The notes under the pieces: generated by a model
The model's input: the letters and a program-made list of their open reading frames with translations, nothing else
Database searches by the model: none
Told to the model about the DNA's origin: nothing
Shown here: piece after piece, positions 1 to 64,000 of the stretch
Position numbering within the stretch: the first letter of the stretch is position 1
Layout of the letters: the number at the start of each line of letters is the position of its first letter
Position numbers and translations under genes: made by a program
Origin: Polytrichum commune
Lineage: Eukaryota; Streptophyta; Polytrichopsida; Polytrichales; Polytrichaceae
DNA length: 64,000 nucleotides
Direction of reading: 5' to 3'
Assembly: GCA_950295325.1 (NCBI GenBank)
Contig: OX485808.1
Span: 38,091,180-38,155,179, forward strand

Positions 1-43
1 TTGTTCATGTGTTCCAGCTTTAGGCAACTTAACCTCGGGGTGA

Positions 44-149
44 ACTAGAAATCAAGTGTTAGGAAGGTCACCCATCTAAGTAATAGTGTTTGAAGGCTTG
101 AAAACACTATTACTTAGATGGGTGACCTTCCTAGCACTTGGTTTCTAGT
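44..149. repeat. Near-perfect long foldback (inverted repeat)
   Basis: Two 48-bp arms (44-91 and 102-149) are inverted copies differing at two positions, around a 10-bp loop (92-101). Transcription through here would give a long, almost fully paired hairpin. Such a structure can be a young palindromic MITE or an inverted duplication that feeds small-RNA production. No ORF or flanking target duplication is apparent. Confidence 0.85.
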
Positions 150-1065
150 GGACCCTACCACATATGATCCACTCAATCAAAATGGGGGTATCCGGTTGAA
201 CTAGAAATTTTCAATTATGTGGGAACCTAGGGGACACTAGTAAAAAAGTCACGTTCCCGCCAATGGTGAGTAATTTCTTCTTCAAGTGGGACCCAATTGG
301 AATGAATTAACAACAAACTTGGTAGGGACAAGTTTTACAACACCATCCTTGCACTATGAGGATGGCATGGTCAAGTCATTGGCAAATTGACTAGTTTAGA
401 AGGCGGAAATAGTGCATATCATTAGTCCATTTCTATACTATTATGTAGTATATTGCAGTAGGAGAGAACCAATGCAACATTAACTTGGGAAATTTTACAT
501 ATAGTTGTACTGATTGCAATCATTAGATCTACCGATTTTAAAACACCCACCAATTACTAGGCTTATGTCTAGGCATGTCACTTTTGTGTGAAAATATTGA
601 ATTGAGAGACACATAATCCTTGTAATGTGGCACTTACTCACCACATTGAAAAGGATATTTAGTGTTTGATTATATTAAATGTTGTTACCACCCTACCCTA
701 CTCAACACTAATTTTTAATTCCTCGACAATTAGTGTTAGATAAATTTGCCGCTACCTTCCCTAATGCCACCTCCCTTCTTGTAAAGCACGGATTTCATTG
801 GACCTACAATCTTAGGGATGCCGCCCCACCTTCGTGCTCGTTGATCTCTCGTCTGCCAATGTTGACGTCATTTTTTTCATATCCTTTCACACTAACACTA
901 AATTCAAACATGTAACTTCCACATGTTACCATAGTTGATATTTGGTGTTTGAGTTTACATTTAATGTTACTTACTTTCATAGGATTATTGATATTTAGTG
1001 TATGCATTCGTATTTCATGTATCAAACACTAATAACCTTTTTAGTGTAGGTGCGATGAGCCACTG
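150..1065. other. Intergenic, no gene seen
   Basis: AT-rich sequence with only short open frames that have no recognisable protein character. A 12-bp inverted motif (TTAGTGTTTGAT near 663 and its complement near 1021) may mark the ends of a small decayed element, but I cannot support that further. Confidence 0.5.
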
Positions 1066-1565
1066 AGGGCCACTTCACACACAAGACTGAGAGCCCAAGA
1101 CCATTACACTTCAAGCACTCTCATTGATGGAGAAGGCAGAGCCGGTCCAAGTTCGCTTCACACTACGCTCGAGGGACCAACGGAGTATGTGAATGCAAGA
1201 TGGATGTAAAGCTTGCATGGGTTCCTACACGGCATCAAATGGATCATGTTTCATGGTCACTTGGACTATTTTCACAAACCACCTTTTGGAGGTAGGCCTA
1301 ACACAAAACCAAGAGACCATGACACTCCGAACGCTCACAACCATCAGTTCATTCTATTTTATCCTGCGTGATGACCTGCGTGAATAGAAGTCCATTGAAA
1401 TAGCATTTGGTTGAGGGCCCGGTTACATACGACTTCACACTACACTTGAGGGTCCGTGATCACACTACATGATTTTGGAGGTGTCTTGGGACAACCTTTG
1501 GACACTTCTTTTAGGCTCTCACAATTTCATGGTACGGCTTTTGGCTCGTGTGTGAAGCGGCCCTG
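1066..1565. mobile_element. Possible TIR element with AGGGCC-type ends
   Basis: The left end reads AGGGCCACTTCACACACAAG. The inverted right end, at about 1541-1565, gives AGGGCCGCTTCACACACGAG. The same terminal type occurs at 37386 and 39305 in this window (AGGGCC then CTTTACACTACGG), so it appears to be a family. No transposase and no clear target-site duplication are visible. The right end coincides with the start of the tandem array, so boundaries are uncertain. Confidence 0.4.
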
Positions 1566-2361
1566 AAGTCCGTTGCATGAAGCCCAAGGGTCCTTCTTGT
1601 TTAGCCTGGCGGTAAAAAAAACATAACATCCCCCCCCCCCCTCAACATGGCCCAGATTGCAGTTGCGCTTGGACTCATGAGGCGCCCTAGTGACATGGCC
1701 CCAACAGTGGAGTGCCATATAGAGTTTGTTAGGGTGGTTGAATATTAAGAAGAAAGTGCACAATGTCCCCCTGGCATGAGGGACGCCATAAGGGGTCATG
1801 CTCTCACAATGTCATGGTACGACTCTTGGCTCGTGTGTGAAGCGACCCTGAACTTCGTTGCGTGAGGCCCAAGGGTCCTTCTTGTTTAGCCTGGCAGTAA
1901 AAAACACAACATCCCCCCCACCCCTCAACATGGCCCAGATTGCAGCTGCGCTTGGACTCATGAGGCGCCCTAGTGATACGGCCCCAGCGGTGGAAGGCCA
2001 TATAGAGTTTGTCAGGGTGGTTGAATGTTAAGAAGAAAGTGCACAATGTCCCCCTGGCATGCGGGACGCCATAAGGGGTCATGCTCTCAAAATTTCATGG
2101 TACGGCTCTTGGCTCGTGTTTGAAGTGGCCCTGAACTCCGTTGCGTGAGGCCCAAGGGTCCTTCTTGTTTAGCCTGGCAGTAAAAAACACAACATCCCCC
2201 CACCCCTCAACATGGCCCAGATTGCAGCTGCGCTTGGACTCATGAGGCGCCCTAGTGACACGGCCCCAGCGGTGGAGTGCCATATAGAGTTTGTCAGGGT
2301 GGTTGTATGTTAAGAAGAAAGTGCACAATGTCCCCCCTGGCATGAGGGACGCCAGAAGGGG
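1515..2361. repeat. Tandem array, three units of about 284 bp
   Basis: Units begin with GCTCTCA at 1515, 1800 and 2083 (periods 285 and 283) and end near GGGACGCCATAAGGGG. The three are highly similar, differing by scattered substitutions and a variable C-run near 1630, 1915 and 2198. Open frames on the minus strand in each unit are shadows of the repeat rather than genes. Each unit contains the terminal-repeat-like sequence GTGTGTGAAGCGGCCCTGAA, so the array may have formed from a transposon end. Confidence 0.9.
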
Positions 2362-3247
2362 GGAATTGGCAGTGGGCTTTAGTCAGTCAGTTAGCCAGTA
2401 GGGACCGCTAGCAAGCTACTGCTGTGATGGGGTTTCTATTCTGGGGCCTTTAAGCATAAAATATCTCGGCTTCGGTCATCTAGATGGATGATAGTGGAAG
2501 CTTCCGGTCCATGTTTAATAAGTTAAAGAACAAGATAAAAAGGGAACGTTGGGGTTCGAGCATCACCCGTGATTCTGTGAATGTGTGTGCATGTCCTCCT
2601 TTACAAGGGTACATGTGTCTTAAATAGATACTTTCCAAACAGTCCACTTCTCTTGGGATACGAAACATGCGATTAGTACGAGTTCATTAGCAAATCCGGT
2701 TCAAGGCTGTAGTCACTTTCCTCATAATTTATGGATATAGAAGCTAGAAGATGATATTTTGTCTATTATAATAGTGAAGTTTAGGGTGATCGTTAAGTGG
2801 TTGTATAGGTTCCTTAAGTTATGTTGAATATTGAGCTTCGGATGGTTAACCTAGTTTGAGCATGTAGTCCAATCTTTTCTTAACACGTGTCTTTTTGATA
2901 TCCGTTCTTGTAGCCACACCTAATCACATAACGCTCGAATATAGTTGTGACTAGGATTTAAATATATTTGGATTTAAGCACGAATTTTGGACAATTTCGA
3001 TTGCCGATATGACGTACACTAGATCGCATAACTACACATATGTGGTTGTTGTGTTGTTGTTTTATGGTTTTCGTCCCCACAAGTGCACACCCCTATTGTT
3101 TTTGGACAAGCAGTTTGTCCAAATATACTTAAATGTCGGTTGTGTCCAATTAAGATAAGTAACTCAATTACGCACGTCTACCTTAATGATCTTGGCTATT
3201 TAAGATGCCATATAAAGTGGGTTGCCTACATTTCGGAAGGTTAGCTC

Positions 3248-3294
<47 letters not shown>

Positions 3295-4436
3295 AATGAG
3301 TATGCCAATGTTAGTATAGTATTGTCTTTTTTTATATCATTCAGGTATCTCTAAGGAGGATTTTGCATTTCTTAAGTAAAATTAGGGTAATCAAGGATTT
3401 TTTTTATTTGATTCCAATACCATTCGGGTCTACATAGTATGCAAGAACCTTCATACCTAGGTAAAATCGTCAAGGTATCCATATGTGGTTTAGAATGATA
3501 TTGACACAAATAATATGATGGGTGTATAGAGATTCCCTCTCCTGAGTATACCCACAAAATATCAATATTTGACTACAATTGCCATTTTTGATACCCACGA
3601 GTAGGTTTTTTTGATATCATTAATGATATGATTATTGATACCATGCATTCATGTATATATCAAACCAACAACAATTAATGCCTTGTTGGTGTTTGCTTTA
3701 TGGTTCACTTAGAGTGAGACATGTGCTTCTATAGTGGACACTTCCAACTCCACATACACTTTAGGCCACTAGATGGGATCGCATATTGTCTCATTCAGCT
3801 AGCAAATGTGAACCGTGAAGAATCTTGTTTCAAGTGTCACTATTGGCACTGAGATGCAAAAATTATAAGAGATCAAAACAAAGATTATTCTTTATCTTCA
3901 GTTGATCACATAGGTTGTCCTAGTTGTGTTAAATTTGGAACCTATAATGGTGTTATTACTTTGAGCACTTATTCCAATCTCATGGTAATATGTGTCCGTT
4001 CATAACAACTAACATTGCTATATACCACTCAAATTTGGGCATTTGTTGATGACTAATGTTCATTTCAGGCATGCTTATTTGAGACGAACCTACCACGGTT
4101 CCAACTTCCTAGATGTTTAGTCTTTTTTGTCATGAAACCATGAAAAACCCTTGACAATTAGTAAATCTTGTATGAATCCAATGCCATAAGAATGATATTA
4201 AAGTGACTAGATCTCAAGTTTTGAGGAATTTTCAAAGAGCATATATGCAATCACCTTAAGTGGTTATATAGATGTGCTCAAAGTGATTAGTGTTGAGTGG
4301 GTTGTTGAGCATTAACTTTTTGGTTATCCCAACTAACAAGCCATTGTATCATTCCTTACTGGAAAAATACTAGAAGTGATAATTTAAGGAAAAAATAAAC
4401 AATTTTGCACCCAAATCTAGGCCAAAATTAGTAAGA
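2362..4436. other. Intergenic, no gene seen
   Basis: AT-rich sequence without a credible coding region, apart from a GA microsatellite at 3251-3291. Short frames show no domain or motif. Confidence 0.55.
3251..3291. repeat. (GA)n microsatellite
   Basis: An uninterrupted run of about 20 GA dinucleotides. Confidence 0.98.
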
Positions 4437-4850
4437 TAGAAGCACCTATTGCGGACACTTTGAGCACTATAGTCCCTTACCTAACCCAACATACACTTTG
4501 ATCACTACAATCCCTTGCCTAAATCAAATATATTATCCAATATTATATTTGAATTGGCAACTATGATATGAGCACAATGACATTAAAATCACATGAATAA
4601 GAAAATTGCTAATTTCTACATAAATATTCAAAGTCGCAAACCACATTTGACCCTTCCTAATCACATAGGCCCTCCCAAAGTGGACAATATTGATCGTTAA
4701 CATTTTAACACCTCCAACCAATGAGCTACATTCTTAGTCCTTAAGAACATACAATCAAAGTTCATGTTGAAGTATGTGGTTGCCCACTTTGAAAAGAAAG
4801 AAAGAAGTAGATGCTAGAATTGGGGTCAACAACGGAATTGAGCACTTCTA
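4437..4850. mobile_element. MITE-like element, copy A
   Basis: This segment is similar along its length to 18139-18527, including shared blocks such as GACACTTTGAGCACTA and GGAATTGAGCACTTCTACC. Both copies end in short inverted repeats (TAGAAGCAC at the left, GCACTTCTA at the right). The roughly 400-bp size, lack of coding capacity and paired copies suggest a MITE. I could not find a convincing target-site duplication. Confidence 0.6.
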
Positions 4851-4967
4851 CCTTAGGTGTTTGAATATGAGTAGTGAGTCATGATTGAAAATGAAGATGT
4901 AGTTTTTCCTTGCAACGCCAACTCAAGCTCCAACCCACTTAAAGGTATCACATGTGCATTGTCCAAG

Positions 4968-5322
4968 GAGATTTTTGGGCACAATCAGTCAAGATCCTAG
5001 TGTTTCCAAGTCCATATGGTTACACATTGACATCTTCCAAGTTTTCTAATTAATTTGAGGAACATTCTACAGATTCATAAAAATAAAGTTCAGTAATGAA
5101 CTTCAACCAGTTCTTTCTCAAACTCATGCCCTCATCACATCAACATTCTTGTCCGGTTCCAGCTGTGAAATTGTTGGGATTATGTTGAGAAATAGATGTT
5201 GTCCACCACTTTTCAGACTATTCCAGCCTGGGAGATGCCAACAAATGGAGCAAGAACTAGCCGGTGTGATCAACCCCTCAACCGCTTCATATGTAACTAG
5301 CCGTCATCGGTCCTCGTTCATC
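4968..5322. repeat. Diverged copy of the 7549-7774 MITE, with an internal insertion
   Basis: Positions 4968-5130 match the first part of the MITE at 7549-7774 (GATTTTTGGGCACAATC, TGAACTTCAACC, TCTCAAACTCA). Positions 5283-5322 match its right end (CATATGTAACTAGCCG, CCTCGTTCATCG). The roughly 150 bp between has no counterpart, so it is probably a later insertion. The terminal repeats are more eroded than in the other copy, implying an older insertion. Confidence 0.55.
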
Positions 5323-5554
5323 GCACATGTGCAACCAACGTATGTTTGGAGGGACGACTTGGGACGTCACACAAGCACTTTTGGAAGTGGTTGGACCTTT
5401 GCAGGGACAAAATAAGGTACATGTCAGGGGTAAGGTTCAGTACCTCCATGATATATAGAAGAGCAAAAGACAAGGCAATGTCTTCCACGGATTTTTGTTG
5501 GTAAGTGAGGTACTAGTGTTGGGTTGGTATGTAGGATGGGCACCACCTACATAG

Positions 5555-5750
5555 ATTACTAATAGATGTCATAGTCCATCACATAACATTTACTCAGCCC
5601 ATGCCCCTTTCCCACCTGACTTTACCAAATGACCAAAGTATTTCCTAAAAAAATTACTAATAGATGTCATAGTCCATCACATAACATTTACTCAGCCCAT
5701 GCCCCTTTCCCACCTGACTTTCCCAAATGACCAAAGTATTTCCTAAAAAC
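5555..5750. repeat. 98-bp tandem duplication
   Basis: Two adjacent copies (5555-5652 and 5653-5750) starting ATTACTAATAGATGTCATAG are nearly identical, differing at one or two bases and in the length of a terminal A run. This indicates a recent local duplication. No gene is involved. Confidence 0.95.
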
Positions 5751-6419
5751 TGGGTAAAGCTCCCTCGGTTATAGCGGAGGCATCCGGCTATCCCAATGCA
5801 CCTACAAGAACTTGCTCCGGAGATTTTCAAGTAGGTTTAAGTTAAGTAGCTTTCACACATGTTCATTATTTTATCTACCGAGCAATGAATGTTGGGTAGT
5901 TTTTGTCCCATCCCCAATTGCCTTACTACTCACCTATCTTAACATCGGTTGTTGTTAATGGAGCTCCTCGTGCCCTCATCGCTAAGACTAAAAAGCAACC
6001 AATCATAAGGGCGGGAGGCGACACTTTTAAAGGTCCTATATTTTTGCCTCATGTTTAGGTACTGATGGGAGGGTCGGTGCTTGAGGCTCAAAACCTCCAC
6101 TTAAAAGCCATGCCACATCATTTGCCAACTAGGCTCGGCACTAGATAATGTTGATGGTGTGAAGGCCGGGTTGTTAGAACCAACTGTTAGTTTTAGCTAA
6201 AGGTAGGTGGGAAGGGGGCATTAGTCATGGTCCACAAAACGCCATGGCTAAGTTGAGTAATGTTATGCAAATCTATTGGACTTGACAAAAACTAACCATT
6301 CAAGAAGTCAAAGCATACACTGGAATAATCAGCAATAAGATAGCTAACACACTAGCAAAGGGCGGAGCGCACAACTCAAAGTTGTAGATTTGAAGAAAAG
6401 CCTTCTTGGCTATAGCTAA
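5751..6419. other. Intergenic, no gene seen
   Basis: No coding region, RNA gene or clear repeat boundary is supported. Confidence 0.5.
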
Positions 6420-6855
6420 CATTAACACCCGAGTTTTCCTCTACAAAGGTAGATACATGGAAAATGGTGAAAATAAGTTGATTCGGCCAAAAGGAGTGGG
6501 CTTGAGAATTGTGCAATATATCTCAGAGATGGAGTAGAGTAAATGACGAGGAATGCAAGTCGTTGTGTAATTTCATTCCCTATAAATAATTCATTACATT
6601 TTTCCAAAGAGGCAAGTCAGTCAAACCCCCTATTTGTACACTAGAGTCTCCCTAATCTCAGCATCAAATATCCTACTTCACACATGAATGCACACAAAAC
6701 AGTGAACTCAATGGCACCCACAAGTAATCACAAGTGGTGAGACACAACTCCTATCCAACTAATCACTACATTCCACCTATCAATGCATCCTTTTCACGCC
6801 ACCACTTTTTACAATTAGCCGCTCTGGATCCACACAAGAATCATCCTATCCCCAA
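6420..6855 (-). repeat. Dispersed repeat, inverted relative to 26020-26450
   Basis: Read on the minus strand, this stretch matches 26020-26450 along most of its length. Shared blocks include GATTCTTG plus a GGTAG-type end, the CCACTT and GCACCC regions, GAGGCAAGT, and TTTCTACCTT near the other end. Two roughly 430-bp copies in opposite orientation imply a mobile repeat, but I see no coding capacity or firm target duplication. Confidence 0.6.
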
Positions 6856-7230
6856 TCTAATGCACTAGTAGTGGTCATTTGACCGCATTCGAATTTCCTA
6901 CCTTGCAGTAGAGTTGGAGTTATCCTTACAGCAACGAAGACATCGAACAGAGGCTTTAATATTCTTAAATCCACCCAACAAAGGATATCGTTCCGTGTTG
7001 GATGCCTAAACCCTTCCCTCCAAGAAACCAGTGTACGGGTTGGTTCGCCCCAGCCCCAACAGAGTGACGGATTTGGATTTTTGGAGTCAAACGGTGAACA
7101 CCCCTTCCACCAGCTATTTACCACGTTTGCTCTACTTTTGCCTTGAAGAGCAAGTGTCAACAAAGCTTGGGAGTTGACCAATACTGCAGGGTATGTATCG
7201 TGGATGCGTGGTCACGTTGACTGACTATAG

Positions 7231-8150
7231 CCACGACAGTTGATATGGGCCCAGCAAAGTACCAGTTTAAATACAATCCCATCACGAGAGGTTGCAGAGA
7301 TGGGCTATATAACCTTATTAAAAAGGCGGGGCAGAATTGTAGTGAAACTGCAAAATCAGGCTAAGTTTTATATTCATTCCCCCCCATCCCCCAGCATCAT
7401 CCACCGAGCCTTGCAATCGGTGAGGAGACCTCCTCGTACCCCACTGACACACACCGTTTTAGGGAAATATGGATCCCTCTTTGACGAAGCCGATGCTCAA
7501 CTGGAAGATGTGGGATCGTCACGAATCATTTCGACTGCACCAGAGGATCAGTGATCGGGGAGATTTTTGGGCATAGTCGGTTGAGATCCTAGTGTTTGCA
7601 AGTCCAGCCGGACACATGTTGACATCCTTCGGATTTTCTAGACGAATTTGAGGTATATTCCATAAATTCCTCTAAAGTGATCAGTAATTCTCCTGAAGTC
7701 TTGAACTTCAACCGCTTATTTCTCAAACTCAACTAGTTCATTTGTAACTAACTGCCGGTTCTCCCCGATCATAGCAGAGGATGCGCACGACGTGGATCTA
7801 TCACCGAAACTGCCGCCGCTCAATCGAGTTCGACACCTCTATCCTCTTGCAGTAACAAACCATCCCATGTTTTTGGTAACCGTCAACACCATTACAAATG
7901 GCCACCACATGCATTGCTTGATAGTCTTGATGAATAGAAACTGGGCTGCTGTAATCGACAGCTTTGCGACCCCCAAAGAGCGTTATGAGTCGTGTGTGGA
8001 ACTCTCCTGCAAGCACACAGAGCACCAAGATCTGATCCGGTGTGCTTCTGAGTTGCAGCGTTCACAGCGATATTAGCATTTGGGTGTTGGAAGTTCGACT
8101 TCAAGTACAACGGGAACCTGATCAGCAAGGTTAATTGTGAAGTGTTCACT
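7231..8150 (+). pseudogene. Unrecognised ORF interrupted by a MITE
   Basis: Frame 1 is open from 7231 to a TGA at 7552, which lies inside the inserted MITE, and again from within the MITE through to 8076. The target duplication makes the insertion 234 bp, a multiple of three, so both halves share one reading frame: before insertion the coding sequence would have run uninterrupted across the site. The first half carries GKYGSLFDEADAQLEDVG and the second HHMHCLIVLMNRNWAAVIDS. The latter loosely recalls the His-to-Asp stretch of Ulp1-type cysteine proteases, but I would not assign that function. After 8076 protein-like sequence continues in another frame (FDFKYNGNLISKVNCEVF), so a frameshift or intron is likely. 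The upstream end (stop at 7228) has no good ATG. Confidence 0.45.
7549..7774. mobile_element. hAT-type MITE with 8-bp target duplication
   Basis: The 226-bp insertion starts CAGTGATCGGGGAGA and ends with the inverse of CTATGATCGGGGAGA. It is flanked by direct copies of CAGAGGAT at 7541-7548 and 7775-7782. An 8-bp duplication with ends beginning CA fits the hAT superfamily. It has no coding capacity, so it must have been moved by a transposase elsewhere. A diverged relative lies at 4968-5322. The insertion sits inside an ORF. Confidence 0.85.
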
Positions 8151-8689
8151 TGGTTCTAACCAAGATGAACTACGCATCAACATGTTGGCATACTGCAAGC
8201 ATCTCGAGGGTACTATATATGTGCTCAACTTACTTTATTATCAGGCCACATCGATCACACTCTCCTGAATGAATCTTGAGCTACCAGATTCAGAGTGATA
8301 AGCCGTGCTCTGAAGCTTTAACGCACTGTGAATAATGCAATCGTACCCCAAGAAGAAGTGATGGCGCCAAGTTTTGCAAAGGACCGTGGCCCATCCTCAC
8401 AGTGCTCCTTCAAGCACATACCGACGATGCAGACAAGATACTGAAGTGCAGGTTTACAAGGACGCAAAGCAATGAGTGTGGGGCTATGTAGCGAAATTTA
8501 TGAATATAGTATGTTCACATTGGCTAGAAGAAAAATACGCCCGTATCCAGGTACCGGCATGAATGTGAGCCCGTTAGTCTTATGTTGATCACGGTATTTC
8601 GTGATGCAGCGTATGGTGTTATGCCTCCTTTGGGAGATGGGCTTTGGTGGTGTATTAGTTGTCCCATTTCATTGGGGTGGGGGGACGGG
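8151..8689. other. Intergenic or decayed coding sequence
   Basis: A short open stretch near 8160-8260 reads like protein (KHLEGTIYVLNLLYY on the plus strand) and may be a continuation of the broken ORF upstream. Nothing else is supported. Confidence 0.35.
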
Positions 8690-9450
8690 GGTTTGTTTAT
8701 TATCCAGTTTTCTTTTGTTTAGGACTAAGTATGTGAGGTACTTGATGGCATTTTGGTGTATTTTTTGTTCATGAGGATTTTGATGTTAGTTTTTGGGATT
8801 TTTAGTGTGGCAAGTTTGTCTATGGAGTGTTCATGTATAGCTCCTCTTATTCCGGCTGTGATGGTAATGTGGGGATTGGTCTTCCATCCATGGTTTTGTA
8901 TGGTGTTAATTAGTGGGTCGTATTTGGTGTGTTTGTGCATGAGGGCTTGTTCGGGGAATTTGTCATGACAATATGTTCGAATTCAATGAGTTGAACTGTA
9001 TGTGTAAGGGAGGGTGATATAGGTTTTTGTGTTTGGTTTGGGGCTCCGAGTATGCATAGTATGTTTGGTCTAAGTTTGGCTTGACATTGGCATTTTGTTT
9101 GTGGGCATGTGCACCTTAGAAGCCATTCTGGGATTGTTTGGTCTTGTGGTTGATTGTTACCGTTGCCTACGTTTATCAGTGTGAAGAACCGAGTGTTTTT
9201 GTTTGCTTGTAATGTCTGAGTGATGAGGTGTACCACTTTGTTATGTCTTGCAATTCGTAGACCTTTTATATATGGGTTTTCACATATTGATAATAGGTGG
9301 GGCCATGTGTCTCTATCGTTGTTATGACATAGTGTACAATTGGGATTTTGATGTGTGAGGGGCCAAAATATTATTTTCCTATGGTTGCCCATATACTAGG
9401 CAAATCTAAATTTTAGAGTTTGAATAATTTGGCTATCCAACATATTTTCA
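8690..9450 (-). pseudogene. LINE 3' fragment with zinc knuckle and endonuclease-like domain
   Basis: Minus-strand coding sequence runs from about 9450 to 8700. It first shows CTLCHNNDRDTWPHLLSIC, a C-x2-C-x9-H-x4-C zinc-binding motif, followed by GLRIARHNKVVHL. Next come LRPNILCILG and VQLIEF, then KYDPLINTIQNHGW and ITITAGIRGAIH. This order is known for the C-terminus of R2/Utopia-like non-LTR retrotransposons carrying a restriction-like PD-(D/E)XK endonuclease. The usual RPD is RPN here, so the catalytic Asp may be lost. A TAG interrupts the frame at about 9392, and a one-base shift occurs near 8965. No reverse transcriptase remains, so it is a 5'-truncated dead copy. Confidence 0.7.
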
Positions 9451-10979
9451 TTTTACCAAAAGTGGTTGGTCACATTGGCTATAGGCAAGAGATAATTCCA
9501 TTATACAGGAAAATGAACAATGATCCAAGATATAGCTTGGTAATATTTTTTTTATATACTGAGTAATCTAAAATCGAAAACAAAACATTAGTTGTTACAT
9601 TGATGTGATTGTGTGAAGTTGAAAGAATGCATGGAGGAATTGTTTGCAGTGAAGGTGATGTTTGGATAAAGTGGTTACGATGATTGATACATGTGTCTTT
9701 GGCTGAAGACATTGAAATTAGTGGGTGGTATGGCCAAGAGTGAACCAAGAGCGAGCCAACCACATAGAAGAAGGGAAATGTTTGGAAGTGTTAGGACATG
9801 TCCTAATCCAGAATTAAGGGACAACCGAATTGTTCCACACTAGATTAGCTATAGCCCTTGCTTGGTAAATTCTTGAAGTCTATAGGAGTTATAGTCATGA
9901 TAGATTGCATGGCAATTAAGCAATTTATAATTTAATTGGCTAGACTATAGTCATGCAAAAATCTAAGTGAAGGTAAAAATCTTTGTTGTATTGGTAGTGA
10001 TTACATTAAGAAGTTTAGAGGAGCGATTATTGTCTTACAACATGATAGTTGAATAAGCAAGGCCAATTACGATTGGCAAAGCAAGTGTATAGTTGACAAA
10101 AAGACAAAGTAGTTAGAAAGCTTATTATGAGAGGTACACGGTCCAAACCACCTTGTACTACAATGTTAGGAGATGAAAGAGATGAGCACGGCAAGGTAAA
10201 AGTAACTTGACCTTATTGTTTGGCTATATTAAATGGTTTATTGCATGCATAATTTTCAGGAATGAAGTGATTGCATAAACAATGGTACATGCATACTCTA
10301 AAATGACGATTACAAGCTTGATCCACAAGACTATACCTTCATATTGAAGTGGTAGCTATAGTCTTGTGAGATGAGATTGCCAACTTGTGAGTTAAATCTA
10401 ACTATAGCATGTTTCCATTCATTACAGTTTGTAATTAAAAATGGTGTTTCACAATTAACCAAGAGTTAATCAAAGAATGCATACAAGGAACATCAAAAGA
10501 CTAACCTAAACCCTAAACCCTAAACCCAAAACCCATGCATCCAAAAGGGCAATCACTATGTTATTGCACATGAACGGAAGGTTACAAGACTATCAACCAA
10601 GCCAAAGAGTTCACACAATGGAATAGGAACCAATTAACTAGTCGTAATGGTCAAATGACCGGTCAAACCCATGAACAATACCAAAATCACAAATGAACCA
10701 TCCTTGAGGAGTGAAAGGAAAGAATAGAAGGGAAATTTAAGTGGTTGTGAATAAACCTTTGTTTTGATACAAGTAGGACATAAGACACTATCTCAATTTT
10801 CTTGGAGACTAGTAAGGTAGTACCTTGAGTTTTGGATGTTTTAACCTTAGTAAATAAAATTTAAGATACTAAAACATACTAAATTCACAATCGATATTCA
10901 CTATATTATTCAACCTAAAAGAATACATGTGTTGAATTAAGCAAGTAAGATATGATGAAACATTGACAAAAATCAAACT
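9451..10979. other. Intergenic, no gene seen
   Basis: AT-rich sequence with many stops in all frames. The only notable item is the telomere-like run at 10507-10534. Confidence 0.5.
10507..10534. repeat. Interstitial telomere-type repeat
   Basis: About three consecutive CCCTAAA units followed by degenerate ones. This is the Arabidopsis-type plant telomere repeat, here far from any visible chromosome end. It can mark a healed break or simply be a promoter-type telo-box cluster. Confidence 0.85.
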
Positions 10980-11215
10980 AAAAAACGGATTGAATATTAG
11001 ACCTCCTTTGAATTAGTTCTAATTTCAAAAATGCATGTTTGTTGATTCCTTCACTAAATACATAGATCCTCCCACTTGTGCTCACTATGGATGTGGAGTA
11101 CTAAATTTGATTTGAAGGCATAATCCAATCTCTTCTAATCTCTTTGATTCTCACCTAATCACACACCCATCAAGTATATTAGGTGTCCAATTCAGAAAAG
11201 TAATTGAATAACACC
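10980..11215 (+). repeat. Dispersed repeat, copy paired with 58980-59225
   Basis: Shares an ordered series of blocks with 58980-59225 in the same orientation: TGCATGTTTG, ATACATAG(A/G)TCCTCCCA, CCAATCTCTT, CTAA followed by CACA, and AGGTGTC. The family is unidentified and no ORF is present. Confidence 0.6.
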
Positions 11216-12601
11216 CCATTACCTGATTCGTAGCACACATTTGAGTTTCAAGACTTATTCCATTCAAACATCTCAAAATATGCATATTGGAAATCTTGAG
11301 CTCTTGAAACTTTTACAGGATGGAGTTGGCGTTTGCTTCAATTAAGCAAGAAGTTTATTGTCGCTATGTGGCTATGACGTTAATTGAGGCCAATGCAATT
11401 AATTCCTTGAATTTGGACATTGTTATCATGACTAGTTTGGACGTGTGTCGTCCTAGCCTGTCACTCCCGTGCATATAAATTAATATTCGGGATGAACCCA
11501 ACCTCATATAGCCAACGCCCATGCAACTATATGCCCGTGTCCATATGTCTCCCATGTTCATGCATTCCAATCATATGCATGTATGCTCATGCCCATGCTC
11601 ATGCCCATGCTCATGAGCCTCCATGGAGCACTTTAAGAAGAAAAGAAGAAGAATATAATAATCAGTATAATAAACTAAAGTGTCGTACTTTGTCCTATGA
11701 CCAATGCCATGTCTCCACCTTGGCTCCATCCCTATCACCTCCCCCGGGTTTCCCCCACCATACTCACCTTTTGCACTTGTAGTCACATTTCCCTTCCTTT
11801 TTCTTCTTTTTTGGTATTGAAAATATGCAGTTGCAAGGAGATAACGATAAACAAACTGCCACAAGGGAAAAACCCCAACTAGGGGCCCACAGGGCATCAA
11901 GTGATAATTATACCCATCATGGGCCCAGACATCCAAGTAACCACTAAATTACTCCTACTAACAATAAGGCTTTTAATACACCAGACCTTATCAAAATATT
12001 TCAGAACATTATCACAAACCACAACCAAGGCTTCTTCAAGATTCTTGCGAGTTCTTTGCCACTAAATCTTACCATAATCAAGGAGAGTATCCCAGACAAT
12101 TTATTGGGTTTTCTCTAAAGGCCAGTGAAGATAATTGAAGATAATGTCGTTCCTTTGTTTCCAATTAATCTCGGGGGGTTTACTTCCATTTCATTCCAAC
12201 TGACGTCCAAAAAAATATAGGGTGCAACAAATTGTTTCAAAGTAAAAATTACAATTCATTTCAAAGTAATAGTGCATGTCTTATATTCTTGAAGACTGAT
12301 TTAAATAAATATAGGGTCTTATATATTGACTGATATTATTATTTTTTAAAAATTAATATTAGGGGTTCAAAAATTGTAAGGGACACGTGTAACGGTCCTA
12401 TTGGTTGGGTTGTTTGAAGACCTCGCTTCAGATGTGGATCTCGAAGGATTTGGGACGGATAGGGCTCGGGATAGGGTTTAGGAATCAGGAGGACAGTTAA
12501 TCTTCCATTGCATTATGCGAGAAAGTAAGGTTTAGGGTCCAAGAACCCAACAACATTGTATTTGATTTGTTTGCATCTAGTGTACTGAGAATGCAATCAG
12601 C
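11216..12601. other. Intergenic and upstream region of the transposase-like gene
   Basis: Contains a short 12-bp tandem repeat at about 11583-11614 (CATGCCCATGCT). Close to the downstream gene there are GGGTTTAG and AGGGTTTAGG-type sequences at 12472-12540, which are telo-box-like on the minus strand. I could not identify a terminal inverted repeat that would mark the start of a transposon here. Confidence 0.4.
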
Positions 12602-15600
12602 ATGGCTGGAGTTAAGCTAATCCTTTGGACTTTGTTTAGTGAGGATGCCAATTCTCAATGTCTCGGCTCTCTGGATTGTACAGAGAACGATTCTTATGCC
12701 GCTTTGAGAGTGTTGTTGGAGGAGGCCGAAATACTTGACGGCGATTTTGATTTCTGGGATCCTAGTTTAAAATGCCGCATTAGAAAGAAGCTGGAGCGGT
12801 TGAACAAGATTGGATCTGATGCTTTCATGATACCGGCGGTTGGAGAAGGAGACATTGGACCCACGGTTGGAGAAAAGAGGAGGAAGCGACCTAGATCTCC
12901 TGCTCACCTTTCGTCTGGCAATGGGGAAGAGATGGTTTCGGGTTTAAACCTGCCCTTTGACGATGACCCTCCACTGGTTAGTCTGTTTGATTCGGAAGTT
13001 GGTAGCACTTTACCAACCACTTCGACTGCCACTATTGAGGTGTTGTTAGATGATATGAAGTCGACCCTACTGTCAACCGAGGTCCTTGCGAAGTATTCAG
13101 CAGCTATAGATAAATTGAAGGTTGAAATGACGAGGACAACTATGGATGATCATATGTGGTGTTTGAAATCGTGGGATAAGGATGGGAAGGGGATAGTGAA
13201 GTTGTATTGTGGGGAGTGCAGCAAATTATACGGTAATTCGGTTGGAGACCATAGCAAAACGACCATTTCTAACCTGTTCGGAAACTTTAGCAAGAAGCAC
13301 CTGGTTTCAACTTCGCACATTAGAAATTGGTGCACACGAACAAAGATTGAATTCAGCTCACTTCCTCAATCAGAGTCCAAAGAGAAAGGGGTTGTTATGA
13401 TTCGGGCAGATCATGAGAAACTCGCAGACGAAGGCATTCACATTGTGGATCTGATCAATGACAGTGTCAATCAAGACCATAAACCTGTCGATCAAGACCA
13501 TAAACCTTTCGTAATTATTGGAGATCGGTCTTCGCCTCATATGCGTTGTTTTTGGCTGAAGGTAAAGTGCAAATTTTGCGGGGATTTTTTTCAGCTTTGT
13601 CCGCCTAGGAGGAATTTAGAAGCCAACCTTACCAATCACATAAAGGGTCCAAAACACGCAAGCGCAGTGGAAGCGGCACAGAACACTCGAGGCCGGTCTG
13701 CTGTCTTGCGAACAGGGAAGAAAGGCCGTCCAGCAACATCCAGTGTATGTCTGGAGAACCAAGGAAGCCTTCACTCTTGGTTCACTAGCCAAGGCTCTAA
13801 TAGCCAGTCAGGTCAGATTCACCGTCCTCTCTCACTTCTATGTTGGGGATACTGGAGATCTGTCTGTAGCTATGCTGGGAAAATGTATTTGGTCCAAAGG
13901 TTGTTGCTGGATTTACATCCTGGAGGTTCATGGATAGCCGAGCTAGAGACTAAAGGCAGGGTTGATTTGGGGGCAGGAGAGACCAAGATTATTGAAGGTT
14001 GCTTCAGACACAAGGGTTGTAGGAGGGTGTCAATGAGCGGTGCTCCGTTTGACGATTTGACATGTACATGTTGCGCACGGATTCCATAGGAAGTCGACTT
14101 TCGTCATCGAGTAATGCGTGAAGAACTAAGTCTGGAAAAGAGAGGCACCAGATCCAGTGCTGGGGGTAGGAGGCTAGGGTTTTTGCAAAGCCATGAATTG
14201 TCTCAGTATTCTAGGCATAGAGCATATGAGATTCGGCTTGCTAAACAGAAGCTATGTAGGATGAAGGCGTTGGTGTGTCAATTAAAAATCACAAGGCCAA
14301 CTTTAAGAGAGGCAGCTGCAGAGTGTGAAAATAGAAGGGATGTGTTAAAACTATGTAACAACATTATTCTAGCACATAAAACTAAAGCGTTTGGGGGAAA
14401 GGCAGCTCTTTGGGATTTCATTGTGGATGTTGGTAACAATCTAAATAAGAAGTCGGCCAAGGGAAACAGATTCAGCTCAAACACAACTGCATTTGCCCAG
14501 ACAGTGAAGTTATATGGGGGTAGACGCTTAACAGACTTGTTTTCATTAAACCTGGCAGGGCCTTCATTGTCTACAGTGAAGCTAGCAAACAAAAAAGGTG
14601 TGCAGTTTGTGGGTGGGTTTAGGCCAAAAATATTCTCAGCAGTGGCGTCAATATACAAAAATGCCATAGAAGCATATGGATTGGTAGGACCCATTCCAGT
14701 TCTCATGGCAGAAGACAAAACCAAAATCAAGACTAGGGTTTCCTGGGAGAGCCGATCTGACACGATGACTGGGTTTTGCGGAAGGGTGGATGACCACGTT
14801 TGTGAACCTGGATACAGTGTGGTAGTTGGTGACGACGAAGCTGGCTACAACAAGATCCTAGACAGTTTCCAAAACTGTAGGATGGGTACTTTTACAAGGG
14901 TAATTATGGTCAACCCATTACACACAAAGCTGCCCCGACTTGTGATAGCCATCTACTGTACTTGCAACTCCTTCAATTCAAGTTGGGTTCAAGAGCAGTG
15001 GGTCCACATGGAAAAATTGTGGGCTGCCGAGTGCAAGCAGGTTGTGGGTCCCATTATCGGGCACGCTTTAGACGGTGATAGTAGGCGTCGACAACTTATG
15101 TTGCAGGATTATCTCTGTGACGATGTAACAAAAAAAAGACGATCGATTCCGTGGGTGGGCTGGAAGCTATCTGTTCTCCTAAATGCAGATGGGAAGAGTA
15201 TGGGACTACACGATCAAGATTTTATTCACAATGGAAAGAAGCTCATAAATCCATTGGACAGTCCTGCTAAGACACTTCAACTGGGAATGGATGTTGCATG
15301 CATTCAACACATTGAAGGCATTTACAACAAGTTCAAGTTGGAAGAGCACGGACTAAAGCAAGAAGACATTGTTCGTAAAGACAGACAAAACTGGGGGAGC
15401 GCTCAGAGGATCTACCAACAGCGAGTTCAGAAGTGCCTTGAAGTTGTGCGAGGCAGGGGGATGCATCAAGAGCGCACTTTGGGCACGCAAACATATCTTC
15501 CCATTTGTAGCGATTACATTGATCTGTTTTTGTCCCCTATATTGGATTTACGTGGCAAGATTGTGGTGGCAACAAGGGTTTGTTTTTTCCTTAGGCTATG

Positions 15601-16048
15601 GCGATTGTGGATTAAACACGGTAGCCACGGTGTAGGTGGAAACTCAATGTCTTTAACATTAGTTGACTGCTTCGTGTCAAATCAATGTTTTATAGACATA
15701 ACTATGTCCTGTCACTTTATAGTTCTCTTAATTGTCATTTTTCATGACAATTATCGGCACCTGGCGATTCCGTTCCATCTTACAGGTTCAGATAGTTGCG
15801 AGATTTTTTTTAGCAAAGTGGGAGGCATGGCTGGTATGGAACGCGTATATGACTTTCAAGAGCTGATTCAATGTGCAAATGCCTTGAATCAAATGTCTGC
15901 AATCGAATATGGAAGCAATGGTCTAACTTTCAACCGAGTACATAACAAAATGTGCAACGTCTGGGACCAGCTACACCCGGTGCAGCCAGGGGAGACTATT
16001 GCTGACTTAAGCGACTACACATTAGTTGAAACAGATAGGTCCTCTTGA
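12602..16048 (+). pseudogene. P-element/THAP9-like DDE transposase gene, broken by one stop
   Basis: One reading frame runs from ATG 12602 to TGA 16046-16048, interrupted only by TAG at 14087-14089. Protein-like sequence continues in frame across the stop (VDFRHRVMREELSLEKRG). The first part, 495 residues, has an acidic/basic N-terminus, then two zinc-finger-like motifs: C203, C206, H233, H238, and C323, C326, H346, H352. The second part, 644 residues from 14114, carries three acidic motifs: LMAEDKTKI (D201), GHALDGDSRRR (D320) and HLTGSDSCEIFFSK (E563). Between the last two lies the helical FLRLWRLWI segment. This spacing and wording resemble the RNase H-like fold of P-element/THAP9 transposases, which cut and join DNA in the nucleus. 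Terminal inverted repeats were not found, so it may be a host-resident relic or a domesticated gene. The family assignment is by motif memory and is uncertain. Confidence 0.7.
14087..14089 (+). other. In-frame TAG splitting the transposase-like ORF
   Basis: This is the only stop in 3.4 kb of frame. Coding character is continuous on both sides. A single C-to-T change from CAG would explain it, as expected from deamination of a methylated CHG site, but that origin is inference. Readthrough or a sequencing error would also account for it. Confidence 0.8.
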
Positions 16049-16128
16049 TTTACAGTTGATTGTTCTACTTAAAGGTGCCTACTTGGCTGATACAGGGCTA
16101 GGCCATATTTTTAATAGTTACTAATCAG

Positions 16129-17166
16129 GTTTCTTGGCTGGGTGTAGACGACCTAGTTGTCGAAGCGTTAAAAGAGGGCTTTAAGCAAGCGCAGGGGTTG
16201 ATTAACGGGTGTAATATGGCCCCTTCGATTCAAGCAAAGAATCGCAAGTGGTTCACAGATCCTTGGTTGTTGGAATCAGAGGATAAGACATTCATGTCTT
16301 TTAAACCTGCTGCAAGGCCGGTTCAGGGAGAAGATGGAGATGGTGAGGTCATGCGTGAAGATGTCAGAGTTTCAGTTGAAGTACAACTTGAGCCCCCTCT
16401 AGGCGTCGAGGTGGATACCTCCCTGGTGTTCGATGACGGTAGCGATCCTACTGCAACGGTCGAAGACGAGGTCAGGGGTATTGTGAATGAGATGATCTCT
16501 TGTGCATCACAAGAGAATGTCATCGTTCAAAGCAATGTCCCTTTTAGTAGCACAGTGAAATTCAAAGATAATATTATCTTCAAATCAACTTTGGTTAGCC
16601 AGCTAAATGTCAATCCATTTTTTAGTAAGGATAGGCTAACTCGTGTGAAGTCATCACTCTATTTCAACAACTTTGAGTCTTATCTAGCTGCCGCAAGTAG
16701 TTCTTCAAGTTGTTTTGTGGGGGTAGGTTCAGATGTCGGAGTCTATTTTGTTCAAAGAATTTCCACGACTCAATCATCTGCTGTAAGGGCTGTTCAAAAA
16801 AGAAATAAACAGAAGGGGGGAAGAAAGGGTATAGCTGCACCAGTTACTGCAGCAGTGGATCAAGGGCTATGGTATCTAGGTAGAATCCAACGGCTGAAGG
16901 TGAAGAAAGGAAATATCTGGGGGAGACTTAACCAACCAGTAGACTTGATGAATAAGCCGTCCATAACGATTGCAGTGCACTTGAATTATTTTTCAAGAGC
17001 CCCAGGCCACTTAAAATTCAAGTATGACTTGACGGATAGTATATGGGTAGATTTAGAAACACTTATAAGTTCAGTTACTATGACCTACAATGAGCGACAA
17101 AATGTGTACACTCTTGATGCTAATGATGACGAGGCTCTTGCTGAATTTATTTCCAGTAAAAAATAA
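16129..17166 (+). pseudogene. C-terminal continuation of the transposase-like gene, shifted frame
   Basis: Frame 1 is open from 16102 to TAA at 17164-17166. Protein-like sequence starts at about 16129 (VSWLGVDDLVVEALKEG). It includes an acidic stretch near 16330-16480, a basic RNKQKGGRKG segment near 16800, and a globular-looking end (YLGRIQRLKVKKG, PGHLKFKYDLTDSIW). It follows the transposase-like domain directly and has similar composition, so it is probably the same protein. The switch from frame 2 to frame 1 between 16048 and 16129 could be an intron: the acceptor AATCAG ends at 16128 with a TACTAAT-like branch motif just before it. I found no strong donor that keeps the upstream frame to its end, so a frameshift is equally possible. 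Its function is unknown. Confidence 0.6.
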
Positions 17167-17399
17167 AAAACATTGTTTATTTCATTTCTTTTTGTTATTA
17201 GATATTACATTTTTTGTAATATACCATGGTATTTATTTGATGATTGGTGTTAAGTTAAAGAAATATACCATAGTGTATAATAGTCAATATTACATAATTA
17301 CATAATAATAGGGTGCCTATAAATCAACCAAAAAAGATTAATACCCCCATGTAAAATACACCATTATCTCAAGTGCCTATACCAAAATACACTAAGTGA
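17167..17399. other. 3' flank of the transposase-like gene
   Basis: AT-rich sequence with AAATAAAAAACA directly after the stop codon, a possible polyadenylation context. No terminal repeat was recognised. Confidence 0.4.
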
Positions 17400-18036
17400 A
17401 CCCCCCGAGCAATTAATCCAAGTTAAACCATTACAAAGAAAGAAGCAAATCTCATGATATTTCTTAAAGAAAATTCGGAAGAATTTCATCAAAAAGACAT
17501 TGAAGCATAGAGAAAGATAGCCGAGGCCCCATATTAGTCCAGTTAAAGTAGAGTTGCCACATGATATTAGCAACGTACCAAGGGAAGTCCAGTGAGGATT
17601 TCATTCTAAATTGCACTTCTTTCACTGGCCATATTAGACACATAGAGGTTGAGGATTCCAACATCTCCACCTTCCCTCCTTTGAGTCTAATCCATTGGAC
17701 CCTATTGCCAGCTAGAGTACCTTCATCAATGATGAGGCTCCGAAGTTTTGGGTGAAAGTATATGGCTACTCCACCTCTCCATGCACCAATTTTAATATCA
17801 TCCGTATCAATGCTAGGGGTTGCTTCAAGTGACCAAAAAGCATCCAATCTCCATAACATCTTTAACATTCTATCCCGAATATCTCCTCTAAGTTTGTGCT
17901 CTTTTAAGCAAAGGACATCAATTTTGGGACTAAGATGATTGAGGTAATCTGTAATTTCCCCACCCACCTTTCCACATGTGTTTTCTCGTTCTTTTGTCAC
18001 ATGTTTGTTTTGGGGAGGAACTTTGGCATGTGGCAT
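17400..18036 (-). pseudogene. LINE endonuclease (EEP) fragment
   Basis: Read on the minus strand from 18036: IDVLCLKEHKLRGDIRDRM is the Glu-containing motif of the apurinic-type endonuclease of L1-clade LINEs. It is followed by WRGGVAIYFHPKLRS and NRVQWIRLKG. After that the frame shifts by one base: the neighbouring frame gives GGDVGILNLYVSNMASERSA, as expected at this point in the domain, and then stops appear. The conserved N-terminal Asn motif and the GDFN and SDH regions are absent. The remaining 17400-17580 resembles untranslated 3' sequence. It is a dead, internally deleted copy, and belongs to a different subfamily from the LINE at 51-57 kb. Confidence 0.7.
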
Positions 18037-18138
18037 TTTTTCTTTTGAAATTTCTTCTTTTTTTACGCAAGAATGATGGTGAATAGTGGGGCAACGGCCT
18101 CACTACCACGTCTTCATTTGTATATAGATTTATATAAG

Positions 18139-18527
18139 TAGAAGTGCATTATTGGAGACACTTTGAGCACTACAATCCCTTACATGATCCATACATCCAA
18201 TGTTTTAATTCATATTAACAATTACATCATGAGCACAAAGACATTAAAAACACATGAATAAGCTCATCTCTAATTTTCATAAGTTGTTCAAAGTCACAAA
18301 CCTCATTTGACCCCTCCAAGTCACATAGCCCCCCCCCCCCCCTCCACCCCCCACTTCAATGGGACAGTGTTGATTATGGACATTTCATCTCCTTCGATGT
18401 ATGAACATTGTTTTAAGCCTTAGTATAACATAATTAGAGTTCCATGTTAGAATAGTTAGTTGCCCATTTTGGGGGAAAAGTAGGTGTTGGAATTGAGATA
18501 GGTAATTGACGGAATTGGGCACTTCTA
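18139..18527. mobile_element. MITE-like element, copy B
   Basis: Second copy of the element at 4437-4850, same orientation. Ends are TAGAAGTGC and GCACTTCTA. It contains a long C run at 18329-18342 and no coding capacity. No firm target duplication is visible. Confidence 0.6.
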
Positions 18528-18941
18528 CCTAAGGAACTGAAATTAAGTATTGAAGAAGTTCAATACCCTTGCATCGTTGTAAGGGGGGTGCACAGTTCTC
18601 TCCGATGATTGCTAAGTGGTTGACTATGCTATGAGCTTCCAACTTCAAAGTTACATTCTTGTGATGTTCATATCTTGTTTGCAAATCTGCAAATTTGACA
18701 TTGGCTAAAATACGGCTATATAAAACTAAATTTCATGGAAAACCTTTGAAGGCACTTAAAACGATGCCTCAAAAGTTTCACAAGGAATTTAATTTTATAT
18801 TACCATCTCTCGGCCAAAGCCAAACACTTGAGTGTGGTAGACTCCGTGAGATAGAGGCTAATGTTAACTTGGTGACCCAATTGAAAGGAAGATTTGAGGC
18901 TCCCTAGGACTACGACCTCAAATGGCAATGGAAACTTATCT

Positions 18942-19250
18942 CTAATGGTTTTTTATATAGGGGACATTCAGCATATGGTGTGCCTCATTTCCAACTACAT
19001 TATAGGAGCAAGAAATGCATAGTCTAGTATCTCTAGAGATAGGGATGATAGACCATCGTACAATGTCAATGGCTAATCTATGATTTGAGGTGCAGTAAGT
19101 GGCAATAATCTTGCGTTGTGGTGGTGTCAAGGGTTGCAACAAATACAGTTCACATTTGTAATTGAGAAAATCCTTCAGCTTGAGATAATCTAGTTTCTTC
19201 CCTGAGAGATGGAAAGAATTCCATTCTTTAGCAAGAAATGCCTCCTTGAC
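18942..19250 (-). pseudogene. LINE 3' coding fragment (post-RT zinc-knuckle region)
   Basis: Minus-strand reading gives KEWNSFHLSGKKLDYL, LLQPLTPPQRKIIATYCTSN, and IPISRDTRLCISCSYNVVGN followed by EAHHMLNVP. The pattern (S-N-H-x-L-A-I, a basic/aromatic R-W, C-x2-C, then E-x-H) is typical of the region after reverse transcriptase in many LINEs. Frameshifts and stops show it is dead. A sister copy lies at 59240-59660. Confidence 0.65.
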
Positions 19251-20577
19251 ATCATCATATGTTATGTATGGGGAGCACTCATGTTACAAACTATGAAATT
19301 TTCAATAAGAATCAATAAATTCAAAGTTTTTTAATTGCAACCTCTTTCTTTGGAAAGAGACCATCATCTAGTTGCTTAGTAATGTTATGTATATCAATGT
19401 ACCCAAAGAACAAAATGGAAGCCTAGACTTGGAACTTCATACTATGAATACAAGTGTACTAGATATATATTAAAATAAATGAAGCACTCACAAAGGACAT
19501 CCTAAAGAACTCAACATACTTTTTGGTTTAGTGATTTCACCACACACATTGCCACATGCACCAATGAATAGGCGAGCTTAAGATCTTCATTGGAATGAGT
19601 GTTGACACTCCCCATTCCCCATCCATCCAAAAGCATGACGGACCTATAAAGGAATTTGCCCAAATTCCAAGGGCAACCTAGGGCAACTCATTCTAGCCCC
19701 CCACCGTTTTATTTTAGTGTTATAAACTAGATGGGCATCTATTACTGGGCCGTACAAATTGTGGATTACTTTCGATCTGTTTAGGGGAAATGAGCATCTC
19801 GGTATTCCATATTAAATCCTCACTATGTCCATACCTCCGTAAAAGCATGTCCTTACTTACTTGCATTGAGAGATTTCGTGATATATTTGCTAACTCTCAA
19901 TAAAAATGAAGGGAATGTTTCATCGACAAATGAATGAATTTGTGGAATGGCTTGTTATTGGTGGACCCATCTTAGGGATGCTTCACATGGGGTCCCAAGT
20001 CACTTTAAGGTCAATCCGTGCGATCTCAGCCGTTGAGAGCATGGAAGTTGAGACTTACCACTTTACACGGGTCCCAAGACCTAAGTCCCAAGTATGAGAT
20101 GGATGCCTACATGGCAACACTTTTTGGAAGTCAGGCTTGGGAGTTGTGTTGAGAGTTGAGTCAAGGAAAAAGCTAGATCCAACACTCAACTTGAGTCCTG
20201 CGAATATTTTTGCATGAAATATAATCAAGATCTAACTTTACGAATATTTGACCATATTTTAATGGTTTCTTGAGGCTCAAAAGTTGGGATTTTGCGTCTT
20301 TATTGGGACTTACTAACATGTTAGCCCAAGGGTTGTGGGTCGCAAGCCCCGGCCCTTATCCTATTAGGATACCCCTCCCCAAAAAAATTCATAGGGGAAG
20401 GGTTAACATTCGCCCATGCTTCATTTGCATTTTGCTATAAATTGTACAATCGTTTAGAAGGTTTGGGAGAACCAACACCATAACATCTTGCCCAATAATT
20501 ACATATTGATCATTTTACTTGAACATCAAGTTGTCAACAATTTAACCAACAAGAACTCTACAAGTAGTTACGTGGCT
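19251..20577. other. Intergenic, no gene seen
   Basis: Several short open frames exist, but none shows a recognisable domain. There is no RNA gene signature. Confidence 0.45.
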
Positions 20578-20662
20578 GGGGCGAAACAACCTGTACACTC
20601 ATTCCTTGGAGGCAAGGGTTTAGGCATCCACCAAGGAACGAGTGTATGGGTTTGTTCGCCTA
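20578..20662. repeat. Foldback with arms of about 31 bp
   Basis: Left arm 20578-20609 and right arm 20631-20662 are inverted copies around a 21-bp loop. The inner 16 bp (TACACTCATTCCTTGG and its complement) differ at one position and the outer part at several more. A related but rearranged sequence occurs at 7001-7050, so this is a repeat family rather than a unique hairpin. Confidence 0.75.
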
Positions 20663-22188
20663 AATCTAGTTACATGGGGACCTTGATTTTGCTCCAATAA
20701 TGATCATTTCACAATGCAGAATTTCTTTAGCATCACAGTTTTAAGACAGTGCAGCTCAGTCTTTGATCCAATTCACTGACATCCCTCTTCATTGTGCATG
20801 ATCCAATTGTGACATCACTTGCTGACGACTTTGGGTACTTTATGAGACATCAATTCACTGCAGACACAATGAGTAGAAAGACAGGTTAACCCTTAGTGGC
20901 AAGATCTTTTGCGCATTCAAAATGTGCCATCACATCGCAGTTATGACCTTTGTACTGCAACTGGAGCACGGATTGTATCTGACTTCTTGTACAAAACCTT
21001 TCCAAAGATGTATCACCCATTAAATTGTTCTAAAAGGTTTGAACAAATTTGAGCTCATATTCTTTAAATATCTTTCAAGGACATTGTTCATAAGTATCAT
21101 TTCAAAAACATATACTGATACCTGTATGACTTGGTCTATTGTAGGATGCTGTACTCAGAACCCACGTGCCACTGTAAAATGTGTCAATACCAGGTCGATA
21201 ACAGAACCAAGTGAATTTTTCATGCCTGTTAAAGATGTGGCAAGTGCTGTTTAGGGGAGAACATTGGATATTCAAAGCATTGCCTTACAAAACAATAATT
21301 TGTTGGATGGAGAACATGCACAATTGTGCAGTTGTCAACCTTCAAACTGGTCAAATGGACTCCAGAACAATGAGGCATCTAAGTACATTGTGCATAACAA
21401 TTCAAGTACTTTGCCAACAAAAAGCCTCACACACAAAGAGGACAACCAAAATGTTGTACACATCACCAATACCAAGCTTGCGTGGAAGAAATACAAGCAT
21501 ACATCATCACTTGGATATTGCCCTAGCAAACTCTGTACCAACAGAGATCCTTGTAATGCAAGCAAATTATTACACTTGGCACTGTAACGTTCTGGAGATC
21601 ATAAGTGAAGACCGATGGTCATAGATGATCCAAGAAAAGTATTTTCCCAGAATACAATCATCTGAGGTTTGGGTTACAGGTATGCAATAATGCTAGTAAA
21701 CCAATGCTGACTGAATGTGTGATATGTGATATCAATGCTAAAATTGAAGAATTTCATACTTTGATGAACATATATCAAAGACTATGTTAGAAGAAACTTA
21801 AGGCACAAAGAAATGTGCAAATTGTGATGTACACCTCGAATGTAGTGAAGTCCGTCCCAAATCAGCTGACCTGTTCCAAGATAGTGTGCATTGCAGGTTG
21901 GTAGAGCTCCACTGGGAATCCACTGCAGCACAGGACAAAGCATACACACCCAAACAATTATCAGAATAACAATTTTTTTGGTGGGGGATTGTGACAGAAA
22001 ATGTAGAAAAGGAATCTCTAGAATAGAATAGAAAACATTTAAGACACAGATAATAGTAGTAAAATACCAAAAACGATGATTAAGAGCTTGCATGGCCAGG
22101 CTTGCTAAAAGACTTACTAGCTTACACCACTTCTGAAATCATGCTGTGAGCCTTGCTGTTAAGAGGTTCTTCCCTTTTGCGACTGCAG
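20663..22188. other. Downstream region of the decarboxylase gene
   Basis: No independent gene is supported. On the minus strand a splice-like block (CTGTGCTGCAG before 21936, ending ACAG followed by GTCAGC near 21868) could be a 3'-untranslated exon of the neighbouring gene. This is speculative. A polyadenylation signal could not be fixed. Confidence 0.3.
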
Positions 22189-25100
22189 TCACCAGTGCCC
22201 AATCAACTCCCCCATTTTCACATGCTGGCCTTTTTCAAGCATGAAGGAGAAACCCTGTTTACCCCCTTCAGACTCACCAACTGGTGCCTCAAATACCAGA
22301 ACCACAGTTGAGCCCAAGTTGAACAAAGCAACCTCATCGCCAGCATTCACATTGTAGCCTTCCCCATTACTTCCGTACTTTTGCATGGTGACAATACTTT
22401 GTAGCTCCTTTCCAAACAGGGGTAAGTTTGTTTTCAGTTCTGGTTCTAACTTAATTTCTATCGAGCCAACATTTGTGGCACCTACTGCAGCCATGGCCAT
22501 CAGACCTTGTGACCACTCTCCTTCTAGAACAACCCTCTCATTTACAACATACAGATTCTTCATTGTCCGAACTGCACGATCATTCACAGGACATAATTTC
22601 CCTGCAAAATGGCGACGCAAGCAGATCTTCCAATCACTCGGGGCATGAATCCGATGGTAGGCACCTGGTCCAAGATAGAGCACACAATAGAACAAACCCT
22701 TCACTGACTTCAACGGTTCTCCCAGGTTTCGAGTCAATTTCAATTTTTGAGAACCTGATTCTTTCGAGGTTGGAGATGCGATCGTGAGGGTTTGATCCTT
22801 TTCACTCTCAGTCACAATCTTTGTCCCTGAAAACAAAAGCTCCACATCAGATTATGACAGATGCATGACTTAAGTATTTACGAGACCCAACCAACTCCTG
22901 ACCAAAAGTCACGCTGAGTTAAGAGAATAACTCTATTATCTGTGCACTCTGCTTCACAAAATTAAGGGGCCGTAGAAAATCTAAGGATGCATCCATCCAT
23001 TTTACTTGATGAAGACCACAAAAAGTGACAATCTCATAGAGAGAGTACCTGAAAGTTGAGGAAGAGCTCCCAGCAGAGCTGATAATGAATATGAGAACCC
23101 CTTCACCTGCGTGAACATCAATCGTGAGCATCCAGAACCTCGTGCAAAACTAGGTTATGTTTACAATATGAATACAATTTCAGAGAGTAGATTTCACAAG
23201 CTTTCCCCAAACCACAAAAATTTACATCCACATGGTATACCATCATTCCTTCATAGTTACCTGCTCAATCATGGTGCCTGAGCCCTGGATTTGTCCACAG
23301 CGAATGACAATTGCGTCCACAGGACTTATAAGATTGGTGGGACCAATAGCAAGTGGCCTTGCACCCTCTTTCAACTCCCGTGTGAAAAAAGCTTGTAGGG
23401 ACGGATACTCCTCTATCGGTTTCGATGCTTCCTCCAGATTTGAATTAAATGCTCTTGCCCAGCCTTTATACACGTAGGGGCGCAACCACATTGGGAGTTC
23501 TACTGATGTAAGCTCGCCCCACCTTCTTGAAATAAATCTCAGAGGCAGAATCTGAAACAAAATAGAGCTGCTGAGGAATAGGGAAATTGTTCAAAAGGAA
23601 GCTACCAGGAACACCTGATGCATAACACAAACAAAGAGCACACCACATATAATGACATGTACTCAAATATCCCATGGTGATGCAATTTTTAACAGTGAAT
23701 TCCCATGTAATTTGCTATTCGCCATTCAGAATTTGGGTTAAAGAGTACAACTTAGACCTAGCAAGCTCCTACTAAGTCCAATGTCAGCATTACATTGATA
23801 AGAACACACAAACAACAATAGAGAATATGAACCTCCAAATGTAAGGATAATTCAGGCAGTCCATAGTATACCAGAGAATGTTATACCATATCACACATCA
23901 TCTCCTACTATGAAAGTGAGCAATGTCAGACTGAAGTGAAATCCAGACAACGCACAAGTGACTTTTGCAAAGAACAGTATAGACAAGGGTCAACTCACAG
24001 ATGCCAAGCTAAATCAGGTAGACGTTGATGCATAATCTGTAACACTTAATTCACTATTTCTTTCAGTATTCACCACTTAGAATTTCGGTTCACCAGTGGC
24101 ACATAGAGCTAGCAAGTTCCTGTTAAGTTCGTTGCAAGCATTACATCAATCAGAAGCAACGTTGAAGGACATGTAAAGATAATTCTGTATGTAAAGATAA
24201 TTCTGACAATCCTTAATCATCCATAGAAAGTTCTACCATATCACACATCACATCCTACCATAGGATTATGCACTGTCAGACTGAAGTATAACTCAAACAC
24301 CGCACAGAGAATCAGGATTTAAGTTTCACGCTACAAGGAGAAGCCATAAAACACCTGCAAATGCTGATGTTAACGCAATTTTTCAGGTTGACGTTCAAGA
24401 ATAGGGCATAGACCTAGCAAGCTCCTGTTATGTTCATTGCAAGCAATACATCAAAAAGAAGCGAGGTTGAAGGACATGAACTTCCAAATGTATAGATAAT
24501 TCAGGCTATCCGTAATCAACCATAGTGTTTTTCTACATCTACAATATGGCACATCACATCCTACCATAAAATTAAAATTCAAGGCTACAAAGAAAGCCAT
24601 CAAATCTTAGATGCCATGCTAAATCAGGTTGATGCTAATGTCATCTTTGCCAATGAATTCCCTTCTTCATTGCCACCATTAAATTATAAAGAAATGACGC
24701 CGAAGGACATGAACTTTCGAATGTGAGGATTATTCAGGCAATACATGATTATCCATAGAATGTTCTACCATATGAGGCAGCACATCCTACCATGAAAGTA
24801 TGCAATACCAGGATGTAGTATAATTCAGAAAACGAACAGAGAAATTAGGGTTTTAAGTACAAAGGAGAAGCCATTAAGCACCTGCAAGAAAGTAGCCTTC
24901 CAGTCTGCTTCAAACTGGAGCTCTTGACCCTCAAGTCTCTGCTTCTCAAGCTTATTGTCCTCATACATGCGCCGAGCATGGAGCGCCCCGAGCATGAGCA
25001 ACGTGGCCACCGTAGCTCCAGGCACCATTCTAAGCACTGCTGATCCATTCGATGATCCACTTCCTCCTCCATAGCTGCTGCCATCCGATGACCCTAATGA

Positions 25101-25214
25101 GGCCCCATGCGATTGTCCAGAGAAATTCCTCGCCGCAGGTCTCCTCCGAGCTGCCGAATTTCGCCTTCCTAAAACCCCAATCACTCTGTACACCCTCCAC
25201 GGAATGGACCCCAT
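22189..25214 (-). CDS. PSD1: Phosphatidylserine decarboxylase, mitochondrial type
   Basis: Converts phosphatidylserine to phosphatidylethanolamine, normally at the mitochondrial inner membrane. Four minus-strand exons join cleanly with GT-AG introns: 25214-24882, 23551-23261, 23106-23049 and 22826-22189. They encode 439 residues, close to the plant family length. The N-terminus is Arg-rich, as in a mitochondrial presequence, followed by a hydrophobic segment at about residues 64-80. The catalytic set is present: Asp190 in LISPVDA, the YHRIHAP motif at 284-290, and LGST at 398-401. Self-cleavage at LGST gives a large beta chain and a short alpha chain with a pyruvoyl group made from Ser400. 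The usual Gly after the Asp (SPxDG) is Ala here, a mild oddity. The long first intron (23552-24881) holds diverged tandem repeats. ATG 25214 is the first in frame with the presequence. Confidence in family is very high; the exon joins are inferred from sequence. Confidence 0.95.
23690..24800. repeat. Diverged tandem repeat inside intron 1 of the decarboxylase gene
   Basis: Three to four imperfect copies of a 300-350-bp unit. The marker CTAGCAAG(C/T)TCCTG recurs near 23755, 24109 and 24412. A second marker, TACCATAT(C/G) followed by CACATC, recurs near 23884, 24236, 24543 and 24769. The last copy lacks the first marker, so it is partly deleted. These repeats make up most of the intron. Confidence 0.8.
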
Positions 25215-25417
25215 AGCAAAGATTCAAGAAAGGTTTTTGGAAAAATCTATATGGAGCGCCACCGAACCAACATTTTCACATCAGCATAAGTTGAATTACT
25301 GGTAGTTGCGAACAATATTGCTTTTGGAACTCGAAGAATCTAAATCGCTGTGCTGGATTTGAATTCAAGGTCGGTGCATTGCACCTTCCTTCGAAGGACC
25401 ACCAGGATTTTAGGGTC

Positions 25418-25425
25418 TAGGGTTT
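25418..25425 (-). promoter_or_regulatory. Telo-box upstream of the decarboxylase gene
   Basis: AAACCCTA on the minus strand, about 200 bp upstream of the start codon. Plant telo-boxes (AAACCCTA) are common near transcription starts of housekeeping genes and work with nearby cis elements. The match is exact, but its function here is inferred. Confidence 0.5.
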
Positions 25426-25778
25426 AAGCCCTTAAGGGTTCCCTTGTGTTTATACCCTGGCAGGTGGCACCGGTCTCGACAAGTGTATCGAGTTGCCGGG
25501 TATGACCGGGTATAGAGATATGGATAGGGAAGTCGTTGGGAAGGTAACAATGTCGGTGGTGTGAATAATTTTGGTTTTTCCTATAAAATTATGCAACTCA
25601 AATTTTAGGCAATCTTATCAAAGATCAAGTGATTTTGATACATTTTATGAAGAAAAAGGTTTGTACAATGATTTGGTGCAAACCAAGGATCAAGATCCAT
25701 ATTCCAACTGCACAAATGTGATTTAACATTAACTCCCTAAAACTTTCTCCTGTATGCCCACACAAAATAAATTTCATG
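25426..25778. other. Probable promoter region and intergenic sequence
   Basis: Contains short near-repeats such as GGGTATGACCGGGTATAGAG at about 25498-25517, but no further gene. Confidence 0.35.
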
Positions 25779-26021
25779 ATTCAAACTGTATAGTATAGGA
25801 TAACCCCTGGGCTTTGAGGGGCTACGATGTAAGTGTAAGGTAGAAATTTTGAAAACAAAGAATGATCACTATTGGTGCACCAAAAAAATAATGTTTATAA
25901 TTCAAACTGTATAGTATAGGATATTTTATTCAAGCTAAAACCCATGGGCTTTGAGGGGCTATGATGTAAGTGTAAGGTAGAAAATTTGAAAACAAAGAAT
26001 GACCACTATTGGTGCACCAAA
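25779..26021. repeat. Tandem duplication, about 121-bp period
   Basis: The block starting ATTCAAACTGTATAGTATAG at 25779 recurs at 25900. Both copies continue through GGGCTTTGAGGGGCTA and AAAACAAAGAATGA to GGTGCACCAAA. The second copy carries an extra ATTTTATTCAAGCTAAAAC insertion. Confidence 0.9.
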
Positions 26022-26450
26022 CTAGGGGTAGAATGATTCTTGCATGGACCCAAAATGGCTCGTTCTAAAAGTGGTGACATGAAAAGGATGCAATGATAGG
26101 TGGGATGTAGTGATTGGTTGGATAGGTGTTGTTTCACACTGCTTGCAATCACTTTTGGGTGCCATTAAGTTAATTGTTTAGTGTGCATTCGTACGTAAAG
26201 CAAGATATTTTGATGCTCAAATTAGGGAGGCTCTATTATACAAGTAGGGGGTTTGCCTTACTTGCCTCTTGGGGAAAATGTAACTAATTATTTACATGGA
26301 ATAGAAGTATGAAAGAACTTGCATTCCTCATCATTTTCTCTACTCCTTCTTTGAAAAGTGTTGCACAAATTTCAAGCCATTCGTTCTGCCCATATCAACT
26401 TATTTTCATTCTATTTTTGTATTTCTACCTTAGGAGGCCCAATTCAATGA
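26022..26450 (+). repeat. Dispersed repeat, inverted partner of 6420-6855
   Basis: Begins AGGGGTAGAATGATTCTTGC and ends TTTCTACCTTAGGAGG. It matches the minus strand of 6420-6855 along most of its length. It is noncoding and probably a non-autonomous mobile element of unknown family. Confidence 0.6.
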
Positions 26451-27314
26451 CTTGTCTTAAACGGACACCAATATAATGAGTGACGTGTGGTTAGATGTGG
26501 ATCTAAACACTAAACAATGCATGTATTTAAAAGAGAATGGATTGTGTGTTCAAAATTTGTTAATTATTCTAGACTCAATAGTCAACATAGTTCGTGTGCG
26601 AGGGGATGAATTCGGGGTGGGTTCCAAACATGTATGTGATTAAACCCTAATATCTCCATCCACGTTTGCAAATTGGTATCACGTTTCATAGCCAACATGA
26701 AAAGTAACCACCTAGGTACAACAACATGACCCTACTATCTTCTAATGAAATGTGAGATGGACAGTTGAGAGAAAGTCATAAATGGGGTATATTGTGTTTG
26801 TATGGTTGAAATAAAAAGCATTGTCTGCACTATATCCGATATTTGAAGGGCACTCCTTCATACAATAGAGTTATCCGTAGAGTCCAAGGATCAAACTCCA
26901 CGTGAGTTGGCCAAAAGGTGACTTTGAGAGCTCATGCAAAAAAGTCTCGTAAAAATGCATTTTCAAGGCTTAAATTCACATGCCCAAAGAGTGGTGTCAA
27001 GCTATCAAAAACACAATTTCTAGTTTGTCATATGAGTATTATGGGTGAGGCAAAACAACGTTGCAGAAGCTGATCCGGACTTTAAGTTAACAACTCCCAA
27101 GAACATATCTTGTTTCATATTCTAAAATTCTCTCAAAGTCTATGGGATTGCAAGAGGGAGGTCCAAGGAGTTCCACATGACTTTCAAAGAGGATCCTACA
27201 TATGATGAACTCACAAGCTCTTTATAGACAATTATCTCAAAGGATAAATCATGATGGATTATTTACAACCCATTGTGGGAAATCACGTATAATTTATTGG
27301 TCCCAAATCTAAAA

Positions 27315-27352
<38 letters not shown>

Positions 27353-28294
27353 GGAAGCGGGGAAAAACTACCATACCCTAGAACATGCTTTGAAAATAAC
27401 TCAAATTTCCAAAAGAAGTTTCTTATAACAAGGTAGGCTACCCTCGAATCCTTCCCAAATCATAGGTGTATTATGAAATATGTTTCCAAGGACTGATATA
27501 GAGGTAGGTGACATACAAAAAAACAATTAAATATTGAGGAGTAGATTTAATACTACAATTGTATAGTTGGAACAAATTTAATATTTAAGTCAATAGGGAA
27601 GAAAGGCTTGTAGGAAAACAATAATGCATATAATGGTATTTATTTGCGAAGTTGAGACATGCACATTCCAAAAAGAAAATTGTGGGTAGAAAATACAAGA
27701 ATATGATGAACACCCTAATCATATATAAAATTTGAAAAACCATGTGTCTAGATGTGTAATTCCACAAACAATGCAATGTGCATGCAACTAAAATGAGATG
27801 AGGTTGGCATGTACATTGATAACACTTGGTGGTACACATGGCAATCATCACATGAATTACAGATCCCATTATGACTTGCAGTTTCAGTCACAAAATCATT
27901 TGTTGTCGTCCTTGCCATGCTAGTGTCATCATCATCACTCACAAGTCATTCTACAAGCTATGGAATACTAGAGGGGACTTGAGCACCTAGAACAATGTAC
28001 CCCATACTCATGATAACAGAATGCATCCGTACTATCCTTGTTGCTATCATATGGATCATATGTCTTCCTGCATGGAGGACGTAGTATGATAGTTGGAAAG
28101 GTACGATGTGAGGCTAAAGCACTTCGTAAAAATTTGTGTGGAATTCGTTGTGATCTGAAAAGATGTTGGCGTAGTTAGTGTGGTGTGCGAGATCTTGTAG
28201 TCCTAGCCACCCCTCCTCCCAAAGATTCAACCCCATTTGGTGTGTGAGGACTAGTTTTGTATTCACAACCGCATACAAATTATGTCTCAAGCCT
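26451..28294. other. Intergenic, no gene seen
   Basis: AT-rich, with a TC microsatellite at 27319-27351. Part of 26529-26600 (AGACTCAATAGTCAACAT) matches the repeat family at 51155 and 61596. Confidence 0.5.
27319..27351. repeat. (TC)n microsatellite
   Basis: About 16 uninterrupted TC units. Confidence 0.98.
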
Positions 28295-28870
28295 TTAGAG
28301 GTTAACGTTTAAGTGTTGTCCCGACCCAATAGTTGGCAATCCACGTGGGAGGGCTACATGTCCATGTAGGGCTTGAAATTGAGGATTTGGTGGGCCAAAG
28401 CTTGAGGCTAGCGAAGCTTGTGGCTGCACTCCACAAATTTTTAGAGATGGTGGAAATGCCAATTTTTGACCATGTGCAAAAAACTGCCCGAGAATGGAAA
28501 CATTTGCGGGGCGGACACTTGCCCGAAACGACAAATACCGCAAATGAACCCCACCCCTTGCAGGGCCATTTGCGGCGTAGGTAAAGTTCTGAAACGGGTT
28601 TGAGGGCCGGCACAGGCTCCACAAATTGACACCCTTTATCCCCAACAAAATTATATGGCTGAGGTGCCATTGCCCGAGCTTGTTCAACATGCTGCCCGAC
28701 GAGCCCAAGAAGGGAGAATCCCAAAAAAAATTAGAGATTTCCTTCAGATGCCATGGCCGATTTGAGAATTTTCTTTTTCAGGTCAGGTGTGGGACAACCC
28801 TGGAGGATGTCTGAACCAGTCAGGGCAGCCTGATTTTACAAAAATAGAATCATGATCTATGAGCTCAATA
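28295..28870. other. Relatively GC-rich unclassified segment
   Basis: Open on several frames of both strands, but the translations look like random GC-rich sequence without domain signatures. It is directly abutted by the pogo-like element at 28871. I assign no function. Confidence 0.35.
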
Positions 28871-29470
28871 CAGTCTACCCTCTATAAATGTTAACCCTCG
28901 GGAGTGGATCAAAGTTAACATTTATAGAGGTGTTAACAGTTAACAATTACAAAATTACTTTTTTGAGCAATATACAAATCTTAACATTTATAAATATAAG
29001 CAATTGTGAAGAGTCCTTGTGAGAGAATACCATTCATAAAATTGCAAACCCAATCAAAACTTTATTCAATATCAAGTTTACAAATCACGGGTGAAGTATG
29101 AATCAATGGTTCTTTGGTGAGATTCATCTGCATGCACAACTTGCAAATATTTCTCAATATGCACCAACAAACCCACATACTTGGACACGTCACATGAACG
29201 TGATTCCATGTACCTTCTACTGGTACCAAAACTAGATTGCATGGTGAGAGAGAGAGGAATGTAACTGGATGTGTAGTTTTTATCATCCATATTATGGTTG
29301 TATTTCATTTGTTAACATTTATAGAGTCAAATTTACAAAGAAGGGAGTACCATTTTGTTAACAGTTAACACGTTTAACATTTATAGTGTGCAATATGTGA
29401 GGAGTAGAAGAAAGTTAACATTTAGAGAGGGTTAACACTTATAGGTGTAACATTTATAGAGGGTGGACTG
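28871..29470 (-). mobile_element. Pogo/Lemi1-like DNA transposon remnant, copy A
   Basis: The 600-bp element lies between TA dinucleotides (28869-28870 and 29471-29472). Its ends are 23-bp inverted repeats with one mismatch, beginning CAGTCTACCCTCTATAAATG on the left and CAGTCCACCCTCTATAAATG on the right. Several subterminal copies of GTTAACATTTATAG follow. TA target sites and CAGT-type ends rich in CCTCTATAAAT are known for plant pogo-like (Lemi1/Emigrant) elements of the Tc1/mariner superfamily. It retains a minus-strand transposase tail and is otherwise internally deleted. Confidence 0.85.
29078..29308 (-). pseudogene. Pogo-like transposase C-terminal remnant with PCNA-box
   Basis: Minus-strand open frame of 76 residues ending SHQRTIDSYFTRDL. 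QRTIDSYF fits the PCNA-interacting box (Q-x-x-I/L/M-x-x-aromatic-aromatic), which several pogo-type transposases carry near their C-terminus. No DDE catalytic domain or CENP-B-like helix-turn-helix remains in the element, so this cannot be an active transposase. Confidence 0.6.
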
Positions 29471-29472
29471 TA

Positions 29473-30192
29473 TCTAGAATTGGTGCCTCTGCCCAAATCA
29501 CCCAAATATTTTTGGGCACATTCCTTAACACTCACTTCACAGTGACGGAGCAATTTCCCTACCTCCAAACATTGTTTCACATACAAATTATACAATGCAG
29601 GGCAGTTTCTGAAACTTTCATTTTTTTTTAATTTTTTGTCAGGCTGCCCCACAGGGTTATGCTGACTTCACATGTCAAGCTCACATATCAGATGTGGTTG
29701 GATTTGTATGAAATTTTGACAGAGGTTACCAATCGAAGTCAATCTTACATCCATACGGTTGGATTCTTCCGTTCACATTTTGGTTTATGGAAAGCAGTCA
29801 AAACATTGTCACTGGTACTGTTCTGCCCGGAAATTTTTTTAAAAAAAAATTGCCTTTGAGCATTTAGAGGTTAAAGGTGTCGAGTGTTAGAAGTCATGTT
29901 TGTTACAAGCTAGTGCACTTACTTTCATAGACTCTTGAACCAAAAATAAGGGTATTGTATCACTTTAACTTTCCTTATATAACACTACATGTCATGTACT
30001 GTATGGGCGCAAGTATGGTACACTGAATGTCCCAATTTGTGCATGTGGTCCTAATTCCAGAAACACTCACTATTTTGTCAAGTTTAAAAATGAGTGAGGG
30101 TTAATTATTTTTTTACAGAGTGCTACTAAACTCATGAATATATGCTCTTTTACTATACATTTCATGAAAACTAGTGCGTGTTTTAAAACACA
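29473..30192. other. Intergenic, no gene seen
   Basis: A sequence resembling the segment left of the pogo element continues to about 29870. No coding region is supported. Confidence 0.45.
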
Positions 30193-30332
30193 AACATTAC
30201 TCAGTTGATGAGTTGTGTTCATGGGCTTAGCAGTACATTTGAGAATAAAGACTCCGGATGTTGAAATCCCACTGCTTTAGACTACATTTGAAGTCAGGGC
30301 AGTTGTACACAACTCATAACCTGAGTAATGTT
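30193..30332. mobile_element. Small MITE with AACATTACTCAG ends, copy 1
   Basis: 140 bp, with inverted ends AACATTACTCAGTTGATGAG on the left and the complement of AACATTACTCAGGTTATGAG on the right. A related copy in opposite orientation lies at about 48495-48632. It is noncoding. Confidence 0.7.
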
Positions 30333-30646
30333 ATGAATGCTTGTAGAGCGATAAAAAAAAACTTTAATCAAATGTAAACACATGCTTGTTGATGAATACA
30401 ACCGGCACTTTCGGTGAATAGTGTTGTTATGAATAGTATTTTTAAAAATTAGTGTTGGATAAACAATGCTTTGTACATCTTTTGATGGCATTACTTCATA
30501 CCTTGGACATCTAACTAAGTGGGCAACTATTTAGCTAGCTAAAAGCTCCGACTAGCTAAAGCTACGTAGGAATTCAGGGCCTCAAAAGAATAGCTAGCTA
30601 AAAATAAGTGCAATACTCCAGGTGAGGAAAGTTAGCTAATAACTAG

Positions 30647-30790
30647 TTGGAATCTAAATTTGATCTCAGTGGAATGAATGATGTCATTGCACCCAAACGT
30701 TCATCTCATTTTGAATTGCCAGATGACATTGACGATTCCGATGATAATGAAAATGAAGGAGATGACGATGAAGAAGAAAATGAAAATGAC

Positions 30791-30841
<51 letters not shown>

Positions 30842-30898
30842 GATGATAATCTATCACTAGTGTCAGTTGAAAGTGAGGAAGCCGACTATATGTGTTGA
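30647..30898 (+). CDS. Short Asp/Glu-rich ORF expanded by a GAT repeat
   Basis: 83 residues; MESKFDLSGMNDVIAPKRSS leads into an acidic tract built by the (GAT)n repeat and ends VSVESEEADYMC. The non-repetitive flanks have a plausible protein composition, so this could be the tail of a transposase or another gene fragment carried by the surrounding element. The ORF could equally be an accident of the microsatellite. No homology was recognised. Confidence 0.25.
30790..30847. repeat. (GAT)n microsatellite
   Basis: About 19 uninterrupted GAT units, translated as poly-Asp in one plus-strand frame. Confidence 0.97.
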
Positions 30899-31200
30899 TT
30901 TTAAGCCTTTCAATTTCTTTGTGCAACAACATGAAAATACAAAGCCAAGCCGAGAGTAATACAACCAAATATATATTATTTGGTTTCATTTGAATGGAAT
31001 TCTCTGGTTTAAAATGAATATTCATGTCACACAACTTCTTAGCTAGTCAAAGCTTAGTGAAAATGAAAGTTCCATAAAAGTTGGCTAGCTAAAGCTAAGT
31101 AAGAACCCTAGGTTCACTAAACCTAGCTAGCTAAAGCTAAGTGACAAATAAAGGCCCGGAAAATTTAGCTAGGTGATGCTAGTTGGCTAGCTATCCAAGG

Positions 31201-31526
31201 TCTGCACTATTTTCATAGCAAAGAGAAGTTTAGCATCACCTTCACTAATTTCCCACATGCACTATTAGGGCGAGGTTCCATGTACCGGTCCTAGTTCATT
31301 TTTTGAAAAATAAATGAATGGACAAATGGAAAAAGGGTGGTGCCATGTGCCCATCTCCCCTCACCCAAGAACCCATACCCTTCATGGATGGGTGTCCCGC
31401 ATTATACGTTGTGCAAGAACGGGTGCCAAAGGACCAGCGGTCCTAACGGTCAAGAGGACATGTGCCGGTTAGAGAGCTTCGGTGACAAGAATGGCCAATC
31501 ACCTTGGTACACCCTTGGATACTAAA
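31201..31526. other. Intergenic, no gene seen
   Basis: A 62-codon open frame at 31337-31525 lacks any recognisable feature. Nothing else is seen. Confidence 0.4.
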
Positions 31527-32170
31527 GGCCGTACCGTAGCACCATAGTTGGTTCGTGCAAAAATAATTCCCAAATAAAATACCCAAAAAATTTGGAAATT
31601 ATGAACTCAATCAAACGAATAAGTGAAATTTTATATTGGGAAAAATACTAATTAATGGATTTTGGACTCTTCTAAGCTCCAACCACATCAACACGCCATA
31701 AGAGGTTGCATGCTAACGTGTTAATGGCTTGGCACCCTGCTCACTCAAAGCAGCAAACTCTCTTTCTATATCAATCTCCCTCTCCTCCTTGCTAATAGGG
31801 ATAAAAGCAAAATCAACCCGTTGTTGTTTTAGTGCCATTTCTAACACCTTTCTCACACATGTGAAAGTGCAAATACATACAAAAGACCTGACACATACAT
31901 TGTGCAAAGACAAACAAGAGCCACACGAAGTAAGGTTAAGGTGGATAATTAGGTTTAAGGCGAAGAAACCGCCACGAATGAATGGAAAAAACAACAACAT
32001 ACTTCCAGTATTACTGAACCTTACAACAAAGAAAAAATAATTAAATATTTTTAAATCATAGGAGTGACAAAATTTCATAAATTATATTTTTAGTTGACAA
32101 ACCTTATTTTTCAATAAATAAATATATATTTGTTTTGAGGTGCACGAACCAACTATGGTGGTACGGTATT
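31527..32170 (-). mobile_element. TIR-bounded element with a short coding exon
   Basis: The left end (about 31529-31558) contains CACCATAGTTGGTTCGTGCA. The right end (about 32141-32170) holds the exact inverse of that 20-mer. Outside it, CCGTACC is shared, with a 4-bp insertion on the left. The roughly 640-bp element encloses a minus-strand open frame (31713-32078) whose last 44 residues look like real protein (DFAFIPISKEEREIDIEREF) and follow a splice-acceptor-like CACATGTGTGAGAAAG. No target duplication could be fixed. Family unknown. Confidence 0.6.
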
Positions 32171-35100
32171 ATTCTTCAAGTCCTTTCTTTTGGGGCACTC
32201 CTAGGGCTCCTTGCTCTTGCATCATGCACTCTTTGTACACTCAAAGCCTAATTGTGAGAATAATTGAAAAGGAAAGAAGAGATAAATGATTGTCTGTTAT
32301 ATTGTTGGAGTTCTCATCATGAACTAAAGTGATTTCATGGGAACATGTATCTCATGATGTTTTCAAGAAATTGGATCTTAATAACAAAAAATACATATAT
32401 AAAATGCAATGTGATAGTAAGTGTTAAGTTTAATCAAATAAAAATAAAAATAGAAGACTATTCAAATGTATAAAAAAGCACTTATAAAAAATATATTATC
32501 AAATTTTAACTGAAAATCAAATATTTATATATGTATATATTTTCATAGATGACATCCGTACCAACTTATGGACACCAAGAACACATAATTGAAAATTCAT
32601 TCAATAAATGTACAAGAATTCTTGTACAAGTCAAATATCAAAAGTTAAATGATGATGACCTTCATTACCAGTCACCTTCACAAAGTCTGACATCTTATTA
32701 TTCACCAAATTTGGTAAGAAAGTAGGAAATCGAAATAAATCGACACCTCACATAGAAGTACCTCTTCATTAAATGAGTGACATCACCCATTTTTTGGATG
32801 ATGTTACCCGTTTCTCACCCACTTAAAAAATGGACCAGCACCGGCACATGGAACTTAGCCCTTAGTTCTCCCTCACTAAATGAGATACTCATCGTAGTTA
32901 AAATAGTTGGCTTCATGATACTTGAGTGTGCTCGAATTCCAATTAAAATTTTCTCCATGCAAATGAATTTGACCCCACTCAATTTTCCAATTTGTGTATA
33001 TATATCACACTAGATTATATACTCTTCCCACAATCAAACATGTTAGAATGGCAAATGTACACAATGACCTCATGAAAACTTAACGACAATATTAAACATA
33101 CCATCCTCTGCCTTCTAGTCCATGGTCTAATCACAAAATAAACATTTCGCTTAACTACAATACTTACCGTCTCATTCAAGGAGACAATTAGTACTTCAAT
33201 TTGATAATCAAACCCAAAAATGCTCGGGTTTGACTTTCGCTCAATCTCAAAAAAAATGGCATGATTGTAGCTTACAATTGAATGCTAATGAACCCCTAAA
33301 CGCATAAATGAGGGTTTTGAGGGATCATAAAATCTTGGATGTGTAGGATAGGGCCTCGAGGAGAGGGCATTCAAGGATTTAAGGGCTTATTGTCGAGGGC
33401 AGTAGCCCGAGGTGTAGGCCCATCATTTTAGGGATGCGCATTTTGAGGGGTCCTACCCTGTGTAAAGAGCGTGTACGTTTGTCAGATACTTCATTTAATT
33501 CATCTTATAATAGTCACCCTAAACTCCACAAAAGAATATTAAACTCATCACCTTGGTTGCTTCTGAACTCAACACTGAAACCAACCCTAGAACTCTTCCA
33601 AAAAACAACTAATAAAGGTTGGATGGAAGGATATCAAACGTTAGTTATCTTCATTGGCATTCATGGAATCCTTCCTTCATATCCCAAGCACTTAACGTCA
33701 AATAAACAAAAGCTAGCATTTGTACAACTGCCCCAAGAATCTTAACTTTCTTGGAGTCACGGCCCATGGGTGAAAGAAAGAAGTCTATATTGAGGGTTTT
33801 TGCCAAGGACACATGCGTTTTCATGCATCAATTTCACGTATCATAGTACTTTTGGCCTACTACTTGAGTGAGTTTCCATGGTACATTAAAACGGCCACAA
33901 CTTTTTGGCAATCACAATAAATGTAAAGCGACATATTTATATATTTGTATATATATTTGTATAGGCGCACGAGTTTTGAATGTGATCGTTCATAGATGTC
34001 ATACAAGGCCAGGGTTAGACATGCACCTCTTTGAATTGGGTCCCACCTCTATTACCAAAGGTAAAGGGGGTCCAGTTTAAATATGGACCCCATAGGGTTA
34101 TGGTTAATTCATCACATTGTAGGTTCATGTTGACAAATTCGAGGTTGTTGATGCTAACTATGGGATCAAAGCATCTTAAAGGAAAAGTATAACCTATAAT
34201 ATTATTTCACCTTGAGTACTTTTGTTGGGGGCCACCTCAAAGAGGTGGGTGCCTAGCCTTGGTTGTTAGACTAGGCATGAGAAAGTTATTACATATTAGC
34301 ATAACATGAGTTCCTTCGACTAAATGGCAGGTTGGATATTAATGGATTTGACACCATAATTAGTTTCAAAGACTCCGACTTAGTCTAGTGAAACACATTT
34401 GAAATGAACCAATCATAAACCTACACGAATACAACTTTTTGACATGTATCGATGAGAGGTACACTCATAAGTGACAATTCTCTCCCATTGTTGGAGACAC
34501 TTTGAGATTTGTGGTAAACTAAGTCACCGTGGACAAAGGGGTTCTAGTTTAAACACCCCCTACAAGGATAAGGATTGATTCATTCCAATTTGACTCCATT
34601 AGACCAATTCAAGGTCTTCAATATTATTTCTAGACGCACATAATCTAGAAATTAGTATTTAAAAGTTATAATATAATCAAATCCATTTTCACCTTCGTAA
34701 TGGACAAGTTTACATAGACATCACAACTCTCTAGCAGTTGAGGACTGCTCTGTTTAGCTATGTGTGTATGTGATGGTTGAGAACAATATTATGTATGTGA
34801 GGATATTATAACTTTGATTATAATAAAAATAAATAAATTAAAAAAATAAAAAATAAAAGAAGAAGAAGAAGAAAGAGAGATAAGATGGGCCAACCTCACG
34901 TTGGTGAGGCTAAGAGAAGCTTCACCATCGTCATACTGAAAATTCATATGCAAGCACAACATGGGTTTACGAAACATATTATGTAATTTTACATTCTATG
35001 TAGCAATTCATAGCAATTCTTAGGTCAAAATGGTACAATAGTTCTTGCTAATTGAAGGATACAATCAAGAGAGAGATGAATCTAAACCTGGCAAATAAAT

Positions 35101-35812
35101 ATAGATGTTCATATATGTTGCAAGGTATAAATAAGTTTCAAATGCATCGTCATCACTTGGGCCATTTCCTTTGAGTTGCTATGCTTTGGATGGGCGGCTC
35201 GGATTTTTTTTCATTGTGACAAGTATTACTAAATGTGCAAAATATGATAAGCCATGGCACATCAAGACATATCAAAAGGAATGAGAGATACTACTCTTCC
35301 ATGTTAGGGTTTGGAAAGAAACCCTAGAAATGTATGTTTCTTACTAGTTGTAACATAGACCATAATTGTTCAAAGTTGTAAAAGTTTCCAAGTAATATAT
35401 TGTATCAAAAAGAGACATCTTCCTTGTCTACATATCAAGATGCACATGTTTGTAATTAAGTAACAACCATCATCGATATAAGAACATCGTCAATAGATAT
35501 GAGAGAACCAAGTCATTGGTAATTAAGATTGTGGAAAGCATTTCTCACACATGTCCATGCCACCAACCTAGTCAAGAGAGAGGATTAGTAGCATTCATGA
35601 GGTGAATAATAACAAAGGACAAGTGTTATTTATGTCATACAAATATATACCATGAGCAACAATTTAGGATGAGTGTAATTAAAATACATTCTATTCTAGT
35701 TCAACTTATACATATTCTTTGGCCATTGCACACTTCATCACACGTTGAACCACAAAGAGATGCTTTAGTGGAAATCACTATTCACATAAGGGGAAGCTCT
35801 ATCATGTGGTGA
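32171..35812. other. Intergenic, no gene seen
   Basis: Long AT-rich stretch with short open frames only. A low-complexity A/T-rich run and (AGA)n are seen near 34830-34880. No credible coding or RNA gene. Confidence 0.5.
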
Positions 35813-35820
35813 GTTTTATA

Positions 35821-36215
35821 CACGGGGAGGTCACTCTATTGTAAAGTTGAACAACCACGTGCAAACACTTTACATGTACAAAATCCTACTTTTTACATAA
35901 AGCATCACCAAAATGGGTCAAAAGTTTATCAATTTTTTTTTCATGAGTAGCAATAAACGGTACCTAATACATAGTGATGAATTTTTTATTATAAAACATA
36001 CCATTTCTAACTAAAATGACCCAAAATTGAACTAAACAAATCACTAAAAATTAAATATGAAAAAAAAAGAAAAAAATGAGAAAGATACTATCAATGGTTA
36101 TGTATATTTAGAAAAAATATCATAAATTTTAAAATGATCTATGGCATGTAATATAGGGGTAGCAAACTTTGTTTGCACGTGGTGTTCAACTTGACAATGG
36201 AGTGACCTCCCCGTG
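35821..36215. mobile_element. hAT-type MITE with 8-bp target duplication
   Basis: 395 bp. The ends CACGGGGAGGTCACTC are identical in inverted orientation for 16 bp, and similarity continues to about 46 bp through the CACGTG(C) and CAAACA region. The direct flanks are GTTTTATA at 35813-35820 and 36216-36223. The 8-bp duplication and CA-starting ends indicate the hAT superfamily. The interior is AT-rich and noncoding. A second copy lies at 37692-38070. Confidence 0.9.
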
Positions 36216-36223
36216 GTTTTATA

Positions 36224-36892
36224 AGATAAGAGCATAGGGTTTTCACTAAAAGTAAGCCAACCCTAACCCCATGTGTGATCATGGTGTTTAAATGGTTAAA
36301 TCAAAGTAAAACAATAATTATGTAAGTGGTTAGGTAATTAGTTCCATAACCACAACATTTAAAGTGTTTATAGAGTGAACATGAAGTATTTTTTTTGTCT
36401 CTAAGAGTTTTAAACCAAATATAAACTTTACAGGAGGGAGTGAGGTAGAAAGGTCTTTTCTCAAAGCTTTTTCAAACTCAAAGTTTGATCTTCCTCTTTT
36501 TGGAGGCGCTTTCTTCTTTATTCTTCATCAAAATGAAGCAAGGGCGAGTGGGTGGGATTTTCTTTCATCACAAGTCTATCGCATCACTAAACATAGCATC
36601 CAATATTATAATTATAGATTTATTGCTATGATGTACACAACTAATAAGTTGATTGGAATTTCAATAAGGAATATGTATGTTTATCAAAATAGTTAGATAC
36701 CCTGCTATATTTCTTTTCCTTCAAATCAAAGTTTAGTAGCAAGGGTTGGCATAAAGTTATAAAATCAAGTACTATAATGTTATGATACATAACTTTAGTA
36801 TCAAATATCCATCCCTTATGACACCTATGTTCAAAAGATAGTCCAACACATGACTGTACTATGCTCGATGATTATTGTTACAACCAAGTAAT
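36224..36892. other. Intergenic, no gene seen
   Basis: AT-rich, with no supported feature. Confidence 0.5.
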
Positions 36893-37034
36893 AAAGCAAC
36901 GATGTGATATGTAGGTGTACATACGTCATTTGTTATTTACTAGAAGATATTCTCAATTTCTCAAAGCAATGATGTGATATGTAGGTGGACATACCTCATT
37001 TGCTACTTACTAGAAGATATTCTCAATTTCTCAA
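36893..37034. repeat. 70-bp tandem duplication
   Basis: The block AAAGCAACGATGTGATATG at 36893 recurs at 36963 with few changes. Both copies end AGATATTCTCAATTTCTCAA. Confidence 0.93.
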
Positions 37035-37691
37035 CAACTATTTTGGAATTTGTTCATACTTGAAATCACTAGTCAAAGCAGTCACATGGATTTGGTGTAC
37101 TAGTTGACTATGGACTTTGAAAATGGACTTTGATGTTGCTTGTCAAACAACATTTAATTCATCAACTTTGTGAAATTCTCTTGAAACAAAATGAAATGAA
37201 GTTGATTTTGAAGTCCAAGATGCCAAAAGAATCATGGGACTAAAAGTTTATCAAGATGGTCTCAAACCAACTAATTGTCTAGAGTGGTGAAGTGTCATAA
37301 CCTCCGGGAAATAAAGACTAATATCCTATTTGATAGTCCAATTGGAGGAAAGACTAGACTCCCTACGATTGCACGTTAAGATGTCAAGAAAGTGAGGGCC
37401 TCTTTACACTACGGTGGAGAAGTCCTCCGGTCAAGAATTCTAGGGGAATTCTGAAATTTGATTGGCCAAGAGTGACACTCTTGTCTGGTGGTGGTTTACA
37501 CTATGGCCAAGAGTCCTTTAGTGGAGAACTTTGTAAATGAATGAAATAATGACATGGTTGGCAACGTGGCGACACTTTTTCCAAGGGGAGTTCTCCGGAG
37601 GTCAAGTTTCTTGGGCAACCTCAAAGCCTCGGACAACAAACTTGGCCTCCGGAGAACTCCAACTTCAATAAAATAAATAGATGGAATCTCT

Positions 37692-38070
37692 CAGGGGATG
37701 CACTCCATTGTTAAGTTGAACACCATGTGCGATAAAACAAATCTACTTTTTACATATAGCATCATCAAAATGGGTCAAATTTAATCAATTCTTTTTTCAT
37801 GAGTAGATATACACGGTATCTATTATATGGTAAAAAAATGGTAACCAAATTTGATGGTTTTTTAAAATAAAAATAAAACATACCGCTTCTAACTAGAATG
37901 ATGCAAAATTGAATTGAAACAATTACTAAAAAAATCAAGATGCCTAAAAATTTCAAAAAATATATACAAAAGATATTATCAATGGTTATGCATATGTAGA
38001 AAAAAAATCATAATTTTTAAAATTATATATGGCATATAATATAGGGTAGCAAACTTTTATCGCACGTGGA
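37692..38070. mobile_element. Second copy of the 35821-36215 MITE
   Basis: Collinear with the first copy (CTCCATTGTTAAGTTGAACA at the left, ATCAATGGTTATGCATATGT inside, CGCACGTGG at the right). The left terminus is mutated (CAGGGGATGCACTCC) and the right terminal repeat is truncated. It is older than the copy at 35821. Confidence 0.8.
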
Positions 38071-38110
38071 TATGAAACGTAAGGGGGTGTGATGGCCCGA
38101 GAGAAATCTT

Positions 38111-38868
38111 TGCAGTATTTTTCTCCCTCTTTAGTATGACAATTTTGGGAAATACAAAAAAGTTGTATTATCGAGTTGTCATCTTCTCATTAATATTAAA
38201 AATGACGTAAAGTTGTCATATTATTGAGGGAATATGAGAACATAAGTAACATGAGCTTAAAAATATATACAACAAGTTTAAGTAATATAGATGGTATGAA
38301 ATAATAATTAATAACTCCAAAAATTTACAAAAATTCTCAAGAACTCTTAAAATAAGAGTCCAAAGATCTTTGGTGTTGCCTACCCAAGTTAGGAACTGTC
38401 ATCTTATCTAAATTCCAATCTAACTTTTGGAAACTAATAATTTCATTAACATCAAAATATAAAGAGTTCTCTAATAAGAAACTAGACAACAATGATGCAT
38501 GATGTTCAGCATCAAGATACTGGTGATACTATATCACCCGTGTACAAGGCAACATACTAGGCAGGAGGCCACTCTCACACTAACTATGTCCATTCTACAC
38601 TAATAACCCTAATTACCATTAAGTTCCCAACAATAAGTGAAGTTCCCAAAAAGTTCCCAAGTGAAAATGGATGTATTTTAGATGTACATTGTATAGATGA
38701 AAGGAATTCTAGCAGGAACTACCTCTTTAATATGACAAAACGGAGGTTCTATATGTTGCATTATCAAGTGTTGTAGTCGTATAAAAAAGAGAGTTTTGAA
38801 CTAAAAAGTTTGGTCTCATAAAAATGTGTCGTAATATTGAGGGTGTCCTATTAACGGGGTTGGACTAT
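38111..38868. mobile_element. Possible decayed pogo-like element
   Basis: The right end GGGGTTGGACTATA resembles the pogo-like end GGTTAGACTGTA at 63287. The left end GCAGTATTTTTCTCCCTC shows CAGT plus CTCCCTC. Internal motifs alternate ATATGAC, TTATTGAGG and ATATTGAGGGTG, as in the other pogo-like copies. The ends match poorly, so the call is tentative. Confidence 0.3.
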
Positions 38869-39305
38869 ACCAACATGTACTTTCTTTAAAAATCAATAAG
38901 AATATAATGTTACCTACTTATTTACCTTAATTTGGATGTATTATAGAGGTGGAACATTTTCAAATAAATTATTGTCATGAAAGAAGTTCTAAAACATTGC
39001 CATATACTTTTTTTTTATCATAAATTTTAAAATATCAATACAATGGTCATTTAGGGGGTAAGGTTTCTACTATGGCTAGCTTTGACCGTTTTGTGTAGTC
39101 CGGTAGACGACTCTTGGTGAAGTTGTCCAATACACTTTAGAACCTTTAGGTGGTTACACTACGGCCGGTCAAGACTTCTTAAGGCATTATTTTATTGTCT
39201 TTTCATCTTCTCCGGCATATCATCCCTCACCTCAAACAACCATGTCTTGGGCAAAAATTCTTGACCAACCGGTGCACTTCTCCACCGTAGTGTAAAGCGG
39301 CCCTG

Positions 39306-41655
39306 AGGTTGCTTGACTTACTAACCAAGAGGAAGGTAGCAATAATTGATTCGGAGGTGGATTGTTTTCACGTTAGATGGCATGCAGCGGGCAATAATTA
39401 TCATCTCTTGTGGTTCATGTGCATTCACAAATCTCCCTCTTGACAACCACGTGTGCATGTGCAATGTGAAGCTAGCTGGGTGTTGTAAGCTCAATAACTA
39501 TGCCACATCAATGGGCATTGTTTGAAGGATATGGGTGTACATTCCCCAATTCCCGCTCATTCATGTCATAATTATACATCATTAACTAGGATACCTTGTA
39601 AGTTGATCTTTACTGCAAATCCATGTGTGGAGCATGGAACAATATGGGCAAAGTCATATGTAATTGGAGCACTCCTTATGAAATTATTGTTGAAACCTAT
39701 TTTTGTTGTGTGTAATATATGTGTCATATGCGTATGTGTAAGATGGGACAAATGTGTCTATGGTCCACCCAATACGGGCATTCCATGTGAGCCTAAAAAT
39801 AGGGCACATTATAAAATCATAATGGTGGTTTCTTTATTGTTGAGCTCTTAATTTTGGTGCCTCTAAAGCATGTTGTGGATGACATTCACTCCATTCCGCC
39901 AAGTACCAAACCGTAACCAACACCATCCATAGATACCAACTACAACCTCCAATGCCATTCATTTAAAAAATAGTTTCTCAACATCGGCAAACGGCCCTAC
40001 ATACTTGTTCTGTTCAAGTTGTCAATACAACGTGCATAATTCTCTTTTCCATTCATTTTCCTACCTTTGCAATTATAATGAAATCAACTTTGGAACTTTA
40101 CATTATAATGTGAGTGCCATAACATAAGTTACATCGTTTGAGAAATTTTTAATTGCTAAAAGTTTAGGCTACAAAATCGCATCCATTAAATTAGGAATTG
40201 CATGTAGCATGCCTAGAATTCCACTATGCCCTCCCATATTCATGTACGTATATCAAAAGGGTTTTATGCATGTTTTTGCCACCATGCATGGAGGTTATTT
40301 TCCTCGCTCCATGTTCTTAGCATGCACAGCCGTATCTTCCATGGGACAATGTACTCGGAGCCCCACAAATTGTTCATGTTCACAACTTGCGAGAGTGTGA
40401 ATATGGACTCTGATTGTTTTGGCCAATGTAGGGGAGTTTGTGAGTGGTACGCCTATATGACCCACACTCGGTACCACCCCTCTGCAATTGGTGTGTTGTG
40501 AAAATTCTCTAGAATCGGTATCCCGGTGATCTTCCCCACCACTACCTTGGCACATTTGTACCATTGATCTACAAGGTCACAAGGTGCTCCAATTTAAATG
40601 TCTGCAAAATATCTCATTTCTTAGCTTTTGAAAAGTAATCCTCCACAATTATTAGAATCGGATTCACTGCATAATCCATATCATGATTCTCAATACGTTT
40701 GGGTCTCGGCTGCTAGTATGTTGCATGATGCATCATGTACCCATCATATGTTCCCCTTAATAACTATGAGCTTCGCCAATGCTACAAAACTCATAACACA
40801 TCAACTCACAAGTTTTTATGTACTAGTGTTGTGGCGTTGCCCTTTCAAGAATTATGTGCCGCAACATCTTGCAGCCTTGTTGTCTTCTTTTGGGGTGCAT
40901 TTGGTTCTCTGCTTTCTCCTTCCTCCTCTGTGACTTTACTAGTGGCCATGCTATTTGTTGGCTTACCCTTCATGGCAGTTTTCCGCCATGTTGCTTGTCT
41001 TTTCATTTTCAACATGTATGCGGACACTAATATTGCGCATGTGTCCATTGATTGTCCCGACTGCCACAAAGATATCAACACACATCAACCTTAACCCATA
41101 CATAACAGTCTCGCAAAAACATATGTCAACATTTACCTTGGTGCACCCACAAGGACTACACAACAATGACCAAGGGGAAATGATGTGTGTTTTGGATGAG
41201 TTGTTGGAATGTTGGGAGGTGCATGTATGTGGGCTTTATATATGGAGTTATAGTGGTTGGCAACCACTTTTGGTGCCTCCAGGATGCATAAGGCGACCAT
41301 CATATTTATATTGTGTTTCATTTTTTTAGTAAAAAAATTTAGATTATGAAATAAATCAAATGAATTAAAGACATCCATTTGTGCATAATTTAAAATACAT
41401 TATTTATAAACTTAATGAAAAGTGCGACACATACACCTCACCCTTGGACCAAACACATGAAAATAAATTGAAACTAAGTGACACAACACTTGCTTCACCA
41501 TAGAAGTACTAATATTGAAGTAGATGGTTCCAAAAAAAATAACGACATACTTGTGTCATCTTATATTGAAATATCAATATATAATATAACAAACATTTTT
41601 CTTTCCAAACTATATAAATATATATAATAAAATACAAATATGAACTAAAATAATT
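39306..41655. other. Intergenic, no gene recognised
   Basis: Numerous overlapping open frames on both strands between 39500 and 41380, none with a recognisable domain. A minus-strand frame at 40845-41081 has a lysine-rich, protein-like tail (PNAPQKKTTRLQDVAAHNS) that could be decayed coding sequence, but I cannot place it. Confidence 0.35.
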
Positions 41656-42051
41656 TTAACCATCCAAAGAGTCTAAACCTAAACCTAGAGAAAACATATT
41701 TTTTCGTACATCTGGATGTACCAATGCATAATCTTCAAATTCTGTTGCTCCAAGTATACTAGCATTTACTTCAAGTTCTTCTTCATGATTGCGTCCAAAA
41801 CTTCGTTCAACATATTTATATTTAACAAGACCTTGTATATAGGCATGAATAACAATTTCTTGAACAATTTTTTCTTTGGACCATGCTTTAGAACACCATA
41901 CTTTCTTTTCCATCCACAGATAAGTAGAAATCTTTAGGAGCACATGCTTGTCATCGTGTGTGAAAAACCATCCACAATCCTTAAAAGCATTCCAAGGATT
42001 CAAATGTTTATTCGGGGGGGACCTGGAAGGCCCACCCCCCTTGTCCCGCAT
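41656..42051 (-). CDS. Hypothetical protein, 131 residues
   Basis: An ATG-started minus-strand frame whose composition from about residue 20 is that of a normal soluble protein (NPWNAFKDCGWFFTHDDKHV, YLWMEKKVWCSKAWSKEKI, GATEFEDYALVHPDVRKNM). It ends cleanly near 41656. I recognise no family. It lies immediately 3' of the palindrome minisatellite when read on the minus strand. About 2 kb further upstream on that strand is a telo-box (ACCCTAAACCCTAAAA, 44025-44040), so a transcript could start there and run through the array. It may be the last exon of a gene or a transposon-derived fragment. Confidence 0.35.
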   Translation of the reverse strand: MRDKGGGPSRSPPNKHLNPWNAFKDCGWFFTHDDKHVLLKISTYLWMEKKVWCSKAWSKEKIVQEIVIHAYIQGLVKYKYVERSFGRNHEEELEVNASILGATEFEDYALVHPDVRKNMFSLGLGLDSLDG

Positions 42052-42164
42052 GATATCACATCCAACCTCACTTCATTCAAGCACACATAAACCATTTTAA
42101 AGACATAAAAATATCCTCTAAACACATTACGTTTTAAGCAATCACAACAAAAATCAATTTTCTC

Positions 42165-43275
42165 ACTAAGGATGAAGCATATGCCTCACCTTTAAGCACC
42201 AACTTAAGGAGAAATTCAAATTTCTCAAGGACGGTGAGGCATGTGCCCCACCCGAAAAAAACAAATTCACAACATATAATTTTGTTTCATAAGGGTGAGG
42301 CATGAGCCTCACCTCTAAGCACAAGCTTAAGAAGAAATTCAGATTTTTCAAAGAGGATGAGGCATGTGTCTCACCTTCAAAAATTAGAATTTTGTTTCAT
42401 AATGATGAGGCATATGCCTCACCTCTAAGCATAACCTTAGGGAGAAATTCAGATTTCTCAAGGAGAGTGAGGCATGTGATCCACCCGAAAAAAACAAATT
42501 CAAAACATAGAATTTTGTTTCATAAGGGTGAGGCATGTGTCTTACCTCTAAGCACAAGCTTAAGAAAAAATTCATATTTTTCAAAGAGGGTGAGGTATGT
42601 GTCTCACCCGGAAAAAACAAATTCAAAACATAGAATTTTATTTCATAAGGGTGAGGTATGTGTCTCACCTCTAAGCACAATCTTAAGGAGAAATTCAGAT
42701 TTTTCAAGGAGGTGAGGCATGTGCCTCACCTCTAAGCACAAGCTTAAGGAGGAATTCCGATTTTTCAAGGAGGGTGAGGCATGTGACTCACCTTCAAAAA
42801 TTAGAATTTTGTTTCATAATGATGAGATATTTGCCTCAACTCTAAGCATAATCTTAGGGAGAAATTCAGATTTCTCAAGAAGAGTGAGGCATGTGCCCCA
42901 CCCGAAAAAACAAAATTCAAAACATAGAATTTTGTTTCATAAGGATGAGGCATGTGCCTCGCCCAAAAAAAACAAATTCAAAATATAGAATTTTGTTTCA
43001 TAAGGGTATGGCATGTGCCTTACCTCTAAGCACAAGCTTAAGGAGAAATTCAGATTTTTCAAGCAAGGTAAGGTATGTGTGTCCCACCCCAAAAACACAA
43101 ATTCAAAATTTAGAATTTTGTTTCATAAGGGTAAGCCATGTGAGTCACCTCTAAGCACAAGCTTAAGAAGAAATTCAAATTTGTCAAGGAGGGTGAAGGA
43201 TGTGTCTCACCCAAAAATAAATATTCAAAAAACTTAGAATTTTGTTTCATAAGAATGAGGCATGTGCCTCATCCC
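42165..43275. repeat. Minisatellite of a palindromic core every ~60 bp with two alternating spacers
   Basis: About 19 copies of an imperfect palindrome, GTGAGGCAT(A/G)TGCCTCAC, occur at roughly 60-bp steps (for example near 42176, 42235, 42293, 42354, 42405, 42466, 42527, 42588, 42650, 42711, 42772 and on to 43254). They are separated mostly alternately by spacer A (CTAAGCACAAGCTTAAG, then GAAATTCAGATTTTTCAAGG) and spacer B (CGAAAAAAACAAATTC, then ATAGAATTTTGTTTCATAAG). The higher-order unit is thus about 122 bp. Because the period is near a multiple of three, long repetitive frames stay open on both strands; I treat these as by-products rather than genes. Confidence 0.9.
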
Positions 43276-44256
43276 CAAAAAAACAAATTCAAAACATTTG
43301 CCTCAATTTGAAAGGAAGAGAAGTGATACAATATTTTGTAATCAAGAATGAAGAAAATAAAATTCAGCAATACGGATGAGTAATACCGATTTTGAAGGGT
43401 TATATAAGGGTAAACATTATATATTCTAGAGTTTGAAAAATGAGGATGAGGCATTTATTACGAAAATTTCATAGTATGAACTACATGTACTAAGTATACT
43501 GTAATATTTTGTAATAATTAATAAATTATGTTGTTTTGAAAAACAAAATCAGATTTAGATCTGAATCCCAAAAAATTGAAGAGTTAAACAATTACATGAA
43601 TGGAGTGTTGAATTGAAGTACATTCTAAATAAAGTTGAAAATAAGCGTAAAATATATAAAATATGATGGTATTTGAATATTGAATAAGAGTTGGTGTTGA
43701 AGCGGCTATATAAGTTGAAAGTAGAGTCGAAGATCAGTTGAGCTGCAAATGAAGACATTAGAGTTATTGGAGAGTGGATTGAACGTAATAAGATGATAGA
43801 GAGCTGAAGGATTAAAATTTGCAGCAATAGGTTAGACAGTGTAGTACTAGAAAAACTTTTGAACTTTTGAAGAATAATAATTAGAAGAAGGAATGAAGAG
43901 GTACCATCGGAGAGAAACAAGAAGGTGTTGGAGTAAGAGGCGCCGAAGTAGATCCGTGTTGGAGAAGAGCGGCGTTGGAAAAGAGCGGTGGCTAAAAAAC
44001 TTGACCTAACCCTAAGTGGCGTTTTAGGGTTTAGGGTAAACGTTTATTTTTTAATTTGATATGTGTGGACAAATTTTGTATTGGTCTATCATCCACAGAT
44101 TTAAGAAGTTACACTTGAATTTTTTTAGGTGGGCCGGTGGCATTATTCTACTCATACCTACTCATTATTTAGTTTTTTGGAGATAAAATAGAATTTCCAT
44201 AAATATTTAATCTATTATTTAAAATATAACTTTAAAATATAAAAATAATATTTAAA
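43276..44256. other. Intergenic between the two palindrome arrays
   Basis: AT-rich. 43880-44040 is less AT-rich and, on the minus strand, has telo-box repeats (44025-44040) followed by a CT-rich leader-like stretch, as in plant 5' regions. A 121-codon minus-strand frame (43555-43920) is low-complexity and not convincing. Confidence 0.35.
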
Positions 44257-44480
44257 GGGGTGAGGCATATGCCACACCTTGTGGAGCCGTAATTAGTTTT
44301 TATTCAAGTTTTAAGGGGGTGGGGCATATGCCTCACCTTGTCAAGCAGTAATTAGTTTTTGTTCAAGTTTTAAGGGGGTGGGGCATATGCCTCACCTTGT
44401 GAAGCCGTAATTGGTTTTCTCAAGATTTATAGGGGTGAGGCATATGCCACACCTTGTGGAGCCGTAATTGGTTTTTATTT
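44257..44480. repeat. Second palindrome array, four units of ~59 bp
   Basis: Units carry GTG(A/G)GGCATATGCC(T/A)CACC and the spacer TTGTG(G/A)AGCCGTAATT(A/G)G, then TTCAAGTTTTAAGGGG. Core positions are 44266, 44325, 44384 and 44441. The palindrome is the same as in the 42165-43275 array, whereas the spacer is unrelated. Confidence 0.92.
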
Positions 44481-47400
44481 TATAATTATACATAACTCCC
44501 ATAAAATGAATTCCTCATCTTATTGTAGGATGAATTCTTTTTACAAAAATCATCAAATTATAATTTGATTAATGACCAAGAACATTGATCTAAATGTACC
44601 CATATTTATAAAAAAAATTATAGCCAATACAATTATAATATGGTCGTATTTTCATTGAAATCTATGCGTTTGCAATAATTTGTTCATGTGCAGTTTTACA
44701 TATTAAATTGCACTTTTAACGAAACCGGTGTTCATGTAGGATGTTTTAACATTAGGGCACAACAGTAGCATGATTGTGGACCCTAGTATAGGAGAATTTA
44801 AGCATGGTTGAAATAAATTGGAAGATGTGCATTTGAATAAGGTAATGCTAGCCATGATTGCCATCCATTTCTCGTTGCATTAGGAGACTACGCTAGCCCA
44901 CGTGATTGTCATTGTTTAAACATTTGTCCAAATCACATGGGAGAACATTTATGCTCAGCACCACATTCAATATTTGTCCCTTTCAGGGCAAAGCCTAGGT
45001 CTCCCCAACTCTTTATTTTGCAATCGCTTGGAGAGAAGGCTCTTACACTAGACCAAAGAGGACTACCGGATTGTGAGTGATGCCCCTTGTGACATGGCTA
45101 GCCTTGTAGATGAATTGTTGGATAATATTGTTTTGTACAATATCTTTCCATGCATTGAGACAAACATTAGCAACACATATATGAAATTGTATCTGTTGTA
45201 TGAGAATGTGATTGGATTTGAGAGCCTTATAGCACACAATAAGTTGTGGTTGCATCTTTTAAACTCCACCACTGTTGGAGCAAGTCTACGCATAACACTG
45301 CAAAATGTGAAGGACAAAGGTTATGAAGATACATAGAACACATGCCAATAGCCTAGCCATATAGAACGTGCAAAGCAAGGAGTTGTGAGGCATTATATGA
45401 TTTCCTATAACATCTTTAGCAAGGAGTGCATTTTGCATTGTTGGTATTCTACCATGATTTCATAGTTGCTATTCAATATGCTCACCATGGATGACGCAAC
45501 AATGGCACATGAACCCTTGAGGATCTTAGCTCTCTATGTGTACACAAAAATGGGCCAGTTTGTATTTGTCATGGAGGAAGAGTGTGGGAGAAATAGTTTG
45601 ATACCATGGAAATTGGAACGGTCTGGTTGGTGGTGTGTGCAAAACGGTATATGGAATGCAACATGAGACAACCTAGAGAGTAGTTATTAGGCTATGGGAG
45701 TATGTTGAAGAGGCACCCACTAAAGAGGAGGTTGGTGGGTTATGAAAGTGATGTAACCCTAGTGGAATTGAAAACCCACTTGCAATGTGGCCATGTTAAG
45801 GGCACATACTTTGGGGCATATTTACATAAAAATGCATTGGGCAATATTGTGTTGGTGGCAAGGGCTATGGTTGTATGCAATGAATGTATGTAGAGGAGAA
45901 ACCATTACCTGTTTCTTCAAAAAAAAAAAAAAAAATTAAATGTGGGGGGGGGGGGGCATGGGACATGGTTGTGTAGGGGAAAACACAATCCACAACAATG
46001 TAGAAAATGCTACAAAGCATATGAACATCAAGGACGACACAAAGTATGGAATTTTGTCATGTGCACAAGAAGCTTCGATATAAAACAATCATTGGACATA
46101 TTTCAAAAACATTGGGAAAACACATGTTGGCGGCCACATTCCATAACATTACAGACTTCAGGTGGTGAAGAAGGATGGCAAACATCCTTGGAGAGCATCC
46201 AACAAGAACCGCTAGAATTGGGCATGTTGTAGATGTCAGGCATTGCTAGAGTTGCTTTGAATAGGTGGATGTATAAGCTTGAGCTCCATTATGGGGATGG
46301 ACACGGATGCATCACCCAAAATAAGGTACAATAATCATATTGCCATCTCACATCAACGGCGCCCATGATGGTAGTCAAGTTGCCCACCATCGTTGGATGG
46401 GAAAGGACCGCCACGTTGGATTTTAGTTCTTGTTTTATGCAATGGCAACTTCCACCTGTGTGGGTAGAGAAAATTTGCACCATGCACTTCTGAAACATGT
46501 TGCCCCTTGGCATTGTTCAACACCTCGCACCCCACACGGATGCAATGAAGGGCAATCAACATTAAATTTATGCAAGCTCGGATCCCATGGGGGTCAGCCT
46601 TTGCTTTTGGTTGCATAGGGTAGTTACTACACCCGTTGCGTTGCAATGACGCGTTGCATTGGGCAGTTGCAAGTACGTGGTTGCTATGGACATTATTTTT
46701 TCTAGTATGAAACCCCATAGTTGGCTTAAGAGGGTATACTTCCATGGGAAGTTCTCCAATTTTGGCCAACAAAATATGCTAGATTGTCGAAGAAAACACT
46801 TCATGTATGGAGGCCATGAATAGGTGGATATAGTCTTTATATTCATTAACATATACGTCCTAAAACCCTCCGCCAAAAGGTGACAATAGCATGTGTGTAA
46901 AGAAGTTTCTCAATAAAATGGTGTTCATCTTGTGTTTTGTAGATCTATCTATGTCTTAATCTTACATTATAATATAGAAATGAGTGATCCACCATGATGT
47001 TATGGTGAGTTTAATTGAGCAAAAGAGGGACCATTTAATCACAATATTTCATCCATTACATGTAGTGTACATCCATGAGCAAATCCGTTATGACTGAAGC
47101 TCGAGGAGGTAGATGACAAGCCACTTTCTTGGCTCATTGTTCACTATCCGCTCGATGGTTATCTAGCACATAATTTTAATGTTGGGTGAATGAGAGGTAT
47201 ATTAGTATGTGATAAATCCCTCTCAATGTAGATGATAAGCTTTGTTGTCAAAATGCTATTTTGAGATGACAAGTGGATTTTTGTAGAGGTTTTGACTAGT
47301 TAAAAGAGAGCACTTGGCATTTTACTCATATTTTTGAATCAATGTGTGCCTAAATTGCTGTCACCTACTATAATCACTTCAACATATGGCCTTTATAGTT

Positions 47401-47876
47401 CATACACCATATCAAAGCCTTCATATATGACCAGACTGCCTAGACACTTAGTATCTAAGTGTAAAATTTTAGTCATTTGGTCTTCCACATTTGATTTCAT
47501 ACCCACCCTCTTCCACGTAGTGGTGCCTTCACAAATATGCTTAACCCTAAAATGTCAAGAGAGGCCCGACGGGGTTTTGGAGACGAGGAAAATGATAGTT
47601 GTTATTGTTAGCTTTATCACTTCTTTATCAATAGTCATTTCATAGACAATTAACTCTTGCTGAAGTAGCCATATTTTTCCAATGAGATCTTCTCAAAACA
47701 AAAATGTTAGTTGGAATTGGGGTGCACGTATAGTCATGTACAAAGGTGATATCATGTATGATTCACGTAGGCTTAAAATATATTGGCTTTTCTTGATCAC
47801 AGTCCATGTTAAACTCTAACTTAGTGCAAATCAATAGTTTTTATATCACTTCACATCATTCAAGCACTCATATAAC
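44481..47876. other. Intergenic with unrecognised plus-strand open frames
   Basis: 45073-45336, 45466-45666, 45702-45893 and 45942-46232 are plus-strand frames with some protein-like stretches (MASLVDELLDNIVLYNIF). They are interrupted and carry no domain I know. They could be the decayed body of a transposon or gene. Minus-strand frames at 46289-46876 are likewise unassigned. A pure G run sits at about 45943-45957. Confidence 0.3.
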
Positions 47877-47885
47877 ATTACTGGG

Positions 47886-48494
47886 TGCAAGCACGGTAAA
47901 GTGGACAACTCCTGATCCCTGCCTAGTGTTAAGTGAAAGTGATTCAATTTTATGTACTAACTTTGAATTTTGTGAAGAAATAAACCATAGACATTTTAAA
48001 AACATCTTGATCTACAAAGCCAAGCAATTTATGATGACAAAAAGAATTCCAAGAAAAGTCTACCTATTTTAGAAGACGGTGCAAGTGGCGTGCAAGTAGG
48101 TGATATTGAATAAGTGGTTGTCTAAAATTTGTTTAAAATATGATAAAATTACATTAAATTGATGGTTTTTTACAAAGTTTTGTGGTGATGCCCTCAAGTA
48201 GATAATGAATTCAAGGAATATAAAAAAATTCTAACTTCAAAATAGTTAAGGTCATGAATCTACATCCAAAACCAGACTCAATCATTTGTTTTTGAGCATC
48301 ACTTTTGATGCTAAGTATTGAAGATCTCAACTTCATATTCTACATTTGAGTATTTAACACAACAATAGAGGTCATCATAAAAAAAAAATCAATTTAAATA
48401 ATTATTTGCTACTATTTTTAGGCCTTTGACCAAAAAAATTATGGTTTTAGTATACCAGAGCACTTTTTTGGTCCACTTTACCATGCTTGCACCC
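47886..48494. mobile_element. TIR element nested in a smaller MITE
   Basis: 609 bp bounded by GGGTGCAAGCACGGTAAAGT on the left and the inverse of GGGTGCAAGCATGGTAAAGT on the right. It is flanked by TACT on both sides (47882-47885 and 48495-48498). The sequence left of the insertion is AACATTACT and the sequence to the right is TACTCAGTTGACGAG. Together these rebuild the left end of the small MITE family seen at 30193, so this element jumped into that MITE. Family unassigned; no transposase. Confidence 0.75.
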
Positions 48495-48632
48495 TACTCA
48501 GTTGACGAGTTGTGTTCAGCTGCCATGCTTTTAGATTCAAGTTGAAACAGTGAGATTTTGGCATTCAGAGGCTTTATTCTCGAATCTACTGCATGGGACA
48601 TGAACATAGCTCATCAACTGAATAATGTTATG
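48495..48632. mobile_element. Small MITE, copy 2 (split by the nested element)
   Basis: The body and right end, after the nested insertion, match the complement of 30193-30332 (GAATAATGTTA at the right; AACATTACT of the left end lies at 47877-47885). The copy is inverted relative to copy 1. Confidence 0.7.
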
Positions 48633-51154
48633 CACTTTGCCTACATTGAAGTACCAATTCATGAGTATACTTATGTGAGCTTGTTTATGAAACCAAGGTG
48701 TCAAATTTTGTAACCTCAAGGTCCTTCCATGACCAAAAGTTACTTTCCTATGCTTGTAATTATTTTATGTTTAGCAAATCGGCAAACATTGTGTAAAACA
48801 CATTATGGGTTCTAGAAGTCCATGTGATATTTCTAAGATTACCACTACTGTCTTACCTAGACAACTTCAATACAAACAATATTATTTCAAGTTTTCAAAA
48901 AGATACATATATTCATTTGTAAAAAGAAAAAGAAGGCAAGGGAAGTATTGAACCTTTTTGGGTGGGGGGGGGGGGGGATCAAATTCAATCTTTAAAAATA
49001 CAATAAAGATCTAAATATTAAGACAGCATTCTCCTCCTATTGCCATATGTTTTCCAAGTCCAATATTTTGGTAGATTTTGATACCATCTAATGACAAGAA
49101 TCTATCCGACGGTGATCCTTGTAACGTGCATTGAGCCACTCCACTGTCATTTTCCTCTTGGATAGTATATTGTATCATTGTTTTTGTTATTCCATGACTT
49201 TGCCAAGTGAGCTACAAAGTGTGAAGCCTCTAGACCCTCAAAAAGTTATCTCGATGGTCATGACCATTTGTTTATTGCACTTACCTGTGTAATATTACAA
49301 ATTGTATGGTTGAAGTTGGTTGACTATTGTCTAATCCAACGGACTCTCCTAAATTATAAGATACTTGGCCCTAGGAAAGAATCCTAATTGTTCATCTAGA
49401 TGACTCGATCATCGAGAAGAGGTCAAGGTAATGAAATGGATAATTTTTCCATCACGATGGTCTATATGAAGTGGGCATTTAACTTTGTGTAAATTTTATG
49501 AAGGATTGTCACAGGGAGTGAAACTTTGTGGGTTGGCCATGAATTTTTCTAGAAAGATGAGATTTTGTTGAGTAAAAAAAGGTGTAGTGTGTTGATGTGT
49601 AATTGAGTCCGAAATTGAGTAAAGCAAAAAAGTAAAACTTATGAGTTACACTGGGTTGGACAAATAGTCTTGGGGAAGTGAATGGTCTAATTAACTTACT
49701 ACCGGTACGCACTGAATTTGTCCAAGCAATAAATTCAAGCAACGAGGATAACTTGGGTGGGGCGCTATGGGCTATAGCTAGAAAAAAAAGATTAAAAAAA
49801 TTATTGGCTGAGGTAAGAAACTTGGAGCTGTGAAGGATTGTTGAGAAAGGAGACAAGCGTCCACAAGGTGCTCAACTTCTGGGACTTAGGAATGTCTTAT
49901 AATCAAAGGGATTTACTTTTTTATCCCTAGTTAAAATGGAAACCAGGAAGACCAACCGTCAAGTGCACTTGACCATAGACACTTGACAACTATACGATTC
50001 ATCCTAACCATTGACCTCTCAAGAGCCGAGGCGACTACTAGGTTGTTGTCCCTCTTGAATGAAGTTAATGTATTCCTAACTGGTTGAAGGCTAGGTAAGT
50101 TCCTCTAACTTTTTACATTTTCTTCCAGTAAAATTTACCATGATTCATTGATTATGTCATTGCATCAAAACATATAATTAAAGACATGAACTTATTCAAA
50201 TGAAATCTTTATTGTAAAATGGATATTCTAAGTTGACATATGAATTGTTATCAGTTTTAATGCACCAAATGAACGCTTGAAGTGTAGTTGAACCAAACTA
50301 AGAGGACATATGAACGAATCATGGCATAATCATATGGACTAACTTGTTATGGCCTATGGTTCCGGAGACTCACAAGTGTTATTTAGTACATGAATCTTAG
50401 TACATCGAATGGTATAGCATTGTCGTCGATGGGATAGGACTTGAAAAAAAAAGTAGAGAGCTCAAGGAAAGGAGATTCTCATTGGCGGGGAGCTTTTATG
50501 TGTGCTTGTTCAATTGAATATGCTTTACACATGAGCTCTCAACTTAAGAGCTTGAAGTGCTTACTTGGCTTACGATGCTTAGATGGTGCCTTGATGGGTC
50601 ACATACGGTATGACTATGACAAGATCATGGTCGAATTTTACATGTATAAGTTTAAATCCTAAACTAACACAAGGAGGTAGCTTTGGAATTATCAAACACT
50701 CGTGCTATCATTTTGTGGGCCCAAAGCCAATGGGCTTTCAAGCATTCTTTGCTTTTGTCATGAATATTCCTATGGGTTGTCGTGCGTGCTTCTTTATTTA
50801 ATAACATCCCCCATTACTTTTTTTTGCATGGCCACTTTACCCTTGTTCAAACTATTGACATGTGAAAGGTGAAAGGTGAAAGTTGGTCACTTCCAAGTAT
50901 CAAATTACCGACAATTGCATGTTTGGGCTCTCAACTTGGGCTCTAGTGTAAAGGGGATCTTAGGTTGGGTTTACACTAGGGTCAAAAAAAAAAAAAAAAA
51001 ACTCTAAAATTGAGTGATCTTATTGGTTAAGAGGAAAAATATTGGACCCAAAGAGTTGTATACCAACCTAGATTAAATAGATACAAACAAGTGTTTAAAT
51101 AAAACCAATGATTAAACTTCATAGTTTCAAACCTTGATTAGAAAACATGTGTTT
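48633..51154. other. Intergenic, no gene seen
   Basis: Contains a G run near 48964-48977. At 50935-50983 the sequence GGGCTCTAGTGTAAAGGGG...GGGTTTACACTAGGG resembles the ends of the AGGGCC/TTACACTA family. No coding region is supported. Confidence 0.45.
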
Positions 51155-51390
51155 GAAAGAAGACATGTGTTTGAAAGAGATTGGACTACACGCTCAAATT
51201 ATGATAACCATTCTAGACTCATATTGAGCGTGATTGGGAGGACGCTTGTATGACCATTTAATGAACATAAAAATCCTCACTTTACTAATTAATAAAATCT
51301 TCATACGTGTGCCAAAAATGATTAGAAAAATGGCTACGGTCTCGATTTGGATTTGCAAACCATCTTGACCTGAGTAATAGGTCATGGGGA
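51155..51390 (+). repeat. Dispersed repeat paired with 61596-61830
   Basis: Shares ordered blocks with 61596-61830 in the same orientation: ACATGT, AAGAGATTGGA, CTAGACTCA or ATAGACTCA, TGACCATTTAATGA, AAAATGG, and TTTGGATTTGC. The family is unknown. A partial third copy is near 26529. Confidence 0.65.
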
Positions 51391-51605
51391 TCACATGGTC
51401 CTACCATTAATTACCCCTTTAGTAAGATGATATATATATATATCTTTTCTTTATTTCTTCTTCGTTGTTTTTTTTGTTTTTTTGGAGACAGAAGTCCAAC
51501 TCAGCCAATGCCAAAATGAATAAAACCAAAGAAAAATGCGCCCTCACAAAGGGGAGGCAGAGCCCCTCGGGCGCAAGACACTGCCGCGTAAAGAGAACCA
51601 AACGA

Positions 51606-52700
51606 CTAACCACCATCATGGACAACCCATTGAACCCACCGAACCCACCAAGCCAGGGACCCCCCCCCCCCCCCCACACCACCGGCTAAGGACAACCAAT
51701 TGTGTCTCCTACACATAACACTCCTTGCTCCCCAAGTTTTGTGAAAGCCTTGAATCATAGCTGCCGCCGAAAAGTTGCTAGTCTTAATATGTTCAAGAAC
51801 CCGCTTCCATGCCGCTTTGGCATAAATGATAAGCTCGTCCCAATTCCTTTGCTTGACCTTGGACTCATGCCATTGTTCATGATTGAACACTTTATCATTG
51901 CGTTCGATCCAAATGGTCCAAAGCGTAATGCCTCTGAGTAGGTGCCAAACTTTGATCATTTTTTCCATATTTTTTTGGGATCCTTTCCCCAATCAAAACT
52001 TGTTTCCAATTGAAATTGTTGTAATTGCCCGTTCTAACCCCACAAGTTCATGCATAATGAACGTGGCCCATCTCCAAGCCCTTCTCGCTTGGATGCAATC
52101 CCATAATTTATGTTTAACCGATTCAATGGTGTTAGGGAGGCAAAACACGTATTGTTTAGAGATTGAGGTTGGTGCAATACGGGCATTCCACTTATTAACA
52201 ACTACCGCTTTGTGCCAGATTGACCAAATGAACGATGCTTCTTTCATGACCGGAGCGGGTCGCAAACTTGCGACCAATAGAACCTATAATTACCTGGGAG
52301 GTAACTCTGCCATTTATCAGTTGCGCAGGTGGTGCCCGGGTTTTTGTTAATGATAGAATCCCGGCCATCCTTGGTAGTATAATTGAGAAAGTGGCCTCCA
52401 TCAGTCTATCGCCACCGGTCCGGGTCCCACCCGAGTGTAGCCAATTTGCCATAGAAGAACATGATCTTTTCTTTTTCACCTTCCTTTTTAGGTCATCTAT
52501 TGGTATGGATAATCTTAACCTTGTGGAAGTAACCGTCCATCTCTCCAAGATGTCGTTCCTAAACTCTAAGGCATCTAGAGTGAGTACCAACCGTGTAGCA
52601 TTGTACAGGAAAAGGCAGTGTAAGGTTATGCCATTGTAAGCATTCCGGTGCGAAGTCCGATTCACATTGAAAGATACAAACCGGGTCTTCTTCATTCTTC
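51606..52700 (-). pseudogene. LINE ORF2 C-terminal region
   Basis: Minus-strand frames contain a zf-RVT-like segment: SFIWSIWHKAVVVNKWNARI, CLPNTIESVKHKLWDCIQAR, and then WHLLRGITLWTIWIERNDKV with NHEQWH and WGARSVMCRRHN. These lie after the reverse transcriptase in plant LINEs. They sit in at least three different frames (52695-52195, 52277-51993, 51992-51606), so at least two frameshifts are present. Confidence 0.7.
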
Positions 52701-53066
52701 ACGTAAATCCCAAGCCATTGTCTAGGGTATGCAGTGTCTTCATCTGCCTCTAAGAGATTGCATCATTGTTCTGAGATCTTATTGGTCAACTCCTCCCAGT
52801 CACCTAGATCCGTATTAGTTAGCCTAATTTTTTCTTGCTCTCTCTCCCATGTAAGAAAGTTTTGTTGAGTGCTATCCCAAATATCGTCAACACACTGAAT
52901 CTATATAGTCTATTTGCATGTCTAAGTTTATTAAAAAAAAGGCATTAGTGGGAAGAATATCCCATTTTTCCTTTAGCTTATCCACAAACTCTTTTTTTAA
53001 GTAAGATACATTCCATTTGAAGGTTGCTTTCCGTACTTCACCACTCCCAATGCTTAATTAAACTTA

Positions 53067-53819
53067 TACCGGCGAATGGCCTGAGCCTACCGGGTATCCA
53101 CGGATAAAGTAGGAAGTTTGATGTACGTCCAATTTACTATGGGCTGGGGTGTAAAACCTATCTAGCCTAGCTAGTCTTTGTGCTTGGCCCTTGTGCCCCT
53201 TGTGCTAGGAGAATCGGGGTCCACCATGGTGTGTGAAAGTGTCGCTCACTTGGAAAGCATTCAATAATTCATTCCATGTAAATCATTCCAAGTCACTAAT
53301 GGCTTGCCCACACTTATTGGACTTATCTTGGGGTCTTTCCGTCATGTTAAAGTCCCCCCAAAAAATCCATTCATAATCCTTAGGTAGTGCATCTACCATA
53401 ATGTGCCATAAATGCCTTCTCTCTGTGGGTATGTTAGGGGCATATATGCACGCCAAGCCTATATTACCCCCTACAATACCTTCTAACTTAATCCACACTA
53501 TCATGTCTTTGTATAGAGCCCCATGATTTATAACAAGCCTTGCATACTTATGTGCAAGTAGAATTCCCACTCCCCTTTTTACTGCTGCATTTGGGCTAAT
53601 CCAACTTCTTTCTCTAGGAGCGGGTTCCATTATCCAACTTGCACATCCGGGTATCAATCTACTCCCTAGATTTATCATAGCCCTACCCCTTAATTTATGT
53701 TCTTGGATCATTATGATGTCCGCCCTTGGTGTTAATGAGTTAATAAAACACCTTTCTTTTGTGATGCTTTCTGGGTCATTTAGACCTCGGATATTATGAG
53801 TAATAATATTCCACTTCAT
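53067..53819 (-). pseudogene. LINE ORF2 endonuclease domain
   Basis: Starts with ATG at 53819 (MKWNIITHNIRGLNDPESI). Motifs follow the order of the EEP endonuclease that nicks target DNA for LINE integration: HNIRGLN, IMIQEHKLRG (Glu), ACIYAPN, WIFWGDFNMTE (Asp/Asn), and ARLDRFY and GSGHSPV near the end. In the last motif the usual SDH is SGH. The frame is closed at 53283-53285 by TGA, and another stop occurs near the PRFS motif; both are single-base changes from Trp codons. Coding character resumes in the same frame after each. Confidence 0.8.
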
Positions 53820-54099
53820 AGCAAGTCAAGTAATGAGTGCCTCATACCATTGTTTACCTAACCCCCAAGTGGGGATTTATTCATGTGTTCCCATACTCTC
53901 CCTTGTCTAGGGGTTAAAACATGCTTTCCCAGGGCTAATAAACTAGTAGCACTACTATAGATGGGGATATTAACCAACGGTAATGCATGTCCATGTTCAT
54001 TTGTTGGCATGCCCTCCCCTCCCCATGTCTCCCTAGACGGGGTGGGGCTATCAAGTCTTATGCTTGCTAGTATGGCATTCATATGTTACCTTTATCACT

Positions 54100-56500
54100 A
54101 TTATACCCATTTAATTGTGTTTCCGGGATAACTTCTGAGTGTACATGCACAGTAGGGTGAGGAAGTTCCTTCCCCCTCTATTGATATCCTTCCATGTTCA
54201 TCTCCATATCCAACATGACGTCTGCTTCCTCATTAAGGTGTTTTGAGCTTTATTGCATGATCTTGAGACCTTTGGCACTCCTCCCCTATTATGTTTACCA
54301 TTGTATGAAAGGGGGTGTGTGGGGGGGGGGGGGGGGGGATTCCTCCTACTCTGCCCCACCTTCCATGTTCCCCGTTTTCCTTTCGCTCCAGCCCTTGTCC
54401 CAGGTTGGGTCCGTCCTTCTATCCCCCGCTTTTATTTTCCATGTTTACAGCTCCGGTCTCCGAGGTCCAACCCCCTCCCCTTTCGGTCTCACCAAGGGCC
54501 ATCTTTCCATCTCCTTCTTCATTATGGCGAGGTTGGCTAGCCCCTGCCTCCTCCGGTTTTCTCTGGGAGCCATCAACGGCTATTTTTTTTTTTCCTCTAA
54601 CCATTCCTGGTAGTCGACCTCTTCTTCTTCCTCTTCCTCCCCCCCTTTCTGATTTAGAGGCGCTGCCTTCGTCCACTTCAAGCACTTCGATATTCCTTTT
54701 GTGGCCAACCCTCTTTACTGACGACCACTTCATGCTGGTCTCAAATGCCGTTTGGTTTTCTTCGTTCAACATTTCTTTGTTTGTGTCCGATGGTCTAAGC
54801 TCCTGATGCTCCTCATTGCCTCGGGCTCCCCATTATCTCTCTCTTTCTAGAGGGGCCAATTCCCCATTTGGTGTTGCTGCTCTTTCTGAGGCCCCATTTT
54901 TTTTTGTCGTTCCTTGAATGCCCACCTGGTGCACCTTGCCCCTCTTGGTTGTTCTGCATTGTTGCATTGGTACGCCCTTGGCTTGTATTTGTTGTTTCTT
55001 GCACCCATTGTCCCCCCTTTGATTCCTACCTGATGTGTTGTTGGGGCCTGAGGTAAGCTTATGTTGCCGAGAACTACCATCTCCCTCATCCCGAGTTGTC
55101 ATATTATTGGGTCCATAGTCTCTTGCCTCCTTCAATCCCTCCTGACCTAATGATGCTTGTTGGGGTGGTGGCTCCTCCCTTCGGGCTGCCGCAGGTTGAG
55201 GCAATTGTAGTCCCCTACCATCCCCGGGCCTTTCCTCTTCACTTGTCTTAGTTTTGCTACTTGTTTTAGTGTCATGCCTATTGTCCAATTTGGCAACTCC
55301 TTGGTCGTTGCCCATATTGTATTGTGTTGCGACGGTAATCGCAACCCCCATTGCTGTCAACGGGTTCCTCTCCTTGTGTTTCGCCTATGTTTCTTTTATC
55401 TATGTCCATCATGTTCACTCCCTCACTTTTGTATTCAAAAATATTCCTCCTGATGTTTTTCCTACTTTTGACCTGTTGAAAGCCATCTTGATCCTTCTCA
55501 ATATTTCTACCTTTGTCTTGATGATGTGAATTGTATGCATGCATTGGCCTTCCTTTGCCTCTCAATGGTTCTTTTTGAAACATTTTGCATTCACTGGCTT
55601 TGTGTTTCCAATTAAGGTATATTCTGCATCTAATCGGCAAGTTGTCAAAATCAATCATAATTTTCTCCGGTGGTAAGATCCCCCTCGGATTCCAACTCAA
55701 TGCACATCGCCCACCCTTTGCAAATCTCTAAGTTAATGCAAATCTTGGGTCCTTTGCATTCTCATTTGCAATATCCATCCCAATTACTTCCCCCAATGAT
55801 TTTGCTATGGCAATTGCTTGATTATCATGTTCATATGGCATGTTTCGTAAACTAACCCATGTTTGAAATGCTAAATTGTTGGGATTGTCAGGATTGAATC
55901 ATGGCACCCAACTTTGTAGCATGCATGTTCCCCATTTAGATATGAATGGGGACAACATCATGGCATTGTGCAGGGCATCTTTATCTTCGCCACTAAGTAG
56001 AAAGATCCCTTTCCCCACGTTCCTACAACACGTTAGGGTGCTCCCTCTCAACTCTTAATTAAGTGATTGGATCCACAACCTCATAGCTTGAGGGGGAGGC
56101 TTAGGGCCAACAAATTTACCAAAAAAAAGCTAATCTTTCAAGCGCTCAATACATGCAACCAACATTTCCGTATTAACTTGAATTTAATGGCGTCCTTTCT
56201 CACTAAAAAACCACTAAAGCTTCTTTCTAGGTTTGATGGCAGGTTCTCACCATTGTGCCCTTTAAACGAGTTGAAGTCACCTTGTACAATCTGTTGGCTT
56301 GCTTCCGCCAATCCCTCAATCACCGCATCTTCCATTTTGATGTTGTGTTTCTGCGCCACTCCCGAAATCCATCCCACTTTCTCCTCCATCATCGGATCAA
56401 ATCATGGCGCACATCCGTAATGGACCTTGGCCACGAGGGATTCCATTTCTCCTTTCTTAGATCTACGATCTTCAATCGCTTGACATCTTTCCGATCTTCG
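54100..56500 (-). pseudogene. LINE ORF1 (gag-like) remnant
   Basis: Minus-strand pieces in order are 56392-56138, then a DUF4283-like block (FQTWVSLRNMPYEHDNQAIA near 55850), ILPPEKIMIDFDNLPIRCR at 55700-55620, and a zinc-knuckle-like CRIYLNWKHKASEC. In the knuckle the second Cys appears changed to Tyr. A low-complexity Gln/Gly/Lys-rich tail (55360-54100) includes a poly-G run at 54318-54339 on the plus strand. Several stops and shifts break it. ORF1 proteins of this type bind the LINE RNA. Confidence 0.65.
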
Positions 56501-56950
56501 CCTCTCTGACTTAGCCCAATCTGCATCGACATCACCGTAGATTGCACTTCTGTTTACTTGTTCTATAGTTCTCAAGCATCCTCATCCTTCCAATCTTCCT
56601 CTTTGTTCAAACTAGGGCACGAACACCTTTCCCACATTGTAGCTTCCACTACTGTGACTTACTATTGACTGCTCAATGCAACAGTTTGTTAGTTTCTTGA
56701 CATCTGCCTAGATCTAAGTGGTAAAAGCTTTGATGTTTGTCGTCTCTCCTATCGCTTCCTCCTACACCACTATTCCATCACGTTGGGATCTGCATTCACC
56801 AATCTCCTTTGTTCAAGGTTCGGATCTTGAGGCGGTAGGGCTCCGCCATCTCTTCCTATGGCGTTCCATCCTTCCCCCGCTAAGAGATGCCCTAAAATTC
56901 CCTTCCCCCCAGTTCAATCTCATCCCACCACCTTAAGATGAACATGATAA

Positions 56951-57760
56951 TCTCACTCAAGGCAACAAGGGGGCAAAGACATAGTCAATTACATCGTATC
57001 ACATAACTAACTTTCTCGAGCTAAGTCCATAATTAACATCATAGACCCAAAATTATCCATTGGGACCTCACGGTTTATTCAACATGGGAATCAACTTGAG
57101 AGACCCGCATCAATTGAGCCCAAATTTATTCTAGTGGGGCCATGTTTGGGGGTGGGGGGGGGGGGCAACTCAAATAGCAAGAGATCTATATGATGCTTCT
57201 AGTATTACACAATACTAGAATTGTTGATATAGGTTTATGTTTCTACCAACAAAAGTCAAACACATTATCATGACATTATAGGCCAAATACACATTGGTGA
57301 CCGCGACTTTGCTTGGTAGAACCTTACATTCTAAGTAAAAAGTTATAACACAACGAAACTGTGAATAGTGAGTGACACGCAACACCTCCAACGGTGTATC
57401 TTTCGCAGGATCTACATCCCTACTTTTAAAATGTAACAATTGAATATTTCAAGCGTCCTTATGACTTTGGATCTATGTTCAATATTGAAGTCTTCAACAC
57501 TTGTCAAATGCCATTTTTGGTTGTCAGAAAAATTGTTTTTTTTGTTTTGGGCACTTCACAAAAATGTGCTATGCAAAGTTTCCACCTTCCATAGTGAAGG
57601 CCTCTCCAAAAATTGCATGTCACAAAATACAATGGCTACAATTTGCACGTAGAAACATATTGAACTCTAATCTTGGCACTTTAGCAAACACTTCCAAATT
57701 CCAATAACTCTTGCAATTTCGACTCTGCAACTTTGACTCGGCACTAACTATAACTCCGGC
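56951..57760. other. Intergenic or upstream decay of a hAT-like gene
   Basis: Contains a G run at 57156-57167. 57440-57760 has protein-like but frameshifted plus-strand sequence (MSNAIFGCQKNCFFCFGHF) that might be upstream parts of the hAT remnant at 57761. This is not certain. Confidence 0.3.
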
Positions 57761-57976
57761 TTGGTAATCACAATTATACGTGAACGTGGATTTTCCAAAC
57801 ATAATTGGGTGAAGAGTGATCGCAAAAGTCGATTGAAACTTGACACATTGGATGCATTGATGCGAATGTCATTACGCAATCTTCCGATGAAAAATATGGA
57901 TTGGGCTAGACTTGTTGACACTTGGAAATCAACCAAAAACTGGAAGACTTTGCCGTTGGAGTTGGATGATGATTAA
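57761..57976 (+). pseudogene. hAT transposase dimerisation-domain remnant
   Basis: The 71-residue frame reads IRERGFSKHNWVKSDRKSRL then LDTLDALMRMSLRNLPMKNM, and WARLVDTWKS. This corresponds to the end of the hAT C-terminal dimerisation region, which usually reads ERxFSxxNxIKxxxRxRLxxxTLDALMxISL. No catalytic core remains, so only the tail of a former hAT or hAT-derived zinc-finger gene is present. The stop is at 57974-57976. Confidence 0.65.
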
Positions 57977-58979
57977 GTGCACCATATAGGGAATCTGAAT
58001 AATTCTAGTGCATCGTTTTATTGCATGTACTTCTTCAATATAGTGAGACATCATATTATTTTTATATTCAATACAAAACTGCCAATATCAAGTTTTTTCA
58101 TGTGAAGTGTTGCAAAAAGTTTGAAAGGTTGAGTGAAGTGTGATTATTTTGAAGCCCTTCACATTGAAATGCATGTGCACACTCCAAACTTGAACACTGC
58201 TTTAATTTGGATGATGCGAATCTGAAAGTAAAGTATGTGGACCCTAAACCTTTAGAAGGCCGAGTTGACAAAGCACCTCCATGTGCAACATGTTCATCAT
58301 TTTAAGCTTACTTTTGGCTGGCATTGAATGTTATAAGAAACTCCTTGATATCTAACTTTGGATCTATACACACATTGACCTCTCTAATATCATGCATGTG
58401 GGAACCAAAGTGCACAAGATATCCAGGATGCTGGTAGTGTTAACTTGGATGCATGATACTAGAGAATAAGTGTAGTGTGTGGTGTTATGGAATAACGCAA
58501 AGTCAATACTGCAATAATGATAATGTGATGTGTGTGAGCATGTGGTTTTGAATTCTTTGATAGATTATTTTATTGTCAAAACCCATGATATATGAGACGG
58601 AAATGTGACAACAAGAAGGGAGATTTAAATTGAGCACATCCATTCCCTAGGGATTGCGGGTATAAGAGAGGGAGTGACATTACAACGGGTGACATTACGG
58701 AGGTTATGGTGTATGACTAGATTTATCCTATATTTTATGCCAGTTGCATATCATGACTATGAGTCTTATCAAAAGAAAAAATTACAATGAAATGAAGGTG
58801 AACGAAGAAGCCAAAAGGCTTATGGGATTGAAAGTACATCAAGTTGGTGTAATCTTGCTAATTCCCTAAGGTATGTAGGTGTTGTTTGGATTGTTTTTAA
58901 TGATCTCCAACTTATACTAATTAGATTTATACATCAAAACTCGTGTTGCATTAGAAAATCTACATTGATGCATCTGCCA
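57977..58979. other. Intergenic, no gene seen
   Basis: AT-rich, with no supported feature. Confidence 0.5.
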
Positions 58980-59225
58980 AAACCAGATTGAAAATTGGGC
59001 CTCCCTTGATTTAGTTATGATTATCGGAAGTGCATGTTTGATGATTTCTTAACTAGATACATAGGTCCTCCCAATCATGTTCATTATGTAGTGTAGAGCA
59101 GTTATTAATATTTGAAGACGCAACCCAATCTCTTTTAAACATGTGTCTTTGTGATGTTTGCTCTTTGATCCTCACTAAACCACATACCAATCAAATATAG
59201 GTGTCTAATTAAGAAACGAGCCACT
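58980..59225 (+). repeat. Dispersed repeat paired with 10980-11215
   Basis: Same blocks and order as the partner copy (ATACATAGGTCCTCCCA, CCAATCTCTT, TAGGTGTC). Noncoding. Confidence 0.6.
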
Positions 59226-59239
59226 TGAGATCCATCTAC

Positions 59240-59660
59240 CTTAGAGTGGTGGAGTGTGTAGCGTTTGTGAGATATAGGCTAATATCAACTTGATAATATC
59301 CATTTGAAATAAACACTTGAGATTCCCTAATACTACATTTTCCAAAAAGTGACTATAACTTATCCCTAATGGATACTCCAACACAAATTGTACCTCAACT
59401 TTAACTACATTATGGGAGCAAAAGTGACATAGTCTATTAACTCTAGAGATAGGAATAAACAATCACCATCCAATTTCAATCAAGTGTATGATTCGAGGTG
59501 CGGTAAGTGGCAATGCCCTTGTGTTGTGGTGGTGTCAATGGTTGGTTCACGTATGGTTCATATTCATGTTTGAGAAAATCTTCGAGGTGAAGGTAAACTA
59601 GTTTCTTCCCTGAGAGATAGAAAGAGTTTCATTCTTTAACAAGAAAAGCCTCCCTGGTGT
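59240..59660 (-). pseudogene. LINE 3' coding fragment, sister of 18942-19250
   Basis: Minus-strand reading: SGKKLVYLHLEDFL, QPLTPPQHKGIATYRTSNHT, then IPISRVNRLCHFCSHNVVKV and FLENVVLGNLKCLFQMD. The C-x2-C and following acidic/hydrophobic line match the post-RT region of LINEs. Frameshifts separate the pieces. It is somewhat longer at the 3' side than the sister copy. Confidence 0.65.
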
Positions 59661-61595
59661 TCAAAGGTGCACCACAATGATCCCGTTTATTTCCAAATTT
59701 TTGAAGAAGTCAAAATGACAACAATCATTGGGGTGATGAAGCAAAATATGGACGATATTACAAAAAATTATCCAAAATGAACATATTCATCCAAATTTTA
59801 CGATACCAAGATGTTTATGAAGATTCCATCCATGGAAAACAACGAAAATTGTATTTCTATTTGTAATTTTCACAAATTGGATTAAAAAAGAAAAAGAAAA
59901 AGGTTAGTGCACTACATTCCATCCGGTAAGCTTAAAGCCCCAAAAATGTTGGGTAGGAGGGACAAGGTTGAATCATATAAAATAGGGAGAAACTCCACAA
60001 ATATTTTTAATGGACAAGCTCGTCGTCTTTCCCGTGTAGTAAGGCCATTGTTGATTTTATTGCTCCGTATGTAATGGTTGCCTTTCAAGTGGAGTGTGAA
60101 TAGGTTTAGAGATAGAATACGAGCCAACATTGTGTGTCAACAAAAGATCGAATAAATATAGTCTAATGTGTGGATATGGACTTGATCTTTTTTTTTTCTT
60201 TAGAGACACGATCACAACCTACAAGTTGAACGTTAGAATGGGGAAAGCATATCTCAAGTTAAGACTTTGGATGCTTGTAAGATAATCCGACAATATGAGT
60301 TCACAAATGGAATTCCATTTGTGTCAAAGAAATAAGTTGTTTGCAAAGATAATTTACACGTTTCATGTTGATGTTGAAATGGAGCAAGTGTGGATGAAAA
60401 GTCTTTGTCTAGGACTACAAACTACTACTCGTCTTGCTCATTAGACGGTGAAAGAAACACATTATATCATGAAAATGCCCTCAAATGAAATGTGGTGGGA
60501 GAGGCTCTCACTGGCATATAAGCGAGATTGATGAAGACCTGGTCGATAATTACAACATGAAAATTTGTATGTATGGGTGGGGTCCTTTGATAGAATTATA
60601 TATAAAGATCTTTTGATAGAATATGCCTTTGCAAGATTTGCAAATCTATTATAGTGGTAAACATGTTTCACATGATTTCTTGGTACTCGTGTCATCATTC
60701 TCAATTGTCATCATTCTCAATTGTCATCATTCTCAATTTTAATACATCCAAGTTTGCACCTTTCTTTCTAGTGATGCACAATGATTGTCGAGGATTCGTA
60801 TGTTGGTTATGGTTGAAAACAATTCATTAATCTATGATCAAGTGGTTGGATGAGGGTTCTTTTGAGGTCGTAGATTCTAGTATAAACATTGTGTCTTATG
60901 AAGAAAATTATCGGTTAACATCTACAAGGGAAATGAAGACCTCCTGTTGGAATAGCCTATACGCACAATTTGTAATGCTCTACCAACACATAAAGTTAAT
61001 CAAACACTGTAAGGAGTACAAGTCATTGCGGCTGCTTCTTTGCCACTATGAGGTAGATTTTACGCACCCAATTTTATTATAGTCATAGATTTCAATACTA
61101 ACGTCTACCTCGTAGTTGCGAAGAACAAAGTGTCAACGACTTGTGATCCTTGTGGTGACACAATCATGAAATCATGCCATTGATAGTGTTGTTATTCACA
61201 AGAGTTTGTGATGAGTATATTGGTTCATCTATGCCGGTATGTCAATTAGGGTGCCCCACTCCAATATATCAACATTCCACACTATTTTGAATACTTAATA
61301 CCACACTAAGAAAAAAACAATAACATTTTTTTTTTCAAATTGTACTTGCTATATAGATGAATAAATAAAATTTACATTATTTTGCGATATGTCTTTCACC
61401 CATAGTAATTTGCATGGGTAAAGAAGGCAACCTATTCTTGAAGGCAACCCAAGTGCACATATCATCGTAGCTTTCCTCAATCCCCAACTATTCCGATAAG
61501 CTTCTAAGACAGACATGTCTATTTCGGTTACGTATCTTAATAGGACACTTTATGCTCTAGCAGTATGTGGTTCACGTGTTGCTCCAAGAACGAAC
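59661..61595. other. Intergenic, no gene seen
   Basis: An open frame at 60834-61082 has no recognisable features. There is a short tandem repeat of TTCTCAATTGTCATCA near 60696-60735. Confidence 0.45.
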
Positions 61596-61830
61596 ACAAA
61601 AAATACATGTTTAAAAGAGATTGGAATACATGCTCAGAATATACCATTATAGACTCAATAGTCAACATAATTGGGAGGGACGTATATGACCATTTAATGA
61701 GCATCATAATTTTCACTTTGATAATGTATAAGATATTCATACCAACTCCAAAAATAATAAGAAAAATGGGTAAGGCCTCAATTTGGATTTGCTAGCCATC
61801 TCATACTAATCACGTGTTTCATTTAAGACA
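61596..61830 (+). repeat. Dispersed repeat paired with 51155-51390
   Basis: Second copy, same orientation, well conserved in AAAAGAGATTGGA, TGACCATTTAATGA and TTTGGATTTGC blocks. Confidence 0.65.
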
Positions 61831-62517
61831 CATCTACCTTAAGTTAGGGCAAGGAATGCAGCATTGATGAGTCAGTGATCATCCCAACCATGCAATCTGA
61901 TTAATTCTCAATTTGAGGTTCTAATTAGAGCATCCCCACACGTTACCATAACAAACACTTGAACCTCATGCTGTGAATTACACGTGGAATTTATCAAAGG
62001 AGTCACCTCGTGTTTTGGTGTTCACTACTTAAATTGGGGGCGCTCTCTCTCCCCTTACAATTCTTCCACCCCTTGAAATGTGCAACTTATAGAGGGGAGA
62101 GTTTCTACTTCTTTCTAAAAGGAGATCAATTATCATTGTTTTGCAAACTTTGACCAAAATAGAATCTTTAGTGTCAACTTAAAAAAATAAAAAATGTAGA
62201 GCCAACTTGTGCATTATGGGAATCACGCTTGCCAAAGGGGCCCACATCTAGAAGTGTTCATGTATAATAAGTGTGAGGCATATGAATATATGTATATATA
62301 TATATAAGTTAGAGGGGTTTCTCTTGCTTCTTTTATTACTTGATCCTACACGTTAGTGCGTTGTGTAGGACATGTGGCCATGTTGGGACATGTGTCATCT
62401 TAACCCATTGCACATGTGGTCCCCCTGGTGGTCATGACTCTTAGGCCCATTGCGCCCTTGCATATATGAATTGATTGTGGTCACATTAAAATTGAGGCAT
62501 CCATATAGTCATCCATA
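61831..62517. other. Intergenic, no gene seen
   Basis: Includes a single half-palindrome GTGAGGCATATG at 62271, similar to the arrays at 42-44 kb, and a short (TA)n at about 62288. Confidence 0.4.
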
Positions 62518-62519
62518 TA

Positions 62520-63296
62520 CAGTCTAACCTTGATAATGTCACACCATCCGTTTCACCAAAAAGAGTGATATAAACAAGGTGTGACATATTTGATAATGTC
62601 ACATTTTGAAGATTTGTGCATAATGTGATATTATCAAAAAAATAGGTAGAAAATCAAAATAAAATTACAATGTAAAAAAGAAAATAACAAATACGAGACT
62701 TCAATGTTTTTGAATGTAAAATCTAATTCAAAATTGTGAATAACAACAAGAGCACATCATAATGTGTCATTGAGATCAAGTAAAGACCTCTCACTAGAGA
62801 CAAAGAAGCTTCTAATGTCACATTGTTTTGTTGATGTTAAATGTGCACCACCAATTCTAATGAGTTTGTCATGGATTTTTTCCATTCCTAACAACTCCAG
62901 CGTGTTGAAAATCTGAGAACCTTGGCTAGCCATAAAATTCAAAACATCTTTAGCATATTTTTGTGCATCGCTTAGCTTCACTACTTTAGACTCATCATCA
63001 CTACTATCAACAATCAATGGGTCTACTTCCATGGAATCAAGAATAGCATTGTATCACAGGTGCGGCGCATGACCCTTTCGGCTACTACAATCTATCCATC
63101 CAACCATCACATACAATCCATCCATACTTGGTATTATCACATTTACACTACGGATTTTGGAAAAAAATAGTGACATTACCAAGGGTGATAGGGATAACAA
63201 CGAGGGAGTTTTACACTATGAAAATCGGTTTCAAACTTTTAGGTGACAATATCAAGGTGTTCTATTAACAAGGGTGACATTATCAAGGTTAGACTG
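62520..63296 (-). mobile_element. Pogo/Lemi1-like DNA transposon remnant, copy B
   Basis: 777 bp between TA dinucleotides (62518-62519 and 63297-63298). Both ends begin CAGTCTAACCTTGATAATGT and stay identical in inverted orientation for 23 bp. Subterminal GATAATGTCAC and TTATCAAG motifs recur. It holds the C-terminal part of a transposase on the minus strand. Perfect ends suggest it is younger than copy A. Confidence 0.9.
62757..63032 (-). pseudogene. Pogo-like transposase C-terminal fragment with PCNA-box
   Basis: 91 residues with an acidic N-terminal stretch (VDSSDDESKVVKLSDAQKYA), an amphipathic helical middle and STKQCDIRSFFVSSERSLL. QCDIRSFF matches the PCNA-interacting box expected near the end of pogo-type transposases. 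It is positioned at the side of the element where the transposase C-terminus should be. Catalytic and DNA-binding domains are deleted. Confidence 0.7.
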
Positions 63297-63298
63297 TA

Positions 63299-64000
63299 GT
63301 CATCCATATAGTCAACCAAGTCCACTTAACCGTTCATTAGGGTCATGTGATTCTGACATAGATGAGATCTATATTTTATAAGTTGACAAAGTTAAAAGTT
63401 TGTGTGATGGCGGCTTGTGATTGATTACCCTCACAAGAGTATTGATAGTTGTCATAGCCAAGGAGAAGCATTGAGATGAGCGGTTATGGGTTAACCTATA
63501 GATCGACTATGTGTAACCCTAAAATTTACGCTTCGAAATCTGTAGCAATTTCCATGTTCATGATTTTTAAAATTGCATTCTCCTCAGAATTTGTGTCTCT
63601 TTGCATGGAAAACGATTCCTTGTTATTAATCGTGTAAACAAATGCAAACTCTCTTATTTTATTGGTTAAGATGCCTCAACCTTACCTTAACGTGGCCCCC
63701 ACCTTTTTGGGAGTGGTTGGAAACGGAGGGGTGATGGCCTCACCACCATGTCCATGCACATGTTCCTTTGTGTATATGATTAGATTTTGACCATGGGACC
63801 TAAAACATGAAGTGCTCGTACATAGTGAACGTTGTGAGACACATAGAGTGGTCTCTCTAGCTCCTCGTACTTGGTGTAACACCCCTTGATGTTAATCCTT
63901 GTTGTGCAACATGTGGTCCCCTTGGGGCCCCAAGATGGAAGAAAATGCAACTGAAGCCACATGAAAACATGTAGCTTAGAGGATGCAATGTCACAAACTT
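63299..64000. other. Intergenic, no gene seen
   Basis: No supported coding region. 63700-63780 (GATGGCCTCACCACCATGTC) resembles 18080-18120, suggesting another dispersed repeat. Confidence 0.4.

Follow-up and report, generated by a model that had tools for sequence, protein, structure and literature searches.

P elements, long a classic subject for geneticists, are known mainly from animals, and among plant transposons the Ac/Ds elements make target-site duplications of 8 bp. The traits of the P superfamily include GTP dependence and a 17-nt staggered cleavage, and its transposase carries an insertion domain between β5 and α4 of the RNase H fold, which binds GTP in the fly. The available portion of the description of zebrafish Pdre2/THAP9 gives it 13-bp terminal inverted repeats (TIRs), subterminal inverted repeats, an 8-bp duplication and internally deleted genomic copies (PMC10983969), and a partly available source likewise assigns an 8-bp duplication to hAT elements (PMC3706591). 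In the accessible text of a 2022 review the TIR superfamilies of land plants are Tc1-Mariner, hAT, Sola, MuDR, PIF-Harbinger and CACTA, with P missing from that list (PMC9033089), and an excerpt of another paper states that no THAP domains occur in plants (PMC7776569). Excerpts of a further paper describe distant homologues of the P family from an amoebozoan and from a chromalveolate, which indicates that the P superfamily is not confined to animals (PMC3985635). A literature search in a collection with few subscription papers listed no study of P elements from land plants, which is no proof of absence, and the family described here may already be named in Repbase or Dfam.

The locus under study lies in a 64,000-nucleotide stretch of contig OX485808.1 of the moss Polytrichum commune, the whole of which is called the window, and is probably a slightly damaged young copy of a cut-and-paste transposon whose DDE transposase resembles that of P elements. 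With the Drosophila melanogaster P element (structures 6p5a/6pe2) it shares the 8-bp duplication, terminal and subterminal inverted repeats and a D-D-E triad with D-x-x-H; in a low-confidence structural model, a putative helical insertion before the E can be superposed on the GTP-binding insertion of P. It differs in its TIR of 16 rather than 31 bp, in showing no recognised THAP domain, in the size of its intact relatives (about 1,500 codons, a tail of 350 residues included) and in a longer spacing between the first two aspartates, and the sequence similarity is non-significant. With Pdre2/THAP9 it has in common the short TIR, the subterminal inverted repeats, the 8-bp duplication and, counted as a likeness, internally deleted copies, whereas the zebrafish element has an animal host, a THAP domain and an unlike TIR sequence. 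Plant hAT elements of the Ac/Ds type resemble it in their 8-bp duplication and short TIRs, but no hAT domain was found in it and Hermes is a weaker structural match.

Ends, gene structure and target site

The features of the element are listed below with coordinates in the window and strand; L numbers denote copies elsewhere in the genome.

12162..12169 (no strand): left target-site duplication CAATTAAT, exact match to 17410-17417
12170..17409 (+): whole transposon, 5,240 bp; the homology limits of other copies agree to within one base
12170..12185 (+): 5' TIR CTCGGGGGGTTTACTT, 15/16 complementary to 17394-17409
12215..12316 (+): two subterminal ATATAGGG motifs, at 12215 and 12309, candidate transposase-binding sites
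12602..14086 (+): N-terminal part of the transposase from its ATG, alignable to the beginning of L009, an intact relative
about 13208-13333 (+): Cys/His motif within the N-terminal part
14087..14089 (+): in-frame TAG, absent in all three copies checked (L005, L006, L007)
14090..16024 (+): catalytic part of the transposase, motif residues invariant in 16 sequences
14714-14716, 15071-15073, 15218-15229, 15800-15802 (+): motif residues D, D, D-x-x-H and E
15281..15787 (+): putative helical insertion after the second D and before E, which in a low-confidence model corresponds to the GTP-binding insertion of the P transposase
16025..16128 (+): probable 104-nt intron, GT...AG, read through in relatives
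16129..17166 (+): C-terminal tail of the transposase, 43% identical to L009 over 355 columns
17313-17321 and 17373-17381 (-): two subterminal TATAGGCAC motifs, inverted relative to the 5' pair
17394..17409 (-): 3' TIR, pairing with 12170-12185
17410..17417 (no strand): right target-site duplication CAATTAAT, completing a perfect 8-bp direct repeat

An earlier sequence-only reading had seen no terminal repeats here, which was mistaken: the 16-bp TIRs (TIR sequence CTCGGGGGGTTYACT) stand at the two ends with the duplication directly outside them. Among 300 flank pairs resampled under a first-order Markov model, none had a TIR with at most one mismatch beside an 8-bp duplication, the best having three mismatches. 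Homology to the window begins at 12170 in L005, L007 and L008, and at 12169, one base earlier by chance, in L006; it stops at 17409 or 17410 in L005, L006 and L008, the 3' end of L007 having been read separately. All five copies (the window, L005, L006, L007 and L008) are flanked by perfect and mutually different 8-bp duplications, those of the latter four being CTCATCAC, TGCCAACT, GGTCTCTC and AGTGTTTC. Further, KATAGG motifs pointing inward are present in each of the five ends scored (both ends of the window element, both of L009 and the 3' end of L011), with ten in the five 400-bp ends as against two in the opposite orientation and a shuffle mean of 1.29, none of 1000 shuffles reaching ten; this comparison overstates the significance, since the motif was picked after inspecting the ends, and TATAGG is frequent across the window (22 + 16).

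In silico removal of the element together with one duplication yields an 83-codon open frame spanning the junction, which by eye looks like the C-terminus of a LINE. Remains of a LINE-type retrotransposon, judged by eye and without a Pfam match, lie at 17464-18099 (-), and this remnant, or a site beside it, seems to be where the transposon inserted.

Three open frames occupy the + strand, at 12581-14089 (502 codons, ATG at 12602), 14090-16048 (652 codons) and 16102-17166 (354 codons), of which the first two are the same frame split by the lone TAG, and the third starts 53 bases past the end of the second in a different frame. Relatives in the same genome cover the whole length in a single frame of about 1,500 codons, and in the protein alignment L009 is 48% identical to the window frames over 1,163 columns and then 43% over 355; given this full-length alignment with uninterrupted frames, the three frames together make up a single transposase gene and are not a product of chance. 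The break between the second and third is best read as a predicted GT-AG intron of 104 nt, whose GT and AG are both kept in the three copies checked and whose removal would join SDYTL to VSWLGVDD, where L009 has SDYTALGSDED; in the alignment the relatives read straight through this position. An intron at 15577-15787 was ruled out as the protein reading continues across it in relatives, and so was an intron enclosing the TAG, as the relatives align without gaps on both sides of it and the stop is absent from the three other copies. The window copy, complete at both ends, would make no full-length protein without readthrough. Hence the nearly intact coding sequence of about 4.5 kb that had been proposed is sound as to its long frames, but these are interrupted by the TAG and the probable intron. 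The three protein motifs quoted in the same reading are found in the window; as for its two zinc fingers, the first C-x2-C...H...H...C is kept in L009 but the second C-x2-C is not, and Pfam recognised neither.

Relatives, short copies and decay

Unannotated moss proteins of similar look exist. A search of the genome (407.8 Mb in 64 sequences, seven among those listed being of 42-78 Mb) gave at least 71 protein matches to the transposase. The window copy and L005 to L008 form a near group with 89-97% amino acid identity, followed by a sister group mostly at 54-57% and by more distant groups at about 42-44% and 30%. Stop-free frames of about 1,500 codons are present in nine of the 71 matches (L009, L011, L012, L013, L014, L017, L019, L025 and L029), and sister pairs are 98.7-99.96% identical at the DNA level. 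L009 is a 6,351-bp element with the TIRs CCCGGGGGGTTCACTG / CTCGGGGGGGTCAGTC and the duplication AAAGAAAC, and L015, its 99.5% twin, has a stop and the duplication CTCTTCTA; these are the two sister copies with both ends reached and both duplications are perfect, a count that leaves out L011, L012, L014 and L017, whose 5' ends were not reached. Other genomic copies and terminal repeats, the search for which had been recommended, were thus both found.

L011 and L012 lie 21.7 kb apart on C5 and could represent a local hop; they show 99.9% identity along 8 kb and differ in their 3' flanks, and their 5' part is longer than that of L009. Among the matches at 30%, L056 has retained the two aspartates, the DxxH and the glutamate, as has its near-twin L057, in which an arginine replaces the glycine after the second aspartate. 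These two, on different chromosomes, form a pair of transposase-like genes (413-1654 and 2294-5860 in L056) that are 99.1% identical over 4.2 kb and have a distinct cysteine-rich upstream frame; their ends were not found.

With no more than one mismatch allowed, the genome contains the TIR pattern 362 + 359 times, versus 7 + 8 for the reversed pattern (721 against 15, the ends of long elements included). Among the matches listed, 25 facing pairs on C1 are 244-329 bp apart; 20 of these short copies were fetched, all with 15 exact TIR bases and with a median pairwise identity of 0.947, and 18 of them have perfect 8-bp duplications, the other two showing one mismatch. A further short copy, of 286 bp with the duplication CCAACAAG, adjoins L056. 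The shared ends suggest that these are passengers moved by the transposase of the intact relatives.

The comparison of stops within the near group covered seven, of which five are TAG codons, one at 14087 in the window and one each in L005, L006, L007 and L008. Judged against the other copies, every one of these five is a C-to-T change in a CHG context; the remaining two, in the first frame of L005 and L006, are of different kinds. The TAG pattern, drawn from few events, is consistent with methylation damage to cytosines in an element under silencing. For the second frame, three young pairs give dN/dS values of 0.48, 0.60 and 0.87 on small counts, and for the first the window and L006 give 1.5 on 19 changes (dN 0.0149, dS 0.0098), L005 being omitted there because it does not line up in register (ungapped identity to the window 0.58). 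In ten near-identical sister pairs the ratio lies between 0.15 and 0.68, with the exception of L009/L015 at about 3 (one silent and 11 other changes), and the older split between the window and L007 gives 0.145 (dS 0.367, dN 0.053). Allowing for the small counts in the young pairs, this is the pattern that transposons selected only while moving should show. Recent activity, one of two possibilities raised at the outset, finds support in the intact duplications, the relatives of up to 99.96% identity and the short passenger copies.

The transposase core and its affinities

The residues D209, D328, D377/H380 and E571 are invariant in 16 sequences (the window and 15 relatives), and also in 20 when more distant ones are included. 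In a low-confidence model the first aspartate comes right after a strand at 204-207, the second right after a strand at 322-326, and the glutamate sits in a helix past a helical insert, so that the D-D-E triad proposed from the sequence is upheld by invariance and model placement alike. The spacing between the second aspartate and the glutamate is 243 residues, versus 228 in fly P and 239 in human THAP9 (residue numbers from the available parts of PMC7776569 and PMC8230255). The [C/D]xxH following the second aspartate, as defined in PMC8230255, is present, a motif common also to hAT, Kolobok and MuDR.

A structural second look over the insertion domain with the low-confidence model placed two P-element entries at ranks 1 and 2 of 995 chains, ahead of the next row by 2 Z units and with Hermes well below, so placing the putative insertion before the glutamate on the GTP-binding insertion of P. 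The aligned ranges end at model residue 566 and P residue 526, an offset of 40 that equals the one between the glutamates E571 and E531, each situated five residues past the end of its range. By sequence, an unconstrained hhalign run against one P sequence set D230 of P on D209 but was not significant (E 0.14-0.17), and our own profile against four P segments had D230 alone in register, with none exceeding shuffles. A Foldseek search with the second model returned 440 matches at E <= 10, none of them at E <= 0.001, with the P element absent from the best 50 rows; a single-sequence fold (pLDDT 35.8) was discarded. The suggested kinship with P elements is backed by the structural second look, in which P is the best match, and not by the Foldseek ranking or by statistically significant sequence homology. 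Likeness to THAP9 in the strict sense is unsupported, given that Pfam found no THAP match in the N-terminal part of the window gene or in five further frames from relatives.

Searched by sequence, the PDB yielded nothing meaningful (best E 0.85 and 1.6, unrelated chains) and plasmid records no match; in viral contigs a peptide pattern hit one unconfirmed stretch, and of two DNA patterns one hit nothing and the other three stretches, with a best protein similarity of E 0.94.

That the element is a cut-and-paste DNA transposon is virtually certain in view of the fixed ends, the 16-bp TIRs, the 8-bp duplications, the subterminal motif, the short copies and the intact related genes. A domesticated host transposase gene, with which the long open frame would agree, has next to no probability: the terminal repeats and duplication are intact, five copies are dispersed and constraint between young copies is weak, and the target-site duplication together with the in-frame stop refutes domestication at the window locus.

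Within the cut-and-paste class, affinity to the P superfamily is probable. The main competitor, which we regard as unlikely, is a separate undescribed DDE superfamily, akin to P, hAT, Kolobok and MuDR just at the level of all DxxH transposases; it draws on the absence of any Pfam family above cut-off in 16 + 5 proteins and on the non-significant comparison with P sequence, and is countered by the lead of the two P entries over the insertion domain and by the 8-bp duplication and short TIR with subterminal repeats, as in the fly and zebrafish P elements according to partly available sources (PMC7776569, PMC10983969). A hAT-type transposon would also make an 8-bp duplication, but is very improbable, as Pfam scans revealed no hAT C-terminal dimerisation domain in L009, L014, L029 or either frame of L056, nor any other hAT family, and Hermes scores well below P.

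On the P-type reading, the N-terminal Cys/His region would bind the subterminal motif, and the RNase-H-like core, with its helical insertion before the catalytic glutamate, would use DDE chemistry to cut both ends at CTCGG and join these to the target at points eight bases apart. The intact relatives would mobilise the short elements in trans and could likewise move the window copy, which has lost its full-length transposase to one nonsense change but retains both ends. More broadly, we lean, with some reserve, towards land plants having their own P-related lineage, with another Cys/His region in place of THAP and a long C-terminal tail; in this moss, where there are intact copies, hundreds of short elements and sub-lineages as little as 30% identical, it would still be mobile or have been so until very recently. 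If so, P-type transposition would be open to study outside animals, a substitute for the THAP domain would be revealed and a candidate transposition tool gained; through a young plant family that has many copies and intact transposase genes, the P group would reach across kingdoms. Pfam-based annotation leaves this large family nameless.

Surroundings of the element

About 5 kb from the transposon end lies an exon of a phosphatidylserine decarboxylase gene (22189-22851, -; Pfam PF02666, E 7.7e-39), of which 24825-25223 (-) may, by eye, be the first exon. Further LINE-type remains occur at 53283-53825 (-), with an Exo_endo_phos match at E 2.3e-5. Tandem arrays of a GTGAGGCATGTGCCTCACC-like palindromic unit occupy 42112-43293 and 44247-44479 (units of about 61 and 59 bp), and a 283-bp unit is present at 1515-2361 in three tandem copies with 93% matches. 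ARAGORN predicts a tRNA-Cys with anticodon aca at 7686-7782 (-), perhaps false or degenerate, and a short CCTAAAC repeat is present.
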